44,531 bases of DNA. Source: a virus. Below, piece after piece: positions 1 to 44,531 of this stretch (positions within the stretch are counted from its first letter, which is position 1; each line of letters opens with the position of its first letter). The position numbers were made by a program, and so were the translations under genes. The stretch lies in the IMG/VR virus record IMGVR_UViG_3300037297_000050, positions 1 to 44,531 of that record, one strand, 5' to 3'. The notes below the pieces were generated by a model. That model ran no database searches, was not told the origin of the DNA, and was given only the letters and a program-made list of their open reading frames with translations.

Positions 1-16
1 TCATGGCTCGTCTGCG
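1..16. repeat. Terminal overlap with 44516-44531
   Basis: TCATGGCTCGTCTGCG at the left end equals the last 16 bases except for one base (position 5 versus 44520). The last 11 bases are identical. With the gene that reads across, it indicates a circular map or terminal redundancy. Confidence 0.7.
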
Positions 17-1169
17 ATTCGTCTTCCTCTCTAATATAACCATCATAGCAGCCAATAAGCAAACCTCTTTCGGACGATTTGTAAGAATTGAAATAGAACA
101 ATGACGCTGCCTCCTGTCCTGATGGAAACTCTTCTGGAAACAATCCGCCTGTTCTTAAGTCCATCCACCAAGCTACGGCCCAAGCACCGTCCTGTTGAGT
201 TATGGACACTTTAATACCGTATCGTTTCTTATCATAACCCATAGCAACCCTGTCTGTTCTCCTGTTAAGACCAAGAGAACTAATGAGTTTGGGATTATGC
301 TGTTTTGTCATATTAACTGGTGGCTCTGCATTTATGATTGCACTTGCCGAAAGAACATAAATTCCATCCGTTCCCAAGAAATAAAGATTGTTCTTATCGT
401 CCCAACAATGTGATGTTGGTGAAAACATTCCAGTTGATTTTGACAAGCATCTATTAACCCCACCCATTAATGGGTCAGACTGTAAAAGCCAAACTTCGTT
501 AGCACAGCCCCAAATAAGATAGTGGTCCTTGTACGAAATCATCGCCGTGATAGGGTCTCCTACTTCGCCTGCCTTTGCATTTTGTGAAGTAGTCGCAGCA
601 GCAACATCCGTTTGCGAAGAATCCCAATCTAATGGGTCAAATACTCTTGAGCAAAACCATTGATGCGGGTTTACCATAGAATTGAGAAATATCCTGCCGA
701 AACATAAGCAGCCTATATTTGAACCGCCATCTGGATAATAATCGGTATCGTCAATAGTCCAGTTAAGCCAGTGTGGAGGAACAACTATATTTCCGGCAGC
801 AGCAGGAGTTACGGTAGCACTTGAATCAGCACCAGTTATTACTTCCCCTGCCGCAAATTCAGTGGTAGATGTTCTATAAATCAAGCTCCATGCAGTAGCA
901 CCGCTTCCCACATTTTCATCAAAGATACCTGCTGAGCTTGTGCTTGTTACAACTTCACCATGCGTAAATGTACCTGTTACCGTCCCAACTATGCGTGTGT
1001 TGATAAAATCTAATTTATGGTAGCCACTATCGCCAATCGTGGCACTATATGTGCGTCCGTCTGCGAAATAGCATTTTTGAAATGCGGGGATAAGAGCAAC
1101 ATATCCACTGGTATCTAAATCACCAGCAGTCCAACCATTTCCAGCGGCTAAAGCGGTTAGCGTGGCCAT
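1..1169 (-). CDS. Tail-associated structural protein, N-terminal part (continues at 44531-44161)
   Basis: The frame opens at ATG 1169 and runs leftward off the window edge without a stop. Joined through the 16-base end overlap to 44531-44161 it stays in frame and gives a protein of about 507 residues. The sequence is beta-rich with many Gly, Ser, Thr and aromatic residues; segments such as HYLIWGCANEVWLLQSDP and NLYFLGTDGIYVL look like propeller-type repeats. It resembles the C-terminal part of tail or stabilisation proteins of short-tailed phages that normally begin with an RGLHRG...NVRPFD motif. That motif is instead on a separate small gene at 3036-3269. It sits after the adaptor and Fn3 genes, so a tail or neck role is inferred. 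The exact function is not known. Confidence 0.75.
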   Translation of the reverse strand, partial: MATLTALAAGNGWTAGDLDTSGYVALIPAFQKCYFADGRTYSATIGDSGYHKLDFINTRIVGTVTGTFTHGEVVTSTSSAGIFDENVGSGATAWSLIYRTSTTEFAAGEVITGADSSATVTPAAAGNIVVPPHWLNWTIDDTDYYPDGGSNIGCLCFGRIFLNSMVNPHQWFCSRVFDPLDWDSSQTDVAAATTSQNAKAGEVGDPITAMISYKDHYLIWGCANEVWLLQSDPLMGGVNRCLSKSTGMFSPTSHCWDDKNNLYFLGTDGIYVLSASAIINAEPPVNMTKQHNPKLISSLGLNRRTDRVAMGYDKKRYGIKVSITQQDGAWAVAWWMDLRTGGLFPEEFPSGQEAASLFYFNSYKSSERGLLIGCYDGYIREEDESQTSH

Positions 1170-1172
1170 CTG

Positions 1173-1460
1173 TTATTTCTTTCCCTTAAGCAATTTTTCT
1201 ATTTCTTTTTTATCAGTGCCTTTAGCACCTTCAAGGCTTGGACTGCCCGTTTCTTTCGCATATTTTATTAACGGGTATGTTTTAGCATAATCATTATTGG
1301 ATTTGCTTCGCTTGCCAACTATAGCCCTCGCCATCATCTTAGGATATTTTTTTTGAAGTCTTGCATAAATCGTGCTGTATTGTTCTCGCGTAGCGACCTT
1401 GCCGCCTTTCTCTTTCATCCTCGCTTTGTATCGCTCGTATGCTTTATCTTCGTCATTCAT
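1173..1460 (-). CDS. Small basic phage protein of unknown function
   Basis: 95 residues from ATG 1460, chosen because AGAGGTG lies just upstream; the frame extends further but without a better site. The protein is Lys/Arg-rich and mostly helical in appearance, with an N-terminal stretch MNDEDKAYERYKARMKEKGG and a C-terminal KKEIEKLLKGKK. No family is recognised. It lies between the Fn3 protein and the junction-spanning tail protein, so it may be a minor virion or assembly factor. That role is inferred from position only. Confidence 0.7.
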   Translation of the reverse strand: MNDEDKAYERYKARMKEKGGKVATREQYSTIYARLQKKYPKMMARAIVGKRSKSNNDYAKTYPLIKYAKETGSPSLEGAKGTDKKEIEKLLKGKK

Positions 1461-1470
1461 TTTAACACCT

Positions 1471-2673
1471 CTAAGTAATGTTGCCGTAGTAAACACAATT
1501 GTGGCCTATGGCTACAAGTTGTTGGCAATAGCGACCACCGCCAGCAACTACAACACCATCATCCCATTGATATTCATCATCTTTATATTGCCAATATTTT
1601 TCTTCATCGTAATCTGGCGGTCTTTCGTTTCTCCAAGATTGTTCAGTATCAAAATACCATTCATCACCAGTTGTAGTGCCATATATATTTGTAGCGTCTA
1701 TTCGCCAATACATTCTTGTTGCATAAGGATAATATGTTGATTCAACTTCTCCTGAAAAATGCCAGCTATCATTAAGAGTAACACTGACATCGGAGCCATT
1801 TGTAAGCACATCGCCTGCTGAACCACTTGGCCCTTCTCTAAAAGCATAAAGTTTTGCTTCGTATTGAGTATTAACTAATTGCCCTCTTTTAACATCCCAC
1901 AAAGTATATGTAGTATCTCCATGAGTAAGTTCGTCCCCCGCAACAGGGCTACGCAACCCACTTCCGGTTGCAGGGTTATAATCATTTATTTCAAGAACAA
2001 CGTAGGGAGAGTTCCATTCCGTTTCCGTAGTCGCAGAAGCTAATTCAGTTAAGTTGCCTGATTCAGTTCCGAAATGCACATCATAAGAATCAGCAGCATT
2101 TGCTTCGCCTGCTCCACCGTCTTCCCAAGAAATGTTAGCAGTTGTTTTTACAACATCTTCTTCTTCATCTTCTGGCGATGGGTTAATTGGTTTTTCTGGC
2201 AAAAGCTCATCGCCATAAATTTCAAACCATAAATCATAATCTGAAAGTTCAGTCCATGCGTTATTAAAAGCAAGGCCGCCAGCATAGGGATTGGCACTCG
2301 ATGCAGAGCATTGACAGTACCCCGTGGGAACTACTCCTGTATCACTCATATAAACATGAAGTCTATAAGTTGTTCCGATTGCCAAAGTTGGTTGTGTTGT
2401 AAATGTAAATTCATTGGTATTAAAAGTGGGATAATTACCAACGAGTCCTGCTCCTGTAAGTATTACTGTTTCACTTTCATCTTCCCAAATTACTCCTACT
2501 TTTTTTTGAATTTTTAATTTTAGAGTAGAATTTTCACTTGTGAAACCTGAATAAGTTCTAAACCTTAATTTAACAGATGTAATAACTGATGCAGAAGTTA
2601 CTACAAAAGATTGTCCAGTATTATGTCCTCCTATAGATTGCCCTTCTGTATTTTGTGCAATTAATAATGCCAT
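1471..2673 (-). CDS. Virion protein with a jelly-roll-like N-terminus and an Fn3-like domain
   Basis: 400 residues. Residues 1-155 are a beta-rich domain with conserved-looking LRFRTYSG, LKLKIQ and YRLHVYMSD strands, of the kind seen in carbohydrate-binding or fibre proteins. Residues about 163-345 look like a fibronectin type III domain (PINPSPEDE, TTANISWED, ending YWRIDATNIYGTTTGDEWYF), interrupted by an insert of about 60 residues. The last 55 residues form a module (RPPDYDEEKYW ... GGGRYCQQLVAIG ... VYYG) that also exists alone as the two upstream genes at 2677-2850 and 2856-3023. A surface-exposed tail or capsid role is inferred. Start at ATG 2673. Confidence 0.75.
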   Translation of the reverse strand: MALLIAQNTEGQSIGGHNTGQSFVVTSASVITSVKLRFRTYSGFTSENSTLKLKIQKKVGVIWEDESETVILTGAGLVGNYPTFNTNEFTFTTQPTLAIGTTYRLHVYMSDTGVVPTGYCQCSASSANPYAGGLAFNNAWTELSDYDLWFEIYGDELLPEKPINPSPEDEEEDVVKTTANISWEDGGAGEANAADSYDVHFGTESGNLTELASATTETEWNSPYVVLEINDYNPATGSGLRSPVAGDELTHGDTTYTLWDVKRGQLVNTQYEAKLYAFREGPSGSAGDVLTNGSDVSVTLNDSWHFSGEVESTYYPYATRMYWRIDATNIYGTTTGDEWYFDTEQSWRNERPPDYDEEKYWQYKDDEYQWDDGVVVAGGGRYCQQLVAIGHNCVYYGNIT

Positions 2674-2676
2674 TTT

Positions 2677-2850
2677 TTACCCACTGTAATAAACCACACC
2701 TTGCCCTGTATCATTTTGACCGATAACAACTAATTGAGTTTGATATCTTCCACCGCCGACAGCAACTTCTTCCGATACCCAAGTCTCCGTTGTAATATCA
2801 AAATATTTATCTTCGTCATAATCTACTGGTCTATCGTCCGGCCAAGCCAT
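2677..2850 (-). CDS. 57-residue virion-associated module (paralogue 2)
   Basis: Begins MAWPDDRPVDYDEDKYFD and ends GQGVVYYSG. It is a free-standing copy of the module at the C-terminus of the 1471-2673 protein and of the gene at 2856-3023. Shared pattern: W-P-D-x-R-P-x-x-Y-D-E-D, a Trp-containing middle, G-G-x-R-[YF]-Q-T, then L-[IV]-[AV]-[IV]-G and V-[IV]-Y-Y. It is very acidic at the N-terminus. Function unknown; a small surface or adaptor piece of the tail is possible. Confidence 0.65.
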   Translation of the reverse strand: MAWPDDRPVDYDEDKYFDITTETWVSEEVAVGGGRYQTQLVVIGQNDTGQGVVYYSG

Positions 2851-2855
2851 TATAT

Positions 2856-3023
2856 TTATCCGTAATAAATCACACCATAGCCATCATCGTCATAGCCAAC
2901 GGCAATAAGATTAGTCTGAAATCTACTCCCACCAGAACCATCGGCAGATACCCATTCATCTCCGTCCTCGTCCCAGATTAAATCCTCATCATACGTCTCT
3001 GGACGTGAATCAGGCCAACTCAT
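2856..3023 (-). CDS. 55-residue virion-associated module (paralogue 1)
   Basis: Starts MSWPDSRPETYDEDLIWDED and ends DDGYGVIYYG. Its stop lies just before the ATG of the next copy at 2850, so the two are a tandem duplication in one operon. An RBS-like GGAAT precedes the ATG. It shares the RPxxYDED, GGSRFQT and NLIAVGYDDDG pattern with its neighbours. Acidic, with no signal peptide or membrane segment. Function unknown. Confidence 0.65.
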   Translation of the reverse strand: MSWPDSRPETYDEDLIWDEDGDEWVSADGSGGSRFQTNLIAVGYDDDGYGVIYYG

Positions 3024-3035
3024 ATTTTTAATTCC

Positions 3036-3269
3036 TTACGATGGCGTTATGTATGTCGTGTTAATTGATGTCATCAGCAAGACTGGATGTGAAGCACCGG
3101 AGATTTGTGTCGTATAAGCTTTTTGTGTACCTGGTCTCTTTCCACCCCTGGTACGTTCCGAAGTAACATCAAAGGGGCGACAATTCAGAATCGAAAAAGA
3201 CGTACCTTCCGGTTGTTCTTTTGCAGGCAAACCTCGGTGCAAACCCAAGATAGGAAAGGGCACTCTCAT
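3036..3269 (-). CDS. Stand-alone N-terminal domain of a phage tail protein (RGLHRG/NVRPFD type)
   Basis: 77 residues; ATG 3269 follows GAAAGGGGAC. Segments LGLHRGLPAKEQPEGTSFS, ILNCRPFDV and RGGKRPGTQKAY match the N-terminus of large tail or stabilisation proteins of short-tailed phages, where it normally leads into a several-hundred-residue propeller region. Here the frame stops after HPVLLMTSINTTYITPS. The matching C-terminal-like region is encoded separately at 1169-1/44531-44161. This suggests the ancestral gene was split and other genes came between the parts. Confidence 0.7.
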   Translation of the reverse strand: MRVPFPILGLHRGLPAKEQPEGTSFSILNCRPFDVTSERTRGGKRPGTQKAYTTQISGASHPVLLMTSINTTYITPS

Positions 3270-3286
3270 TGGAAGTCCCCTTTCTT

Positions 3287-3721
3287 TTATAGCGCAACAG
3301 TTCTTATAAAGAATATCTCAACTCTCATTTGCCCCGCTACAACGGAAGTCCAATCGCTCGAATGAGCAGCATAAAGATAAACAGTTGTAGCCGCAGCAAG
3401 ATATTCCAATGGGTCTTCTGCACTTTCTCCGACAACATCAGCAGTTCCTATGCTTACTGTAGTACCGTCAGTAAATTCATCTTCGCCGGATGATTTGCCG
3501 ACTTTCAAGGTAACTGTGCCGGTAAAAGCGGTATTGACTGTTACCTTCGTACCAATAACAAAAGCACCTTCCGGTAATGTTGGGGTCATTGTCAATGTAC
3601 CAGCCGTACTTCCGCCATCAGTAAAATCACTATATTCAATATCTTGGTAGATTCTACCTATGCTGGCTCCGGTATCCTCTTCTGCTATCATGTTGTATGA
3701 TAATGATTGTTTGTTTGGCAT
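3287..3721 (-). CDS. Small beta-rich structural protein
   Basis: 144 residues, rich in Thr, Val, Gly and Ala, with alternating hydrophobic strands (GTLTMTPTLPEGAFVIGTKV, GTVTLKVG, TTVYLYAAHSSDW) and a hydrophobic end (MRVEIFFIRTVAL). It looks like the small decoration or joining proteins found between head-tail adaptor and tail genes in many phages. No catalytic motif or signal peptide. ATG 3721 is preceded by GAAAGGAATAAAA. It lies directly downstream of the adaptor gene. Confidence 0.75.
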   Translation of the reverse strand: MPNKQSLSYNMIAEEDTGASIGRIYQDIEYSDFTDGGSTAGTLTMTPTLPEGAFVIGTKVTVNTAFTGTVTLKVGKSSGEDEFTDGTTVSIGTADVVGESAEDPLEYLAAATTVYLYAAHSSDWTSVVAGQMRVEIFFIRTVAL

Positions 3722-3739
3722 TTTTATTCCTTTCAGTCA

Positions 3740-4522
3740 TTATGTCTCTGGCAGGATTTGATTTCCATCAGAGTCATAGATTATTGCTGACCTTGTGTAT
3801 CTGTCTAAAACTCCATCTGTAATTTGTCCCATGTTCGGGATAAGTCTTGATTGCTTATCTTTTCCTATTAGTGCTTGTATTAATCTTTCTGCTTCTTCCG
3901 CATGTATCTTTGGATTTGGCGTGTTAGGACTGTCATATTTGTTAAACTCGGCTACCGCCAAGCAACTTTCAAGAATTGCCTCAGAATAAATATCATCACC
4001 GATAAATACGTCTTTGGCATTTACAGGAGCAGGCGGTGTAAATATATATGTGTAATAATAATTTAATGTAGAATTTGGTGTTGGGAAAAATACTACCTCA
4101 TATTGCTGACCGTTAATCGTGTCGTAATCTCCTGTCTTGAGACAGAAATACAATGGATAACCTGTTCCCGTACTTTTGGATTTTTGTTCATAAATATACG
4201 ATACGGGTTTCTGCACAGGATTAAGCGATAATGGTGTAGTATAAGTAAACGGGCAATTCGGCGAAACAAAAGTTGAGAATCCTAATGGCAACTTATAAGT
4301 ATCTTCATTTGCCTGCAAGCTCATGGTAGTAGTTCTTTCGAGAAACTTCCATATATGAACCTTCCCAGAACTCATATCTATTGGCATTAGAAATCGCCTG
4401 TAGCCCCGCAACGTCAAATCCTGCACCTTAGTTAAATCTGTACCTGTAGGAGAAGAACCAAGACCAAGATATTCGGCAAGCTTGGCATAAACATCACTAT
4501 ACATTAAACGCAGATTAGCCAC
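3740..4522 (-). CDS. Head-to-tail adaptor / neck protein (P22 gp4-like position)
   Basis: 260 residues with a GTG start at 4522; AGGA lies 9 bases upstream and the gene follows the stop of the preceding gene by two bases. The N-terminus (YAKLAEYLGLG, LTLRGYRRFLMPID) and the middle (EDTYKLPLGF, YEVVFFPTPNSTLNYYYTY) resemble head-tail connector or neck proteins. These commonly have an N-terminal helix pair, a beta domain and a later helical part (EAILESCLAVAEF, HAEEAERLIQALI). Position downstream of capsid genes and upstream of tail proteins supports this. Exact family not verified. Confidence 0.65.
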   Translation of the reverse strand: MANLRLMYSDVYAKLAEYLGLGSSPTGTDLTKVQDLTLRGYRRFLMPIDMSSGKVHIWKFLERTTTMSLQANEDTYKLPLGFSTFVSPNCPFTYTTPLSLNPVQKPVSYIYEQKSKSTGTGYPLYFCLKTGDYDTINGQQYEVVFFPTPNSTLNYYYTYIFTPPAPVNAKDVFIGDDIYSEAILESCLAVAEFNKYDSPNTPNPKIHAEEAERLIQALIGKDKQSRLIPNMGQITDGVLDRYTRSAIIYDSDGNQILPET

Positions 4523-4524
4523 AG

Positions 4525-4701
4525 TTATTCTTCCTGAACGTCTTTAATCGTAACTTTTAATTCGCCATCAGTGTTTATCATCTTGGCAAGATTAGCCGCA
4601 TCATCGGCTTCAAGGTGAATCTTGGTAATAATAATTTTATCACCATTGGTTCTCGTCTGAAAAACCAATCCATCCGTACCAACTGTGAATTGAGCTTTCA
4701 T
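4525..4701 (-). CDS. 58-residue protein of unknown function
   Basis: Starts MKAQFTVGTDGLVFQTRTNG and ends LKVTIKDVQEE. Its ATG overlaps the stop of the 4698-4814 gene (ATGA), which implies translational coupling. It looks like a compact beta-alpha-beta fold. No family is recognised. The location between decoration protein and adaptor genes suggests a small virion assembly role, by position only. Confidence 0.65.
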   Translation of the reverse strand: MKAQFTVGTDGLVFQTRTNGDKIIITKIHLEADDAANLAKMINTDGELKVTIKDVQEE

Positions 4702-4814
4702 TTCTTGGCCTCTGCCCGTTTCTTTTTATCCTCTTGATATTTTTTGATGTCGTCTGGATTATTAAAATCCAAGATTTCATCCTTTTTGGTTTTGGACTCG
4801 GTATCTTTTGCCAT
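4698..4814 (-). CDS. 38-residue charged peptide
   Basis: Begins MAKDTESKTKKDEILDF and is made mostly of Lys, Asp and Glu, ending KKKRAEAKK. AAAGGAACTAAAA precedes ATG 4814, and its stop overlaps the next start. It lies just after the strong hairpin at 4834-4861, so it would be read only by transcripts passing that terminator. No function is assigned. Similar tiny charged proteins are usual in phage head modules. Confidence 0.6.
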   Translation of the reverse strand: MAKDTESKTKKDEILDFNNPDDIKKYQEDKKKRAEAKK

Positions 4815-4833
4815 TTTTAGTTCCTTTCATAAA

Positions 4834-4861
4834 ATGTGCGGGAGGTAGTCCTCCCGCACAT
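4834..4861 (-). terminator. Strong intrinsic terminator after the capsid/decoration genes
   Basis: Perfect 12-bp stem (4834-4845 with 4850-4861), four-base loop, GC-rich core. On the leftward transcript it is followed by four T. It lies 13 bases after the 268-residue gene, closing the scaffold-capsid-decoration unit. Confidence 0.75.
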
Positions 4862-4874
4862 AACGTAATAACTT

Positions 4875-5681
4875 TTACCCTGTCAGCATAAACAATGGGC
4901 CATTTCCAGACTGGCTACCTTCAACCACATAACCCGCATATTGCGAACTCGAACCTGCTGGAACAGTAGTCGCAAGAGCAGTATCGGCCTTGTCAAGCGA
5001 ACCGTCATGCCGCCAGAAACAACCATGTTGTCCCTGAGAGCCACCAACGCCTGATTGCGGCGCAATCCACGTTAAACCCTTTGTCTGAACCCAGAAATAA
5101 TTGGCCGCAGCACTCACATAAGCGGCTGGAACACCAGCCTTGGGGTATGTATTGGCGCTTGCCAATTCCAGCGAACCCCAAGGATTCTGATATGTTTCAC
5201 ATGCCGAAGTTGCCGCAGTAATAGCATAAGTTGTTTTCGCATCTAATTGAACTGTAAATGCGGCATTGGCACTTGCCGATGTATTACCAACTATTTGTCT
5301 TGTCGTGGTATAATAATCACTTGAACCATCAAAGATGATTATATAACCACCGCGTAGCGCATCAGTAGTTAGGGCCGCATGAGTTGCAGCAGCACATTCT
5401 ATCTCCCGAACACCGGCAGCATAAGATGTTCCAAAAGCCGTATAACTTGTATAGCCAGTGGCACTAAAGGCCACGCCGTGAGCGGCGTAGAACGCACTAT
5501 TACCGGCAGATTTGGCGTATCTAAATTCTCTGCCATCAGGTGTTACCACCCTATCGCCCAAATTGTAATTCGGGTTTTTAGTTGTTGAGACTTCATAAAG
5601 AAAATCCCACAAACCATGTTCCTGACCGATAACATAACCGGCACTTCCTAAATATTGTGCCCTGTTTTGTCCCTTTGCCAT
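4875..5681 (-). CDS. Capsid decoration-like structural protein
   Basis: 268 residues. The motif NLGDRVVTPDGREFRYAKSAG (residues about 41-61) is typical of a family of phage head-associated proteins encoded directly downstream of the major capsid protein. The rest is Ala, Thr and Gly-rich and beta-strand-like, as expected for a virion surface protein. ATG 5681 follows GTAGGTGAAAA. A 111-base gap separates it from the capsid gene; the gap contains TATAAT at 5708-5713 with no convincing -35 partner. A strong terminator follows. Confidence 0.75.
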   Translation of the reverse strand: MAKGQNRAQYLGSAGYVIGQEHGLWDFLYEVSTTKNPNYNLGDRVVTPDGREFRYAKSAGNSAFYAAHGVAFSATGYTSYTAFGTSYAAGVREIECAAATHAALTTDALRGGYIIIFDGSSDYYTTTRQIVGNTSASANAAFTVQLDAKTTYAITAATSACETYQNPWGSLELASANTYPKAGVPAAYVSAAANYFWVQTKGLTWIAPQSGVGGSQGQHGCFWRHDGSLDKADTALATTVPAGSSSQYAGYVVEGSQSGNGPLFMLTG

Positions 5682-5792
5682 TTTTCACCTACTTTCTTTC
5701 CGTATATTATATCCCTACGAAACGGGTGTCGGTTAGCGTCCCTGAGTACGCCTTACCAAATAAGTTAATATTTACTTTTTAATTCAAGACAA

Positions 5793-6890
5793 CTATTGCT
5801 GGTTAATCATATACCCACATTGCTGACGATTGTCGCAATGTACTCCAGCCCAATACAAATCAATGAACTCGTTAAAAGCATTGTGGCTGAACGGATGCTC
5901 TTTAACTTTGCTCTTGAAGTACCAGTTCCTTACAACCACCGGATACATTACATCCCAGTTGATTGCAACAACGGGGTCTGTTCCGTAAAGATATGTCGAT
6001 GCGGTATCGAATATATCATTGTATCGGAAAGGAATACCTTTATAAGTTGTCTCACCTGCATATTTACCTAAATCATAACCAATTCTGTCGTCTGAATTTC
6101 TTGCTATTTTTTCTATATTTTTCAATACATTGTCGCTTGTGTAATAAACTACCTTCATCGGCACGTTAGTATCGACACCGTCTACCTTTTCAAGATTAGG
6201 AACGAGAGGAATCTCGAAGCTCGTCTTTCTGTTGGCTGTACCCATCAAATCCAGCAATGTCTCATTAAGGTTGCCGTTATGGTCGGCGTAATAGCTTTTC
6301 CAATCGGTATAAGTTCCAGTTGCAAGAGTACCGGCACTATAGGTATTGCCGTCAAGATAATACGGGTCGCCACCAGTAAAGCCGCCTGTACTATTGTCCG
6401 TACCTGTTACAAGCCAGCCAAAAGGCCCGATAGGAGAAGTCGTATCGGAAGAGCTTGCTGGTGCTGACCAGAACGCTTCCTTCAAATCATCGGCTGTCTT
6501 GCGGTGCATAGCCATACGCTGGCTTTTCAAATAGTTGTAACGCTGTACTCTATCACCTCTGTTAATATCAACCTGGGCTTCATCGTAAGCACAACTATTG
6601 ATGTAATGCCGATAATTGGAAGTTATGGTCTGGTCAGTATCATAAAGGTTTACCTGGTCTTGAACGAAGAACATACCCGTATGTCCACCATTTGTAGCAT
6701 CCTCAAGCTGAATATGAGATTGCCATGACTCACCCGAACCCCATTTCTTGTACTTAGGTAGAATAGTGTTCGTTACTTCGTACTTTTTGTGATTGAGAAC
6801 CATTGCCAATTTATTCGGTTCAAAATCTTCGTCCGTAGCATTCAGCAATGTCTCAAACTGTGCTAACGTCATTCCTGATGCTGATGCCAT
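5793..6890 (-). CDS. Major capsid protein
   Basis: 365 residues, straight after the scaffold gene and before the decoration-like gene, the usual order in short-tailed phages. An N-terminal helix region (MTLAQFETLLNATDEDFEPN) is followed by mixed alpha/beta sequence with QSHIQLEDATNGGHTGMFF, NRGDRVQRYNYLKSQRMAMHR and DPVVAINWDVMYPVVVRNWY. Size and location suit an HK97-fold shell protein, though the fold cannot be proven by eye. ATG 6890 is preceded by GAAAGGATATTG. Confidence 0.85.
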   Translation of the reverse strand: MASASGMTLAQFETLLNATDEDFEPNKLAMVLNHKKYEVTNTILPKYKKWGSGESWQSHIQLEDATNGGHTGMFFVQDQVNLYDTDQTITSNYRHYINSCAYDEAQVDINRGDRVQRYNYLKSQRMAMHRKTADDLKEAFWSAPASSSDTTSPIGPFGWLVTGTDNSTGGFTGGDPYYLDGNTYSAGTLATGTYTDWKSYYADHNGNLNETLLDLMGTANRKTSFEIPLVPNLEKVDGVDTNVPMKVVYYTSDNVLKNIEKIARNSDDRIGYDLGKYAGETTYKGIPFRYNDIFDTASTYLYGTDPVVAINWDVMYPVVVRNWYFKSKVKEHPFSHNAFNEFIDLYWAGVHCDNRQQCGYMINQQ

Positions 6891-6916
6891 ATCAATATCC
6901 TTTCTGGATTAACGCT

Positions 6917-7867
6917 TTAGACTAATCCAGCTTCCTGTTCTGCCTTGGCCATTCTGTACTCTGCTTCTTCGTAACCATCTTCAAATTTTGGCCTCGTATC
7001 GGCTGATTTTCGTCTTGTTGGAGGATTAGTAAAACGCTTCTCCTGTTTATCAAGTTTGTCAATAATTTCCTTAGTGGCTTGTTTCTTACCACCTTGATTC
7101 TTAAACAGATTGATTGCCCTGCTCATCGTTCTTTCTACAGGTATGCCCTTGCGTAGAGAAAGAGCAGAAGCAACTGCGTAAACATCAGCCCTTAGCTCTT
7201 GCGATGCTCTTGATAACTTGGCTTTGGAAGTATTTCCCAAAGCCGGATACCCCTTGGAGTGTCCATCGAAGATATTATCTATCCGCTCATTAAATACCGT
7301 ATCTCGTTCTGTCTGCAATTTTTGCTGCTCTTCGCTCAAACCTTTTCTTTGCTGGTTTATCATAGTAGCCATTTTATCAATTGCGTTTTTGACATCTTCG
7401 CCGACTATATCGGCATCGAGATTGAATTTTAGTTCATCGGCATCAATTTTTTCTTTTTCTGTAGCGGCTTGCCTTTCCTCCTTGGAGGGTTTTGTATCTT
7501 CGTCAACTTTTTCATCAAGAATTTCTCTAATATCATCGAACAATTCAGGCGATATTTGTGCCATTTGGACGATTTTAGCATCGTCCCAGCCGTAATCACG
7601 GCAAGTGTCCAGAACGTCAGGGTCGATACCATTCAATACTTCGGTATCTTCCTCTGATAGTTCCGTTTCTTCTACCTCGGTAGAATCTTCTGATGAATCT
7701 TCTAATTCATCGGTTTGAAGAGTTTCATCTTCAACTTTGGTGTCTCCCGCAGGAGTTGTATCCGCAGAAGTCTCAGCTTCCTTAGCGGATTCTATTTCGT
7801 CCATAGCTGTATTGAAAGCTTCTGGTAAACCATTTTCATTTTTCTGTTCTGTTTTTTCTGGTGGCAT
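6917..7867 (-). CDS. Scaffolding protein
   Basis: 316 residues. Residues 1-85 are extremely acidic and low in complexity. A helical middle follows (DILDEKV-type region, then KGLSEEQQKLQTERDTVFNER), and the C-terminus is positively charged (KLDKQEKRFTNPPTRRKSAD). This charge layout, with a basic C-terminus that can touch the shell, and a position just upstream of the capsid gene are typical of scaffolds. ATG 7867 follows AAAGGAAAAAG. Its leader holds a promoter and a terminator-like hairpin. Confidence 0.85.
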   Translation of the reverse strand: MPPEKTEQKNENGLPEAFNTAMDEIESAKEAETSADTTPAGDTKVEDETLQTDELEDSSEDSTEVEETELSEEDTEVLNGIDPDVLDTCRDYGWDDAKIVQMAQISPELFDDIREILDEKVDEDTKPSKEERQAATEKEKIDADELKFNLDADIVGEDVKNAIDKMATMINQQRKGLSEEQQKLQTERDTVFNERIDNIFDGHSKGYPALGNTSKAKLSRASQELRADVYAVASALSLRKGIPVERTMSRAINLFKNQGGKKQATKEIIDKLDKQEKRFTNPPTRRKSADTRPKFEDGYEEAEYRMAKAEQEAGLV

Positions 7868-7893
7868 TTTCTTTTTCCTTTCTTACGGACAGA

Positions 7894-7934
7894 AAAAAAA
7901 GGTCTCGTGAGTTCGTGGCCCCACGAGACCTTTG
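7894..7934 (-). terminator. Terminator-like hairpin in the scaffold leader (possible attenuator)
   Basis: Twelve-base-pair stem (7899-7910 with 7923-7934) with a 12-base loop. Reading leftward it runs into eight T. It lies between the promoter at 7988-8017 and the scaffold RBS, so it could limit read-through or process the capsid mRNA. Confidence 0.7.
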
Positions 7935-7987
7935 ATTTCTTTTTATTACCGCAAGTTCGTCAACTTAACGGTAAGTCCGTTTTTTCA

Positions 7988-8017
7988 ATTATAAATATAT
8001 ATCTTAGTTCATTTCAA
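7988..8017 (-). promoter_or_regulatory. Sigma70-like promoter for the scaffold/capsid unit
   Basis: TTGAAA (8012-8017), 18-base spacer, TATAAT (7988-7993), leftward. It lies in the only sizeable gap of the head operon. A small hairpin AACGG-TAAGT-CCGTT (7968-7982) follows at about the start site. Confidence 0.6.
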
Positions 8018-8031
8018 TATCAATCAAAATT

Positions 8032-8364
8032 TTAATTTACCTCGGCCATCCCCCTGGCCTTCATCTTTTGTAGTTTGTCCTGCCTGCTTGTTACCAATAC
8101 ATCGCCTTTTTCGTTAAAAGTCCAGTCCGGCCATAGTTTTCTTGCTTCCGGCAACTGTGTAATGTTCACTCCTAATGCTCTTGACCATCTTGGAAGCTCT
8201 TTCATAGTTTCGTTAAATCTGCCCATGCTTTGTAATTCTGCTTTTTCATCCCTTTTGGCTTTTGCACCGCATTTGCATCTTTTTTTCTTGTTGCGGTTCT
8301 TGACCAAGCTAAAGGCTTCAAAAACCTCATCACATTTTGTGCAACGATATAAATAATTCGGCAT
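8032..8364 (-). CDS. FmdB-like zinc-ribbon protein
   Basis: 110 residues. The N-terminus MPNYLYRCTKCDEVFEAF followed by RCKCGAKAKRD carries two Cys pairs of the small zinc ribbon called FmdB-type. This ribbon is frequently found as a short gene in phage head modules. The C-terminal part (LGVNITQLPEARKLWPDW, VLVTSRQDKLQKMKARG) resembles the tails of such phage proteins. The role is unknown. Its ATG overlaps the stop of the upstream gene by one base. Confidence 0.75.
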   Translation of the reverse strand: MPNYLYRCTKCDEVFEAFSLVKNRNKKKRCKCGAKAKRDEKAELQSMGRFNETMKELPRWSRALGVNITQLPEARKLWPDWTFNEKGDVLVTSRQDKLQKMKARGMAEVN

Positions 8365-8765
8365 TACGATTTACCTAAAATTACCCACCGAAAAGCATCT
8401 GTAACAGAAGCAGCGTCTATAACCATTCCCAAATTGCCACCTGGATTCACTGGTATATAACATGCTTCGCCTTCATTTAATACCAAATCTGCCGTAGAAG
8501 AAGTGATTGTTCCTGTTCCTGCGGTATCTACGGTAATATATATCGTTCCCGAAACAGCTTTGAGATAAACACCATATATCTTTGCTAATGCTATATGGTC
8601 TATCATATCAAAAAGTTGTATTGCCGTTGTGGTTGCAGTTTCAACAACAGTATAGCCAGATTGATATTCAACCGGCACAGTCATTGTTTGAGAATTACTG
8701 GCCTCAAAATCTTCATCCAATCCAGTTATCTTTACTTTGATTGCAACAGTAGCTACACCTGCCAT
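8364..8765 (-). CDS. Small beta-rich head protein
   Basis: 133 residues, almost entirely beta-type sequence rich in Thr, Val, Ala and Ile. It ends with a strand pattern (EGEACYIPVNPGGNLGMVID, DAFRWVILGKS) shared in style with the 13490-13807 and 3287-3721 proteins. These resemble the small surface proteins that phages place around portal and capsid genes. ATG 8765 is preceded by GGAGTATAATT. A capsid fibre or decoration role is possible but inferred. Confidence 0.7.
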   Translation of the reverse strand: MAGVATVAIKVKITGLDEDFEASNSQTMTVPVEYQSGYTVVETATTTAIQLFDMIDHIALAKIYGVYLKAVSGTIYITVDTAGTGTITSSTADLVLNEGEACYIPVNPGGNLGMVIDAASVTDAFRWVILGKS

Positions 8766-8767
8766 AA

Positions 8768-9028
8768 TTATACTCCTGCCAATGCCTTTTGTTGTAATGC
8801 AGTTTTTTCTTGGTCAGATACTAAAGTTAAACTTAATTTATGTCTTGATATATTGGAAATTCTAAATAAACTTCCTTTTACAGAAACAATTTCGCCAATT
8901 TTAAATATGCCACTTTCCTTTTTTAAACTGCCTTTAACATTGTTTCCTGCAAAATTAGCAAATGCCTCCTCAATACTTTTTGCTTTATTTTCGCTAATCT
9001 CTGTAAAATATCCTAATCCACTATCCAT
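8768..9028 (-). CDS. Small conserved phage head-module protein
   Basis: 86 residues. A helical N-terminus (ENKAKSIEEAFANFAGN) precedes a beta domain with FKIGEIVSVKGSLFRISNIS and KLSLTLVSD. This resembles a widespread small protein found next to phage portal genes whose function is unknown. ATG 9028 follows GAAAGGACAATTT. It sits 30 bases after the portal stop and two bases before the next gene. Confidence 0.7.
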   Translation of the reverse strand: MDSGLGYFTEISENKAKSIEEAFANFAGNNVKGSLKKESGIFKIGEIVSVKGSLFRISNISRHKLSLTLVSDQEKTALQQKALAGV

Positions 9029-9057
9029 AAATTGTCCTTTCTTTTATTTATTTTATT

Positions 9058-10776
9058 TCACATCCCTCTTGTTGTAGCCCCTCTGCCTGCATTCATTTGA
9101 GCAAGCCGATTATTCATATTATCGCCTTCATTGCCGCCAAATCTCTGGTCGGCACTTCTTAACTTGCCACTCATTTGTTGGTACGGATTCATTTGCGGTT
9201 GTTCCATCTGTTCCGACAAGAACCATGACTCAACGTCCAAATCCATATAATTCGATAACTGTTTTGTAATTTCAGGTATATTTGGAATCTTACCCTGTTG
9301 TACCGATAACTGCATAGTAGGTTCAATCCATCCTGTAAGCATCTGCATCATTCTCTGAAACTTAGTTTCAGCAGATAATTTTTGCATACTGAACATTTCA
9401 ACGTCAAGATAATAATCACCTGGAAATCTACCAAGTTGCTGAGTTTGATTGTATTTTACTGGTATTTCGGCAATGCCAGGCATTTTCTTTATAGTTGAAA
9501 TCTGCAATGTAGGATTATTCCACATTTCATAGGCAAGTTTCATAGAGATATTCTCAGCAAAGGACATTACTTTCTGGCTCATAGCATCAAGGGTTCTTGA
9601 AGCATTAGCCATCAACATTTGTTCTTGTGTTGCAGTTTTCGTTCTTGTCCTGTAATCAAGTCCCGTAACTCCCGCTTGCTCAGAATATTGATTAAGTGAA
9701 AATCCAAGGAAATCCCATATCTCCGGCACAACACCACCAAGCGTTGTTTCTTTTACTGATTGTGCATTATTGAAACCAAGCATATCTCCATCTTTAGCAT
9801 TCTTGGCGGTTTCAGCATCCTTTTCGTTTCCACCTTCGTACACACCAATCTTTTTTAATCTCTCTGCCTGATTTCTTGCTTTTGCGAATAGACAGTTTAT
9901 CGCAGCATCAAGCTCCATTAAGCTATAGATAGGTGGTACGGGCAGGGTAGAGCCACGATAATACTTGTAACCAAGAACATCGTATGGCCCTGTTATCGGG
10001 CCTTTATATGCAACACGATTCAGGATTTTATTAAACTGTTTATGGGGAGGCAGGATTGTAATGACAAGTCGTTCCTTCGGCAGCCACAAATCTATCAACC
10101 GAGTATATTCGTGTAATTCATCGAATTTGACTTTATCAGGATTGGCCTGTGCTTTCGGTTCATCTTCACCATAGAGCTTATAATCAGTTTTGATATAATC
10201 GGCAAAGTTTGGATACATCTCTTTAGCTGTATCCGTACGCACAAGATATTCATCGCCCTCAAATTCGTATTGTTCCCTGTCTTTGGCAACAACATCAAAT
10301 ACATAATTTGCCAAATCAACTACTTCACAAAACGGCCTGCCCGTAACAGTCAAATATCCGGATATTCTTTTTTTGTCAGCCCTTGCAGTTCCAGTTTTGA
10401 CAATGCCAAGATTGAATAAGCTATTAAACACACCAGGTTCGAGCGTTCTTTCATCGAACTTCATATCTCGCATCCACTGATTTAAGGCAAGCTGGAATGT
10501 ATATGCGAAATGAGAAAATTCGAGATTTATTCTTGGCTTGATTACAACTTTGGGATTACCTCCAACAAGAAATGGCAGCCAGATAGATACTGCCCTATCA
10601 ACCATGTTCAATGGATGTGGGTCTTTACCCACTATTTTCCTGTTATAACCAGAGACATAAGAAGCAAGCATTTTGCTGTTATGTTCATCGGTTGTTTTCT
10701 TGAATTTATGGCAAGCTGTTATCGCCTTATTAAGCCTTCCCACAAAATTCAATTTAGATGTCTGGATATTAGCCAT
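9058..10776 (-). CDS. Portal protein
   Basis: 572 residues, immediately downstream of the large terminase (stop and start overlap), the usual place for a portal. Features suiting the portal clip/stem and wing regions include NMVDRAVSIWLPFLVGGNP, PFCEVVDLANYVFD, YSLMELDAAINCLFAKARNQ and a helical C-terminal half (ATQEQMLMANASRTLDAMSQ, FAENISMKLAYEMWN). The C-terminus is Met/Gln/Asn-rich and probably disordered. It forms the ring through which DNA enters the head. Confidence 0.85.
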   Translation of the reverse strand: MANIQTSKLNFVGRLNKAITACHKFKKTTDEHNSKMLASYVSGYNRKIVGKDPHPLNMVDRAVSIWLPFLVGGNPKVVIKPRINLEFSHFAYTFQLALNQWMRDMKFDERTLEPGVFNSLFNLGIVKTGTARADKKRISGYLTVTGRPFCEVVDLANYVFDVVAKDREQYEFEGDEYLVRTDTAKEMYPNFADYIKTDYKLYGEDEPKAQANPDKVKFDELHEYTRLIDLWLPKERLVITILPPHKQFNKILNRVAYKGPITGPYDVLGYKYYRGSTLPVPPIYSLMELDAAINCLFAKARNQAERLKKIGVYEGGNEKDAETAKNAKDGDMLGFNNAQSVKETTLGGVVPEIWDFLGFSLNQYSEQAGVTGLDYRTRTKTATQEQMLMANASRTLDAMSQKVMSFAENISMKLAYEMWNNPTLQISTIKKMPGIAEIPVKYNQTQQLGRFPGDYYLDVEMFSMQKLSAETKFQRMMQMLTGWIEPTMQLSVQQGKIPNIPEITKQLSNYMDLDVESWFLSEQMEQPQMNPYQQMSGKLRSADQRFGGNEGDNMNNRLAQMNAGRGATTRGM

Positions 10777-12782
10777 TATCTTCTACCTGTAAAATTAAGC
10801 CAAAGCTTAACCTCTCGGCTTTTCTCTCTTTCTTCAAGTTCGATTTCTTTTTGAAACCATTCGGGACTACCATAAACATTCTGAGCAAATTCGTGTGCAG
10901 CTTTGGACTGGTCTTGTGCAGCAAGACAACATAAAGCATCGGCAACACATTTATCACCATGCGCAGCTTTTGCGCCTCCTGAATCTTCCATACAACTCGA
11001 TAATACTATTTTGCTGCCACTAAATATATAATCCTCAGCCTCAGTCAAAGCTTCGCCGTCAGGATTGATAAATTTCTTGGCGTTCATTTTAGGTCGAAAA
11101 CAAGCTGTCATAGCTGCATTATAAGCGGCAAATAACTGTAAAAGATTATTGGTATTGTTCCACCATCCCAAAATCTGTGATTTTTGATGAAAACCTTTTT
11201 TCTCAGAAGTAGATTTACAGATAAAGGAATATCCAAGCTCTTTAATTCGCTTCAAAAATACCTGTCCGATTCCATTGGCTTCTGGATTAAGCAATGGTTC
11301 GATAGATAACCCGCCCACCCAATGACCAATGGCATATACTTGTTCTGCAAACTGTTCCGGCAATGTATAAGCATCTGACCACCGACCTACTTTTCTTCTT
11401 TCATCTACATCGAATATTGAACAGACAGAATTAGATTGTCCCTGCCCTAATGATATATCACAACCAAGAACATAATTGCGATTTTGCAATGGCCTTAATC
11501 CACCCAATTCTCCCCACCATTTCAATCTGCCTTTTCCACCTGCAAGAAATTTGATATTACTGATTTTATTATCATAGCAGTTGAATATTATCTCGCCTAT
11601 GGCAGTAGGTTTCCTGACATATTGTGATTGCATTTGATTGATAGTAGCGGGAGTAAATACAGCATCGCCAGCACCTATCTCATTACCATCAAGATTAGTT
11701 GCTGTGTCAAGTTCGGCACGCTCTGCTTCCTGTTTATCATACCAGGGTGAACGCCATTTAGGTTTGTTTGGTTGTCCACCATCAGCAACAAAAGATATTT
11801 GCATTTCTGGATATTGATAAAGAATCTCAGTTTCGAGTTCTGAATAAACTATCTCTTTGCCATTTTCATATTTATTAAATACCTTCGGCGCAATCTCTCT
11901 GTAATAATCAATATCCTCTATAATGATTTTATTTATATCAGGAGACCAATACAATCCTTCGGCTTTGAATGGATGTAACCACCAACCAAGGAATTTCGAG
12001 TTTACCCCCTTGGAACGCCCTATCACACTAAAAGGATGCTTTCGATACATAGATGTCCCGACAAATATTCTACACGAAGCCGTGTCGGTAATGGCCCTGT
12101 CCATAGAAGCGGCAATGTCATGCTTAACGTCCTGAAACTCATCGAAGAAAGACCATGCTCTACGACCACTTCGACCAATGGCCTCGATAGTAGCTTCGCC
12201 ATCAATCACGTTTTTGTTCCAAAGATTCTTCAAATGTCTATCGGTTCTTTCAAAAGCAGGAGCACACCATTCAGGGAGACTGTTTAGAAGAAAATCCAGC
12301 TTGTAAAATAAAGTATCAGGATTTCCTCTCTTATCAACCTTTTCCTCTTTGAAAGAAGAAACAAGTCCATAAACGCCAGGTGTGAATAACCATAAATTAA
12401 ATCCAACACCAAGGACTATCCATGTAATCCCTATTTCACGGGACTTTCTTCTCTGCCACTTACCTCCATTAAGCATATACCAATTCAATTCCTCTATTTC
12501 ATCATCCTGCCAATCCCAAGTAATAAAAGGCAATACGCCACAAGGTTTGATGTTGGGCTTGGGCTGTTCAGTCCAGAAGAGCGTCTTAAATGCAATTTGC
12601 GGTTTTAAACGGCATTTCTCTACAAAATCATTCCTCACCGTTTTTGTCGCTTCCGACAGGTAGCTGTGCAAGTCCATCCTGAACAGGATGTTTTGCTTCG
12701 GCTCTGTCGGTATTGCCTTTAAGAACATCTCTTCCGAGAGATTCAATAACCTTTCTAACTCTTTGACTTGGTTCGCTGTCAT
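10776..12782 (-). CDS. terL: Terminase large subunit (ATPase and nuclease)
   Basis: 668 residues. The N-terminal ATPase has a divergent Walker A (KSREIGITW, residues about 113-121) and a Walker B (AWSFFDEFQDV). The C-terminal RNase H-type nuclease shows GCDISLGQG, then EPLLNPEANGIG, then the late AAHGDKCVADALCCLA with catalytic Asp. It packages DNA together with the small subunit and portal. AAGGAT lies right beside ATG 12782. The first 155 bases overlap the end of the small-subunit gene in another frame, an unusually long overlap. A later start at residue 36 (MDLHSYL) would remove most of it but has no better RBS. Confidence 0.95.
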   Translation of the reverse strand: MTANQVKELERLLNLSEEMFLKAIPTEPKQNILFRMDLHSYLSEATKTVRNDFVEKCRLKPQIAFKTLFWTEQPKPNIKPCGVLPFITWDWQDDEIEELNWYMLNGGKWQRRKSREIGITWIVLGVGFNLWLFTPGVYGLVSSFKEEKVDKRGNPDTLFYKLDFLLNSLPEWCAPAFERTDRHLKNLWNKNVIDGEATIEAIGRSGRRAWSFFDEFQDVKHDIAASMDRAITDTASCRIFVGTSMYRKHPFSVIGRSKGVNSKFLGWWLHPFKAEGLYWSPDINKIIIEDIDYYREIAPKVFNKYENGKEIVYSELETEILYQYPEMQISFVADGGQPNKPKWRSPWYDKQEAERAELDTATNLDGNEIGAGDAVFTPATINQMQSQYVRKPTAIGEIIFNCYDNKISNIKFLAGGKGRLKWWGELGGLRPLQNRNYVLGCDISLGQGQSNSVCSIFDVDERRKVGRWSDAYTLPEQFAEQVYAIGHWVGGLSIEPLLNPEANGIGQVFLKRIKELGYSFICKSTSEKKGFHQKSQILGWWNNTNNLLQLFAAYNAAMTACFRPKMNAKKFINPDGEALTEAEDYIFSGSKIVLSSCMEDSGGAKAAHGDKCVADALCCLAAQDQSKAAHEFAQNVYGSPEWFQKEIELEEREKSREVKLWLNFTGRR

Positions 12783-13485
12783 ATCCTTCGCTTTTGCCGG
12801 TTATAATTTCTTTGCTAACTTTCCATTCTCTCGGAAATTTGTTTATCATAAACAAAGTAAGCAAAGAACCATCACCTGCTTGATGTTTGGTATAGACTGT
12901 TTTTTTGTCTGGAACCCATTTCCTTCTGAGGGTTTTCTCGTCTATTACTGATTTATAAACAACGCTTTCTTCCTGATAATCGTATCCTATGGCATTGATT
13001 AACAAATGACTTGCCAATTTAGCTTGAACTTCTGCCATAGCATTTCTATACGCTTCTTGGCCTTCGGCATCATAAACAGTATTGTTGTCAAGACCAGTTC
13101 TGCTGCACCCGAAAATTGTTTTTATGGTATGCTGCGATAATCCTAATCCCAGGAGCCGCTCATAAGCAGACAAAAAACAATTCTTGTAAAATTTATTTGC
13201 TATTGTTCTTTGCCTCTCATTTTTATTTTTGGTGTCCCTCGTTGCATTCATTTCATAACGCATCGAATGGGGGACATGCTTTAACATTGATTCCTTATCT
13301 TTCGTAATCCGTCTTTTGTAATTGCATTTATCTCTGTTCGATTGATACACCTTAAAACATTGCTTGCACCATGAGGCATATCCATCTTTGGTTCTTTTGT
13401 TTTTAACAAAGTTAGAAAGATGCTGCTCTGTTTTACACTTAGTGCAAACTTTAGTTTGGATTGTCGTCTGTATTTCTTCGTTCAT
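12628..13485 (-). CDS. Terminase small subunit with N-terminal zinc finger
   Basis: 285 residues from ATG 13485; the open frame extends upstream into the previous gene, but MNEEIQTTIQ starts right after that gene's stop. Residues about 13-40 form a CxxC...CxxC finger (VCTKCKTEQHLSNFVKNK, ASWCKQC). Residues about 105-250 hold an HTH-like stretch (LSQHTIKTIFGCSRTGL) and the typical small-terminase end pattern: LLINAIGYDYQEESVVYK, TKHQAGDGSLLTLFMINKFP. It recognises DNA for packaging. The zinc finger is an addition not usual for this family, and a very similar finger is encoded at 31667. Confidence 0.8.
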   Translation of the reverse strand: MNEEIQTTIQTKVCTKCKTEQHLSNFVKNKRTKDGYASWCKQCFKVYQSNRDKCNYKRRITKDKESMLKHVPHSMRYEMNATRDTKNKNERQRTIANKFYKNCFLSAYERLLGLGLSQHTIKTIFGCSRTGLDNNTVYDAEGQEAYRNAMAEVQAKLASHLLINAIGYDYQEESVVYKSVIDEKTLRRKWVPDKKTVYTKHQAGDGSLLTLFMINKFPREWKVSKEIITGKSEGYDSEPSQRVRKVIESLGRDVLKGNTDRAEAKHPVQDGLAQLPVGSDKNGEE

Positions 13486-13489
13486 TTTT

Positions 13490-13807
13490 TTAATTACGCC
13501 ACAAGATGTCAATAATGTCCCCGTTTGTCGCAGAATAAAAATATAAGAGTGATACATCATCAACCGGCACTCTAAACGGAGAAGATGCTTCCGGCACTTC
13601 AATACCAACCGTTGCAGACGCGGCGGCGGCTATATTCATTCTTACAGGGCCGGTATTTGCGGCAGGCATAGATACCCAACACTCTCTGCATGGTTGAGAA
13701 GTCCCGCCATTGCCTTGTCCTACTGTAGCTGCGATAGTTACTCTTATAGCACCACCAGTATTGCTATTAACATTCGTATCAAGATTACCACTACTGCTCG
13801 TTCCCAT
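13490..13807 (-). CDS. Small beta-rich structural protein
   Basis: 105 residues, Gly/Ser/Thr/Ala-rich. Segments RECWVSMPAANTGPVRMNI and VDDVSLLYFYSATNGDIIDI form a compact beta domain found in small phage virion proteins. Start ATG 13807 overlaps the stop of the upstream gene. It lies upstream of the terminase genes, together with other small head proteins. No enzyme motif. Confidence 0.7.
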   Translation of the reverse strand: MGTSSSGNLDTNVNSNTGGAIRVTIAATVGQGNGGTSQPCRECWVSMPAANTGPVRMNIAAAASATVGIEVPEASSPFRVPVDDVSLLYFYSATNGDIIDILWRN

Positions 13808-14154
13808 TATGTTTCTCCTTGTGCCTCAACTGGAACAGCTTCGTCAGTTCCAGAAGGATTAGAATAAGAACTTTTTGGCGGCCTGCCTGGGCCACGTTTT
13901 TGCGGTATATTTTCTCCAGCATTTTCGCCTGGAATCTCTTTTGTCTTTGTTATTGGCTTTGCCCCCAATCCTTTTGCCACACAATTCCAGCACCAAACCA
14001 TGCCGGTTTTTTCTTTGCCAAACTCATCCTGAAATTCTTTAAGTTGCTCAGCTTGTTTAGGATTCAAATGTCCTCTCACTCCCAATACAAAAGCAAACAA
14101 GCCGCGTGTAACATCTTTTCCGCAACCTTCGCATATCATTCTTCCTGTAATCAT
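13807..14154 (-). CDS. Zinc-ribbon protein with an AT-hook-like motif
   Basis: 115 residues. N-terminal CEGCGKD and later WCWNC give two Cys pairs, a likely zinc ribbon. The C-terminal KRGPGRPPKSS contains an AT-hook-like GRP core, suggesting DNA binding. The final part is acidic and probably disordered. It is in the first part of the late operon, upstream of the terminase genes. A regulatory or packaging-accessory role is possible, inferred from motifs only. ATG 14154 follows AAAGGAATAAAAA. Confidence 0.65.
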   Translation of the reverse strand: MITGRMICEGCGKDVTRGLFAFVLGVRGHLNPKQAEQLKEFQDEFGKEKTGMVWCWNCVAKGLGAKPITKTKEIPGENAGENIPQKRGPGRPPKSSYSNPSGTDEAVPVEAQGET

Positions 14155-14182
14155 TTTTTATTCCTTTTTTTCTTATTTTATT

Positions 14183-14236
14183 TCATCTATTGGGTTCGGG
14201 AGCACATTCCACAGTTTCGCATTTTTTCTTTTCCAT
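14183..14236 (-). CDS. 17-residue possible peptide
   Basis: MEKKKCETVECAPEPNR preceded by AAAGGATTAAAA, which is a good RBS and spacing. It fills the gap between two small late genes in the same direction. No homologue is recalled and chance occurrence is possible. Confidence 0.3.
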   Translation of the reverse strand: MEKKKCETVECAPEPNR

Positions 14237-14247
14237 TTTTAATCCTT

Positions 14248-14433
14248 TCACATTTTTCTATTTTTTCTACTTTTTTTCACTATTTTTCTTGCTAAGCTTT
14301 TACCTGATGTTCTTCGTGCTTGTGAATAAGCTATCGCACCAGCTTGTCCATGCCCGTCAGAATAGCCTTCACTTACAAGTTTCTCGATGTTGGAACTGAT
14401 TGTTTTTTGAGAGCTACCTTTTTTCAGAGGCAT
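14248..14433 (-). CDS. Small basic phage protein (KGSSxKTIxxNI...AIAYSQA type)
   Basis: 61 residues. KKGSSQKTISSNIEKLVSEG followed by QAGAIAYSQARRTSGKS is the pattern of a very common small phage protein of unknown function, usually near terminase or head genes. It is highly basic with a C-terminus of KKSRKNRKM, so nucleic acid contact is plausible. It is second in the late operon, four bases after the first gene. Confidence 0.7.
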   Translation of the reverse strand: MPLKKGSSQKTISSNIEKLVSEGYSDGHGQAGAIAYSQARRTSGKSLARKIVKKSRKNRKM

Positions 14434-14436
14434 AAC

Positions 14437-14763
14437 TTATCCTTGTGCTGTCTTTCTTCCTTTGGCCAATGCTCCACGAAAAGCAAACACAGCCATCTTT
14501 TTGATTCTTGCCCCAAGCTTACCAGCTAATGCAGCAGCTTTCTTGCCAGCAGGTATCGGTTGGCCTTCCGGTACATTTAATGCCTGACGCAAACCACCTT
14601 TCTTAAAGCTAAGCGGTTTTTTGCCTTTGGCCTTGATTACTACTGTACCACCAGTTTTAACAGATTTGCCAGGAGTCGCCTTCGCTCTTGCAGTTTGAAC
14701 GTATGGGCCCTCACGATTTTTTCTTGCTTTACGGACTATCGACCTTGCCATTGTGCTTGCCAT
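14437..14763 (-). CDS. First gene of the late operon, small basic protein
   Basis: 108 residues; ATG 14763 follows GAGGG with suitable spacing. Strongly basic (ARSIVRKARKNREG, KAKGKKPLSFKKGG, GARIKKMAVFAFRGALAKG) with no acidic clusters. This suggests DNA or RNA binding or a minor internal virion protein. It lies straight downstream of the predicted late promoter at 14793-14821. No family is recognised. Confidence 0.65.
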   Translation of the reverse strand: MASTMARSIVRKARKNREGPYVQTARAKATPGKSVKTGGTVVIKAKGKKPLSFKKGGLRQALNVPEGQPIPAGKKAAALAGKLGARIKKMAVFAFRGALAKGRKTAQG

Positions 14764-14792
14764 GATATGACCCTCGCAAAATGGTTATATTT

Positions 14793-14821
14793 ATCATAAA
14801 TACTATAATCACTACTATCAA
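14793..14821 (-). promoter_or_regulatory. Probable late promoter
   Basis: Leftward TTGATA (14816-14821), 17-base spacer, TATGAT (14793-14798), 30 bases before the first late gene. An overlapping TTGACT (14827-14832) could serve an alternative -10. The surrounding sequence is very AT-rich. Confidence 0.5.
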
Positions 14822-14881
14822 AAGGCAAAGTCAACAAAAAAATTTAACAAATATGTAAAAAATATTAGGTATGCCTATAAA

Positions 14882-14913
14882 AACAACGGGCCTCACGCCC
14901 AAGGCCCGTTGTT
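14882..14913 (-). terminator. Intrinsic terminator of the 19.1-15.0 kb leftward operon
   Basis: Perfect 11-bp GC-containing stem (14882-14892 with 14903-14913), ten-base loop, followed on the leftward transcript by five T. It separates the accessory operon from the late promoter. The flanking 14914-15018 and 14822-14881 hold no convincing gene. Confidence 0.85.
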
Positions 14914-15018
14914 GAAGTTAGTATATGTCGCATCTCAGAATAGAGTTATTTGAATTATGTCAAACAAAACCAGAAAAATATCTCAGTCTTTTGAGGATAA
15001 GATTTTGAGTGAGTTTTT

Positions 15019-15312
15019 TCATTCGAGTTCTTTGAGGGCTTTCAAAATGGCAGTAGCAATAAAACTTCTTCCGCACCCCCCGAATGTACCAAACTGTTCA
15101 ATGCCATCTTTAATAATCGCTATCTGTGTTTTGTTTAATTTTTCTAATCCCTGTTCGATTGCTTTTCTACTTATCTTCTTGTACTTCCCAAGCTCGGCCC
15201 TCAACTGCCTTAACTCCTGACACATTCTTTCAGCCTCAAGATTGGCATATTCCTTGACATGCTCTTTGTGTATCCGCGCTCTTAATGCACTCGCTTTTGG
15301 TGTATATGCCAT
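15019..15312 (-). CDS. Helical phage protein of unknown function
   Basis: 97 residues; start MAYTPKASALRARIH at 15312 was chosen for its AAGGAGATTGAT leader. Mostly helical and charged (KEYANLEAERMCQELRQLRAEL), then a more hydrophobic end GTFGGCGRSFIATAILKALKELE. It is the last gene before the terminator. No known motif. It may act with the coiled-coil protein just upstream, whose stop is one base away. Confidence 0.65.
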   Translation of the reverse strand: MAYTPKASALRARIHKEHVKEYANLEAERMCQELRQLRAELGKYKKISRKAIEQGLEKLNKTQIAIIKDGIEQFGTFGGCGRSFIATAILKALKELE

Positions 15313-15313
15313 A

Positions 15314-15637
15314 TCAATCTCCTTGCTTCTCAAGCCCCATGTCTTCCATGCCTTTTGCGGCCAAATCCTCTAATCGATTATGAAGTATCTTGTTGTCTTT
15401 CTCCACCGCTTCTACCTCGGCCTTCAAGTGCTCTATCTGCTCACACAATTTTTCGTTCATATCTCGAAGCTCTCCGTCCTCTGCTCTGTGGTGTATGATG
15501 GCATTTAGTCGCTCTATCTCAGCTTGCTGCTGCTTTGCAATTTCGGTGCGATACCAACCCAAATGACACATCAATTTATCCGGTTCTCTGTAATCTGCCT
15601 GAATTTTAGTAATCATATTGGCGTTTGTCTCTGTCAT
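15314..15637 (-). CDS. Coiled-coil protein
   Basis: 107 residues. From residue 35 onward it is almost continuous heptad-like sequence (KQQQAEIERLNAIIHHR, NEKLCEQIEHLKAEVEAVEK, NKILHNRLEDLAAKG), predicting a long coiled coil and oligomerisation. The N-terminal 35 residues include CHLGWYRTEIA. The start overlaps the previous stop by one base, implying coupling. Function unknown. Confidence 0.65.
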   Translation of the reverse strand: MTETNANMITKIQADYREPDKLMCHLGWYRTEIAKQQQAEIERLNAIIHHRAEDGELRDMNEKLCEQIEHLKAEVEAVEKDNKILHNRLEDLAAKGMEDMGLEKQGD

Positions 15638-15840
15638 TACTTTACCTCCTCGCCGTTCTCGTCAACTACAGGAACGCCCAGTTGCTCTGCAATAGCTCTG
15701 GCTTCGGAGAGACACTCTTCTTCTGTGTCTATATCATAACTTGACAAGCTCAGGGTCTGACCCTCTAACCACCACCACCAGACCTCCCCTCTACCAGCTG
15801 ATTCTATTACCACCTTCTCCACAAGCTTTGCCTTTTTCAT
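15637..15840 (-). CDS. Small acidic phage protein
   Basis: 67 residues from ATG 15840. An ATG two codons earlier is too close to AAAGGAG; the second gives a 9-base spacing. A beta-rich N-terminus with EVWWWWLEGQTL is followed by an acidic helix EEECLSEARAIAEQLGVPVV. It looks like a compact small early-type protein. Its leader contains the GCAGG hairpin element repeated at 16779. Confidence 0.6.
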   Translation of the reverse strand: MKKAKLVEKVVIESAGRGEVWWWWLEGQTLSLSSYDIDTEEECLSEARAIAEQLGVPVVDENGEEVK

Positions 15841-15846
15841 ATTCAT

Positions 15847-15891
15847 TTACTCCTTTCAAAGTCGGGCAGGGTAGGCAGGATTCTAACCTGC
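15847..15891 (-). repeat. Leader element copy 1 (GCAGG hairpin plus conserved RBS)
   Basis: On the leftward strand a GCAGG-TTAGAAT-CCTGC hairpin (15875-15891) is followed by a CCCGAC box and GAAAGGAGTAAATG. The same arrangement precedes the gene at 16744. The two leaders are clearly homologous although the genes are not. Confidence 0.55.
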
Positions 15892-15943
15892 TGTTCAAGT
15901 GCCGGAGCTGGTACGGCCTCTATTCTATTGGCATTGATATACT

Positions 15944-16219
15944 TCACTCACCAATCACAAACGGGTAGTCAATAGTCATGCTCGTTGGTTGGTGATAGTT
16001 CAAACCATTGAATAATTCGGTCATTCCTTTTGGCTGATTTTTGTATTCAAGACAGAGCCATATCTTGCCAGTAAACAATAATTTTAGGCGTTTCAATAAT
16101 GGCACATACCAACAACTTGTAAACATGCCGTTATTTTTCAGCGTTGGTAAATCAAAGTAACCTTTGCCCGTTGCTACATTGTTCGATTCTTTGAAATTTG
16201 TTGCCTTTAACCACTGCAT
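15944..16219 (-). CDS. Small conserved phage protein (MQWLK...LLFTGKIWL type)
   Basis: 91 residues from ATG 16219, which follows GAAAGGGCTTAAT at the end of the preceding gene. MQWLKATNF, YFDLPTLK, TSCWYVPLLKRLKLLFTGKIWL and a shorter tail resemble a widespread small phage protein of unknown function. That protein has an amphipathic RERxRLLFTGK-type segment, which could touch membranes. A longer upstream frame exists but overlaps the neighbour fully and is not used. Confidence 0.65.
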   Translation of the reverse strand: MQWLKATNFKESNNVATGKGYFDLPTLKNNGMFTSCWYVPLLKRLKLLFTGKIWLCLEYKNQPKGMTELFNGLNYHQPTSMTIDYPFVIGE

Positions 16220-16220
16220 A

Positions 16221-16424
16221 TTAAGCCCTTTCGATAGTTTCCTTATTTCTGAATCGCTGTGCGGTTTCTTCCATTGCTTTGATACAATCTTCACGCTTAG
16301 CATTAGAGATATATTGAGCCACGCCAGGGTCGTCAAAAACAACAAGCATAAACAGTGAACCTGTTTTTTGGGTAATACAATCAGCTAAGTCCCTCATTAG
16401 GGCTTTAATTTCAGGTTCGGTCAT
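16221..16424 (-). CDS. Small phage protein; start uncertain, possible ATA start at 16445
   Basis: 67 residues from ATG 16424: MTEPEIKALMRDLADCITQK, then FMLVVFDDPGVAQYISNAKR and EETAQRFRNKE, a compact alpha/beta protein. No RBS stands near this ATG. A strong AAAGGAG lies at 16450-16456, and in frame with correct spacing is ATA at 16445, which would add IAIHLSY. The identical 30-base leader at 31909-31938 has ATG at this very place. Either a rare ATA start is used or a start codon was lost by mutation. Confidence 0.6.
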   Translation of the reverse strand: MTEPEIKALMRDLADCITQKTGSLFMLVVFDDPGVAQYISNAKREDCIKAMEETAQRFRNKETIERA

Positions 16425-16443
16425 ATATGATAAGTGTATCGCT

Positions 16444-16480
16444 ATTTTTACTCCTTTGGTGAGCCAAGTGATTTATTACC
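16444..16480 (-). repeat. NHLAH leader element, copy at 16.4 kb
   Basis: Thirty bases (16444-16473) are identical to 31909-31938. A 24-base core (16457-16480) also occurs at 22007-22030. It encodes MVINHLAHQRSKNSD from ATG 16482 and contains a TTGG-CTCA-CCAA mini hairpin next to AAGGAG. Confidence 0.7.
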
Positions 16481-16483
16481 ATT

Positions 16484-16744
16484 CTATTTGCCACCTGCGA
16501 TATACACTTTTTTGTCAGTCATTAGCGGCAATGCCCTACCAAGAAACATCATTAACATTTTCTCGTACTCTGTGTGTTTTTGGGCTAAATACAATTCCTG
16601 AAACAATTCTCTTTCTTCTTTGGGGGCTAATAATTCTGGTTTGCAACAAGAAAAATCGGGACAACAAACGCCGTTTGGCATATGAACCGGCCTGCCTTTA
16701 ACCCATAAATCCAACTGCTTTTTGTATCTTTTTCTATATCCCAT
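16484..16744 (-). CDS. Cysteine-containing small phage protein
   Basis: 86 residues from ATG 16744, 7 bases after AAAGGAG; the frame is open further upstream but that part is the repeated leader. MGYRKRYKKQLDLWVKGRP then HMPNGVCCPDFSCCKPELLA gives a CC...CC cluster that could bind metal. EERELFQELYLAQ and MLMMFLGRALPL follow. It ends with TAG, which overlaps the NHLAH element of the next gene. This pattern is a familiar small phage protein without known function. Confidence 0.65.
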   Translation of the reverse strand: MGYRKRYKKQLDLWVKGRPVHMPNGVCCPDFSCCKPELLAPKEERELFQELYLAQKHTEYEKMLMMFLGRALPLMTDKKVYIAGGK

Positions 16745-16754
16745 AACATTTACT

Positions 16755-16797
16755 CCTTTCAGTCGGGCATCGGGGCAGGCAGGATTCCCCACCCTGC
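16755..16797 (-). repeat. Leader element copy 2 (GCAGG hairpin plus conserved RBS)
   Basis: Leftward GCAGG (16793-16797), 9-base loop, CCTGC (16779-16783), then CCCGAC box and GAAAGGAGTAAATG. Homologous to 15847-15891. Confidence 0.55.
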
Positions 16798-16922
16798 ACC
16801 TTATGCTATCGTAATCGCTTAGAGGCAATAACACGATTCGTAACCGCAATGTTCCGACACAACACTACCCGGCAATGTGCCCCACACGCCGCTGCCCCTT
16901 GCCATATTAAGTTTTCAATTTG

Positions 16923-17054
16923 TTACTTTTCTCGCCAGAACTTCCACCACTGGCGTTCGTACATTCTAAATGGGTCTTTCTCGCAAATTTTCTTAAAGGG
17001 ACAATACCCTTTTGCTAAGCTGTTTTGATGTTTACAGTCTTTACATCGCTTCAT
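16923..17054 (-). CDS. 43-residue cysteine-rich protein
   Basis: MKRCKDCKHQ then GYCPFKKICEKD has four Cys in a CxxC...C...C layout that suggests a small zinc site. It ends with an aromatic/basic tail RQWWKFWREK. Its ATG overlaps the stop of the ASCH-like gene (ATGA), so translation is likely coupled. The stretch 16798-16922 downstream contains no other convincing gene apart from the leader element. Confidence 0.6.
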   Translation of the reverse strand: MKRCKDCKHQNSLAKGYCPFKKICEKDPFRMYERQWWKFWREK

Positions 17055-17392
17055 TTTATCCTCTTAAATTCAATACGGTTAAAAACTGTACTATGGTTGA
17101 TATTCTTAAACTTATTACGCATCATCCAAATAAAGTCATCCGGTTCATAATCAGGGAAGCCCTCTTTGATACAGTCGTCTTTTGTAATTGCTCGAAGCGG
17201 TTCTCGACGAACAGAAACTGTTTCAATCGGGTATAGTTTTCTGACTTTCTCACCCTTCTTTAGTCCCTGAGCTTTTTCAACGGCCATAACAACATCACCC
17301 GCTTTCAAGAATGACCATCCTAAACGGCGGGTAACGGTTTTTATTTCCGCCTTCATCTGTGCGACCGTCATTGAAAAGCTCATATATCTCAT
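17051..17392 (-). CDS. ASCH-domain-like protein
   Basis: 113 residues. KTVTRRLGWSFLKAGDVVMAVEKAQGLKKGEKV, PIETVSVRREPLRAI and the acidic EGFPDYEPDDFIWMM match the layout of phage ASCH-like proteins, a PUA-related beta-barrel that may bind RNA or modified nucleotides. The key TRR...GD segment is present. Coupled by ATGA overlap with the DUF5131 gene upstream, with which it often co-occurs in phages. Assignment by motif memory, not by search. Confidence 0.65.
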   Translation of the reverse strand: MRYMSFSMTVAQMKAEIKTVTRRLGWSFLKAGDVVMAVEKAQGLKKGEKVRKLYPIETVSVRREPLRAITKDDCIKEGFPDYEPDDFIWMMRNKFKNINHSTVFNRIEFKRIK

Positions 17393-18339
17393 TCAGGATA
17401 CTCCCTAGGCCATTCAGACATATCGTGGCTTACTCTGCCGTTGATTGGTATTTGCTTTACAAAAACAGGAATGCCCGCATCATCGCATTGCCTTACTAAA
17501 TCTATGGCGGCTTCAATAAAACCATCCTGAAATCTTCCCGCTCTGCCGCCAGCCAAACTCTCACAACCGATGATTATTCCATCTAAAGAGGGTGATTCGC
17601 CTCGCTTTATACACGCGTTTGCACATAAAGTATTACCTGACGCTGGATTAGTTCCGAAAAGAGCCACGCTTCCCCGGTTGCCACACCCTTTGCAAGACAG
17701 CAAATATTTCTCAAGGTTCAATCCCTCCAGCATCGGCTCTACACTCAAATACCTAACCGCCGCAGGTATCTCTAACAGCTTCGGTGTGTTCTCATCTGCA
17801 TCTTTCTGGGTTGATATTGATGTGCCGAAATGGATATGTTTGGGAATTTTACCGTCAATTGCCGTTGCAATGCTAAAAGGTGAATCACCCCGCCAATATT
17901 CATCCATCCAATCCAGCCATTCGGGGACACGGTCAAGACGCTTAGTCAATACCTGATAAGTATGGCCGGGGTCAACTAAATCTGTTTCGTCTCCTTCTCG
18001 TCTTGCCTTGGCATTCGGCCACTGCCAGGAACACATCACGTCAAACACACTTGTTATAAACTCAAACGGCACTTTTTCGTGGAACAGGTCGCCATTGAAC
18101 TGCACGCCTATTCTGGCCGGCTTTCTCAATGACAGCGGTGCTTGCAGCTCCTTCTCTCTCAACACTACATCACCGCCTGCGTATGCTTCGCGCTCCGCTT
18201 TTGAAAACATTGGATTATTCTTGAACCTGTCGGCCAACTTGATATGCCAGCAATTCGCACATCCAGCCGCTACAGGACTGCACCGCATAGCCAATGGATT
18301 CCAAGTGTGCGTTAAGTATTGTATCTTTGTTTTCTGCAT
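17389..18339 (-). CDS. DUF5131 / phage Gp37-Gp68 family protein
   Basis: 316 residues. The N-terminal THTWNPLAMRCSPVAAGCANC holds the family's Trp-Asn-Pro motif and clustered Cys (C20, C27, C30), a spacing that recalls radical SAM enzymes, although activity is unproven. Further family marks are HTYQVLTKRLDRVPEWL, HFGTSISTQKDAD, VRYLSVEPMLEGL, IIIGCESLAGGRAGRF and GIPVFVKQI. A CKGCGNR...C zinc-like insert occurs near residue 217. It overlaps the ASCH-like gene. The role is unknown; a link to nucleotide or DNA modification has been suspected for the family. Confidence 0.85.
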   Translation of the reverse strand: MQKTKIQYLTHTWNPLAMRCSPVAAGCANCWHIKLADRFKNNPMFSKAEREAYAGGDVVLREKELQAPLSLRKPARIGVQFNGDLFHEKVPFEFITSVFDVMCSWQWPNAKARREGDETDLVDPGHTYQVLTKRLDRVPEWLDWMDEYWRGDSPFSIATAIDGKIPKHIHFGTSISTQKDADENTPKLLEIPAAVRYLSVEPMLEGLNLEKYLLSCKGCGNRGSVALFGTNPASGNTLCANACIKRGESPSLDGIIIGCESLAGGRAGRFQDGFIEAAIDLVRQCDDAGIPVFVKQIPINGRVSHDMSEWPREYPE

Positions 18340-18402
18340 ATCATTCTCCCAAAAGCTCTTTCCCCGTTATCTTTACGCTTTGCTCTGAATTTTATTTGCA
18401 TA

Positions 18403-18618
18403 TCAAACCTCACTGTCCCCCTCAAAAATATAATCATTGGCTTTTGGCAAATTCTTATCATAACCCTCTGGCGCGTATTGAAATTCTGATTGACGTTGTG
18501 GTCTCCAGTGCAGAGCTATTGCGCATTGAATCAAACCACACCGACCACACCAACGCCTTATAATATTGCCACCATAAACAGTATGCTCATAATTCCAGTA
18601 ATGTTTACAATTTTCCAT
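18403..18618 (-). CDS. Small Cys/Trp-rich zinc-binding-like protein
   Basis: 71 residues from ATG 18618, which follows GTGAGGTTTGATT; an upstream ATG two codons earlier is too near the RBS. MENCKHYWNYEHT and RRWCGRCGLIQCAIALHWRP give CxxC plus further Cys/His, typical of small phage zinc proteins. It lies right after the structured element 18640-18740, which may control it. Confidence 0.65.
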   Translation of the reverse strand: MENCKHYWNYEHTVYGGNIIRRWCGRCGLIQCAIALHWRPQRQSEFQYAPEGYDKNLPKANDYIFEGDSEV

Positions 18619-18639
18619 AATCAAACCTCACTTAAAAAG

Positions 18640-18740
18640 TGCCGGGCGTAATGGAGAACAAGGACTCATCGGGGCGGATGAGGTTGGAAGAAGAAGTTCT
18701 CTATTAACTTTTAAGAGAGCTTCAATAATTACGCCCGGCA
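18640..18740 (-). ncRNA. Structured RNA-like element
   Basis: A perfect 13-bp closing stem (18640-18652 with 18728-18740, GC-rich) encloses two nested stems: 18654-18659 with 18696-18701, and 18665-18670 with 18677-18682 around a GGGGCG loop. On the leftward transcript the closing stem is followed by five T and then the RBS of the next gene. It may be a leader regulator, an attenuator or a small RNA. No known riboswitch motif is recognised. Confidence 0.5.
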
Positions 18741-18778
18741 TAAAATTCATTATTCTATCCTTTCCTGTATCGAATACT

Positions 18779-19057
18779 TCAAATCTCTCCAGCAGCTATA
18801 CTATCACGAAGCTTTAATAACTTCGCTTTTAATATTATTGATTGCTCCTCTCTGAGCTTTTTCTCGCTCTTTTCTTTGTTTTTTGCAATTTTTCTATCTT
18901 TTTCCCTTTTTTGTTTTATTTCTGGCGGAGCATTTTCGGTAATCATTCCCATTACCATATCAAAAATCATTTCCCCCGTACCGTCTTTTTTAACCCAATA
19001 ATCCAAACTATCGAGCAAAATCTCACATTCAATTGTCGTTAATCCAAAAATATTCAT
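18779..19057 (-). CDS. Small phage protein, first gene of the leftward accessory operon
   Basis: 92 residues from ATG 19057, preceded by AAGGACATTAT. MNIFGLTTIECEILLDSLDYWVKK resembles a known small phage protein with a helical start. The second half is very Lys/Glu-rich (KREKDRKIAKNKEKSEKKLREEQ), probably a charged helix. Located just downstream of the leftward TTGACA promoter at 19136-19164. Function unknown. Confidence 0.65.
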   Translation of the reverse strand: MNIFGLTTIECEILLDSLDYWVKKDGTGEMIFDMVMGMITENAPPEIKQKREKDRKIAKNKEKSEKKLREEQSIILKAKLLKLRDSIAAGEI

Positions 19058-19135
19058 ATAATGTCCTTGCCTTTCCAAAAATAAAAGTTACCAATGATTA
19101 TAACACGGAAATCGCTCCTCAATGATGCAACTTAA

Positions 19136-19164
19136 AAAATAGCACAATAACCTCAAATTGTCAA
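19136..19164 (-). promoter_or_regulatory. Leftward sigma70-like promoter
   Basis: TTGACA (19159-19164), 17-base spacer, TATTTT (19136-19141). Its -35 box is only 11 bases from that of the rightward promoter 19176-19204, a back-to-back pair. It would drive the operon down to the terminator at 14882. Confidence 0.6.
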
Positions 19165-19175
19165 CAAAATAATCC

Positions 19176-19204
19176 TTGACAAATATAACACAATACTATA
19201 TAAA
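19176..19204 (+). promoter_or_regulatory. Rightward sigma70-like promoter
   Basis: TTGACA (19176-19181), 17-base spacer, TATAAA (19199-19204), near consensus. No gene starts nearby. The transcript would first make the 19242-19275 hairpin and then the C-rich tract. Confidence 0.6.
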
Positions 19205-19241
19205 TCCCGCCATAAATAAGCTCCTACTCCTCCTCTCCAGA

Positions 19242-19275
19242 ACCATTCCTGGTTTCATACACAGCCAGGAATGGT
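19242..19275 (+). other. Leader hairpin downstream of the rightward promoter
   Basis: Perfect 11-bp stem (19242-19252 with 19265-19275), 12-base loop, about 30 bases after the predicted start. A C/T-rich stretch with CCTCC lies just before it. It is followed by A-rich rather than T-rich sequence, so it is not a typical terminator on this strand. Confidence 0.5.
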
Positions 19276-19289
19276 ATATAATAAAAAAA

Positions 19290-19500
19290 GCCAGTGGATA
19301 ACACTACCCAAAACCACCAAACTACCAACCGACACCACCTAGACCGCTACACGAAATCCTAATGCCTATAATCGACACCTGACAGAACACCTACAACAGG
19401 ATGAATGACTTAAACCAACATACAAAAATAACTACACAGGAAACGATAGTCTACAGAGAGGCATATATATACATACACACATTGCCACTGCAAGCGGGCG
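19290..19500 (+). other. C/A-rich, G-poor tract without a gene
   Basis: The top strand from about 19300 to 19480 is unusually rich in C and A with few G and few hairpins. A rightward RNA here would be unstructured and C-rich, like a Rho utilisation site, or the DNA may belong to an origin region. A 64-codon frame (19401-19595) crosses it but has no RBS and unnatural composition, so I do not call it. Confidence 0.4.
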
Positions 19501-19537
19501 GGTGGCATCTACCCGACACCTTCTGCATTCTAATAAG

Positions 19538-19577
19538 CTTGATAAACTTATCAAGTGTTTATCAAGTGTTTATCAAG
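19538..19577. repeat. TTATCAAG repeat cluster (operator or iterons)
   Basis: CTTGATAA (19538-19545) faces TTATCAAG (19548-19555). Two more direct copies follow at 19559-19566 and 19570-19577, so three copies sit exactly 11 bases apart. The word is the complement of the GTTGATAAG element found at early promoters. Confidence 0.65.
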
Positions 19578-19632
19578 TACTCTAAAGTCCCATAAGTCTT
19601 TTTTCTTAAATAATTTAAGTTTTTATTTTGAT

Positions 19633-19674
19633 TTGCCGATTTATTGATTATGCTTTTAATAGCGTGTTGATAAG
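19633..19674 (+). promoter_or_regulatory. Early-type promoter with GTTGATAAG element
   Basis: TTGCCG (19633-19638), 16-base spacer, TTTAAT (19655-19660), then GTTGATAAG at 19666-19674, where transcription should begin. The same arrangement occurs at 20943 and 22847. It precedes the small gene at 19704. Confidence 0.45.
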
Positions 19675-19703
19675 TAGAATCAAATCAATTAAGGGGGTTT
19701 AAA

Positions 19704-19817
19704 ATGGGTTATTATGAAGTTGATATCATCAATCCGGCTGTAATATTTGGGGCCATAGCTGTAATCCTGGCTGTTCCAATAGCTGCAACATGGATTTTTT
19801 ACCGAATAATGCGGTAA
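19704..19817 (+). CDS. 37-residue single-span membrane peptide
   Basis: MGYYEVDIINPAVIFGAIAV followed by a hydrophobic run ILAVPIAATWIFY and a basic end RIMR: one predicted transmembrane helix. A strong RBS (AAGGGGG) precedes ATG 19704. It lies behind the early-type promoter at 19633. Function unknown; small membrane peptides of this kind in early phage regions can affect host membranes or defence. Confidence 0.6.
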   Translation: MGYYEVDIINPAVIFGAIAVILAVPIAATWIFYRIMR

Positions 19818-19822
19818 CCTGA

Positions 19823-20066
19823 ATGAAACATAATTCCTTATTATTGGACGTTTATGTTGTAAGTGTATTATTAACAATAACTTACGGCAAGTGGTGTTAC
19901 ACCACAAACAAAAGTAAACAATCTTGTTAAGTATCTTTTATCCCGCGCAAAAGACTATGACAACGAGGATGAGTTCTTTAATTGGGCAAGAAAGCAATTG
20001 CAACAGGGATTGCGGAATATCGGTGATTCATCATTCTTTGTCGTCAAGTGGCCAAAAATAGCTTAA
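19823..20066 (+). pseudogene. Probable small coding region lacking a clear start or frameshifted
   Basis: From 19881 to the TAA at 20066 a frame encodes a protein-like sequence (NNLVKYLLSRAKDYDNEDEF, NWARKQLQQGL, SSFFVVKWPKIA) but has no ATG, GTG or TTG start. A different frame opens with ATG 19823 (MKHNSLLLDV) and stops at 19930, overlapping it. A one-base change could join the two. Codon pattern and the terminator directly behind suggest a real but damaged or unusually started gene. Confidence 0.35.
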
Positions 20067-20087
20067 AACCCTTTACTCCTCTATCAT

Positions 20088-20110
20088 AAGCCCAAGGATG
20101 GGCTTTTGTG
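20088..20110 (+). terminator. Intrinsic terminator
   Basis: Seven-base stem (20088-20094 with 20099-20105), AGGA loop and a T-rich tail (TTTTGTGTTT). It closes the short rightward unit that starts at 19633. Confidence 0.65.
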
Positions 20111-20137
20111 TTTCTTATAACAACATAAGTAATTGTG

Positions 20138-20240
20138 ATATACTAATGCTTTTACCGATGTTAATATAGGCAAGTTTACAGTTGTTAACAGGTATGAATT
20201 TGTTACGTTGTGTTACAAATGTTCAAATGCATTAGTATAT
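20138..20240. repeat. 12-bp inverted repeat enclosing GTTAC repeats
   Basis: ATATACTAATGC (20138-20149) and its exact complement (20229-20240) are separated by 79 bases. That stretch holds GTTAC at 20202 and 20212, ten bases apart. The stretch 20241-20362 is very AT-rich and gene-free. Confidence 0.55.
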
Positions 20241-20316
20241 TATTATATAAAACCTAAGAATGGTATAAAAGATTAATATTATATAATACTATAGTATTAC
20301 TCTGCTTCTGCTATAG

Positions 20317-20351
20317 GTTACGGAGGGGTTACAAGTGTTACGAATTATTAC
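20317..20351 (+). repeat. GTTAC/TTACGAA iteron-like cluster downstream of the initiator-like gene
   Basis: GTTAC occurs at 20317, 20328 and 20337. The last belongs to GTTACGAATTATTAC (20337-20351), which matches GTTACGAAAAGTTAC on the other strand at 20777-20791. Confidence 0.5.
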
Positions 20352-20362
20352 AAAATATTGAT

Positions 20363-20767
20363 TTATTGATTAAAAGCTTGATTTTTGTTGTTGCATTGCT
20401 TTATTTTTTGGTTTTTTCGATATTCTCTCATATATTCTGCTCTGGTTCTGGTTTTTTTGCGATACATTGAGTAGTTCAATATTTGCCAACCTCCTTGAAT
20501 TTTAGATATTCTCCGTCCCTCGTTGTCTGGTGTTCTGCTTGATGCGTCTGGTGATTCTAAAATATGAATTGCTTTTTTACAATCATCAAGCTTCATTCTT
20601 GCCTGATGAGCCAGGCCGTCAATAGAAGCCCCCACTTCTCCGTATCTGTTAGCCAGGGCCAGCATGGTAATCCATACGATTCTTGTTTTATCATCCTCAT
20701 TCCAAATTGATGAAGTCAATATCGTATTGAATAATTTAGTAAAACCTGATTCATGCATGAGTAACAT
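20363..20767 (-). CDS. Winged-helix replication-initiator-like protein (phage O N-terminal type)
   Basis: 134 residues. FTKLFNTILTSSIWNEDDKTRIVWITMLALANRYGEV, GASIDGLAHQARMKLDDCKKAIHIL, then GRRISKIQGGWQILNYSMYR is the pattern of small phage replication proteins with a winged helix domain like the N-terminus of lambda O. A basic tail follows (KKTRTRAEYMREYRKNQKIK). Start ATG 20767 has no clear RBS; residue 4 is another Met. It is flanked on both sides by GTTAC/TTACGAA repeats and has its own promoter and palindrome, as expected for an initiator next to its origin. DNA binding at these repeats is inferred. Confidence 0.7.
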   Translation of the reverse strand: MLLMHESGFTKLFNTILTSSIWNEDDKTRIVWITMLALANRYGEVGASIDGLAHQARMKLDDCKKAIHILESPDASSRTPDNEGRRISKIQGGWQILNYSMYRKKTRTRAEYMREYRKNQKIKQCNNKNQAFNQ

Positions 20768-20815
20768 TATATATGTGTAACTTTTCGTAACAAGTGTAAA
20801 TTACGAAAATATTAC
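20761..20815. promoter_or_regulatory. Operator/iteron region upstream of the initiator-like gene
   Basis: TTTTCGTAA (20782-20790) and TTACGAAAA (20801-20809) form a 9-bp inverted repeat. GTAAC occurs at 20761, 20777 and 20787. The repeat overlaps the predicted start of the leftward promoter 20811-20840, suggesting autoregulation. Confidence 0.55.
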
Positions 20816-20840
20816 ATTTTTTACAAATATTTTTCGTCAA
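20811..20840 (-). promoter_or_regulatory. Leftward promoter of the initiator-like gene
   Basis: TTGACG (20835-20840), 18-base spacer, TGTAAT (20811-20816). AT-rich surroundings. Confidence 0.45.
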
Positions 20841-20902
20841 TATATAGTGTTTTGTGTTCGGTATTCTTATTAAAACCCACAATATGTTGTGCAATGTTAT
20901 AT

Positions 20903-20918
20903 TTGTTGCGTGCAACAA
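20903..20918. promoter_or_regulatory. 16-bp perfect palindrome, likely operator
   Basis: TTGTTGC-GT-GCAACAA lies midway between the two divergent promoters at 20811 and 20943. This is where a repressor or activator could act on both. Confidence 0.5.
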
Positions 20919-20942
20919 TATTAATTTAGGTAAAGTTTGTTC

Positions 20943-20986
20943 TTGCATTTAGCCGATAGATTGTTTATACTTTCTATGTTGATAAG
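20943..20986 (+). promoter_or_regulatory. Main early promoter with GTTGATAAG element
   Basis: TTGCAT (20943-20948), 17-base spacer, TATACT (20966-20971), then GTTGATAAG at 20978-20986, on the expected start site. It lies upstream of the 21024 gene and the rightward early module. Confidence 0.6.
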
Positions 20987-21023
20987 TTATTAATTTCCAC
21001 AAAATTAATAAGGGGAGAGAAAA

Positions 21024-21239
21024 ATGGATAAGGAACAATTCAAAGCAAAAAGAAAAGAGCAATTGAGGGACGTAATACACACCTTGCGGAATATTTTAAT
21101 CACTGTAAAGGTTTTCAACACAGACGAAAACCAGTGGGATTATTGCACCGATGCCGAATTGTCGGACCTTGCCGCCGTAGCAGCAACAATCGCAGAAGAC
21201 ATAAACGACATAGTACACCAAAAAGTTGCAGTTGAATAA
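21024..21239 (+). CDS. Small acidic early protein
   Basis: 71 residues; AAGGGGAGAGAAAA precedes the ATG. MDKEQFKAKRKEQLRDVIHTL begins a helical protein; the middle has KVFNTDENQWDYCTDAEL and the end is an acidic helix LAAVAATIAEDINDIVHQ. It is the first gene behind the early promoter, a position often held by host-takeover factors. No family is recognised. Confidence 0.65.
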   Translation: MDKEQFKAKRKEQLRDVIHTLRNILITVKVFNTDENQWDYCTDAELSDLAAVAATIAEDINDIVHQKVAVE

Positions 21240-21246
21240 ACCCCCC

Positions 21247-21292
21247 AGCCCTGCAATATAGCTTTTTGCCGGATAGCTACCGGCCCAGGGCT
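21247..21292 (+). other. Two-level hairpin after the first early gene
   Basis: Outer stem AGCCCTG/CAGGGCT (21247-21253, 21286-21292) encloses GCCGG-ATAGCTA-CCGGC (21268-21284), followed by a T-rich TTGTTTG. It may be a weak terminator or an mRNA-stabilising element that lowers expression of later genes. Confidence 0.5.
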
Positions 21293-21338
21293 TTGTTTGA
21301 CAAGTAAACTATAACCTTAATTGAAAGGATAGGGTTAA

Positions 21339-21968
21339 ATGTGCAGACCAGCAAGTTTTGTGGTTACAAAAACAAAGGTGTTTTGGTCGCTTAATGATGA
21401 ATCGCACGAAACAATCATAGAAGAAAACAACCTCAAGGAAAGCGACATTAGGGGTAATTCTACTTTTGTGCGAGTTGAGGTTGTGCCTTCTGACAATAAT
21501 TACACTTTGCCGTTCAGTAAATGGAAATACTGCCTCGACCAAGACAATGTGCCAAAATGGTACGATGAGAAAAAAGTCGAAAAGCGTTGTCGGGCGAAAC
21601 TAAAAGAATGGCGAAAAGCTAAAATTGTTATGCCCGGTGAAGTGCGAGGGGGAATTGATATTGGGCAAATGGTGGCGATATACGGCACAGTGAAGTGTAT
21701 CTACGGCGGCACAGTGGAGTATATCTACGGCGGCACAGTGGAGTATATCTACGGCGGCACAGTGAAGTGTATCTACGGCGGCACAGTGAAGTGTATCTAC
21801 GGCGGCACAGTGGAGTATAAAACAGGAACCTTGCCAACTAAAATTACAGGCAACCCAATTATTGTTAATTATGGCTCATTGACAAAGGAAATTCTCCATT
21901 CATCTCAAGCTGTCTTAATTGACCGCACCAAAGACCCCTGTGTGTGTTATGTGGGCAAGGATAAATAA
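21339..21968 (+). CDS. Phage protein with a C-terminal IYGGTV tandem-repeat solenoid
   Basis: 209 residues; ATG follows GAAAGGATAGGGTTAA. Residues 1-112 (MCRPASFVVTKTKVFWSLND, HETIIEENNL, VRVEVVPSDNNY, LPFSKWKYCLDQD, WYDEKKVEKRCRAKLKEW) resemble a widespread early phage protein of unknown function. Then come six copies of an 8-residue unit, IYGGTVKC or IYGGTVEY, encoded by 24-bp repeats. Units like this stack into beta-solenoids. A closing region (NPIIVNYGSL, HSSQAVLIDR) follows. Repeat number probably changes by recombination. Confidence 0.7.
   Translation: MCRPASFVVTKTKVFWSLNDESHETIIEENNLKESDIRGNSTFVRVEVVPSDNNYTLPFSKWKYCLDQDNVPKWYDEKKVEKRCRAKLKEWRKAKIVMPGEVRGGIDIGQMVAIYGTVKCIYGGTVEYIYGGTVEYIYGGTVKCIYGGTVKCIYGGTVEYKTGTLPTKITGNPIIVNYGSLTKEILHSSQAVLIDRTKDPCVCYVGKDK
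21684..21819 (+). repeat. Six in-frame 24-bp tandem repeats
   Basis: Units begin with GGCACAGTG at 21684, 21708, 21732, 21756, 21780 and 21804. Two allele types alternate: one giving Lys-Cys (AAGTGT) and one giving Glu-Tyr (GAGTAT), in the order A B B A A B. Confidence 0.9.
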
Positions 21969-21989
21969 GCAAAAGGCCGAGGGGAAATA

Positions 21990-22037
21990 ATGCGAGAGTT
22001 AAAAAAGGCAATAAATCACTTGGCTCACCATAATTGA
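21990..22037 (+). CDS. 15-residue NHLAH peptide
   Basis: MRELKKAINHLAHHN with a strong RBS (GAGGGG). Its second half is the NHLAH element (22007-22030) also found at 16457-16480 and 31902-31925, each time downstream of an in-frame ATG. It may be a regulatory leader peptide or an RNA element that happens to be open. Confidence 0.4.
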   Translation: MRELKKAINHLAHHN

Positions 22038-22058
22038 TAACCTCTTAAGAGCAGAAAA

Positions 22059-22136
22059 ATGACAAGAAACATTATAAATAAATCAATTGAGGGTATAGTG
22101 CCTGAAATTAGAAAAGAAGTTGCGAGGTTAATATGA
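22059..22136 (+). CDS. 25-residue peptide coupled to the next gene
   Basis: MTRNIINKSIEGIVPEIRKE ending VARLI. AGAGCAG precedes ATG 22059 and the stop overlaps the ATG at 22133 (ATGA). This suggests a leader or tiny gene translated together with the downstream protein. Confidence 0.4.
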   Translation: MTRNIINKSIEGIVPEIRKEVARLI

Positions 22137-22483
22137 CAGACAGATATATTCTCACAGACAAAAAAGCCGTTCCTTGTGAAGATTTAATGAAGTGGGCCAA
22201 AGGGTTTGAAACTGCTGATAGAATAATAAAGCGAACTAATATTGGCATTCCTGCATGGAAATATTATTTGGGGAAGTTATTTAAAATCCGAAGGTTTGAA
22301 CCAGTCCTAATTTCAACTGTATTCTTGGGTTTGAATCATCGCTTTGGGGAAGGTTCGCCGCTTTTATTTGAGACAATGGTATTCGGCGGCAAATTAGATG
22401 AGGCGCAAGAGAGATATTCAACCTACGAAGAAGCTGAAAAAGGGCATGAAAAGATGGTTAATAAAGTAAAGGCGACATTATGA
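22133..22483 (+). CDS. Conserved early phage protein of unknown function
   Basis: 116 residues. YILTDKKAVPCEDLMKWAKG, FETADRIIKRTNIG, then STVFLGLNHRFGEGSPLLFE, TMVFGGKLDE and RYSTYEEAEKGHEKMV form a well-known conserved pattern in tailed phages of many hosts, with no assigned function. Start overlaps the stop of the 25-residue peptide; end overlaps the next start. An insert KYYLGKLFKIRRFE separates the two conserved parts. Confidence 0.75.
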   Translation: MTDRYILTDKKAVPCEDLMKWAKGFETADRIIKRTNIGIPAWKYYLGKLFKIRRFEPVLISTVFLGLNHRFGEGSPLLFETMVFGGKLDEAQERYSTYEEAEKGHEKMVNKVKATL

Positions 22484-22683
22484 AAGATAACAACGAGCAA
22501 AAAGAAAAAGTTTTTATATGTCCCTTGATGTCAGGGATGATGGTTGTACCTTCACCGCTTGGCAGGCCAGAAGTTGCATTAAATAAAGTTGCATGCATGA
22601 AAGAGGAATGCGCTTGGTGGCATGACGATGGAATGGACAACAAAATTTGTTGTATTTATTGGAAAAGTGTATTTACAAATTAG
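22480..22683 (+). CDS. Cysteine-rich small protein
   Basis: 67 residues. Cys-containing segments KVFICPLMSGMMV, ACMKEECAWWHDD and NKICCIYWKS suggest metal binding, perhaps an Fe-S or zinc site, of a kind common in small phage early proteins. ATG overlaps the previous stop. It ends at TAG directly before a strong hairpin. Function unknown. Confidence 0.65.
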   Translation: MKDNNEQKEKVFICPLMSGMMVVPSPLGRPEVALNKVACMKEECAWWHDDGMDNKICCIYWKSVFTN

Positions 22684-22702
22684 GAGTTTTCTCCCCCAAG
22701 TA

Positions 22703-22736
22703 AGCCAGGGCCATATCTGACAGTATGGCCCTGGCT
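22703..22736 (+). other. Perfect 13-bp hairpin without a T-run
   Basis: AGCCAGGGCCATA (22703-22715) pairs with 22724-22736 around an 8-base loop. Neither strand has a T-run after it, so it is not a standard terminator. It may protect or process mRNA. Confidence 0.6.
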
Positions 22737-22756
22737 ACAATTAAAAGGTGATTAAA

Positions 22757-22843
22757 ATGGAACAGATACTATATTTGGCATTGGCCGCCATAGCAGTTGT
22801 GGCTATTATTGCTTTATGCTTTGGCAAGAAATTTCCAAAATAA
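22757..22843 (+). CDS. 28-residue single-span membrane peptide
   Basis: MEQILYLALAAIAVVAIIAL then CFGKKFPK: one transmembrane helix with a basic end. Good RBS AAGGTG with 6-base spacing. It resembles the 37-residue peptide at 19704 in type. The promoter at 22847 starts right behind it. Function unknown. Confidence 0.55.
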   Translation: MEQILYLALAAIAVVAIIALCFGKKFPK

Positions 22844-22846
22844 TGC

Positions 22847-22891
22847 TTGACAGGCGAAAACAGAGATATATAATTTCCGACAGTTGATAAG
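22847..22891 (+). promoter_or_regulatory. Early promoter of the recombination operon with GTTGATAAG element
   Basis: TTGACA (22847-22852), 16-base spacer, TATAAT (22869-22874), both perfect consensus boxes, then GTTGATAAG at 22883-22891. It precedes the 23000 gene, the SbcC-like ATPase and recT. Confidence 0.7.
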
Positions 22892-22909
22892 CAATGGCAT
22901 AATTCCTCG

Positions 22910-22977
22910 GCTCCGGCACAAGATTAACTTATCAACAATCAAGCTCCTCCTCCGATTTTGTGCCGGAGCTATTTTTT
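22910..22977 (+). terminator. Terminator-like hairpin in the operon leader (attenuator)
   Basis: A 12-bp stem (22910-22921 with 22958-22969) encloses 36 bases, followed by TATTTTTT. The loop contains ACTTATCAAC, the complement of the promoter element, and a CCTCCTCC stretch complementary to Shine-Dalgarno sites. It sits between promoter and first gene. Confidence 0.6.
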
Positions 22978-22999
22978 GAGTATTTAGAGGATTAATCTA

Positions 23000-23203
23000 A
23001 TGGCTAAATATGTGATAAAGAAAGAATGGAGTAACAACATGTGGTGGTGGTATGCTTACAAAATTACCGGCTGGTGGATTTTTAAAACGGAGAAATATGT
23101 AGATAACTCACTAAGCAAGGTAAGTGCTGAAGAATGTGAAAGCAATTTAAGGCAAGAATTAGAACAGTGCCCTCCCCAAGTCGTCAAGGAGATTGAGATA
23201 TAA
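23000..23203 (+). CDS. Small tryptophan-rich early protein
   Basis: 67 residues. WSNNMWWWYAYKITGWWIFKTEKYV is very rich in Trp and aromatic residues and probably forms a beta-sheet. The second half is an acidic helix (SAEECESNLRQELEQCPP). GAGGATTAATCTA precedes the ATG. First gene of the recombination operon. No known family. Confidence 0.6.
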   Translation: MAKYVIKKEWSNNMWWWYAYKITGWWIFKTEKYVDNSLSKVSAEECESNLRQELEQCPPQVVKEIEI

Positions 23204-23216
23204 AAAGGACAATAAA

Positions 23217-25166
23217 ATGAGAATCACAATCGAAAATCTTGTGTTATCGAACTTCAAAGGTTTGTCAAAATCCACGCTTCCTTTAAGAAATAAAAATGCT
23301 GTTCTTTCAGGCAAAAACGGAAAAGGGAAAACCACCGTCTATGATGCGGTGCAGTGGTTGCTGCGTGGTAAAGACAGTGAAAATCATCCAGAAAAGGGTA
23401 AAGGTGCTTTTGGTGTTCGGCCTATTGATGAAGAAAATAATCCAATTGGGGGTTTGACTGTTAAAGTTGAAGGTGTTTTAAATTTTGACAATAGAGAACC
23501 AATGGCATTGCGCAAAGAACAAACCGAAAAAATAATCAAGGGTAAAAAGGTTGGTTACGAATTTTCGTATTGGATAAATGATGTACCAACTCAGGCCACT
23601 ACATACACAAAAGAACTTGAAAAATTATTCCCGTCTGAGCAATTTGAGATATTAACTAATCTGAAATATTTCATTGATACCATGCACCATTCAGACAGGA
23701 GAAAAATTCTGTTAAATATGGCTGGAACAATAGCCGAACCAGAGGGCTTTAATAATCTCAAAGCAGAATTGAAACGCACACAACGAACAATTGAACAACA
23801 GAAAAAGAGAGTAAACACTCTCAAAAAAGGGTATGAAGAAGAACAATTCGCAATCCCTCCAAAGCTTGATGAAGTGCATCGAAGCGTTGGTCAATATAAA
23901 CCCGAAAGCAAAGAAACTCTCGAAGCTAATCGAGCGCAAATCAGGGCAGATATTGATGCACTTGAAGCAGAACGAAAAAAGATACTCTCTGATGAACATG
24001 AGCGGCAACTCCGGCTTGAGATAATTAACAAGCTTAGAATCCAATTATCAGAACGCCAGGCAAGTTTGGTTGTTGATACTTCAAATTCTGCGACATTGCT
24101 TGAAGAACGCAAAACTATAGAACACAAACTTGCCGATGCCGAAGCCGTTGTTAGCCAATACCAAAATAAAATCAGGGAATTTACAACCAAGAAAACTACT
24201 GAGGAAACTATTCTTAAAAGCAAGGCGTTGGCATTAGACAAAATCCGCAAAGACCATCAGAAATTATTAGAGGAAGATATTGTAACCACTTGTCCTACTT
24301 GCGGTCAGCCATTGCCGGAAGATAAGATTCAGGAAATCAGAACGGAGAGAAAACAAAAGCTTGCAGAGCTTAATGATGATGGTATTGAGCAAAAACAAAT
24401 CGTAGAAAAACAAAGGGAATTAATCAGCCAGGTCGATATGCAGGTTGGTTCTGCCAAAAGTATGCTTAAAGAAGCGGAGAAAAAATTACAAATCTTAAAT
24501 GATAGTTCACAAAAACGATTGGCAGAAATCAAAAGTGAGCTTGAAGATTGTAAAGCTCCTGACCCAAACAAAGACCCTCAGTATTTAGCAATTAAAGAGA
24601 AGTTGGAAAAGGCCGAAAAAGCTCTCGGCCCGTCTGGTGCAAATGCGATTGAAATTTTAGAAATAAAACGCAAGAGCAAACAAAATACACTTCAACAAAT
24701 AAACGAAACTTTAGCTCAAAGCGACAGGTTAAAAGCCGACAAAGAACGAATTGCAGAGCTTGAGCAAGATAATAAAAGACTTGCTCAGGCAATTGCCGAT
24801 TGTGATAAACAGCTTGAAGAAATTTCTGATTACACAAAAGCGGAGAATATTCTGATTGAAAAAACTGTTAATCAAAAATTTAAGCATGTCCGGTTCAGAT
24901 TATTCAAGCAGCTTTTAAACGGAGAAATTGACGACCAAGTTTGTGATGCGATGCTTAACGGCAAAACATATATTGATATGTCTGACGGAGAGAGAATCTT
25001 TTCCGGCGTGGATATTGTCAATACCTTGTCTGAATATTACAATTTATTTCCACCGCTTTTCATAGACCATGCTGAGAGCATTACATTGCCGATTGAAACC
25101 AATACGCAGACAATCCTGCTCTGCGCGGTAAAGGGTCAAGAATTGAAATTAGAAGTTGAAGATTAA
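23217..25166 (+). CDS. Rad50/SbcC-like AAA ATPase with zinc hook
   Basis: 649 residues from ATG 23217, chosen because AAGGACAATAAA precedes it. Walker A GKNGKGKTT lies in residues about 33-41. Long coiled coil arms (about 165-330 and 395-560) flank a zinc-hook-type TTCPTCGQPLPEDK. The end carries the ABC signature-like MSDGER and Walker B-like PPLFIDHAES. This layout matches phage SbcC/Rad50-type or RecN-like DNA repair ATPases; it is shorter than bacterial SbcC. It probably acts with RecT in recombination-dependent replication. No SbcD-type nuclease partner is obvious, although a metallo-beta-lactamase protein lies nearby. Confidence 0.85.
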   Translation: MRITIENLVLSNFKGLSKSTLPLRNKNAVLSGKNGKGKTTVYDAVQWLLRGKDSENHPEKGKGAFGVRPIDEENNPIGGLTVKVEGVLNFDNREPMALRKEQTEKIIKGKKVGYEFSYWINDVPTQATTYTKELEKLFPSEQFEILTNLKYFIDTMHHSDRRKILLNMAGTIAEPEGFNNLKAELKRTQRTIEQQKKRVNTLKKGYEEEQFAIPPKLDEVHRSVGQYKPESKETLEANRAQIRADIDALEAERKKILSDEHERQLRLEIINKLRIQLSERQASLVVDTSNSATLLEERKTIEHKLADAEAVVSQYQNKIREFTTKKTTEETILKSKALALDKIRKDHQKLLEEDIVTTCPTCGQPLPEDKIQEIRTERKQKLAELNDDGIEQKQIVEKQRELISQVDMQVGSAKSMLKEAEKKLQILNDSSQKRLAEIKSELEDCKAPDPNKDPQYLAIKEKLEKAEKALGPSGANAIEILEIKRKSKQNTLQQINETLAQSDRLKADKERIAELEQDNKRLAQAIADCDKQLEEISDYTKAENILIEKTVNQKFKHVRFRLFKQLLNGEIDDQVCDAMLNGKTYIDMSDGERIFSGVDIVNTLSEYYNLFPPLFIDHAESITLPIETNTQTILLCAVKGQELKLEVED

Positions 25167-25181
25167 AATAAAGGAGTAAAG

Positions 25182-25586
25182 ATGTTATTACAAGAAGGTG
25201 ATATTGTTTTGTTAGAAACAGGGCACGAAGTATATGCTACTATACCAAAGCATTTCGCTTATGCGAATTGCGTGGGCGATTTTGACTTGTGCCGTGAAAA
25301 AATAACAATTGGAAAAACAGAAGTTAATAATGGGTTGGATACCCGATTTATGACAGGCAAATGGATTGTATATAAAACAACACCTGATGGCGGGGGGACA
25401 GGACACGGCCCAGGTGATGTTTACCCTGATGGACATCATGTATTTTGTATAAGAGCCGAACAAAATCCAATAAATTATAAAATGAAGATTGATTTTTATC
25501 AAACGGGTTCTTTTACTGCTATGATTGAAGAAGGAAAGATAAAAATAGTAGGCAAAGCAAAAGCAACATGGGAAATTGAGGAGTAA
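25182..25586 (+). CDS. Conserved phage protein of unknown function
   Basis: 134 residues; AAAGGAGTAAAG precedes the ATG. LQEGDIVLLETGHEVYATIP, KHFAYANCVG, GKWIVYKTTPDGGGTGHGPGDVYPDGHHVF and KIDFYQTGSFTAMI are the marks of a conserved early phage protein, rich in beta-strands and with a GGGTGHGP..DVYPDGHH loop that could bind metal. It is often near recombination genes. Function unknown. Confidence 0.7.
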   Translation: MLLQEGDIVLLETGHEVYATIPKHFAYANCVGDFDLCREKITIGKTEVNNGLDTRFMTGKWIVYKTTPDGGGTGHGPGDVYPDGHHVFCIRAEQNPINYKMKIDFYQTGSFTAMIEEGKIKIVGKAKATWEIEE

Positions 25587-25587
25587 G

Positions 25588-25791
25588 ATGGCAGAATATC
25601 GAGATACAATAGCGACAGCAACATTAATTTATCAAGTCCTGCAAGTTCAAGAGAAATACAAAATGACCAACCTCGAAGTATTAGGTATATTAGAAGCATT
25701 AAAACATCATCTTCATCATACAAAAATAAAAAAAGCAGTTGATAACAAAAAAAAGAACAAACAAATCAATAAGAAAAAAAATAAAAAATAA
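25588..25791 (+). CDS. Small helical protein with Lys/Asn tail
   Basis: 67 residues from ATG 25588 with GAGGAGTAAG upstream. MAEYRDTIATATLIYQVLQV, YKMTNLEVLGILEALKHHLH forms a helical domain; the end is a Lys/Asn run (NKKKNKQINKKKNKK) from A-rich DNA. The domain resembles that of the next gene in style. Function unknown. Confidence 0.55.
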   Translation: MAEYRDTIATATLIYQVLQVQEKYKMTNLEVLGILEALKHHLHHTKIKKAVDNKKKNKQINKKKNKK

Positions 25792-25792
25792 T

Positions 25793-25987
25793 ATGGAAGC
25801 AGAAAAAGCCAAAATACTAACAGAAGAATTTACTGATGCACTTGAAGAAGTTATTAAAAAACACAATTTAAGCAATCCCGATATAATATGTTTGCTTGAA
25901 TTGACGAAGCTCACATTTTTTAATCATATCCAAAAGACCTTATCAGGAGAAGATTATGGCCAAAAATCAAATCCAGAAAGCTTCTAA
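25793..25987 (+). CDS. Small helical protein overlapping recT
   Basis: 64 residues from ATG 25793, right behind the previous stop but without a visible RBS, so coupling is likely. MEAEKAKILTEEFTDALEEV, IKKHNLSNPDIICLLELTKL is all-helical and similar in layout to the preceding protein (a helix, NxxxxxIxxLLE, a helix). It overlaps the first 32 bases of recT, whose RBS lies inside it. Function unknown. Confidence 0.55.
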   Translation: MEAEKAKILTEEFTDALEEVIKKHNLSNPDIICLLELTKLTFFNHIQKTLSGEDYGQKSNPESF

Positions 25988-26933
25988 TCCAATAGCAATT
26001 ATTCGCAGTTATCTTGACAAAGATAGTGTCAAGAAAAGATTGGAAGAAATACTCGGTAAACGTGCAGGAGCATTTGGTAACAGCATAATGAATGTGGTTC
26101 GTAACAGTAGCCAACTTCAAACTTGCAATCCCGATACAATTATGAGTAGTGCTTTTATTGCCGCTACCATGAATTTACCTATTGACCCTGCTCTTGGTCA
26201 AGCTGCGATAGTGCCTTACAAGAAGTCTGCACAGTTTCAAATCATGTATCGTGGCATAATTCAATTGTGCATACGTTCCGGCCAATATGCAACAATTCAT
26301 TGTTCCGAAGTTTATAAAGATGAATTGAAAAACTATAATCCTATTACCGGAGAAGTTTCTTTTAATGACCCTGCAACATTTAAGATGCGTAATAAAGGCG
26401 ATGAAAAGAATGTTGTAGGTCATTATGCTCACTTTGAATTAACTTCCGGCTTTAAGAAATCTGACTTTATGACCCATGAAGAAGCCCTTGCTCACGCCAA
26501 ACAATATTCCAGAGCTTACCAATACGACCTGAAAGAAAAGAAGAAGGTTTGTCCCTGGTCTTTATACCCTGTTCAAATGGGCAACAAAACCATATTGCTT
26601 CGTCTGCTTAAAAAGTATGGCGTAATGAGTATCGAAATGCAGGAAGCGTTTGTTGCGGATTATAATTCATTTGAGCAGACACAGGAAGCAAGCGAAGATA
26701 TTATTGATTCTCAAGCCGGTTCCGAACCTGTTGACGTTTCGTTTGAAGAACAAGAAGAACAGCGTATTCAAGAATTTGAAAATGAAATTCAACAAGAACC
26801 TCAACAGGAAGAAAAAGTATTGTATGTTTGTGTCAACAATCACGAATTTGAAGAACCACATCAAGGCGCAAAGAATGTAGCACTATGCCCAAAATGCCTC
26901 ACGAAAGATTTCAAAGTAAAGGAGATAAAATAA
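25956..26933 (+). CDS. recT: RecT-family single-strand annealing protein
   Basis: 325 residues; AGGAG with 6-base spacing. The RecT core is clear: NPDTIMSSAFIAATMNLPID, PALGQAAIVPYKKSAQFQIM, YRGIIQLCIRSGQYATIHCS, VVGHYAHFELTSGF, then YPVQMGNKTILLRLLKKYG. After an acidic linker of about 60 residues a C-terminal zinc-ribbon-like part follows (YVCVNNHEF, ALCPKCLTKDF), an unusual addition. The protein anneals complementary single strands for recombination. It stands in one operon with the SbcC-like ATPase. Confidence 0.95.
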   Translation: MAKNQIQKASNPIAIIRSYLDKDSVKKRLEEILGKRAGAFGNSIMNVVRNSSQLQTCNPDTIMSSAFIAATMNLPIDPALGQAAIVPYKKSAQFQIMYRGIIQLCIRSGQYATIHCSEVYKDELKNYNPITGEVSFNDPATFKMRNKGDEKNVVGHYAHFELTSGFKKSDFMTHEEALAHAKQYSRAYQYDLKEKKKVCPWSLYPVQMGNKTILLRLLKKYGVMSIEMQEAFVADYNSFEQTQEASEDIIDSQAGSEPVDVSFEEQEEQRIQEFENEIQQEPQQEEKVLYVCVNNHEFEEPHQGAKNVALCPKCLTKDFKVKEIK

Positions 26934-27091
26934 TGGGACTGAGAAATGTAGAAATAACAATTGATTCCGAGCTTGTTGTTGACCAATTTACACCAAAAGA
27001 ATTAATTGATTATTTTGGCCCTGATGTTTTCTTGGATGAAATCGGCTAGGATGAATGTGTAAAATATTTCGGATTAGAATTAGCAGAATAA
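26933..27091 (+). pseudogene. Short conserved protein gene interrupted by an in-frame amber codon
   Basis: ATG 26933 overlaps the recT stop. The frame gives 38 residues (MGLRNVEITIDSELVVDQFT, then ELIDYFGPDVFLDEIG), stops at TAG 27047-27049, and continues in the same frame with DECVKYFGLELAE to TAA 27089-27091. Homologous-looking short phage proteins read straight through (DEIGEDEC-type). The TAA also overlaps the next ATG, so the intact gene ended there. Either a nonsense mutation, amber read-through or a base error. Confidence 0.6.
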
Positions 27092-27285
27092 TGTCTAAAT
27101 TGGGATTCCAAGTAAAAACCCTTCATCAACTTATGTGTTTAGCGATTGAAAGAAGAAGTGTTATATGTCCGAATGCTCGTTGTTTTAATAAGCCAACTCC
27201 TGCTGCATTTATAATAAATTTACAAGGCAGATTAATTTTGCGATTATTCAAAACAGGTCTGTATTTATACATAAAAAACAAATGA
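27091..27285 (+). CDS. Small conserved phage protein (ERRxVxCP...PAAFIINLxG type)
   Basis: 64 residues; start ATG 27091 overlaps the stop of the interrupted gene. VKTLHQLMCLAIERRSVICP, CFNKPTPAAFIINLQGRLIL, RLFKTGLYLY is a familiar small early phage protein that usually follows the short gene upstream. Function unknown. Its end overlaps the next gene by four bases. Confidence 0.7.
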   Translation: MSKLGFQVKTLHQLMCLAIERRSVICPNARCFNKPTPAAFIINLQGRLILRLFKTGLYLYIKNK

Positions 27286-27932
27286 AACTCATACAGCATT
27301 ACAGTAGCAGTAGAGCTAATCTTTACGAAGTCATATCCAATGACGGAGAGCGTCTATTAATAGAGTGTGGATGCACATGGAAGCAATTAACGAAGAAGCT
27401 TAACTTTGATTTGAGTAATATCATGGGCTGTTTGCTAAGTCATATTCACAAAGACCATTCCAAATGTGCTAAAGATGTATCAAAAGCGGGCATTAAGATT
27501 CCTGAACTTGAATTTATGAAAATTATAGACATTGGCCCTTTTCGGATTTTACCCTTTGAATTGGTGCATGATGTTGATTGCCTTGGTTTTGTTATTAGAT
27601 GCGACAATGAATATTTGCTCTATGCGATTGACACAGCATATATCAGACAGCGATTTGCATATCCATTCAGCATCATAGCTTTAGAATGTTCGTTTGATAA
27701 GTCAATCCTGCAAAATCACATCGACACAAAATCAATAAATGAAATAGTCACAAAGAGACTTCTCAATTCTCATCAAGAAAAATCTGTTTGCTTAAACTAT
27801 CTGCAAAAGTTCTGCGATTTGTCTCAGTGCAGAGAAATCCATTTACTGCACATGAGCAATAGCAATATCGACAAGAAAGAAACCATAAAAGAATTTGAAG
27901 AAAAATTGTTTGTGAAAGTGATTGCGATATGA
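27282..27932 (+). CDS. Metallo-beta-lactamase-fold protein (YycJ-like phage type)
   Basis: 216 residues. The metal-binding HxHxDH motif is in CLLSHIHKDHSK (residues about 51-61). A second metal region is GPFRILPFELVHDVDCLGF, then DTAY and the late HLLHMSNSNI. Such proteins in phages lie in recombination or replication clusters and may be nucleases, but the substrate is unknown. It overlaps the genes on both sides by four bases (ATGA), so translation is coupled. It may be the nuclease partner of RecT or of the SbcC-like protein; that is inference. Confidence 0.8.
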   Translation: MKLIQHYSSSRANLYEVISNDGERLLIECGCTWKQLTKKLNFDLSNIMGCLLSHIHKDHSKCAKDVSKAGIKIPELEFMKIIDIGPFRILPFELVHDVDCLGFVIRCDNEYLLYAIDTAYIRQRFAYPFSIIALECSFDKSILQNHIDTKSINEIVTKRLLNSHQEKSVCLNYLQKFCDLSQCREIHLLHMSNSNIDKKETIKEFEEKLFVKVIAI

Positions 27933-28408
27933 AAAGGATTTCATTAAGTCAAGGCAAACACGCCTTGGTTGATGATGAAGATTATGAATCAGTATCAAAA
28001 TATAAATGGTGTGCGCATATCACAAGAAAGAAATATAGCTATGCAACCCGCAATGTGAAAGTTAATGGTAAATACAAAACTATTTCGATGCACCGTTTGA
28101 TTATGTTATGTCCCGACAATATGCAAATAGACCACATCAATCATAACGGCTTAGATAACAGAAAAAAGAATTTACGCATTTGCAAACCTCGCCAAAATTG
28201 TATGAATCGCTATAAACATCAAAGTTCGCACCGCAAATACAAAGGGGTTTGGCTACACCCAAACATAGATAAATGGAAAGCGGGAATTTGTGTAAATGGA
28301 AAGCTAATAAATCTCGGATTATTCAAGACAGAAAAAGAGGCCGCTAAAGCATATAATAGGGCCGCTAAAAAATACTTTGGAGAATTCGCCCATTTGAACA
28401 AGGTCTGA
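27929..28408 (+). CDS. HNH homing endonuclease with AP2 domain
   Basis: 159 residues. The HNH_3-type core is MHRLIMLCPDNMQIDHINHN, GLDNRKKNLRIC; an AP2-type DNA-binding domain follows (YKGVWLHPNIDKWKAGI, GLFKTEKEAAKAYNRAAKKY). This combination marks free-standing homing endonucleases of phages. It is inserted between two early genes and overlaps the upstream gene by four bases, so it may now be translated with it. It is a selfish element rather than part of the phage pathway. Confidence 0.9.
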   Translation: MKRISLSQGKHALVDDEDYESVSKYKWCAHITRKKYSYATRNVKVNGKYKTISMHRLIMLCPDNMQIDHINHNGLDNRKKNLRICKPRQNCMNRYKHQSSHRKYKGVWLHPNIDKWKAGICVNGKLINLGLFKTEKEAAKAYNRAAKKYFGEFAHLNKV

Positions 28409-28450
28409 TAATCAAACAGAACATAATTTTCATTATAGGACTTAATATTG

Positions 28451-29935
28451 ATGATTACCAAATTAACGCAAAAACAAATTGATAAAATACCATCTTATAG
28501 AGATAAATGGCTTGAAGTAGGCAAAGATACAACGCCTATTACTTATAATCAAGCAAGACCAATTATTGATGACTTATACACACAAATTTTAGGTTATGAA
28601 AAACCTTTGATAATAATAATGCCAAATCCAGTCTGGACATGGCACGCAACTGTTGTTTTACATGAGCTTGTCTCGCAGATTGACTCGCAGATTCGCTCGC
28701 AGATTCGCTCGCAGATTTACTCGCAGATTGACTCGCAGATTTACCCGCAGATTGACCCGCAGATTCGCTCGCAGATTGACTCGCAGATTCACTCGCAGAT
28801 TGACTCGCAGATTGACTCGCAGATTCACTCGCAGATTGTCTCGCAGATTGTCTCGCAGATTGACTCGCAGATTCACTCGCAGATTGACTCGCAGATTCGC
28901 CCGCAGATTGTCTCGCAGATTGACTCGCAGATTTACCCGCAGATTGACCCGCAGATTCGCTCGCAGATTGACTCGCAGATTGCCCCGCAGATTCGCTCGC
29001 AGATTGTCTCGCAGATTGACTCGCAGATTTACTCGCAGATTGACTCGCAGATTGACTCGCAGATTCACTCGCAGATTGACTCGCAGCTTGACTCGCAGAT
29101 TCACTCGCAGATTGTCTCGCAGATTGTCTCGCAGATTCGCTCGCAGCTTGTCTCGCAGATTTACTCGCAGCTTGACTCGCAGATTCGCCCGCAGATTGGT
29201 TCGCAGATTGAAAATTTTCTTTGGCCATATCTTGACGGGCAACTATGGGCAAGCTATTTCGGGTATTACGAATATTTTTTTAATGAGGTTGTAAAGTGCG
29301 AATGTGCAAAGTATTGTTATTTCAGGAATACGACCGCATTAAATCTAATATATCCACTCTCTAAAATATGTATCCTTAGCCAAAAACCTAAGTCAATACG
29401 GATGGTTAATGGTTTACTACACAACGAAAGCGGGCCATCCATCTCATTCGATGAGAATTTTTCTGTTTGGTCGCTGAATGGCGTTAGAGTACCGCAATGG
29501 CTTGCAGAAACAAAAGACACACAAATAAAACCAGAAAGAATTATTGAAATTGAAAACGCAGAAGTTCGGAGGGAATTTGTACGTAAGGTTGGTATTGAAA
29601 GAATATGCACGAAGTTGAAAGCTAAAATCCTCCATAAGTCAACAGATGGTATTTACGAATTATTAGAGCTTGATTTGAATCAAGGGCGGAAATGGAAATA
29701 TTTAAAAATGCGCAATATGTCTCTTTCAACCGATAATAATGATGTGTGGCATATTGAGGGTGTAAATAACAGATGCAGAACGATTCAAGAAGCATTACTA
29801 TACAGGATAAATGGCGAAAATAGGTACAAATATAATTTTGCTCCTGATGGAGACAACTGGCAGATTCACGGGGACGTAATTATAATACCAGAAGGTGCAA
29901 AGACATTGAAACCAAAACCACAACTTATAGCGTAA
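28451..29935 (+). CDS. DUF6745-type protein with 45 four-residue (x-S-Q-I) repeats
   Basis: 494 residues from ATG 28451; a TTG one codon earlier is not needed. The N-terminus [40 protein letters not shown] and the C-terminal half ([60 protein letters not shown]) resemble the DUF6745 family. Residues 74-253 consist of 45 x-[SP]-Q-[IL] units. The repeat part may be a coil or solenoid spacer. Function is unknown; the small GHAH protein downstream is its usual partner in related phages. Confidence 0.75.
28670..29209 (+). repeat. 45 exact-length 12-bp tandem repeats inside the DUF6745-type gene
   Basis: 540 bases = 45 units of N-N-C, [TC]CG, CAG, [AC]TT. The first codon varies (GAC, GTC, CGC, TAC, CAC, GCC, GGT), nearly always ending in C; CAG never changes. 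Because of the period all other frames are open too and produce false ORFs on both strands. Confidence 0.95.
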
Positions 29936-29944
29936 GGAGTTTTT

Positions 29945-30187
29945 ATGAAAAAGCGAAAAGATAAAAACTTGGCAGAAGGCGAAGTAACCGGACATGCTCA
30001 CAGGTGCATAGGTGATTGTGAGGTTTACGACGAACAAGATGGAAGCCGGACACTTATTGTAAATGATAATATTGAATTGACCCACGAAGAACATAACACG
30101 CTTACAATTCCCGCTGGACGATATAAGACGTTTAAAGCTATTGAATATAATCATGCCGAAGAAGAAGCAAAGGAAGTGCAAGATTAA
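29945..30187 (+). CDS. Small GHAH phage protein, partner of the DUF6745-type gene
   Basis: 80 residues; AAGGAGTTTTT precedes the ATG. AEGEVTGHAHRCIGDCEVYD, LTHEEHNTLTIPAGRYKTF, KAIEYNHAEEEAKEVQD is a recurrent small protein with conserved His residues (GHAH, THEEH, NH), found next to DUF6745 genes in many phages and bacteria. The His pattern suggests a metal-binding cupin-like fold. Function unknown. Confidence 0.7.
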   Translation: MKKRKDKNLAEGEVTGHAHRCIGDCEVYDEQDGSRTLIVNDNIELTHEEHNTLTIPAGRYKTFKAIEYNHAEEEAKEVQD

Positions 30188-30218
30188 AGATGACTGACCC
30201 TTTTTATGGGACGAAAAG

Positions 30219-30391
30219 ATGCTTTGTCTCAAAGTCAAGGAAAAAGAAAAAATAGTTATATCAAACGGCGAATCTTTTATTATTTTGCGCTTATGGAAAA
30301 TCGAAACTCACCAGAAAGATACCATGTTCGTATTGGTATAGACGCTCCGAAAGAATTTGCGATAAGCAGAGAACCAGACAAAAATGACTGA
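30219..30391 (+). pseudogene. CsrA-like RNA-binding regulator gene with a -1 frameshift
   Basis: From ATG 30219 one frame gives MLCLKVKEKEKIVISNGESF, then IILRL. The -1 frame continues MENRNSPERYHVRIGIDAPK, then EFAISREPDKND. Joined at about 30297 they make a 58-residue protein matching CsrA/RsmA: Leu4, the KIVI strand and the highly conserved VRIGIDAPKEFAISRE with its key Arg. As it stands the first frame ends at TAG 30342-30344. A one-base loss explains it; sequencing error or recoding remain possible. An intact protein would bind GGA motifs in mRNA leaders. Confidence 0.7.
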
Positions 30392-30641
30392 CCCTCTCTT
30401 CACAAAACAGCAGCTTGCCGATTATGTCCTCAAATGCGGATATACTGCCAACATAGATGATTTCTATGACTGGTATGAGAAAACAGAATTTACATATATG
30501 CGTGGCAACAGGAGATATAAAATTACATCATGGAAAGCAGACGTTAGAATCAAGCTTCGCAATGGCAAGTTCAAGGCGAAGAAAATAGAACCAAAGAAAA
30601 TATTAACAGAAGAAGAAGCAAGGAAACATGCAGGATTATAA
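30384..30641 (+). CDS. Small early protein
   Basis: 85 residues; ATG 30384 overlaps the end of the CsrA-like gene. TKQQLADYVLKCGYTANIDD, FYDWYEKTEFTYMRGNRRYK, then a basic part (RIKLRNGKFKAKKIEPKK) and EEEARKHAGL. It may bind nucleic acid. The first 12 bases of the gene (ATGACTGACCCT) are repeated at 30190-30201 just upstream of the CsrA-like gene, a trace of a local duplication. Function unknown. Confidence 0.65.
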   Translation: MTDPLFTKQQLADYVLKCGYTANIDDFYDWYEKTEFTYMRGNRRYKITSWKADVRIKLRNGKFKAKKIEPKKILTEEEARKHAGL

Positions 30642-30643
30642 TT

Positions 30644-30838
30644 ATGGATTTAACAGAAGAAAACAAAAAGTATATTGACAGTTTATCTCATTATGATTTA
30701 TTAAGCCATTGGAGATATGCTCCCTCTGGCGACAAATGGTTTCAAGGCGAAACTGGTGAATATTGGGGTAAACGTATGGCAGAGTTAAGAGCTAAAGACC
30801 CTGCACAAGCAGTAGCAGATTCAAAAGCGTTAAGTTGA
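30644..30838 (+). CDS. Small conserved phage protein (LLSHWRYAPSGDKWFQGETGEYW type)
   Basis: 64 residues. LTEENKKYIDSLSHYDLLSH, WRYAPSGDKWFQGETGEYWG, KRMAELRAKDPAQAVADSKA is a strongly conserved short protein seen in many tailed phages near replication genes. No function is known. The stop overlaps the next start (TGATG). Confidence 0.75.
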   Translation: MDLTEENKKYIDSLSHYDLLSHWRYAPSGDKWFQGETGEYWGKRMAELRAKDPAQAVADSKALS

Positions 30839-31452
30839 TGACATTTGAAGAAGCCACATTTTGTTTTGATACTGAATTTCTTTCTCTATGGGAAAACTGG
30901 AAACCCTCAGATAAAGAGAAATCATTCTGGCTTCTTACATTGCAAAAGTACGAAGATTCAGATATTAAAAAAGCACTATACGTGTATGTTCAGAAATATG
31001 ATTTATATAAAAAACCCAAATTGCCTTTGTTTTTAGGAATAATAAGAGGCATAGCAAGAGGAAGGCATTCAGGCCCGAATCCAGACAAGGAACACAATCC
31101 TTTATTCTGGCTGGTTCGTCAAAAAGACGGAGTGATGAAACCTATCTATGGCAAGATAAATCGAAACTATTCTCCCGATGAGATTGAAAGATTATCGCAG
31201 AGGACGAGGGATAAATGGGTAGAAGCTTACGAAACAAACTGGATTATTATTAAAAGCCAAGACCCGAATCTTGATAGCAAATACCCGAACCATAGATACC
31301 CTGTTACGGACATTAAGCATGATGACAATTTCTTTGATAATGACGGAATTGAAGAAGATGAATTACAATCAGTAGAATCGGCAAGCTATGAACCTAATCC
31401 GGATTATGTAGAAGGATATGAACCGCCAGAAGATTCAGAAATTCCTTTTTAA
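30838..31452 (+). CDS. Possible helicase-loader-like protein with SSB-like C-terminal tail
   Basis: 204 residues from ATG 30838. The N-terminal half is helical (EEATFCFDTEFLSLWENWKP, FWLLTLQKYEDSDIKKALY, YKKPKLPLFLGIIRGIARG), in the style of small phage replication accessory proteins such as helicase loaders. The C-terminal third is acidic and disordered and ends EDSEIPF, nearly identical to the DDDIPF tail by which SSB proteins recruit partners. It is in the replication/recombination block. The loader idea is inference; the tail is seen directly. Confidence 0.55.
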   Translation: MTFEEATFCFDTEFLSLWENWKPSDKEKSFWLLTLQKYEDSDIKKALYVYVQKYDLYKKPKLPLFLGIIRGIARGRHSGPNPDKEHNPLFWLVRQKDGVMKPIYGKINRNYSPDEIERLSQRTRDKWVEAYETNWIIIKSQDPNLDSKYPNHRYPVTDIKHDDNFFDNDGIEEDELQSVESASYEPNPDYVEGYEPPEDSEIPF

Positions 31453-31454
31453 CA

Positions 31455-31640
31455 ATGACCCAAACCCGCAAAATGACATTTAAGCATGTTTATTATCAGA
31501 AATGTACAAGTGGTGTTTATTCGTATGGAAGTTTGTTTATAGGTAAAAGTCGGGTTGCTACTGATGTCTCAAAGGGAATGGCAGAATTAATAATGCGAAG
31601 ATACAATCATCCGTTCTTTAGAAAAAAGAAACAACAATGA
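31455..31640 (+). CDS. Small basic early protein
   Basis: 61 residues starting MTQTRKMTFKHVYYQKCTSG, then YSYGSLFIGKSRVATDVSKG and MAELIMRRYNHPFFRKKKQQ. It starts two bases after the previous stop, with no clear RBS, so coupling is likely. The basic ends suggest nucleic acid binding. Not recognised. Confidence 0.55.
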   Translation: MTQTRKMTFKHVYYQKCTSGVYSYGSLFIGKSRVATDVSKGMAELIMRRYNHPFFRKKKQQ

Positions 31641-31666
31641 ATAATATTCTATTCTGAGAGGTGCAA

Positions 31667-31894
31667 ATGTTTACAAAAAAATGTATAAAATGCGGTAAGC
31701 GAAAATTTATTTCAAAATTTAATGTTAATCCACTTGGAATAGATGGCCGTTCTAATATATGTAAACCATGTATTTTGTTGGACGCTTTAAAATCAAAGGA
31801 ACGGGAAGATGAAAAGGTAGCAACTTGCCGAAGCGAGTTATTTAATGGCCGTCGAAACGTAGCAATTGGATATAAATCACAATACTCATATTAA
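31667..31894 (+). CDS. Small zinc-finger protein (CxxCG...CxxC)
   Basis: 75 residues; GAGAGGTG precedes ATG 31667. MFTKKCIKCGKRKFISKFNV, then NICKPCILLDALK form a Cys4 finger very like the N-terminal finger of the terminase small subunit here (VCTKCKTEQHLSNF...WCKQC). The same module is widespread in phage HNH and recombination endonuclease-like proteins. The C-terminal half has no catalytic motif. DNA binding is inferred. Confidence 0.65.
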   Translation: MFTKKCIKCGKRKFISKFNVNPLGIDGRSNICKPCILLDALKSKEREDEKVATCRSELFNGRRNVAIGYKSQYSY

Positions 31895-31899
31895 TAAAT

Positions 31900-31947
31900 A
31901 TGGCAATGAATCACTTGGCTCACCAAAGGAGTAAAAATGGAAAGTAA
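31900..31947 (+). CDS. 15-residue NHLAH leader peptide of the Lar-like gene
   Basis: MAMNHLAHQRSKNGK contains the RBS of the next gene and its stop lies 11 bases inside that gene (start 31937). The 30 bases 31909-31938 are identical to 16444-16473. A coupled leader peptide or a shared RNA translation signal. Confidence 0.45.
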   Translation: MAMNHLAHQRSKNGK

Positions 31948-32152
31948 AAAATCATGCCCTTTTTGTAATGCTGAAGAAGATTATTTAGACGTAATTTTTC
32001 AACCACCTATTACCGTTGTTTTGGCATACGTTAAGTGCAGCAAGTGCGGGGCAAGAGGGGGAGAAGCAAGACATAATTGTTTAATTGAAACAACGGATAC
32101 TTTGGAAAGTAAAGCGATTGAATTTTGGAATAAAAGAGCCAATGGTGAGTGA
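31937..32152 (+). CDS. Lar-like restriction-alleviation zinc-finger protein
   Basis: 71 residues. SCPFCNAEEDYL, then VKCSKCGARGGEARHNCL and ESKAIEFWNKRA is the layout of the Lar-like family: two Cys pairs and the closing A-I-x-x-W-N-x-R. In Rac prophage, Lar modulates type I restriction, but most phage members are untested. RBS AAAGGAGTAAAA belongs to the NHLAH leader element. Confidence 0.75.
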   Translation: MESKKSCPFCNAEEDYLDVIFQPPITVVLAYVKCSKCGARGGEARHNCLIETTDTLESKAIEFWNKRANGE

Positions 32153-32195
32153 AGTATATCAATGCCATAAATATGCTATGGAGAAATAAAATGCT

Positions 32196-32369
32196 ATGTT
32201 GTGGGATATTATTTTTTACGGCATTTTAATTGTCTATTTTATTATCGCAAGTTGGAATATGGAAGGTGCGGAAGGTCTTTGTTTGTTAGTTTTTATATTG
32301 TTTTTATCATTATTAAGAGAAATTATCTTGCCATTTTTATTTTTTGTTATAATACAATTTTTTATATAA
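32196..32369 (+). CDS. 57-residue two-span membrane protein
   Basis: MLWDIIFYGILIVYFIIASW, then LCLLVFILFLSLL and IILPFLFFVIIQFFI: two or three hydrophobic segments with little else. GGAG lies 12 bases upstream of ATG 32196; another ATG at 32191 is better spaced but stops after 12 codons. It could be a small holin or membrane effector. Function unknown. Confidence 0.5.
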   Translation: MLWDIIFYGILIVYFIIASWNMEGAEGLCLLVFILFLSLLREIILPFLFFVIIQFFI

Positions 32370-32381
32370 AAGGAGAACATA

Positions 32382-32821
32382 ATGTACATCTTAGGAATAG
32401 ACCCCGGTGCTAATGGTGGTGCTACTTTGCTCAGCGATTCGGGCGAAGTAATAGATGTCCTAGCTTTACCCATTTAACCTTGCTTGAGATTTCAGAAGCA
32501 TTTGCAGAATATAACGCCGATGAAGTAACTAAACCTTTTGCATATATCGAAAAGGCACATTCGATGCCAAACCAGGGAGTAGCTTCTTCATTCAAATTCG
32601 GTTATGGCTATGGCTTTTTAATTGGTGTTCTAACTGCATTGAAGATTCCTTATGAAATGGTTACTCCTAATACATGGCAGAAAGCATTGTCCTGCCAAAG
32701 CAAAGGCGATAAGAATGTTACTAAAGCCAAAGCTCAACAGTTATTCCCTAATCATACTTGGATACACAGTACAGCAGATAGCGTACTTATCGCAGAATAC
32801 GGAAGGAGGGCAAAGAAATGA
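32382..32821 (+). pseudogene. RuvC-like Holliday junction resolvase gene with a -1 frameshift
   Basis: AAAGGAG precedes ATG 32382. The first frame, MYILGIDPGANGGATLLSDS to VLALPI, stops at TAA 32475-32477. The -1 frame goes on with LLEISEAFAEYN, FAYIEKAHSMPNQGVASSFK, FGYGYGFLIGVLTALKIPYE, then STADSVLIAEYGRRAKK. All RuvC-fold acidic residues are present across the two parts (first Asp in GIDPG, Glu in YIEKAH, late Asp in TADSVL). One lost T at 32473-32475 would explain it. The joined protein is also shorter than usual between LPI and LLEIS. Confidence 0.75.
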
Positions 32822-33159
32822 GGCCAATTGAACATATTAGAAAAAGATTGGCAAATTCTATCCGTGATGAAGGCGAAGATGGCCTTGATGCTTTATTTAG
32901 CACTTATGGAATTACTTTTTATGCTCGCTTTAGTTGGGGAGAAGGATGGGAACATGCAAGCATATCAATTCCTGGCCAAAAAAGAACTCCAACATGGGCT
33001 GAAATGTGTATGTTCAAAGATATATTCTGGCATGAAGAAGAGTTAGTGATTCAGATTCACCCCCCTAAAAGTCAATATGTAAATAATGTAGATAACTGCC
33101 TTCATCTATGGCGGCCTATAGAAAAAGAAATACCTCAACCTAAAAAGATTTTTGTATAA
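32818..33159 (+). CDS. DUF7694-type phage protein
   Basis: 113 residues. The pattern FSWGEGWEHASISIPGQKRT, PTWAEMCMFKDIFWHEEELV, IQIHPPKSQYVNNVDNCLHL, WRP is a strongly conserved small domain common in tailed phages, with many conserved Trp, His and Pro. No function is known. It overlaps the resolvase stop (ATGA), so it is translationally coupled to the 3' part of that gene. Confidence 0.75.
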   Translation: MRPIEHIRKRLANSIRDEGEDGLDALFSTYGITFYARFSWGEGWEHASISIPGQKRTPTWAEMCMFKDIFWHEEELVIQIHPPKSQYVNNVDNCLHLWRPIEKEIPQPKKIFV

Positions 33160-33189
33160 TGAATTGGTGCAGGTGAAAGAAATTAAAGA

Positions 33190-33561
33190 ATGAAAAAGAA
33201 AGTTAAAACTGGATTGAAAGGTTTTGTTAAAGATGCTTGTGCAAATTATGATAAAGATGGGAAATGTATTTTTGGAAACAAATGCAAAGTCTTAAATAAT
33301 GAAAAATGCCAATATTTTGAGAAATCTGTCCTTGGGCCTCGTGATTATAAATATCGATTGGCTAATTATGATTATGAAAAGCTTTTTGAACAATATAGTA
33401 GCATCAATTTATCTTTTCAAGCTCATATAAAAATACGCCGTTGCGAATGTGGCGCGCCTCTTGAACATAGAAAAAGATTCTGTAATAATTGCAGGCGCAG
33501 ACGACAGAAAAATGCCAACAAAAATAGACAATCAAGATGGAGGCAAAACGTAACGCTTTAA
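33190..33561 (+). CDS. Cysteine-rich phage protein
   Basis: 123 residues. N-terminal KGFVKDACANYDKDGKCIFG, NKCKVLNNEKCQYFEKSVLG, PRDYKYRLANYDYEKLFEQY and a C-terminal zinc ribbon RRCECGAPLEHRKRFCNNCR with a basic tail. Both parts are known together in small phage proteins of unknown function. The ribbon suggests nucleic acid binding. The last bases take part in the inverted repeat 33547-33563/33677-33693. Confidence 0.7.
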   Translation: MKKKVKTGLKGFVKDACANYDKDGKCIFGNKCKVLNNEKCQYFEKSVLGPRDYKYRLANYDYEKLFEQYSSINLSFQAHIKIRRCECGAPLEHRKRFCNNCRRRRQKNANKNRQSRWRQNVTL

Positions 33562-33693
33562 CTTCCAAATCGTAGGTGAGGGCTATGTAGGTATTGATTT
33601 TGAAAATGCGGCTTTTTGGGCTTTCATAACTCATTGTAAATAAAGGAATTATAAATGGCCTCAAAACTCAAAATGCAGTTAAAGCGTTACGTT
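33547..33693. repeat. 17-bp perfect inverted repeat spanning a gene boundary
   Basis: Arms 33547-33563 and 33677-33693, 113 bases apart. One arm covers the end of the cysteine-rich gene, the other lies in codons 8-13 of the next gene. It could fold over the RBS of that gene. Confidence 0.6.
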
Positions 33694-34338
33694 GAACCTA
33701 TCGAAATGAGAGAAATTATGAAAAAGCTAATATTGCCCATTATTTTGTGTATTTTTATCGGACTTTCTGGTTGTCAAAAACAACAGGCAATCAACTATGA
33801 TTCTGTTCTTTCTCAAATCTCTAAGCTTGACCCAAACGAAGCTTCTCGGCTCACTCAGAAGCTATTCACTGAGCAGCAGAAGTCGGAGCTTGAGAAGATA
33901 AAAGCACAGGCCGAAGCCGATGCTTATAAGAAGCAGGAGAATTGGAAGATAATATTTGTTATTGGCATGGGTGCTTGCATAGTAGCTGTTATTGCTGGTA
34001 TATGGTTTGGCAAAAAGATTATAATTGCTTTAGGGGCAGCAGGGTTCTTGGGAAACGGTGCTTCTTGGGGATTGATATTCGCAGGGCTTCAATATGCTAA
34101 ATTGATAGGGTTAATTGTTGCTTGCTTATGCTTAGCATTTGGTATAATGCTATTCGGATTATTCGTATGGAGCGTTTTTAAATATAGGAAAGCTTTAGTG
34201 CAAGTTGTTTTAGGTAATGAAGCAGTGAAACATATTGTTACATCTGACGCTAATTCGCAATTTAGAAATACACAAAGAACATTTCAAAATAAAACAACCG
34301 AAGCTATTGTTGATAAAATCAGGAATGGAAATAAATAA
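33655..34338 (+). CDS. Membrane lipoprotein-like protein
   Basis: 227 residues from ATG 33655 (AAAGGAATTATAA), or 206 from ATG 33718. The latter gives a classic lipoprotein signal, MKKLILPIILCIFIGLSGCQ, with lipobox LSGC. A periplasmic-type helix follows (LFTEQQKSELEKIKAQAEAD), then transmembrane segments WKIIFVIGMGACIVAVIAGI, IIIALGAAGFLGNGASW and LIGLIVACLCLAFGIMLFGL. A lysis, spanin-like or superinfection role is possible. No family is recognised; the lipobox suggests a host with an outer membrane or a general Sec pathway. Confidence 0.6.
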   Translation: MASKLKMQLKRYVEPIEMREIMKKLILPIILCIFIGLSGCQKQQAINYDSVLSQISKLDPNEASRLTQKLFTEQQKSELEKIKAQAEADAYKKQENWKIIFVIGMGACIVAVIAGIWFGKKIIIALGAAGFLGNGASWGLIFAGLQYAKLIGLIVACLCLAFGIMLFGLFVWSVFKYRKALVQVVLGNEAVKHIVTSDANSQFRNTQRTFQNKTTEAIVDKIRNGNK

Positions 34339-34622
34339 TGAAAGTAGTAATCAATAATCAATATGGTGGGTTTGGTTTGAGCTACAAAGCGGTTATGAGA
34401 TATGCCGAAATCAAAGGCATTGCTGATGACTCGTTTTGGGATGATTGTGAGATTGAGCGAAACGACCCCGCTCTTGTCCAAACAGTAGAAGAACTAGGTG
34501 ATGAAGCAAACGGTGAACATGCAACCTTAAAGATTATCGAAATACCGGACGGTATAGATTTTGTAATAGAAGAATACGACGGTAATGAGTGGGTGTCAGA
34601 AAAGCATAAGACTTGGGATTAA
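34338..34622 (+). CDS. Small conserved protein (GGFGLS...DPALVQTVEELG type)
   Basis: 94 residues, overlapping the previous stop by one base. VVINNQYGGFGLSYKAVMRY, ERNDPALVQTVEELGDEANG, LKIIEIPDGIDFVIEEYDGN is a conserved protein found in very many tailed phages and some bacteria. Function unknown; it is a compact alpha/beta domain with an acidic end. The insert between the two parts is short, as usual. Confidence 0.8.
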   Translation: MKVVINNQYGGFGLSYKAVMRYAEIKGIADDSFWDDCEIERNDPALVQTVEELGDEANGEHATLKIIEIPDGIDFVIEEYDGNEWVSEKHKTWD

Positions 34623-34654
34623 TTAGATATATTTTATAGGACAGGAGACAGACT

Positions 34655-35026
34655 ATGGACCTCATAACCGAAATAAAAAATATATGGTATAGAACAAAGT
34701 ATAATTTGCAGCAAACAGTTAATCCAAAGATTCTGCAAATATCAGGATTGGTTCTTATTGTCTGTGCCTACTTTGCTTTTGGATTAAAGCATCCTTATAT
34801 CGGATGGTTCGGCTTTCTTGTACCTGTAGGGATATTTGAGCTTGCCTTAATATTTATTTGGAAAACCACGATTACCAAAAGAGGAAGAAAGCTATTTAGA
34901 AAAGAAGTGGATTTGATAATTAGCTTAGGATTAATAGCTATAACTTGGTGGTGGTTTAGTCCACTTGCAGCAGGACTGTATTTTATAGGATTATTGAGTT
35001 CACATTTTAGCGAGAAGCAATCATAG
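34655..35026 (+). CDS. Multi-span membrane protein
   Basis: 123 residues. Hydrophobic segments ILQISGLVLIVCAYFAFGL, YIGWFGFLVPVGIFELALIF and LIISLGLIAITWWWFSPLAA, GLYFIGLL suggest four transmembrane helices with a basic loop (TKRGRKLFRKE). GGACAGGAGACAGACT precedes the ATG. It could be holin-like but is larger than most holins. Function unknown. Confidence 0.6.
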   Translation: MDLITEIKNIWYRTKYNLQQTVNPKILQISGLVLIVCAYFAFGLKHPYIGWFGFLVPVGIFELALIFIWKTTITKRGRKLFRKEVDLIISLGLIAITWWWFSPLAAGLYFIGLLSSHFSEKQS

Positions 35027-35034
35027 GAATAATT

Positions 35035-35487
35035 ATGCGAGAGATAAAATTCAGAGCTTGGGACAAGAAGAATAAAAAGTTTATCGACAGCCGGTTCTGG
35101 GTATGTTTTTATGATACACCACCTTCTGTTATAATATCGAATGTTCCTCAAAATGAGCAACCTGACCCGAAGGATATTGAGCTTATAAAGTACACCGGTA
35201 GAAAAGATATAAACAATAAGGAAATATATAAGGGAGATATAATAGAAGGTACTTATAAAGAATTTGATATGCACGTTGATGGATTCGGAAGAGATTTGCC
35301 TCGCTGTCCGAAATGTCATCCTGAAACACCACCCAAAATAGTATCAGATATATATATCGTTGAATTTGAGGGAGGTTCTTTTTATTTGCAAAGACATCCA
35401 GTAAAGGGAAAGTTTGATTTTAATTACCATGACCGCATTGAAGTCATTGGCAATATCTACGAAAACCCTGAATTGCTGAAAGAATAA
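35035..35487 (+). CDS. YopX-family protein
   Basis: 150 residues. REIKFRAWDKKNKKFIDSRF at the N-terminus, IELIKYTGRKDINNKEIYKG, DIIEG and the late DRIEVIGNIYENPELL are the defining marks of the YopX family, common in phages of many bacteria and of unknown function. An insert with RCPKCHPETPP could bind metal. Start ATG 35035 is preceded by GGAATAATT. Confidence 0.9.
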   Translation: MREIKFRAWDKKNKKFIDSRFWVCFYDTPPSVIISNVPQNEQPDPKDIELIKYTGRKDINNKEIYKGDIIEGTYKEFDMHVDGFGRDLPRCPKCHPETPPKIVSDIYIVEFEGGSFYLQRHPVKGKFDFNYHDRIEVIGNIYENPELLKE

Positions 35488-35489
35488 AT

Positions 35490-35738
35490 ATGTCTGGATT
35501 AAACTCATCTAAATTAGGGCCAACAAGAAACATTTTGCAACGGGGCGATGCTATATACGTAAAAAGTAACGGCTCTTGTGTATGGGGTATGATTGTAAAT
35601 GTGCGAGGACAAGAGATACCTTGGGATAGTGTGATTATGAGGGAAATGCACTCAAGAGAAGATAAACTTATAAAAACCAAAACGATTAATAAACATATTC
35701 CCCGCGAACAGGTAAGAAGATATTGGAGATATATCTAA
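35490..35738 (+). CDS. Last rightward gene, small protein
   Basis: 82 residues, two bases after the YopX stop. Beta-rich N-terminal part (ILQRGDAIYVKSNGSCVWGM, IVNVRGQEIPWDSVIM) and a basic helical end (INKHIPREQVRRYWRYI). It converges with the leftward gene ending at 35742, only three bases apart, with no hairpin between them. Function unknown. Confidence 0.6.
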   Translation: MSGLNSSKLGPTRNILQRGDAIYVKSNGSCVWGMIVNVRGQEIPWDSVIMREMHSREDKLIKTKTINKHIPREQVRRYWRYI

Positions 35739-35741
35739 ATT

Positions 35742-35939
35742 CTACTCTCTCAAATCACTGAGCATTTCTTTAATCTTGTCTTGGAGATTGTGATTTGCTT
35801 TTTCAAGAATGTCGTTATGCTCCACAAGTTGCCGGTTATGATTCTCAAGAGTTTGTATCCTGCCCCTCATTGCAGATATGGTCTCTTCGGCATTAGCTAA
35901 TTTTTGTTTGAGAGCAGATACTTTTTCTGATTTAGTCAT
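35742..35939 (-). CDS. Leucine-zipper-like coiled-coil protein
   Basis: 65 residues from ATG 35939 with GGTGAG upstream. SEKVSALKQKLANAEETISA, MRGRIQTLENHNRQLVEHND, ILEKANHNLQDKIKEMLSDL is one continuous coiled coil with Asn/Leu heptads. It is the last gene of the late module and follows a holin-like protein, so it could be a lysis-cassette or minor virion protein. No transmembrane or lipobox is present, so a spanin is unlikely. Ends with TAG. Confidence 0.6.
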   Translation of the reverse strand: MTKSEKVSALKQKLANAEETISAMRGRIQTLENHNRQLVEHNDILEKANHNLQDKIKEMLSDLRE

Positions 35940-36208
35940 AATTTTCTCACCACCCAATTAATGACGGCTACGATACCCCCGCCTATACCTGCGTGAATCA
36001 GGGACTTTACCCCCTTGTATTTTTTAGCGGAGCATTGTGCAGTATGAAGCTCAATGTCTTTTTGCCATTCCTCTTTGGCTTTGTTCATAGCTTTCTCAGC
36101 AGCTTTATCCGCTATATGCTCAAAATTAGGTTTGAACTTGCAGATAGTCGTATCAGCAACTTCTATTGCTGTCAGCTTTACTAAGTTTTCAATCTCCCTT
36201 TTGTCCAT
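35936..36208 (-). CDS. Holin-like small membrane protein
   Basis: 90 residues. The N-terminal two thirds are soluble and charged (ENLVKLTAIEVADTTICKFK, KAMNKAKEEWQKDIELHTAQ). The C-terminus is a single hydrophobic helix (SLIHAGIGGGIVAVINWVV) with a basic end RKL. The HTAQC...KKYKG linker before the helix is typical of small phage membrane proteins near lysis genes. It overlaps both neighbours. A holin role is plausible but unproven. Confidence 0.55.
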   Translation of the reverse strand: MDKREIENLVKLTAIEVADTTICKFKPNFEHIADKAAEKAMNKAKEEWQKDIELHTAQCSAKKYKGVKSLIHAGIGGGIVAVINWVVRKL

Positions 36209-36407
36209 CGGGTTTTCCCTCCTTGGCAGACTGGCGTTGCTGCAATTCCATATTGATTGCCTGAATGTTTTGTTGGGACTGCATCAGTGTAGTATAATTC
36301 TGATTCAACAATCCCGCTAATTGTTCGCTTGACATATCCTTTAAACTAATCGCTGCCTGTCTTTGGTTCTGCGGAGTTTCCCTTTTTTGTTTTCGTGCTT
36401 TAACCAT
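36189..36407 (-). CDS. Small Gln-rich protein
   Basis: 72 residues: a basic start (MVKARKQKRETPQNQ), then SSEQLAGLLNQNYTTLMQSQ and QNIQAINMELQQRQ, helical and rich in Gln, then a Lys/Gly tail. GGAG lies upstream of ATG 36407. It is located between the tail fibre and the holin-like gene and overlaps both neighbours. A small virion or chaperone role is possible. Not recognised. Confidence 0.55.
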   Translation of the reverse strand: MVKARKQKRETPQNQRQAAISLKDMSSEQLAGLLNQNYTTLMQSQQNIQAINMELQQRQSAKEGKPDGQKGD

Positions 36408-36597
36408 TTGTAATTTCTCCGTTATCTTTTTCTAATAAGGATAACATATTATTAATAAACACTAATTTTTCTTCAAAGAATTGTTTGCGTTCAAGCAATT
36501 GCGCCTTGCTGTATGACTTCTTAGTTGTGTCTTGCACAATGATATTATCGCCCTCTAATTCGTATGGTCTGCCATCGGGTAAAGTTCCATTAGCCAT
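36400..36597 (-). CDS. Small helical protein downstream of the tail fibre
   Basis: 65 residues from ATG 36597, preceded by AAAGGAGACAATAGA. MANGTLPDGRPYELEGDNII, VQDTTKKSYSKAQLLERKQF, FEEKLVFINNMLSLLEKD: a short beta start and a helical end. The gene order suggests a fibre-associated or assembly factor. Function unknown. Confidence 0.55.
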   Translation of the reverse strand: MANGTLPDGRPYELEGDNIIVQDTTKKSYSKAQLLERKQFFEEKLVFINNMLSLLEKDNGEITNG

Positions 36598-36610
36598 TCT
36601 ATTGTCTCCT

Positions 36611-38956
36611 TTAAGCTGCAATTAAACCTGTCAATTTTAAATCTTCAATTAATGTTCCAAGAATATCTGCCAATTCATCGACAGTAGTTGCGTCAGCATC
36701 ACAAGTTCTGTCTGCATTAAGGTTACTAAAAGTCGTATAGCCCGATGCTTGTGCCGTTGGAGCAGTATTATAAAAACCTACATTGCCTACACACCTAAAG
36801 GCATCATTGGCCCTGATTTCCGTTGTAGCATGAAAATCTAAGTAACCATCAGCATCACTGTCAATATACTCATTCATGTCTGTTTGAGTAAAGCCCAATT
36901 TATCAAGAAGTAAAGTTGTTCCATTGACTTCGAGCGTCTGGGTAGGGGCCGTGTCGCTTCCTATTCTAACTTTATTCGTAAATCTCCAATTGCCGGACGT
37001 ATCAAGTTCACCTTCTTTTGAAGAAAGAAGGTGGTTGTAGAATTTAATAGGTTTTGCCGTAGTTGGCCCCGCTACAAAAACAATTCCATTGGCCGCATAT
37101 CTACCATAAAAGAACATGGCATCCTGCAAGATATTGCCCGTAGCCGAACCACCCACCCCAAAATTAGAAGTACCGCCACTGTCTCCGCCGTCATTTGTCA
37201 TTTGCACTTTAACATTTTTGTTGGCAGTCGTGCACTCCACATCAAATATGGCATGGTCTCCCCCTGATTCGTAAATGTGTAAACGCGAATCAGGACTTGT
37301 TGTGCCGATACCCATTCTATAAGTCGTAGTAATTTCCCCGCCAGTAGAACGTATATTCCCAGTAGTTAATAAATTCCCATCGGTTATATCTAAATCATAG
37401 CTTACTTTACTACTATCTATTGTGTAGTCGCCGTCCGATTCACAAGAAAAAGAAAGATAATTAGAAACGTCGTAGCCCAAATAAAACTGTGGAGGAGCGC
37501 CAAACTCTATGACGAAATCATCCATAACTTTGCCGTCAAAATACAATACTTCCGCACCTAAAGTTATACTGTCATCAGCACCAATTATAATCGTATTGCC
37601 CGAATGAATCTGAAAATCGGCAGTATCAAATTCAGCGTAAGCGTCCTTGTCTGTTCCCCAATATATTTTTTTCTCATCGGGGATTATAATATCTGCTGTA
37701 GGAGTTATAGTTAAATCACCGGCAGAATTAACATTGAAAAGTATAGTATGAGTAGAATCATAGGTCAATGTGAGGTTTGCAACATTTATTCTCAATGATT
37801 GGTCGGCGGGAGCATCGGCCATAGTGCCGTAAAGAATCGCATCTGTTATTAAATCCGCTTCATCTGAGCGTTGTCTCGTGTCAACAATAAATCTATCCGA
37901 ATTGGTATTTCGATAACCGGCAAATGTTCCTATGCAAATGCATCTACTAACATCAGTACCAGTATAGCCACTCTGAAATCCTATATAGGTATCATCCAAA
38001 ATAGCTGTGCTTGTTACATTATAGCCCAAGTTATAACCAGCAGCAGCACCAATGGCTACGCACCTGTCGGCTGCGTAAGAAGCATGTGCTACTCCGCTTC
38101 CCAAATAGTATAAAGCAAGACCACCAATAGCTATGTCATATTGTCCTTCCAAATTCCTGTTTAATGCACCAGCACCCATACCAAAGCAATGAAAAGCTAT
38201 CGTAGCTAATTCACAAGCTTGCGAACCTACGGCCACATTGGAATATCCGGTAGTCAGATTAAGAAGGGTATGATAACCATAACCACTGTTGCTGTAGCCG
38301 GTAGTTATACTTGTACCGGATGAATTGCCAAACAAAGAATTACGCTTTGCATCATTAGCCCCGCCTGGAGTAAGATTAGCTCCCGCAAGATAACCAAACG
38401 TAGCAACATCTATATCGGGACGTATCCTTGCTATTATTCCCGCATCGGAAGTAATGTCTAATTGTGTATCAGTGTTGACCAAGCATTGGAAGTCAATATA
38501 GCTTGTTGCGTCAGTATGGGTTAATCGCATCTGCGGATTGGATGCGTCTAATATCTCTAATTTTCTTAGTGGTGAACTTGTACCTATGCCAATTCTTTTA
38601 TTAGTATCATCCCAAAATAATTCACTGGTTTCTGTATAAGTCCAGATAGAACTGCCATCATCCCAAAATAACATTTGACCCTGCCCTGTACCTTCATCAA
38701 GAATGCTTGAAATAGAATTTTCTACAAAAGCTTTTATTGATTGTTGGCTTGCTATAGCAACGGCAGAATCTGAGGCCATGTTATCTTCATCTTTAAAGCC
38801 GACACCTGTTCCCGAAAAAGCTCTTGAGCCATCAGCTAAAATGTATTCCGGCAACAATACGCCTTCATCGACTATGTGAGAAGCCAAATCATTTATGATA
38901 TATTCAAGATTATTCCAATCTCCAGGTATCAGGGTGTAGTTATATGCTTTGGCCAT
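36611..38956 (-). CDS. Tail fibre / receptor-binding protein
   Basis: 781 residues. The N-terminus (WNNLEYIINDLASHIVDEG) may attach to the tail. Repeated fibre motifs KRIGIGTSSPLRKLEI and RMGIGTTSPDSRLHI follow. Residues about 200-350 form a YadA-head-like left-handed beta-roll (GYSNSGYGYHTLLNLTTGYS, NVAVGSQACEL, AIGGLALYYLG, CVAIGAAAGY, YIGFQSGYTG). The C-terminus (FSNLNADRTCDADATTVDEL, ADILGTLIEDLKLTGLI) is a known end of such phage fibres. A trimeric shaft is expected. No tail fibre chaperone is evident. Confidence 0.8.
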   Translation of the reverse strand: MAKAYNYTLIPGDWNNLEYIINDLASHIVDEGVLLPEYILADGSRAFSGTGVGFKDEDNMASDSAVAIASQQSIKAFVENSISSILDEGTGQGQMLFWDDGSSIWTYTETSELFWDDTNKRIGIGTSSPLRKLEILDASNPQMRLTHTDATSYIDFQCLVNTDTQLDITSDAGIIARIRPDIDVATFGYLAGANLTPGGANDAKRNSLFGNSSGTSITTGYSNSGYGYHTLLNLTTGYSNVAVGSQACELATIAFHCFGMGAGALNRNLEGQYDIAIGGLALYYLGSGVAHASYAADRCVAIGAAAGYNLGYNVTSTAILDDTYIGFQSGYTGTDVSRCICIGTFAGYRNTNSDRFIVDTRQRSDEADLITDAILYGTMADAPADQSLRINVANLTLTYDSTHTILFNVNSAGDLTITPTADIIIPDEKKIYWGTDKDAYAEFDTADFQIHSGNTIIIGADDSITLGAEVLYFDGKVMDDFVIEFGAPPQFYLGYDVSNYLSFSCESDGDYTIDSSKVSYDLDITDGNLLTTGNIRSTGGEITTTYRMGIGTTSPDSRLHIYESGGDHAIFDVECTTANKNVKVQMTNDGGDSGGTSNFGVGGSATGNILQDAMFFYGRYAANGIVFVAGPTTAKPIKFYNHLLSSKEGELDTSGNWRFTNKVRIGSDTAPTQTLEVNGTTLLLDKLGFTQTDMNEYIDSDADGYLDFHATTEIRANDAFRCVGNVGFYNTAPTAQASGYTTFSNLNADRTCDADATTVDELADILGTLIEDLKLTGLIAA

Positions 38957-41900
38957 TACTTACTCTCCACATATATTTTAAGTACGCTATTTGTTAATAA
39001 ACCGCCTTCTCTTAATTCTCTCAATTTGGCAATCTCTTCTTTGCCTGTTAATCCTTGAGTAACAGCTATAACCATTGCCGCCCGTGATATGTCTTTGGCT
39101 GTTTGAACAAGATTATTAATTTCTCTGCCCTTTTGTTCATCATCTAACTTTTTATAACCTTCCAACCGCATTAAATTATATAAAAGAGGATAAATAATTT
39201 CGCCAGACCTTCGCCATAAAGTAGTATTTTGTTCAGGCGATAATACCTCATACCCGTTTTTATCTCCAAGCAATGTTGGCGTAACCTTAATATTGTTATT
39301 GCTCAATCGTCTTAATTCATCGACAACAACATCTTGCCTTATTTTAGCTGGCCGAGTTGGGTCTATCATTGCTTCTAAAACATTACCACTATATCTTGGC
39401 AAGTCCTGACCGAATACGTTTAATCTCGGTTCAAGCTTTTGACGAGCAAAAGGTATTCGTGTTAATATTCTTTGCAAAGGCCCTTTACTTCTTCTTTCTG
39501 TAATGTCAGTTGCCCTTGCTACATCAGCAACAATTGTCGGTACAACCGAACCAACGAGAGAAGAAAAGAATGTTTCAAATGAACGTTCTGGGTCTGATAT
39601 GGCTTCTGCTGCCCTATTAATTCCAGTAACAAATGTTTGCTCACTAAACGACTTTCCTCCGCCTGCTAAAGAGCTAACTATGGCTTGTGAAGGGCTACCA
39701 GTTTCATCAAGTGCCTTTTGAAAATGGCCTCCAACCAAAAGAAGATTACCTATAGGGCCGAATACTGGTATTTGCCTCCATTTGTTGCCGATTTTTATTG
39801 AATTGGCCTGCCTGCCTTCAAGTTCCCATAATTTTCTTTCTCGTTCACTATCCGGCCTGTCAAGTGCAATAAGACCGGCTTTGAATAATAATGTGCCAAG
39901 ATATATAGCAGCAGTTCCGGTTAATGCTCTTCCCATTTCCTGCGAAAATATTCTTTGGTCAAACCTACCTTGTTTTATCTGTTGAGCAATAGATTTGACC
40001 GCACCCAAGGGCGAATAATTTATTATCTGCATGGCTACTGCCGAAGGTGTCCTCCCAAATGGAACAATAATTTCGCCACCTGATTTCTGAATAGCTCTTG
40101 CCAAATCCCCAAGTGCCGTTCTATTTTGAAACACGGCAGTTTCAGCATCTATTACAGCATATTTAATCATTTCATCGGTTGGGTTTTCAATAAGTCTATT
40201 AACAAAATCACTTCTTTCTTTTCCTTTTAGCTTTTTGGTCTTTGCTTGTGCTATGGCCTGCGAAGCTATCGACTTTGCTTTTGCACCATAATAAAATGGT
40301 TGGTCGGCAGCACCGAGAAGCCTAAATACAGTTTGTTCGTAAGCCTGCATTGTCCGACCAAATTTGCTCTTGCCCCAATTGACTTTTCTGTAATCCAGTT
40401 TAGTAAGAATATCCCTCTCACTGTATCCCGTTTTAAGATATTTCCATCCCTTTTGAAATCCTTCTCTGACTCCACCCCTCAATCCTCTTAATGTCAAAGC
40501 AATTTTTTGTTCTTTAGTAAATAGTGAGGATACTTTATCGACAGCCCTGGCGGGAATATCTTTAACTATCTCAGAAACTCCATGAGCCAAATTAGCTCCT
40601 ATATTAAGCCCGTGAGTTTTTATCCCTGTAAGCAATCCAGCTTTCCAAATGTTTATTGCTTTTCTATAAGTTGATGTTGGAACAAGCTCAGAAATATAAT
40701 TTTGTAATTTCCAAAATTCCTCTGATTTAGCAGGGCCATCCGGCATATTCTGAATATCTTTTGAGCGTTTTAAGATTATCTGTGATTGGGCAGGTGTCAA
40801 TTTTGGTATTTGTTTTTTAATATTTTTTTGCTTTTCGTTAAATTTATTTATCGTCCTTGCGGCAAATCTTAACTGTCCTTCAGGGGTTAATCTTGAAAGT
40901 ATTGAAGCCGCTTGAACAGCACGGCCAAGTTCAGTTAATTTTGCAGCGGCGTCATGTGCTATATCAGCGGCTTTATCAAGATATACATTGTCCTTTCTTG
41001 TCTGAGCTTTTTCAGTATAATGCTTTATCAGTTCACTTGCCGTAGCAATGGCATCATCATTATTTGCTTTTCTTGCAAGATTCTCCGCTGCATCTATATC
41101 ATCAATAATAAGATTCCTTGCTTTCATAGCGAGTTTATCTGTACTTCGCGGAACATATTCTCCCGCCACTCTTGTCTCAAGCTCTGGAAACTCTTCTTTT
41201 ACAGAAGTAACAAACCCACGCTCTCTTGTTTTGCCTGTTAATGGAACAGGTTTTTTGGGCAATGGTTCAAGATTGAGGGATTCGGCAACTTCATCTGCTT
41301 GTTCTTTAGGTATTTTTTTTTCGAGTTTCTTTGTTTCAGGTCTCGACTTTTGAATTAATGGCATTGATGTTCCTGCTACGCCACCTGGCGTTTCTCCCCT
41401 ATAATAACCCTTCTGAATTGCATCTACAGCTAACTTGTCGCCTTGATATGCTCTTTCTAACAGTTCTTCATAAGTTGGCCTATTTAATCCCTGAACAAGA
41501 TTTACAAGTCTTTCCATTGCTTTTGCATCGCCAGTTTCGGTTTTTTTAAGAAGTATATCGTAAAGCTTAGCTTCCATATCCGAAACCTGTTTTTGTTTGC
41601 GTATTTTCTTTACCTCATCTATTGGAACAGGAGTTGTTGCTTTTGAGGTGTATAATTTGGCAGCAGCAGCCTTGGTAACTCCAGGAACAGAAAAAGCCAC
41701 TATCTCAGCCGGAAGATTCTCCAAATCCCCAATAAGACCTTTTTTAAGATTATCCAATCTGTTCTTGCCACCATAATCCTCTGTTCCTGCCAATGAGTGA
41801 AGAATTGTAGCAAGTCTTTCCTCTCCTATTTCTTCTATTATTCCGTTGTAACCAAGTTTAGTTGACATCTTTTCGACAAAATCAAGTGCAGACTTGTTTG

Positions 41901-42840
41901 GATTCAGCTTCAACCATGCCCTGCGTAAAGCACCTGTCAGCTTAGATGCGAGAGGAAGCTTATTTAGAAGTGGAGTAATAAACTCTCCACCCATCTCTTC
42001 GGTAGCGGATTCAATAATTGTAGAACCAAAAGCTTTTGCATAAGAGGTAAACGGATTCTCATCAGACCATACAAAATCATAGTTTCCCTTCTCATCGACC
42101 TTCATTCCGTGAGGCAATCCTCTTTTAATCGCATTGTCAACAACCCTATGTTGCAGAATGGTTGCTCTTGTTACCCCGCTTACACCAACTCTGGCAAGTT
42201 TTCCAGCTATCTTTCCAGTCGTTTTTCCCGCATATTTGGTTGCGGCTTTTGTAGCAAATTGTTTGGCTGGTTCACTCGTAAGCTTTGCAACACCCCCTGT
42301 AGCGGCAAACTCAACAGCCCATCCAGGAAGATAAGAAAGGATGCTTCCAGCAACACCTCTCCAATTATAACCACGCCTTTCAACCTCAGCCGCTTTTTCA
42401 AAATAATCATTTACAAGTTTAATATCTTGTTGTTTTCGCTCAGTGCCAGACATTTTTGTTCCCCAAGGTGCAGGGGCATATATTCCAGCACCAAGAGCAG
42501 GATGCTCCCAAGTTTCAGGATAATCATCCTCCTGCAATCTTCTGGCAGCAGACATTAATCCTACAGATTTTCCCATTCCTATAACAGGGCCAGCAAACGG
42601 CAATTTCTCCTCCCAATCTTTCCCAAAAGATTCAACAAATCCAATAGGTTTTTCTTTTGCAGGAGCTATATCCGCAAATAGGCCACCCTTTTTTAATTCT
42701 GGCGGTTTTCTTATATCACCACTTTTTGCCAAAGCACCACTTTGATACGTTCTAAAGGGCTGCCCTTCTGTGGTAGTTGTCAAGCTGAGAGGGCTTGTTT
42801 GCTTTTCTTTGGTGGGAGCTAAATCTGCAAATTGGCCCAT
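38956..42840 (-). CDS. Large internal virion / ejection protein
   Basis: 1294 residues, the largest gene. Overlaps the tail fibre start (TAATG). N-terminal part with repeated FADLAPTKEKQ / FADIAPAKEKP motifs (residues about 4 and 56). Long Ala/Lys/Leu-rich helical parts occupy the middle. From about 770 comes a conserved stretch typical of large phage and mobile-element internal proteins: GLLTGIKTHGLNIGANLAHG, AADQPFYYGAKAKSIA, IIVPFGRTPSAVAMQIINYS, PLGAVKSIAQQIKQGRFDQR. Probably injected with DNA; no lysozyme or transglycosylase motif was recognised. Confidence 0.7.
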   Translation of the reverse strand: MGQFADLAPTKEKQTSPLSLTTTTEGQPFRTYQSGALAKSGDIRKPPELKKGGLFADIAPAKEKPIGFVESFGKDWEEKLPFAGPVIGMGKSVGLMSAARRLQEDDYPETWEHPALGAGIYAPAPWGTKMSGTERKQQDIKLVNDYFEKAAEVERRGYNWRGVAGSILSYLPGWAVEFAATGGVAKLTSEPAKQFATKAATKYAGKTTGKIAGKLARVGVSGVTRATILQHRVVDNAIKRGLPHGMKVDEKGNYDFVWSDENPFTSYAKAFGSTIIESATEEMGGEFITPLLNKLPLASKLTGALRRAWLKLNPNKSALDFVEKMSTKLGYNGIIEEIGEERLATILHSLAGTEDYGGKNRLDNLKKGLIGDLENLPAEIVAFSVPGVTKAAAAKLYTSKATTPVPIDEVKKIRKQKQVSDMEAKLYDILLKKTETGDAKAMERLVNLVQGLNRPTYEELLERAYQGDKLAVDAIQKGYYRGETPGGVAGTSMPLIQKSRPETKKLEKKIPKEQADEVAESLNLEPLPKKPVPLTGKTRERGFVTSVKEEFPELETRVAGEYVPRSTDKLAMKARNLIIDDIDAAENLARKANNDDAIATASELIKHYTEKAQTRKDNVYLDKAADIAHDAAAKLTELGRAVQAASILSRLTPEGQLRFAARTINKFNEKQKNIKKQIPKLTPAQSQIILKRSKDIQNMPDGPAKSEEFWKLQNYISELVPTSTYRKAINIWKAGLLTGIKTHGLNIGANLAHGVSEIVKDIPARAVDKVSSLFTKEQKIALTLRGLRGGVREGFQKGWKYLKTGYSERDILTKLDYRKVNWGKSKFGRTMQAYEQTVFRLLGAADQPFYYGAKAKSIASQAIAQAKTKKLKGKERSDFVNRLIENPTDEMIKYAVIDAETAVFQNRTALGDLARAIQKSGGEIIVPFGRTPSAVAMQIINYSPLGAVKSIAQQIKQGRFDQRIFSQEMGRALTGTAAIYLGTLLFKAGLIALDRPDSERERKLWELEGRQANSIKIGNKWRQIPVFGPIGNLLLVGGHFQKALDETGSPSQAIVSSLAGGGKSFSEQTFVTGINRAAEAISDPERSFETFFSSLVGSVVPTIVADVARATDITERRSKGPLQRILTRIPFARQKLEPRLNVFGQDLPRYSGNVLEAMIDPTRPAKIRQDVVVDELRRLSNNNIKVTPTLLGDKNGYEVLSPEQNTTLWRRSGEIIYPLLYNLMRLEGYKKLDDEQKGREINNLVQTAKDISRAAMVIAVTQGLTGKEEIAKLRELREGGLLTNSVLKIYVESK

Positions 42841-43628
42841 TACATCCCCCTTAATCGAGCAAGGGCTTGCTTGATTTTCTCAGGATTGCCCTCCATTACA
42901 ATCCTGTCAAATTCATCCTGTGATTCCTGGTCTAATGTCAATATTTTTGCCCAATCATCCTGTGTAACCATCATGCCGGCAGGGGTAGTTGCTGTAGGCA
43001 ATTCTGTTGTCGGCGTTTCTCCAAATCCAGTCAACAGTTGTTTCATAAGTTGTTCTCTGGCTGATTCCTCTTTTGGTTCTTTATATCGTGGGTATTCTAC
43101 CCTTGGTGCTTCCCAGACAGGATTATCACTATAATAATTTTGCTTGCCAAGAAGCTTTTCATCTCGACTAAGATTTGGATTCAGATTTATCTGCCTGAAT
43201 GCCATTTTTGATTTGTCTCTATCGGCATTCAGTTTTGCCATACGAGACTGCATTGTAGCTGCTGCTTCTTGAGCAAATGTCATATATTCGGGCGAACCAG
43301 GTTGATATTGATTAGCTATCTTCATATCATCGGTATATTGACGTTTGATAGTCAACCTACCTAATTCGTAATCCTGCTCAGGCATATCATCTATTGAAGT
43401 AAACTCCGTCCATTCTGGCATTTCAGGTTGTTGTGCTTGCAACATTTCTGTACGCATTTGCTCCTGTTGAGCCATTTGAAATTGTTCGGGAGTTGGCTCT
43501 CTGACAGGTATAGACATAAAATCAAGATTGTATCTTTTGTTTGGGTCAAGCGTTCCAGATACTTTTTGTCCTGTAGTTGGGTCTGATGCTCTAAGCGTAT
43601 GCCTGTATATATTTGCGTAATCCGGCAT
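42840..43628 (-). CDS. Internal or minor virion protein
   Basis: 262 residues, rich in Gln, Glu and Met, mostly helical (PEQFQMAQQEQMRTEMLQAQ, TFAQEAAATMQSRMAKLNAD, EQLMKQLLTGFGETP). It lies just upstream of the ejection-type protein and overlaps it by one base. This place is commonly held by a second internal core protein in short-tailed phages. No motif is recognised, so the role is by position. Confidence 0.6.
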   Translation of the reverse strand: MPDYANIYRHTLRASDPTTGQKVSGTLDPNKRYNLDFMSIPVREPTPEQFQMAQQEQMRTEMLQAQQPEMPEWTEFTSIDDMPEQDYELGRLTIKRQYTDDMKIANQYQPGSPEYMTFAQEAAATMQSRMAKLNADRDKSKMAFRQINLNPNLSRDEKLLGKQNYYSDNPVWEAPRVEYPRYKEPKEESAREQLMKQLLTGFGETPTTELPTATTPAGMMVTQDDWAKILTLDQESQDEFDRIVMEGNPEKIKQALARLRGM

Positions 43629-43639
43629 AGTTATTTCCT

Positions 43640-44149
43640 TTATCCAGGATAAGTAACACTTGGTGCTCTGCCTAATTGAAAATACTGACCATAAGTAGGT
43701 CTTGCACCCATCATATTCGCCATTTGAGACATTATCTGAGCATAAGGAGTTACGGCCTGCATTTGCAATTGAGCGCGAGTATCTTCGATATTTTTATAGA
43801 GTTTAGATAGTTCCGCTCCCGCCCTCGTCTGGACGCCCCTTGTGCCAAATTGACTGGCCATGCCGGAAGCCACCATACTTGCCAAATCCTGAGCAGTACC
43901 CACTTGAACAGTTTCTTTGGCTTCTTGACGCATCCCCTGTCCATAGCCACCGCCTGGCTGATAATACTTCATCATCTGCGATAATTGCGGCGTTACGCCA
44001 CCAAGCAGTTTTGAATATGTACCATAGGCTTTTTGCCAATCCTCTAACGCTCCTTGATATTGAGGATAGCCGTAAGTAGGGGTATAGGTAATAGTCGGGC
44101 GTTGTGAAGTGCCAAATGCCCCTCTTAACATTTCATGTAATGAGGCCAT
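43640..44149 (-). CDS. Minor virion protein, Gln/Tyr/Gly-rich
   Basis: 169 residues; AAAGGAGAATATC precedes ATG 44149. Tyr/Pro/Gly-rich ends (PTITYTPTYGYPQYQGALED, PTYGQYFQLGRAPSVTYPG) flank a helical middle (SQMMKYYQPGGGYGQGMRQE, AQDLASMVASGMASQFGTRG). The layout is like small internal or tail-tip proteins that precede larger ejection proteins. Function inferred from position. Confidence 0.6.
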   Translation of the reverse strand: MASLHEMLRGAFGTSQRPTITYTPTYGYPQYQGALEDWQKAYGTYSKLLGGVTPQLSQMMKYYQPGGGYGQGMRQEAKETVQVGTAQDLASMVASGMASQFGTRGVQTRAGAELSKLYKNIEDTRAQLQMQAVTPYAQIMSQMANMMGARPTYGQYFQLGRAPSVTYPG

Positions 44150-44160
44150 GATATTCTCCT

Positions 44161-44531
44161 TTAAGGTTTCTTTCGGCCTTCTTGCTGCATAGATAAGTTT
44201 ATCTCTTCAACCGAGAATGTTTCATCGGCTGTAGTATTTTTAATCTTCACGGCAACAGCCCTGCCCGATACTCTGTCAATTATAGAATTTTTCAAGCTAT
44301 CATCCGACAATGCTTTCGTTACCAAAGGTGTCTCGTCATTAAGAACATTACTAATAACTTCATCGGCAGAAGTCCCTTTATGAATATCCACCGTAACACC
44401 ATCGGACTCTTCGCCTAATACCAAGCTTGTCTCGTTTATTCCAACTTCATTTCTCGGCTCACCGTCTGCTACAAACGGCCCTATGCAGACATGGCTTTCA
44501 ATTGCGTTACTGCCATCATCGCTCGTCTGCG
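44161..44531 (-). CDS. Tail-associated structural protein, C-terminal part (continues from 1)
   Basis: The frame is open from the right edge leftward to the TAA at 44161-44163. It is the in-frame continuation of the 1-1169 gene across the junction (CAG ACG AGC codons shared). This part is acidic and beta-rich (GVTVDIHKGTSADEVISNVL, GRAVAVKIKNTTADETFSVE) and ends EEINLSMQQEGRKKP. The TTG start at 44424 that an ORF finder would choose is not a real start. Confidence 0.75.
   Translation of the reverse strand, partial: QTSDDGSNAIESHVCIGPFVADGEPRNEVGINETSLVLGEESDGVTVDIHKGTSADEVISNVLNDETPLVTKALSDDSLKNSIIDRVSGRAVAVKIKNTTADETFSVEEINLSMQQEGRKKP

Follow-up and report, generated by a model that had tools for sequence, protein, structure and literature searches.

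A short word at the start sites of three early promoters in an uncultured phage: a candidate operator set

The control region of virus record IMGVR_UViG_3300037297_000050 raises the question of why one 9-bp word recurs where early transcription is predicted to begin, and whether a single protein could read it at all of these sites. We analyzed the whole virus sequence of 44,531 bases (the window). Leftward structural genes occupy 1–19 kb and 36.6–44.5 kb, and rightward early genes, including an SbcC-like ATPase, RecT, and a RuvC-like resolvase, occupy 19.6–36 kb. In the genome of one relative, genes from the two ends of the record are close neighbors; the record therefore probably represents a nearly complete genome in circularly permuted form. 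A 134-aa protein encoded in the control region has its nearest bacterial genome match in a Sedimentisphaerales MAG, and a Sedimentisphaerales-related host is therefore a guess.

The initial annotation had placed the word, GTTGATAAG, 5–8 bases past the -10 boxes of three rightward promoters, with complementary copies at 11-base spacing in 19538–19577 and another in a leader loop near 22927. All of these were recovered: the promoter copies at distances of 5, 6, and 8 bases, the cluster as three copies spaced by 11 bp together with an inverted one, and the loop copy at 22928–22936. The features are as follows.

19527–19554, minus strand: leftward promoter-like site from a consensus scan, TTGATA-16-TAGAAT, overlapping the word cluster
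19538–19577, no strand assigned: word cluster, CTTGATAA-AC-TTATCAAG plus two more TTATCAAG at 11-bp spacing
19633–19660, plus strand: predicted promoter P1, TTGCCG-16-TTTAAT, weak, p = 0.012
19666–19674, plus strand: GTTGATAAG at P1, 5 bases past the -10 box
20943–20971, plus strand: predicted promoter P2, TTGCAT-17-TATACT, p = 0.0036
20978–20986, plus strand: GTTGATAAG at P2, 6 bases past the -10 box
22847–22874, plus strand: predicted promoter P3, TTGACA-16-TATAAT, 12/12, p = 0.0005
22883–22891, plus strand: GTTGATAAG at P3, 8 bases past the -10 box
22909–22977, plus strand: P3 leader hairpin, terminator- or attenuator-like, with a 17-bp stem, a 28-nt loop, and six T
22928–22936, minus strand: reversed GTTGATAAG in the loop of this hairpin; the P3 RNA start is complementary to it

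The p values derive from E. coli-like weights, taken from general knowledge, with scores ranked against all noncoding positions. Sigma-70-type hexamers at a spacing of 16–18 bases precede the word clearly at P2 and P3 and weakly at P1. P1 and P2 are alike upstream of the word and may thus be duplicates; P3 resembles neither, and all that the three share is the -35 box, the -10 box, and the word. Several rightward promoter-like sites lack the word, among them a strong one at 19176–19204 (TTGACA-17-TATAAA; judged by eye) and candidates at 20117 and 20820. Downstream of the 19176 site, up to 19537, some 300 bases rich in C and A contain no convincing ORF, and a hairpin lies near 19240–19275.

A search for the 9-mer over the genome, as had been proposed, returned five exact copies (19666+, 20978+, 22883+, 22928-, and 12330-), three of which lie just past -10 boxes; the two minus-strand copies have no promoter, and that at 12330 is within a coding region. 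When the five copies were shifted circularly, three promoter-downstream placements arose in none of 2000 trials. With simple sequence set aside in both the 9-mer and 7-mer rankings, GTTGATAAG is the only 9-mer with three promoter-downstream copies, and the core TTGATAA is the most frequent 7-mer in noncoding DNA. Allowing for the choice of any 9-mer, the best one reached three or more such copies in 11 of 300 circular shifts, a search-corrected probability of about 4% for the three-promoter placement. Noncoding DNA, as defined by our own ORF selection, contains 12 copies of TTGATAA (400 shuffles gave 2.4 on average and 8 at most) and four of GTTGATAAG (0–2 in shuffles). When one mismatch is allowed there is no excess (12 found, 12.3 expected), so the signal depends on exact matches and on where they are placed. 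In this genome the link between the word and promoter starts holds statistically.

In the cluster, TTGATAA begins at 19539 and TTATCAA at 19548, 19559, and 19570, and together these copies cover the -35 box of the leftward promoter-like site; an AT-rich stretch (19595–19660) adjoins them. The three promoter copies and three of the four cluster copies are oriented with transcription, while the leader copy is opposite.

Based on these observations, we assign a probability of about one half to the reading that (G/C)TTGATAA(G/A) is recognized, as an operator word, by a single regulator that binds DNA sequence-specifically. The link between word and start sites is most simply explained by a shared binding protein; we infer protein binding, repression, and one protein for all of the sites. 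Such a protein, sitting on the one copy that each of P1, P2, and P3 has at roughly +1 to +9, would prevent RNA polymerase from starting or escaping and so lower expression of the early module and of the recombination operon in concert. At the cluster, the three copies on one helix face and the inverted copy could support cooperative binding over the leftward -35 box, with the bound protein either repressing or activating leftward transcription. In favor of an operator set are the ranks of the promoters bearing the word, the uniqueness of its placement among non-simple 9-mers, the noncoding excess of TTGATAA, the 11-bp array with its inverted copy over the leftward -35 box, and the limitation of what P3 shares with P1 and P2 to the two boxes and the word. 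Against it count the weakness of P1, the promoter-like sites without the word, the reversed leader copy, which is inconsistent with a fixed orientation, and the half-site spacing, which is 2 bases in the cluster and 1 base at P2. The earlier proposal that one binder coordinates the control region, the early module, and the recombination operon thus keeps its statistical footing at the promoter starts, but it involves three promoters only, draws no support from relatives, and lacks a binder: none was found, and the phage proteins include no integrase, resolvase, or HTH_3 repressor match. A switch of this type is believable but ordinary among viral gene switches. As an operator set it would be small and concrete, in an uncultured phage and without a match in the phage records searched, and under it the early and recombination operons should be controlled in a coordinated way.

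The only helix-turn-helix protein recognized in the control region is the 134-aa winged-helix protein, whose gene lies between P1 and P2; winged-helix folds matched it only weakly in a fold search, never at E below 0.001. Most of the 13 relatives of it that were examined carry short repeats just past the helix-turn-helix coding part, often with upstream copies, and many have a AGCAGAAGCAG run after the repeats. The repeat word varies among groups (GTTAAC, GTCCC, TGTAAA, GCGCAA, GTGAC, and others). The corresponding word in our phage is TGTAAC/CGTAAC, which flanks the 134-aa gene within 20200–20800; its count is no higher than in the shuffled null (4 against 4), and this assignment therefore rests on position and likeness. 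One relative (L006) is 257 aa long, and the 134-aa copy therefore looks truncated just before the repeats. This arrangement suggests that the protein initiates replication from an origin located at the gene encoding it. As a binder of GTTGATAAG we set it aside: the repeats found at this position in relatives are different ones, and since its own word is apparently TGTAAC, it probably does not bind GTTGATAAG.

Could the word instead mark replication? The 11-bp repeats next to AT-rich DNA would then belong to an origin, as iterons or DnaA-like boxes, and the promoter copies would be secondary sites of the same initiator. TTATCAACA is one base off the DnaA box TTATCCACA, and unrelated phages (L017, L019, L023, and L024) have similar 11-bp arrays, of TTATCAA, flanked in one of them by the DnaA-box-like TGTGGATAA and TTATCCAC. 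However, the TTATCCACA consensus is not matched and candidate host dnaA loci lack the word (the host itself being a guess): none of 25 genomes akin to G001, the source of L030, has a TTATCAA(C/G) array at dnaA; DnaA boxes were rejected on these grounds. Iterons fit poorly, as the probable initiator appears to have its own, different word, TGTAAC/CGTAAC, beside its gene, and three placements at promoter starts are unexpected for an origin. We regard a replication role as unlikely. A Fur-type box, considered by eye and from general knowledge, was set aside because its half-site spacing misfits. Slightly less likely than replication is chance combined with duplication, whereby a single promoter was copied to give P1 and P2, and the word turned up at P3 and in the cluster by coincidence in AT-rich DNA. 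The upstream likeness of P1 and P2, the modest search-corrected probability, and the missing excess at one mismatch all agree with this, but P3 is no duplicate of P1 or P2, and further signals come from the 11-bp cluster and from the excess of TTGATAA in noncoding DNA.

The remaining alternative places control in the RNA, with the word forming the 5' end of early transcripts. In the P3 leader, GUUGAUAAG would pair with the loop word CUUAUCAAC, and P2 RNA would pair with the same loop in trans over 13 nt, tuning read-through into the recombination operon or its translation. The P3 hairpin has a predicted energy of -27.0 kcal/mol (z-score -3.2 against shuffles) and, as in an attenuator, combines a strong stem of 17 bp with six U, although its 28-nt loop is unusual and large for a terminator. 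The loop word is unpaired in the predicted ensemble; the duplex of the P3 RNA start with the loop is predicted at -8.9 kcal/mol, and that of the P2 start, a 13-nt exact inverted match, at -14.4 kcal/mol. As a possible anti-terminator only a 9-bp tail-to-loop pairing was seen, with a folding program that cannot handle pseudoknots. An Rfam search gave no match, and no relative with the P3 leader was found. RNA-level control also leaves the cluster over the leftward promoter, and P1, unexplained, and we consider it improbable. We give still longer odds to the early RNA 5' ends being regulatory RNA, that of P3 acting on its own hairpin loop and that of P2 in trans; if true, this would couple the recombination operon to early transcription. 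An attenuator role for the P3 leader, as predicted from its fold, is plausible and compatible with DNA operators.

Comparison with other phages lends the operator reading no conservation. The search of related phages that the initial annotation had called for covered relatives identified by RecT, by the 134-aa protein, and by terminase, and in none of those examined was the word seen at comparable promoters. Two phages with a 72% identical terminase and collinear structural genes do not use it at comparable places, and one of them has different repeats in the divergent region, about AGCAGGATAGTGTTA; control-region words can thus differ between phages keeping the same structural genes. In the relative G027 (L082), a tRNA-like sequence at 13990–14110 contains an unusually long internal stretch. 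No such word cluster is present in phages that share the SbcC-RecT block (L025–L027), searches with a 71-aa protein and the SbcC-like protein found no relatives, DNA and protein searches of phage records gave no match, and none of the titles listed in literature searches for the word was relevant. Among the phages examined, the word therefore appears to be this phage's own, as would fit a rapidly changing regulator, and conservation is lost as support. A consensus promoter followed by the word occurs in 28 viral contigs, representing about seven distinct promoters. In a degenerate control of 64 words, GTTGATAAG accounts for three of the 80 matches listed (1.25 expected under equal word use), and several other words equal or exceed it among those 80. 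As a general phage promoter class the word was consequently rejected, being not detectably enriched over the 64-word control in the matches listed.

Candidate operators of this kind can be compared with several known systems. In the phi29 p4-type switch, one protein with sites at early and divergent promoters turns early genes off and late genes on; sites at the early promoters and the divergent promoter here would give a similar early-off, late-on switch, but the word and spacing differ. PhoB/OmpR-type sites are 11-bp head-to-tail repeats over a -35 region, as in our cluster, but with another word, and the single copies at start sites are a further difference; among the phage proteins, none was identified as a regulator of this type. 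In the operators and stoperators of cluster A mycobacteriophages (L5), a short word in promoter and intergenic regions is read by one regulator, at more than 20 asymmetric 13-bp sites mostly oriented with transcription (PMC9283540). The repeated short word in our phage has a similar distribution and is likewise read as the sites of one regulator, but it amounts to five exact 9-bp copies and 12 noncoding TTGATAA, is placed at start sites, and has one reversed copy. A monomeric two-domain repressor of the cluster A type was sought with the HTH_3 profile only, which gave no match in this phage.

Other repeats and a long stretch lacking a convincing ORF occur elsewhere in the window. The stretch lies within the leftward arm (184–1470), and parts of it match coding sequence in relatives. 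The ORF at 21339–21968 contains 24-bp tandem repeats (21659–21843) encoding a repeated IYGGTV peptide, and that at 28448–29935 contains numerous SQI(D/H/Y/R) repeats. A near-identical stretch, AATCACTTGGCTCACCA, is present at 16458(-), 22017(+), and 31912(+), and is followed by AAGGAGTAAAAAT at two of these three sites.
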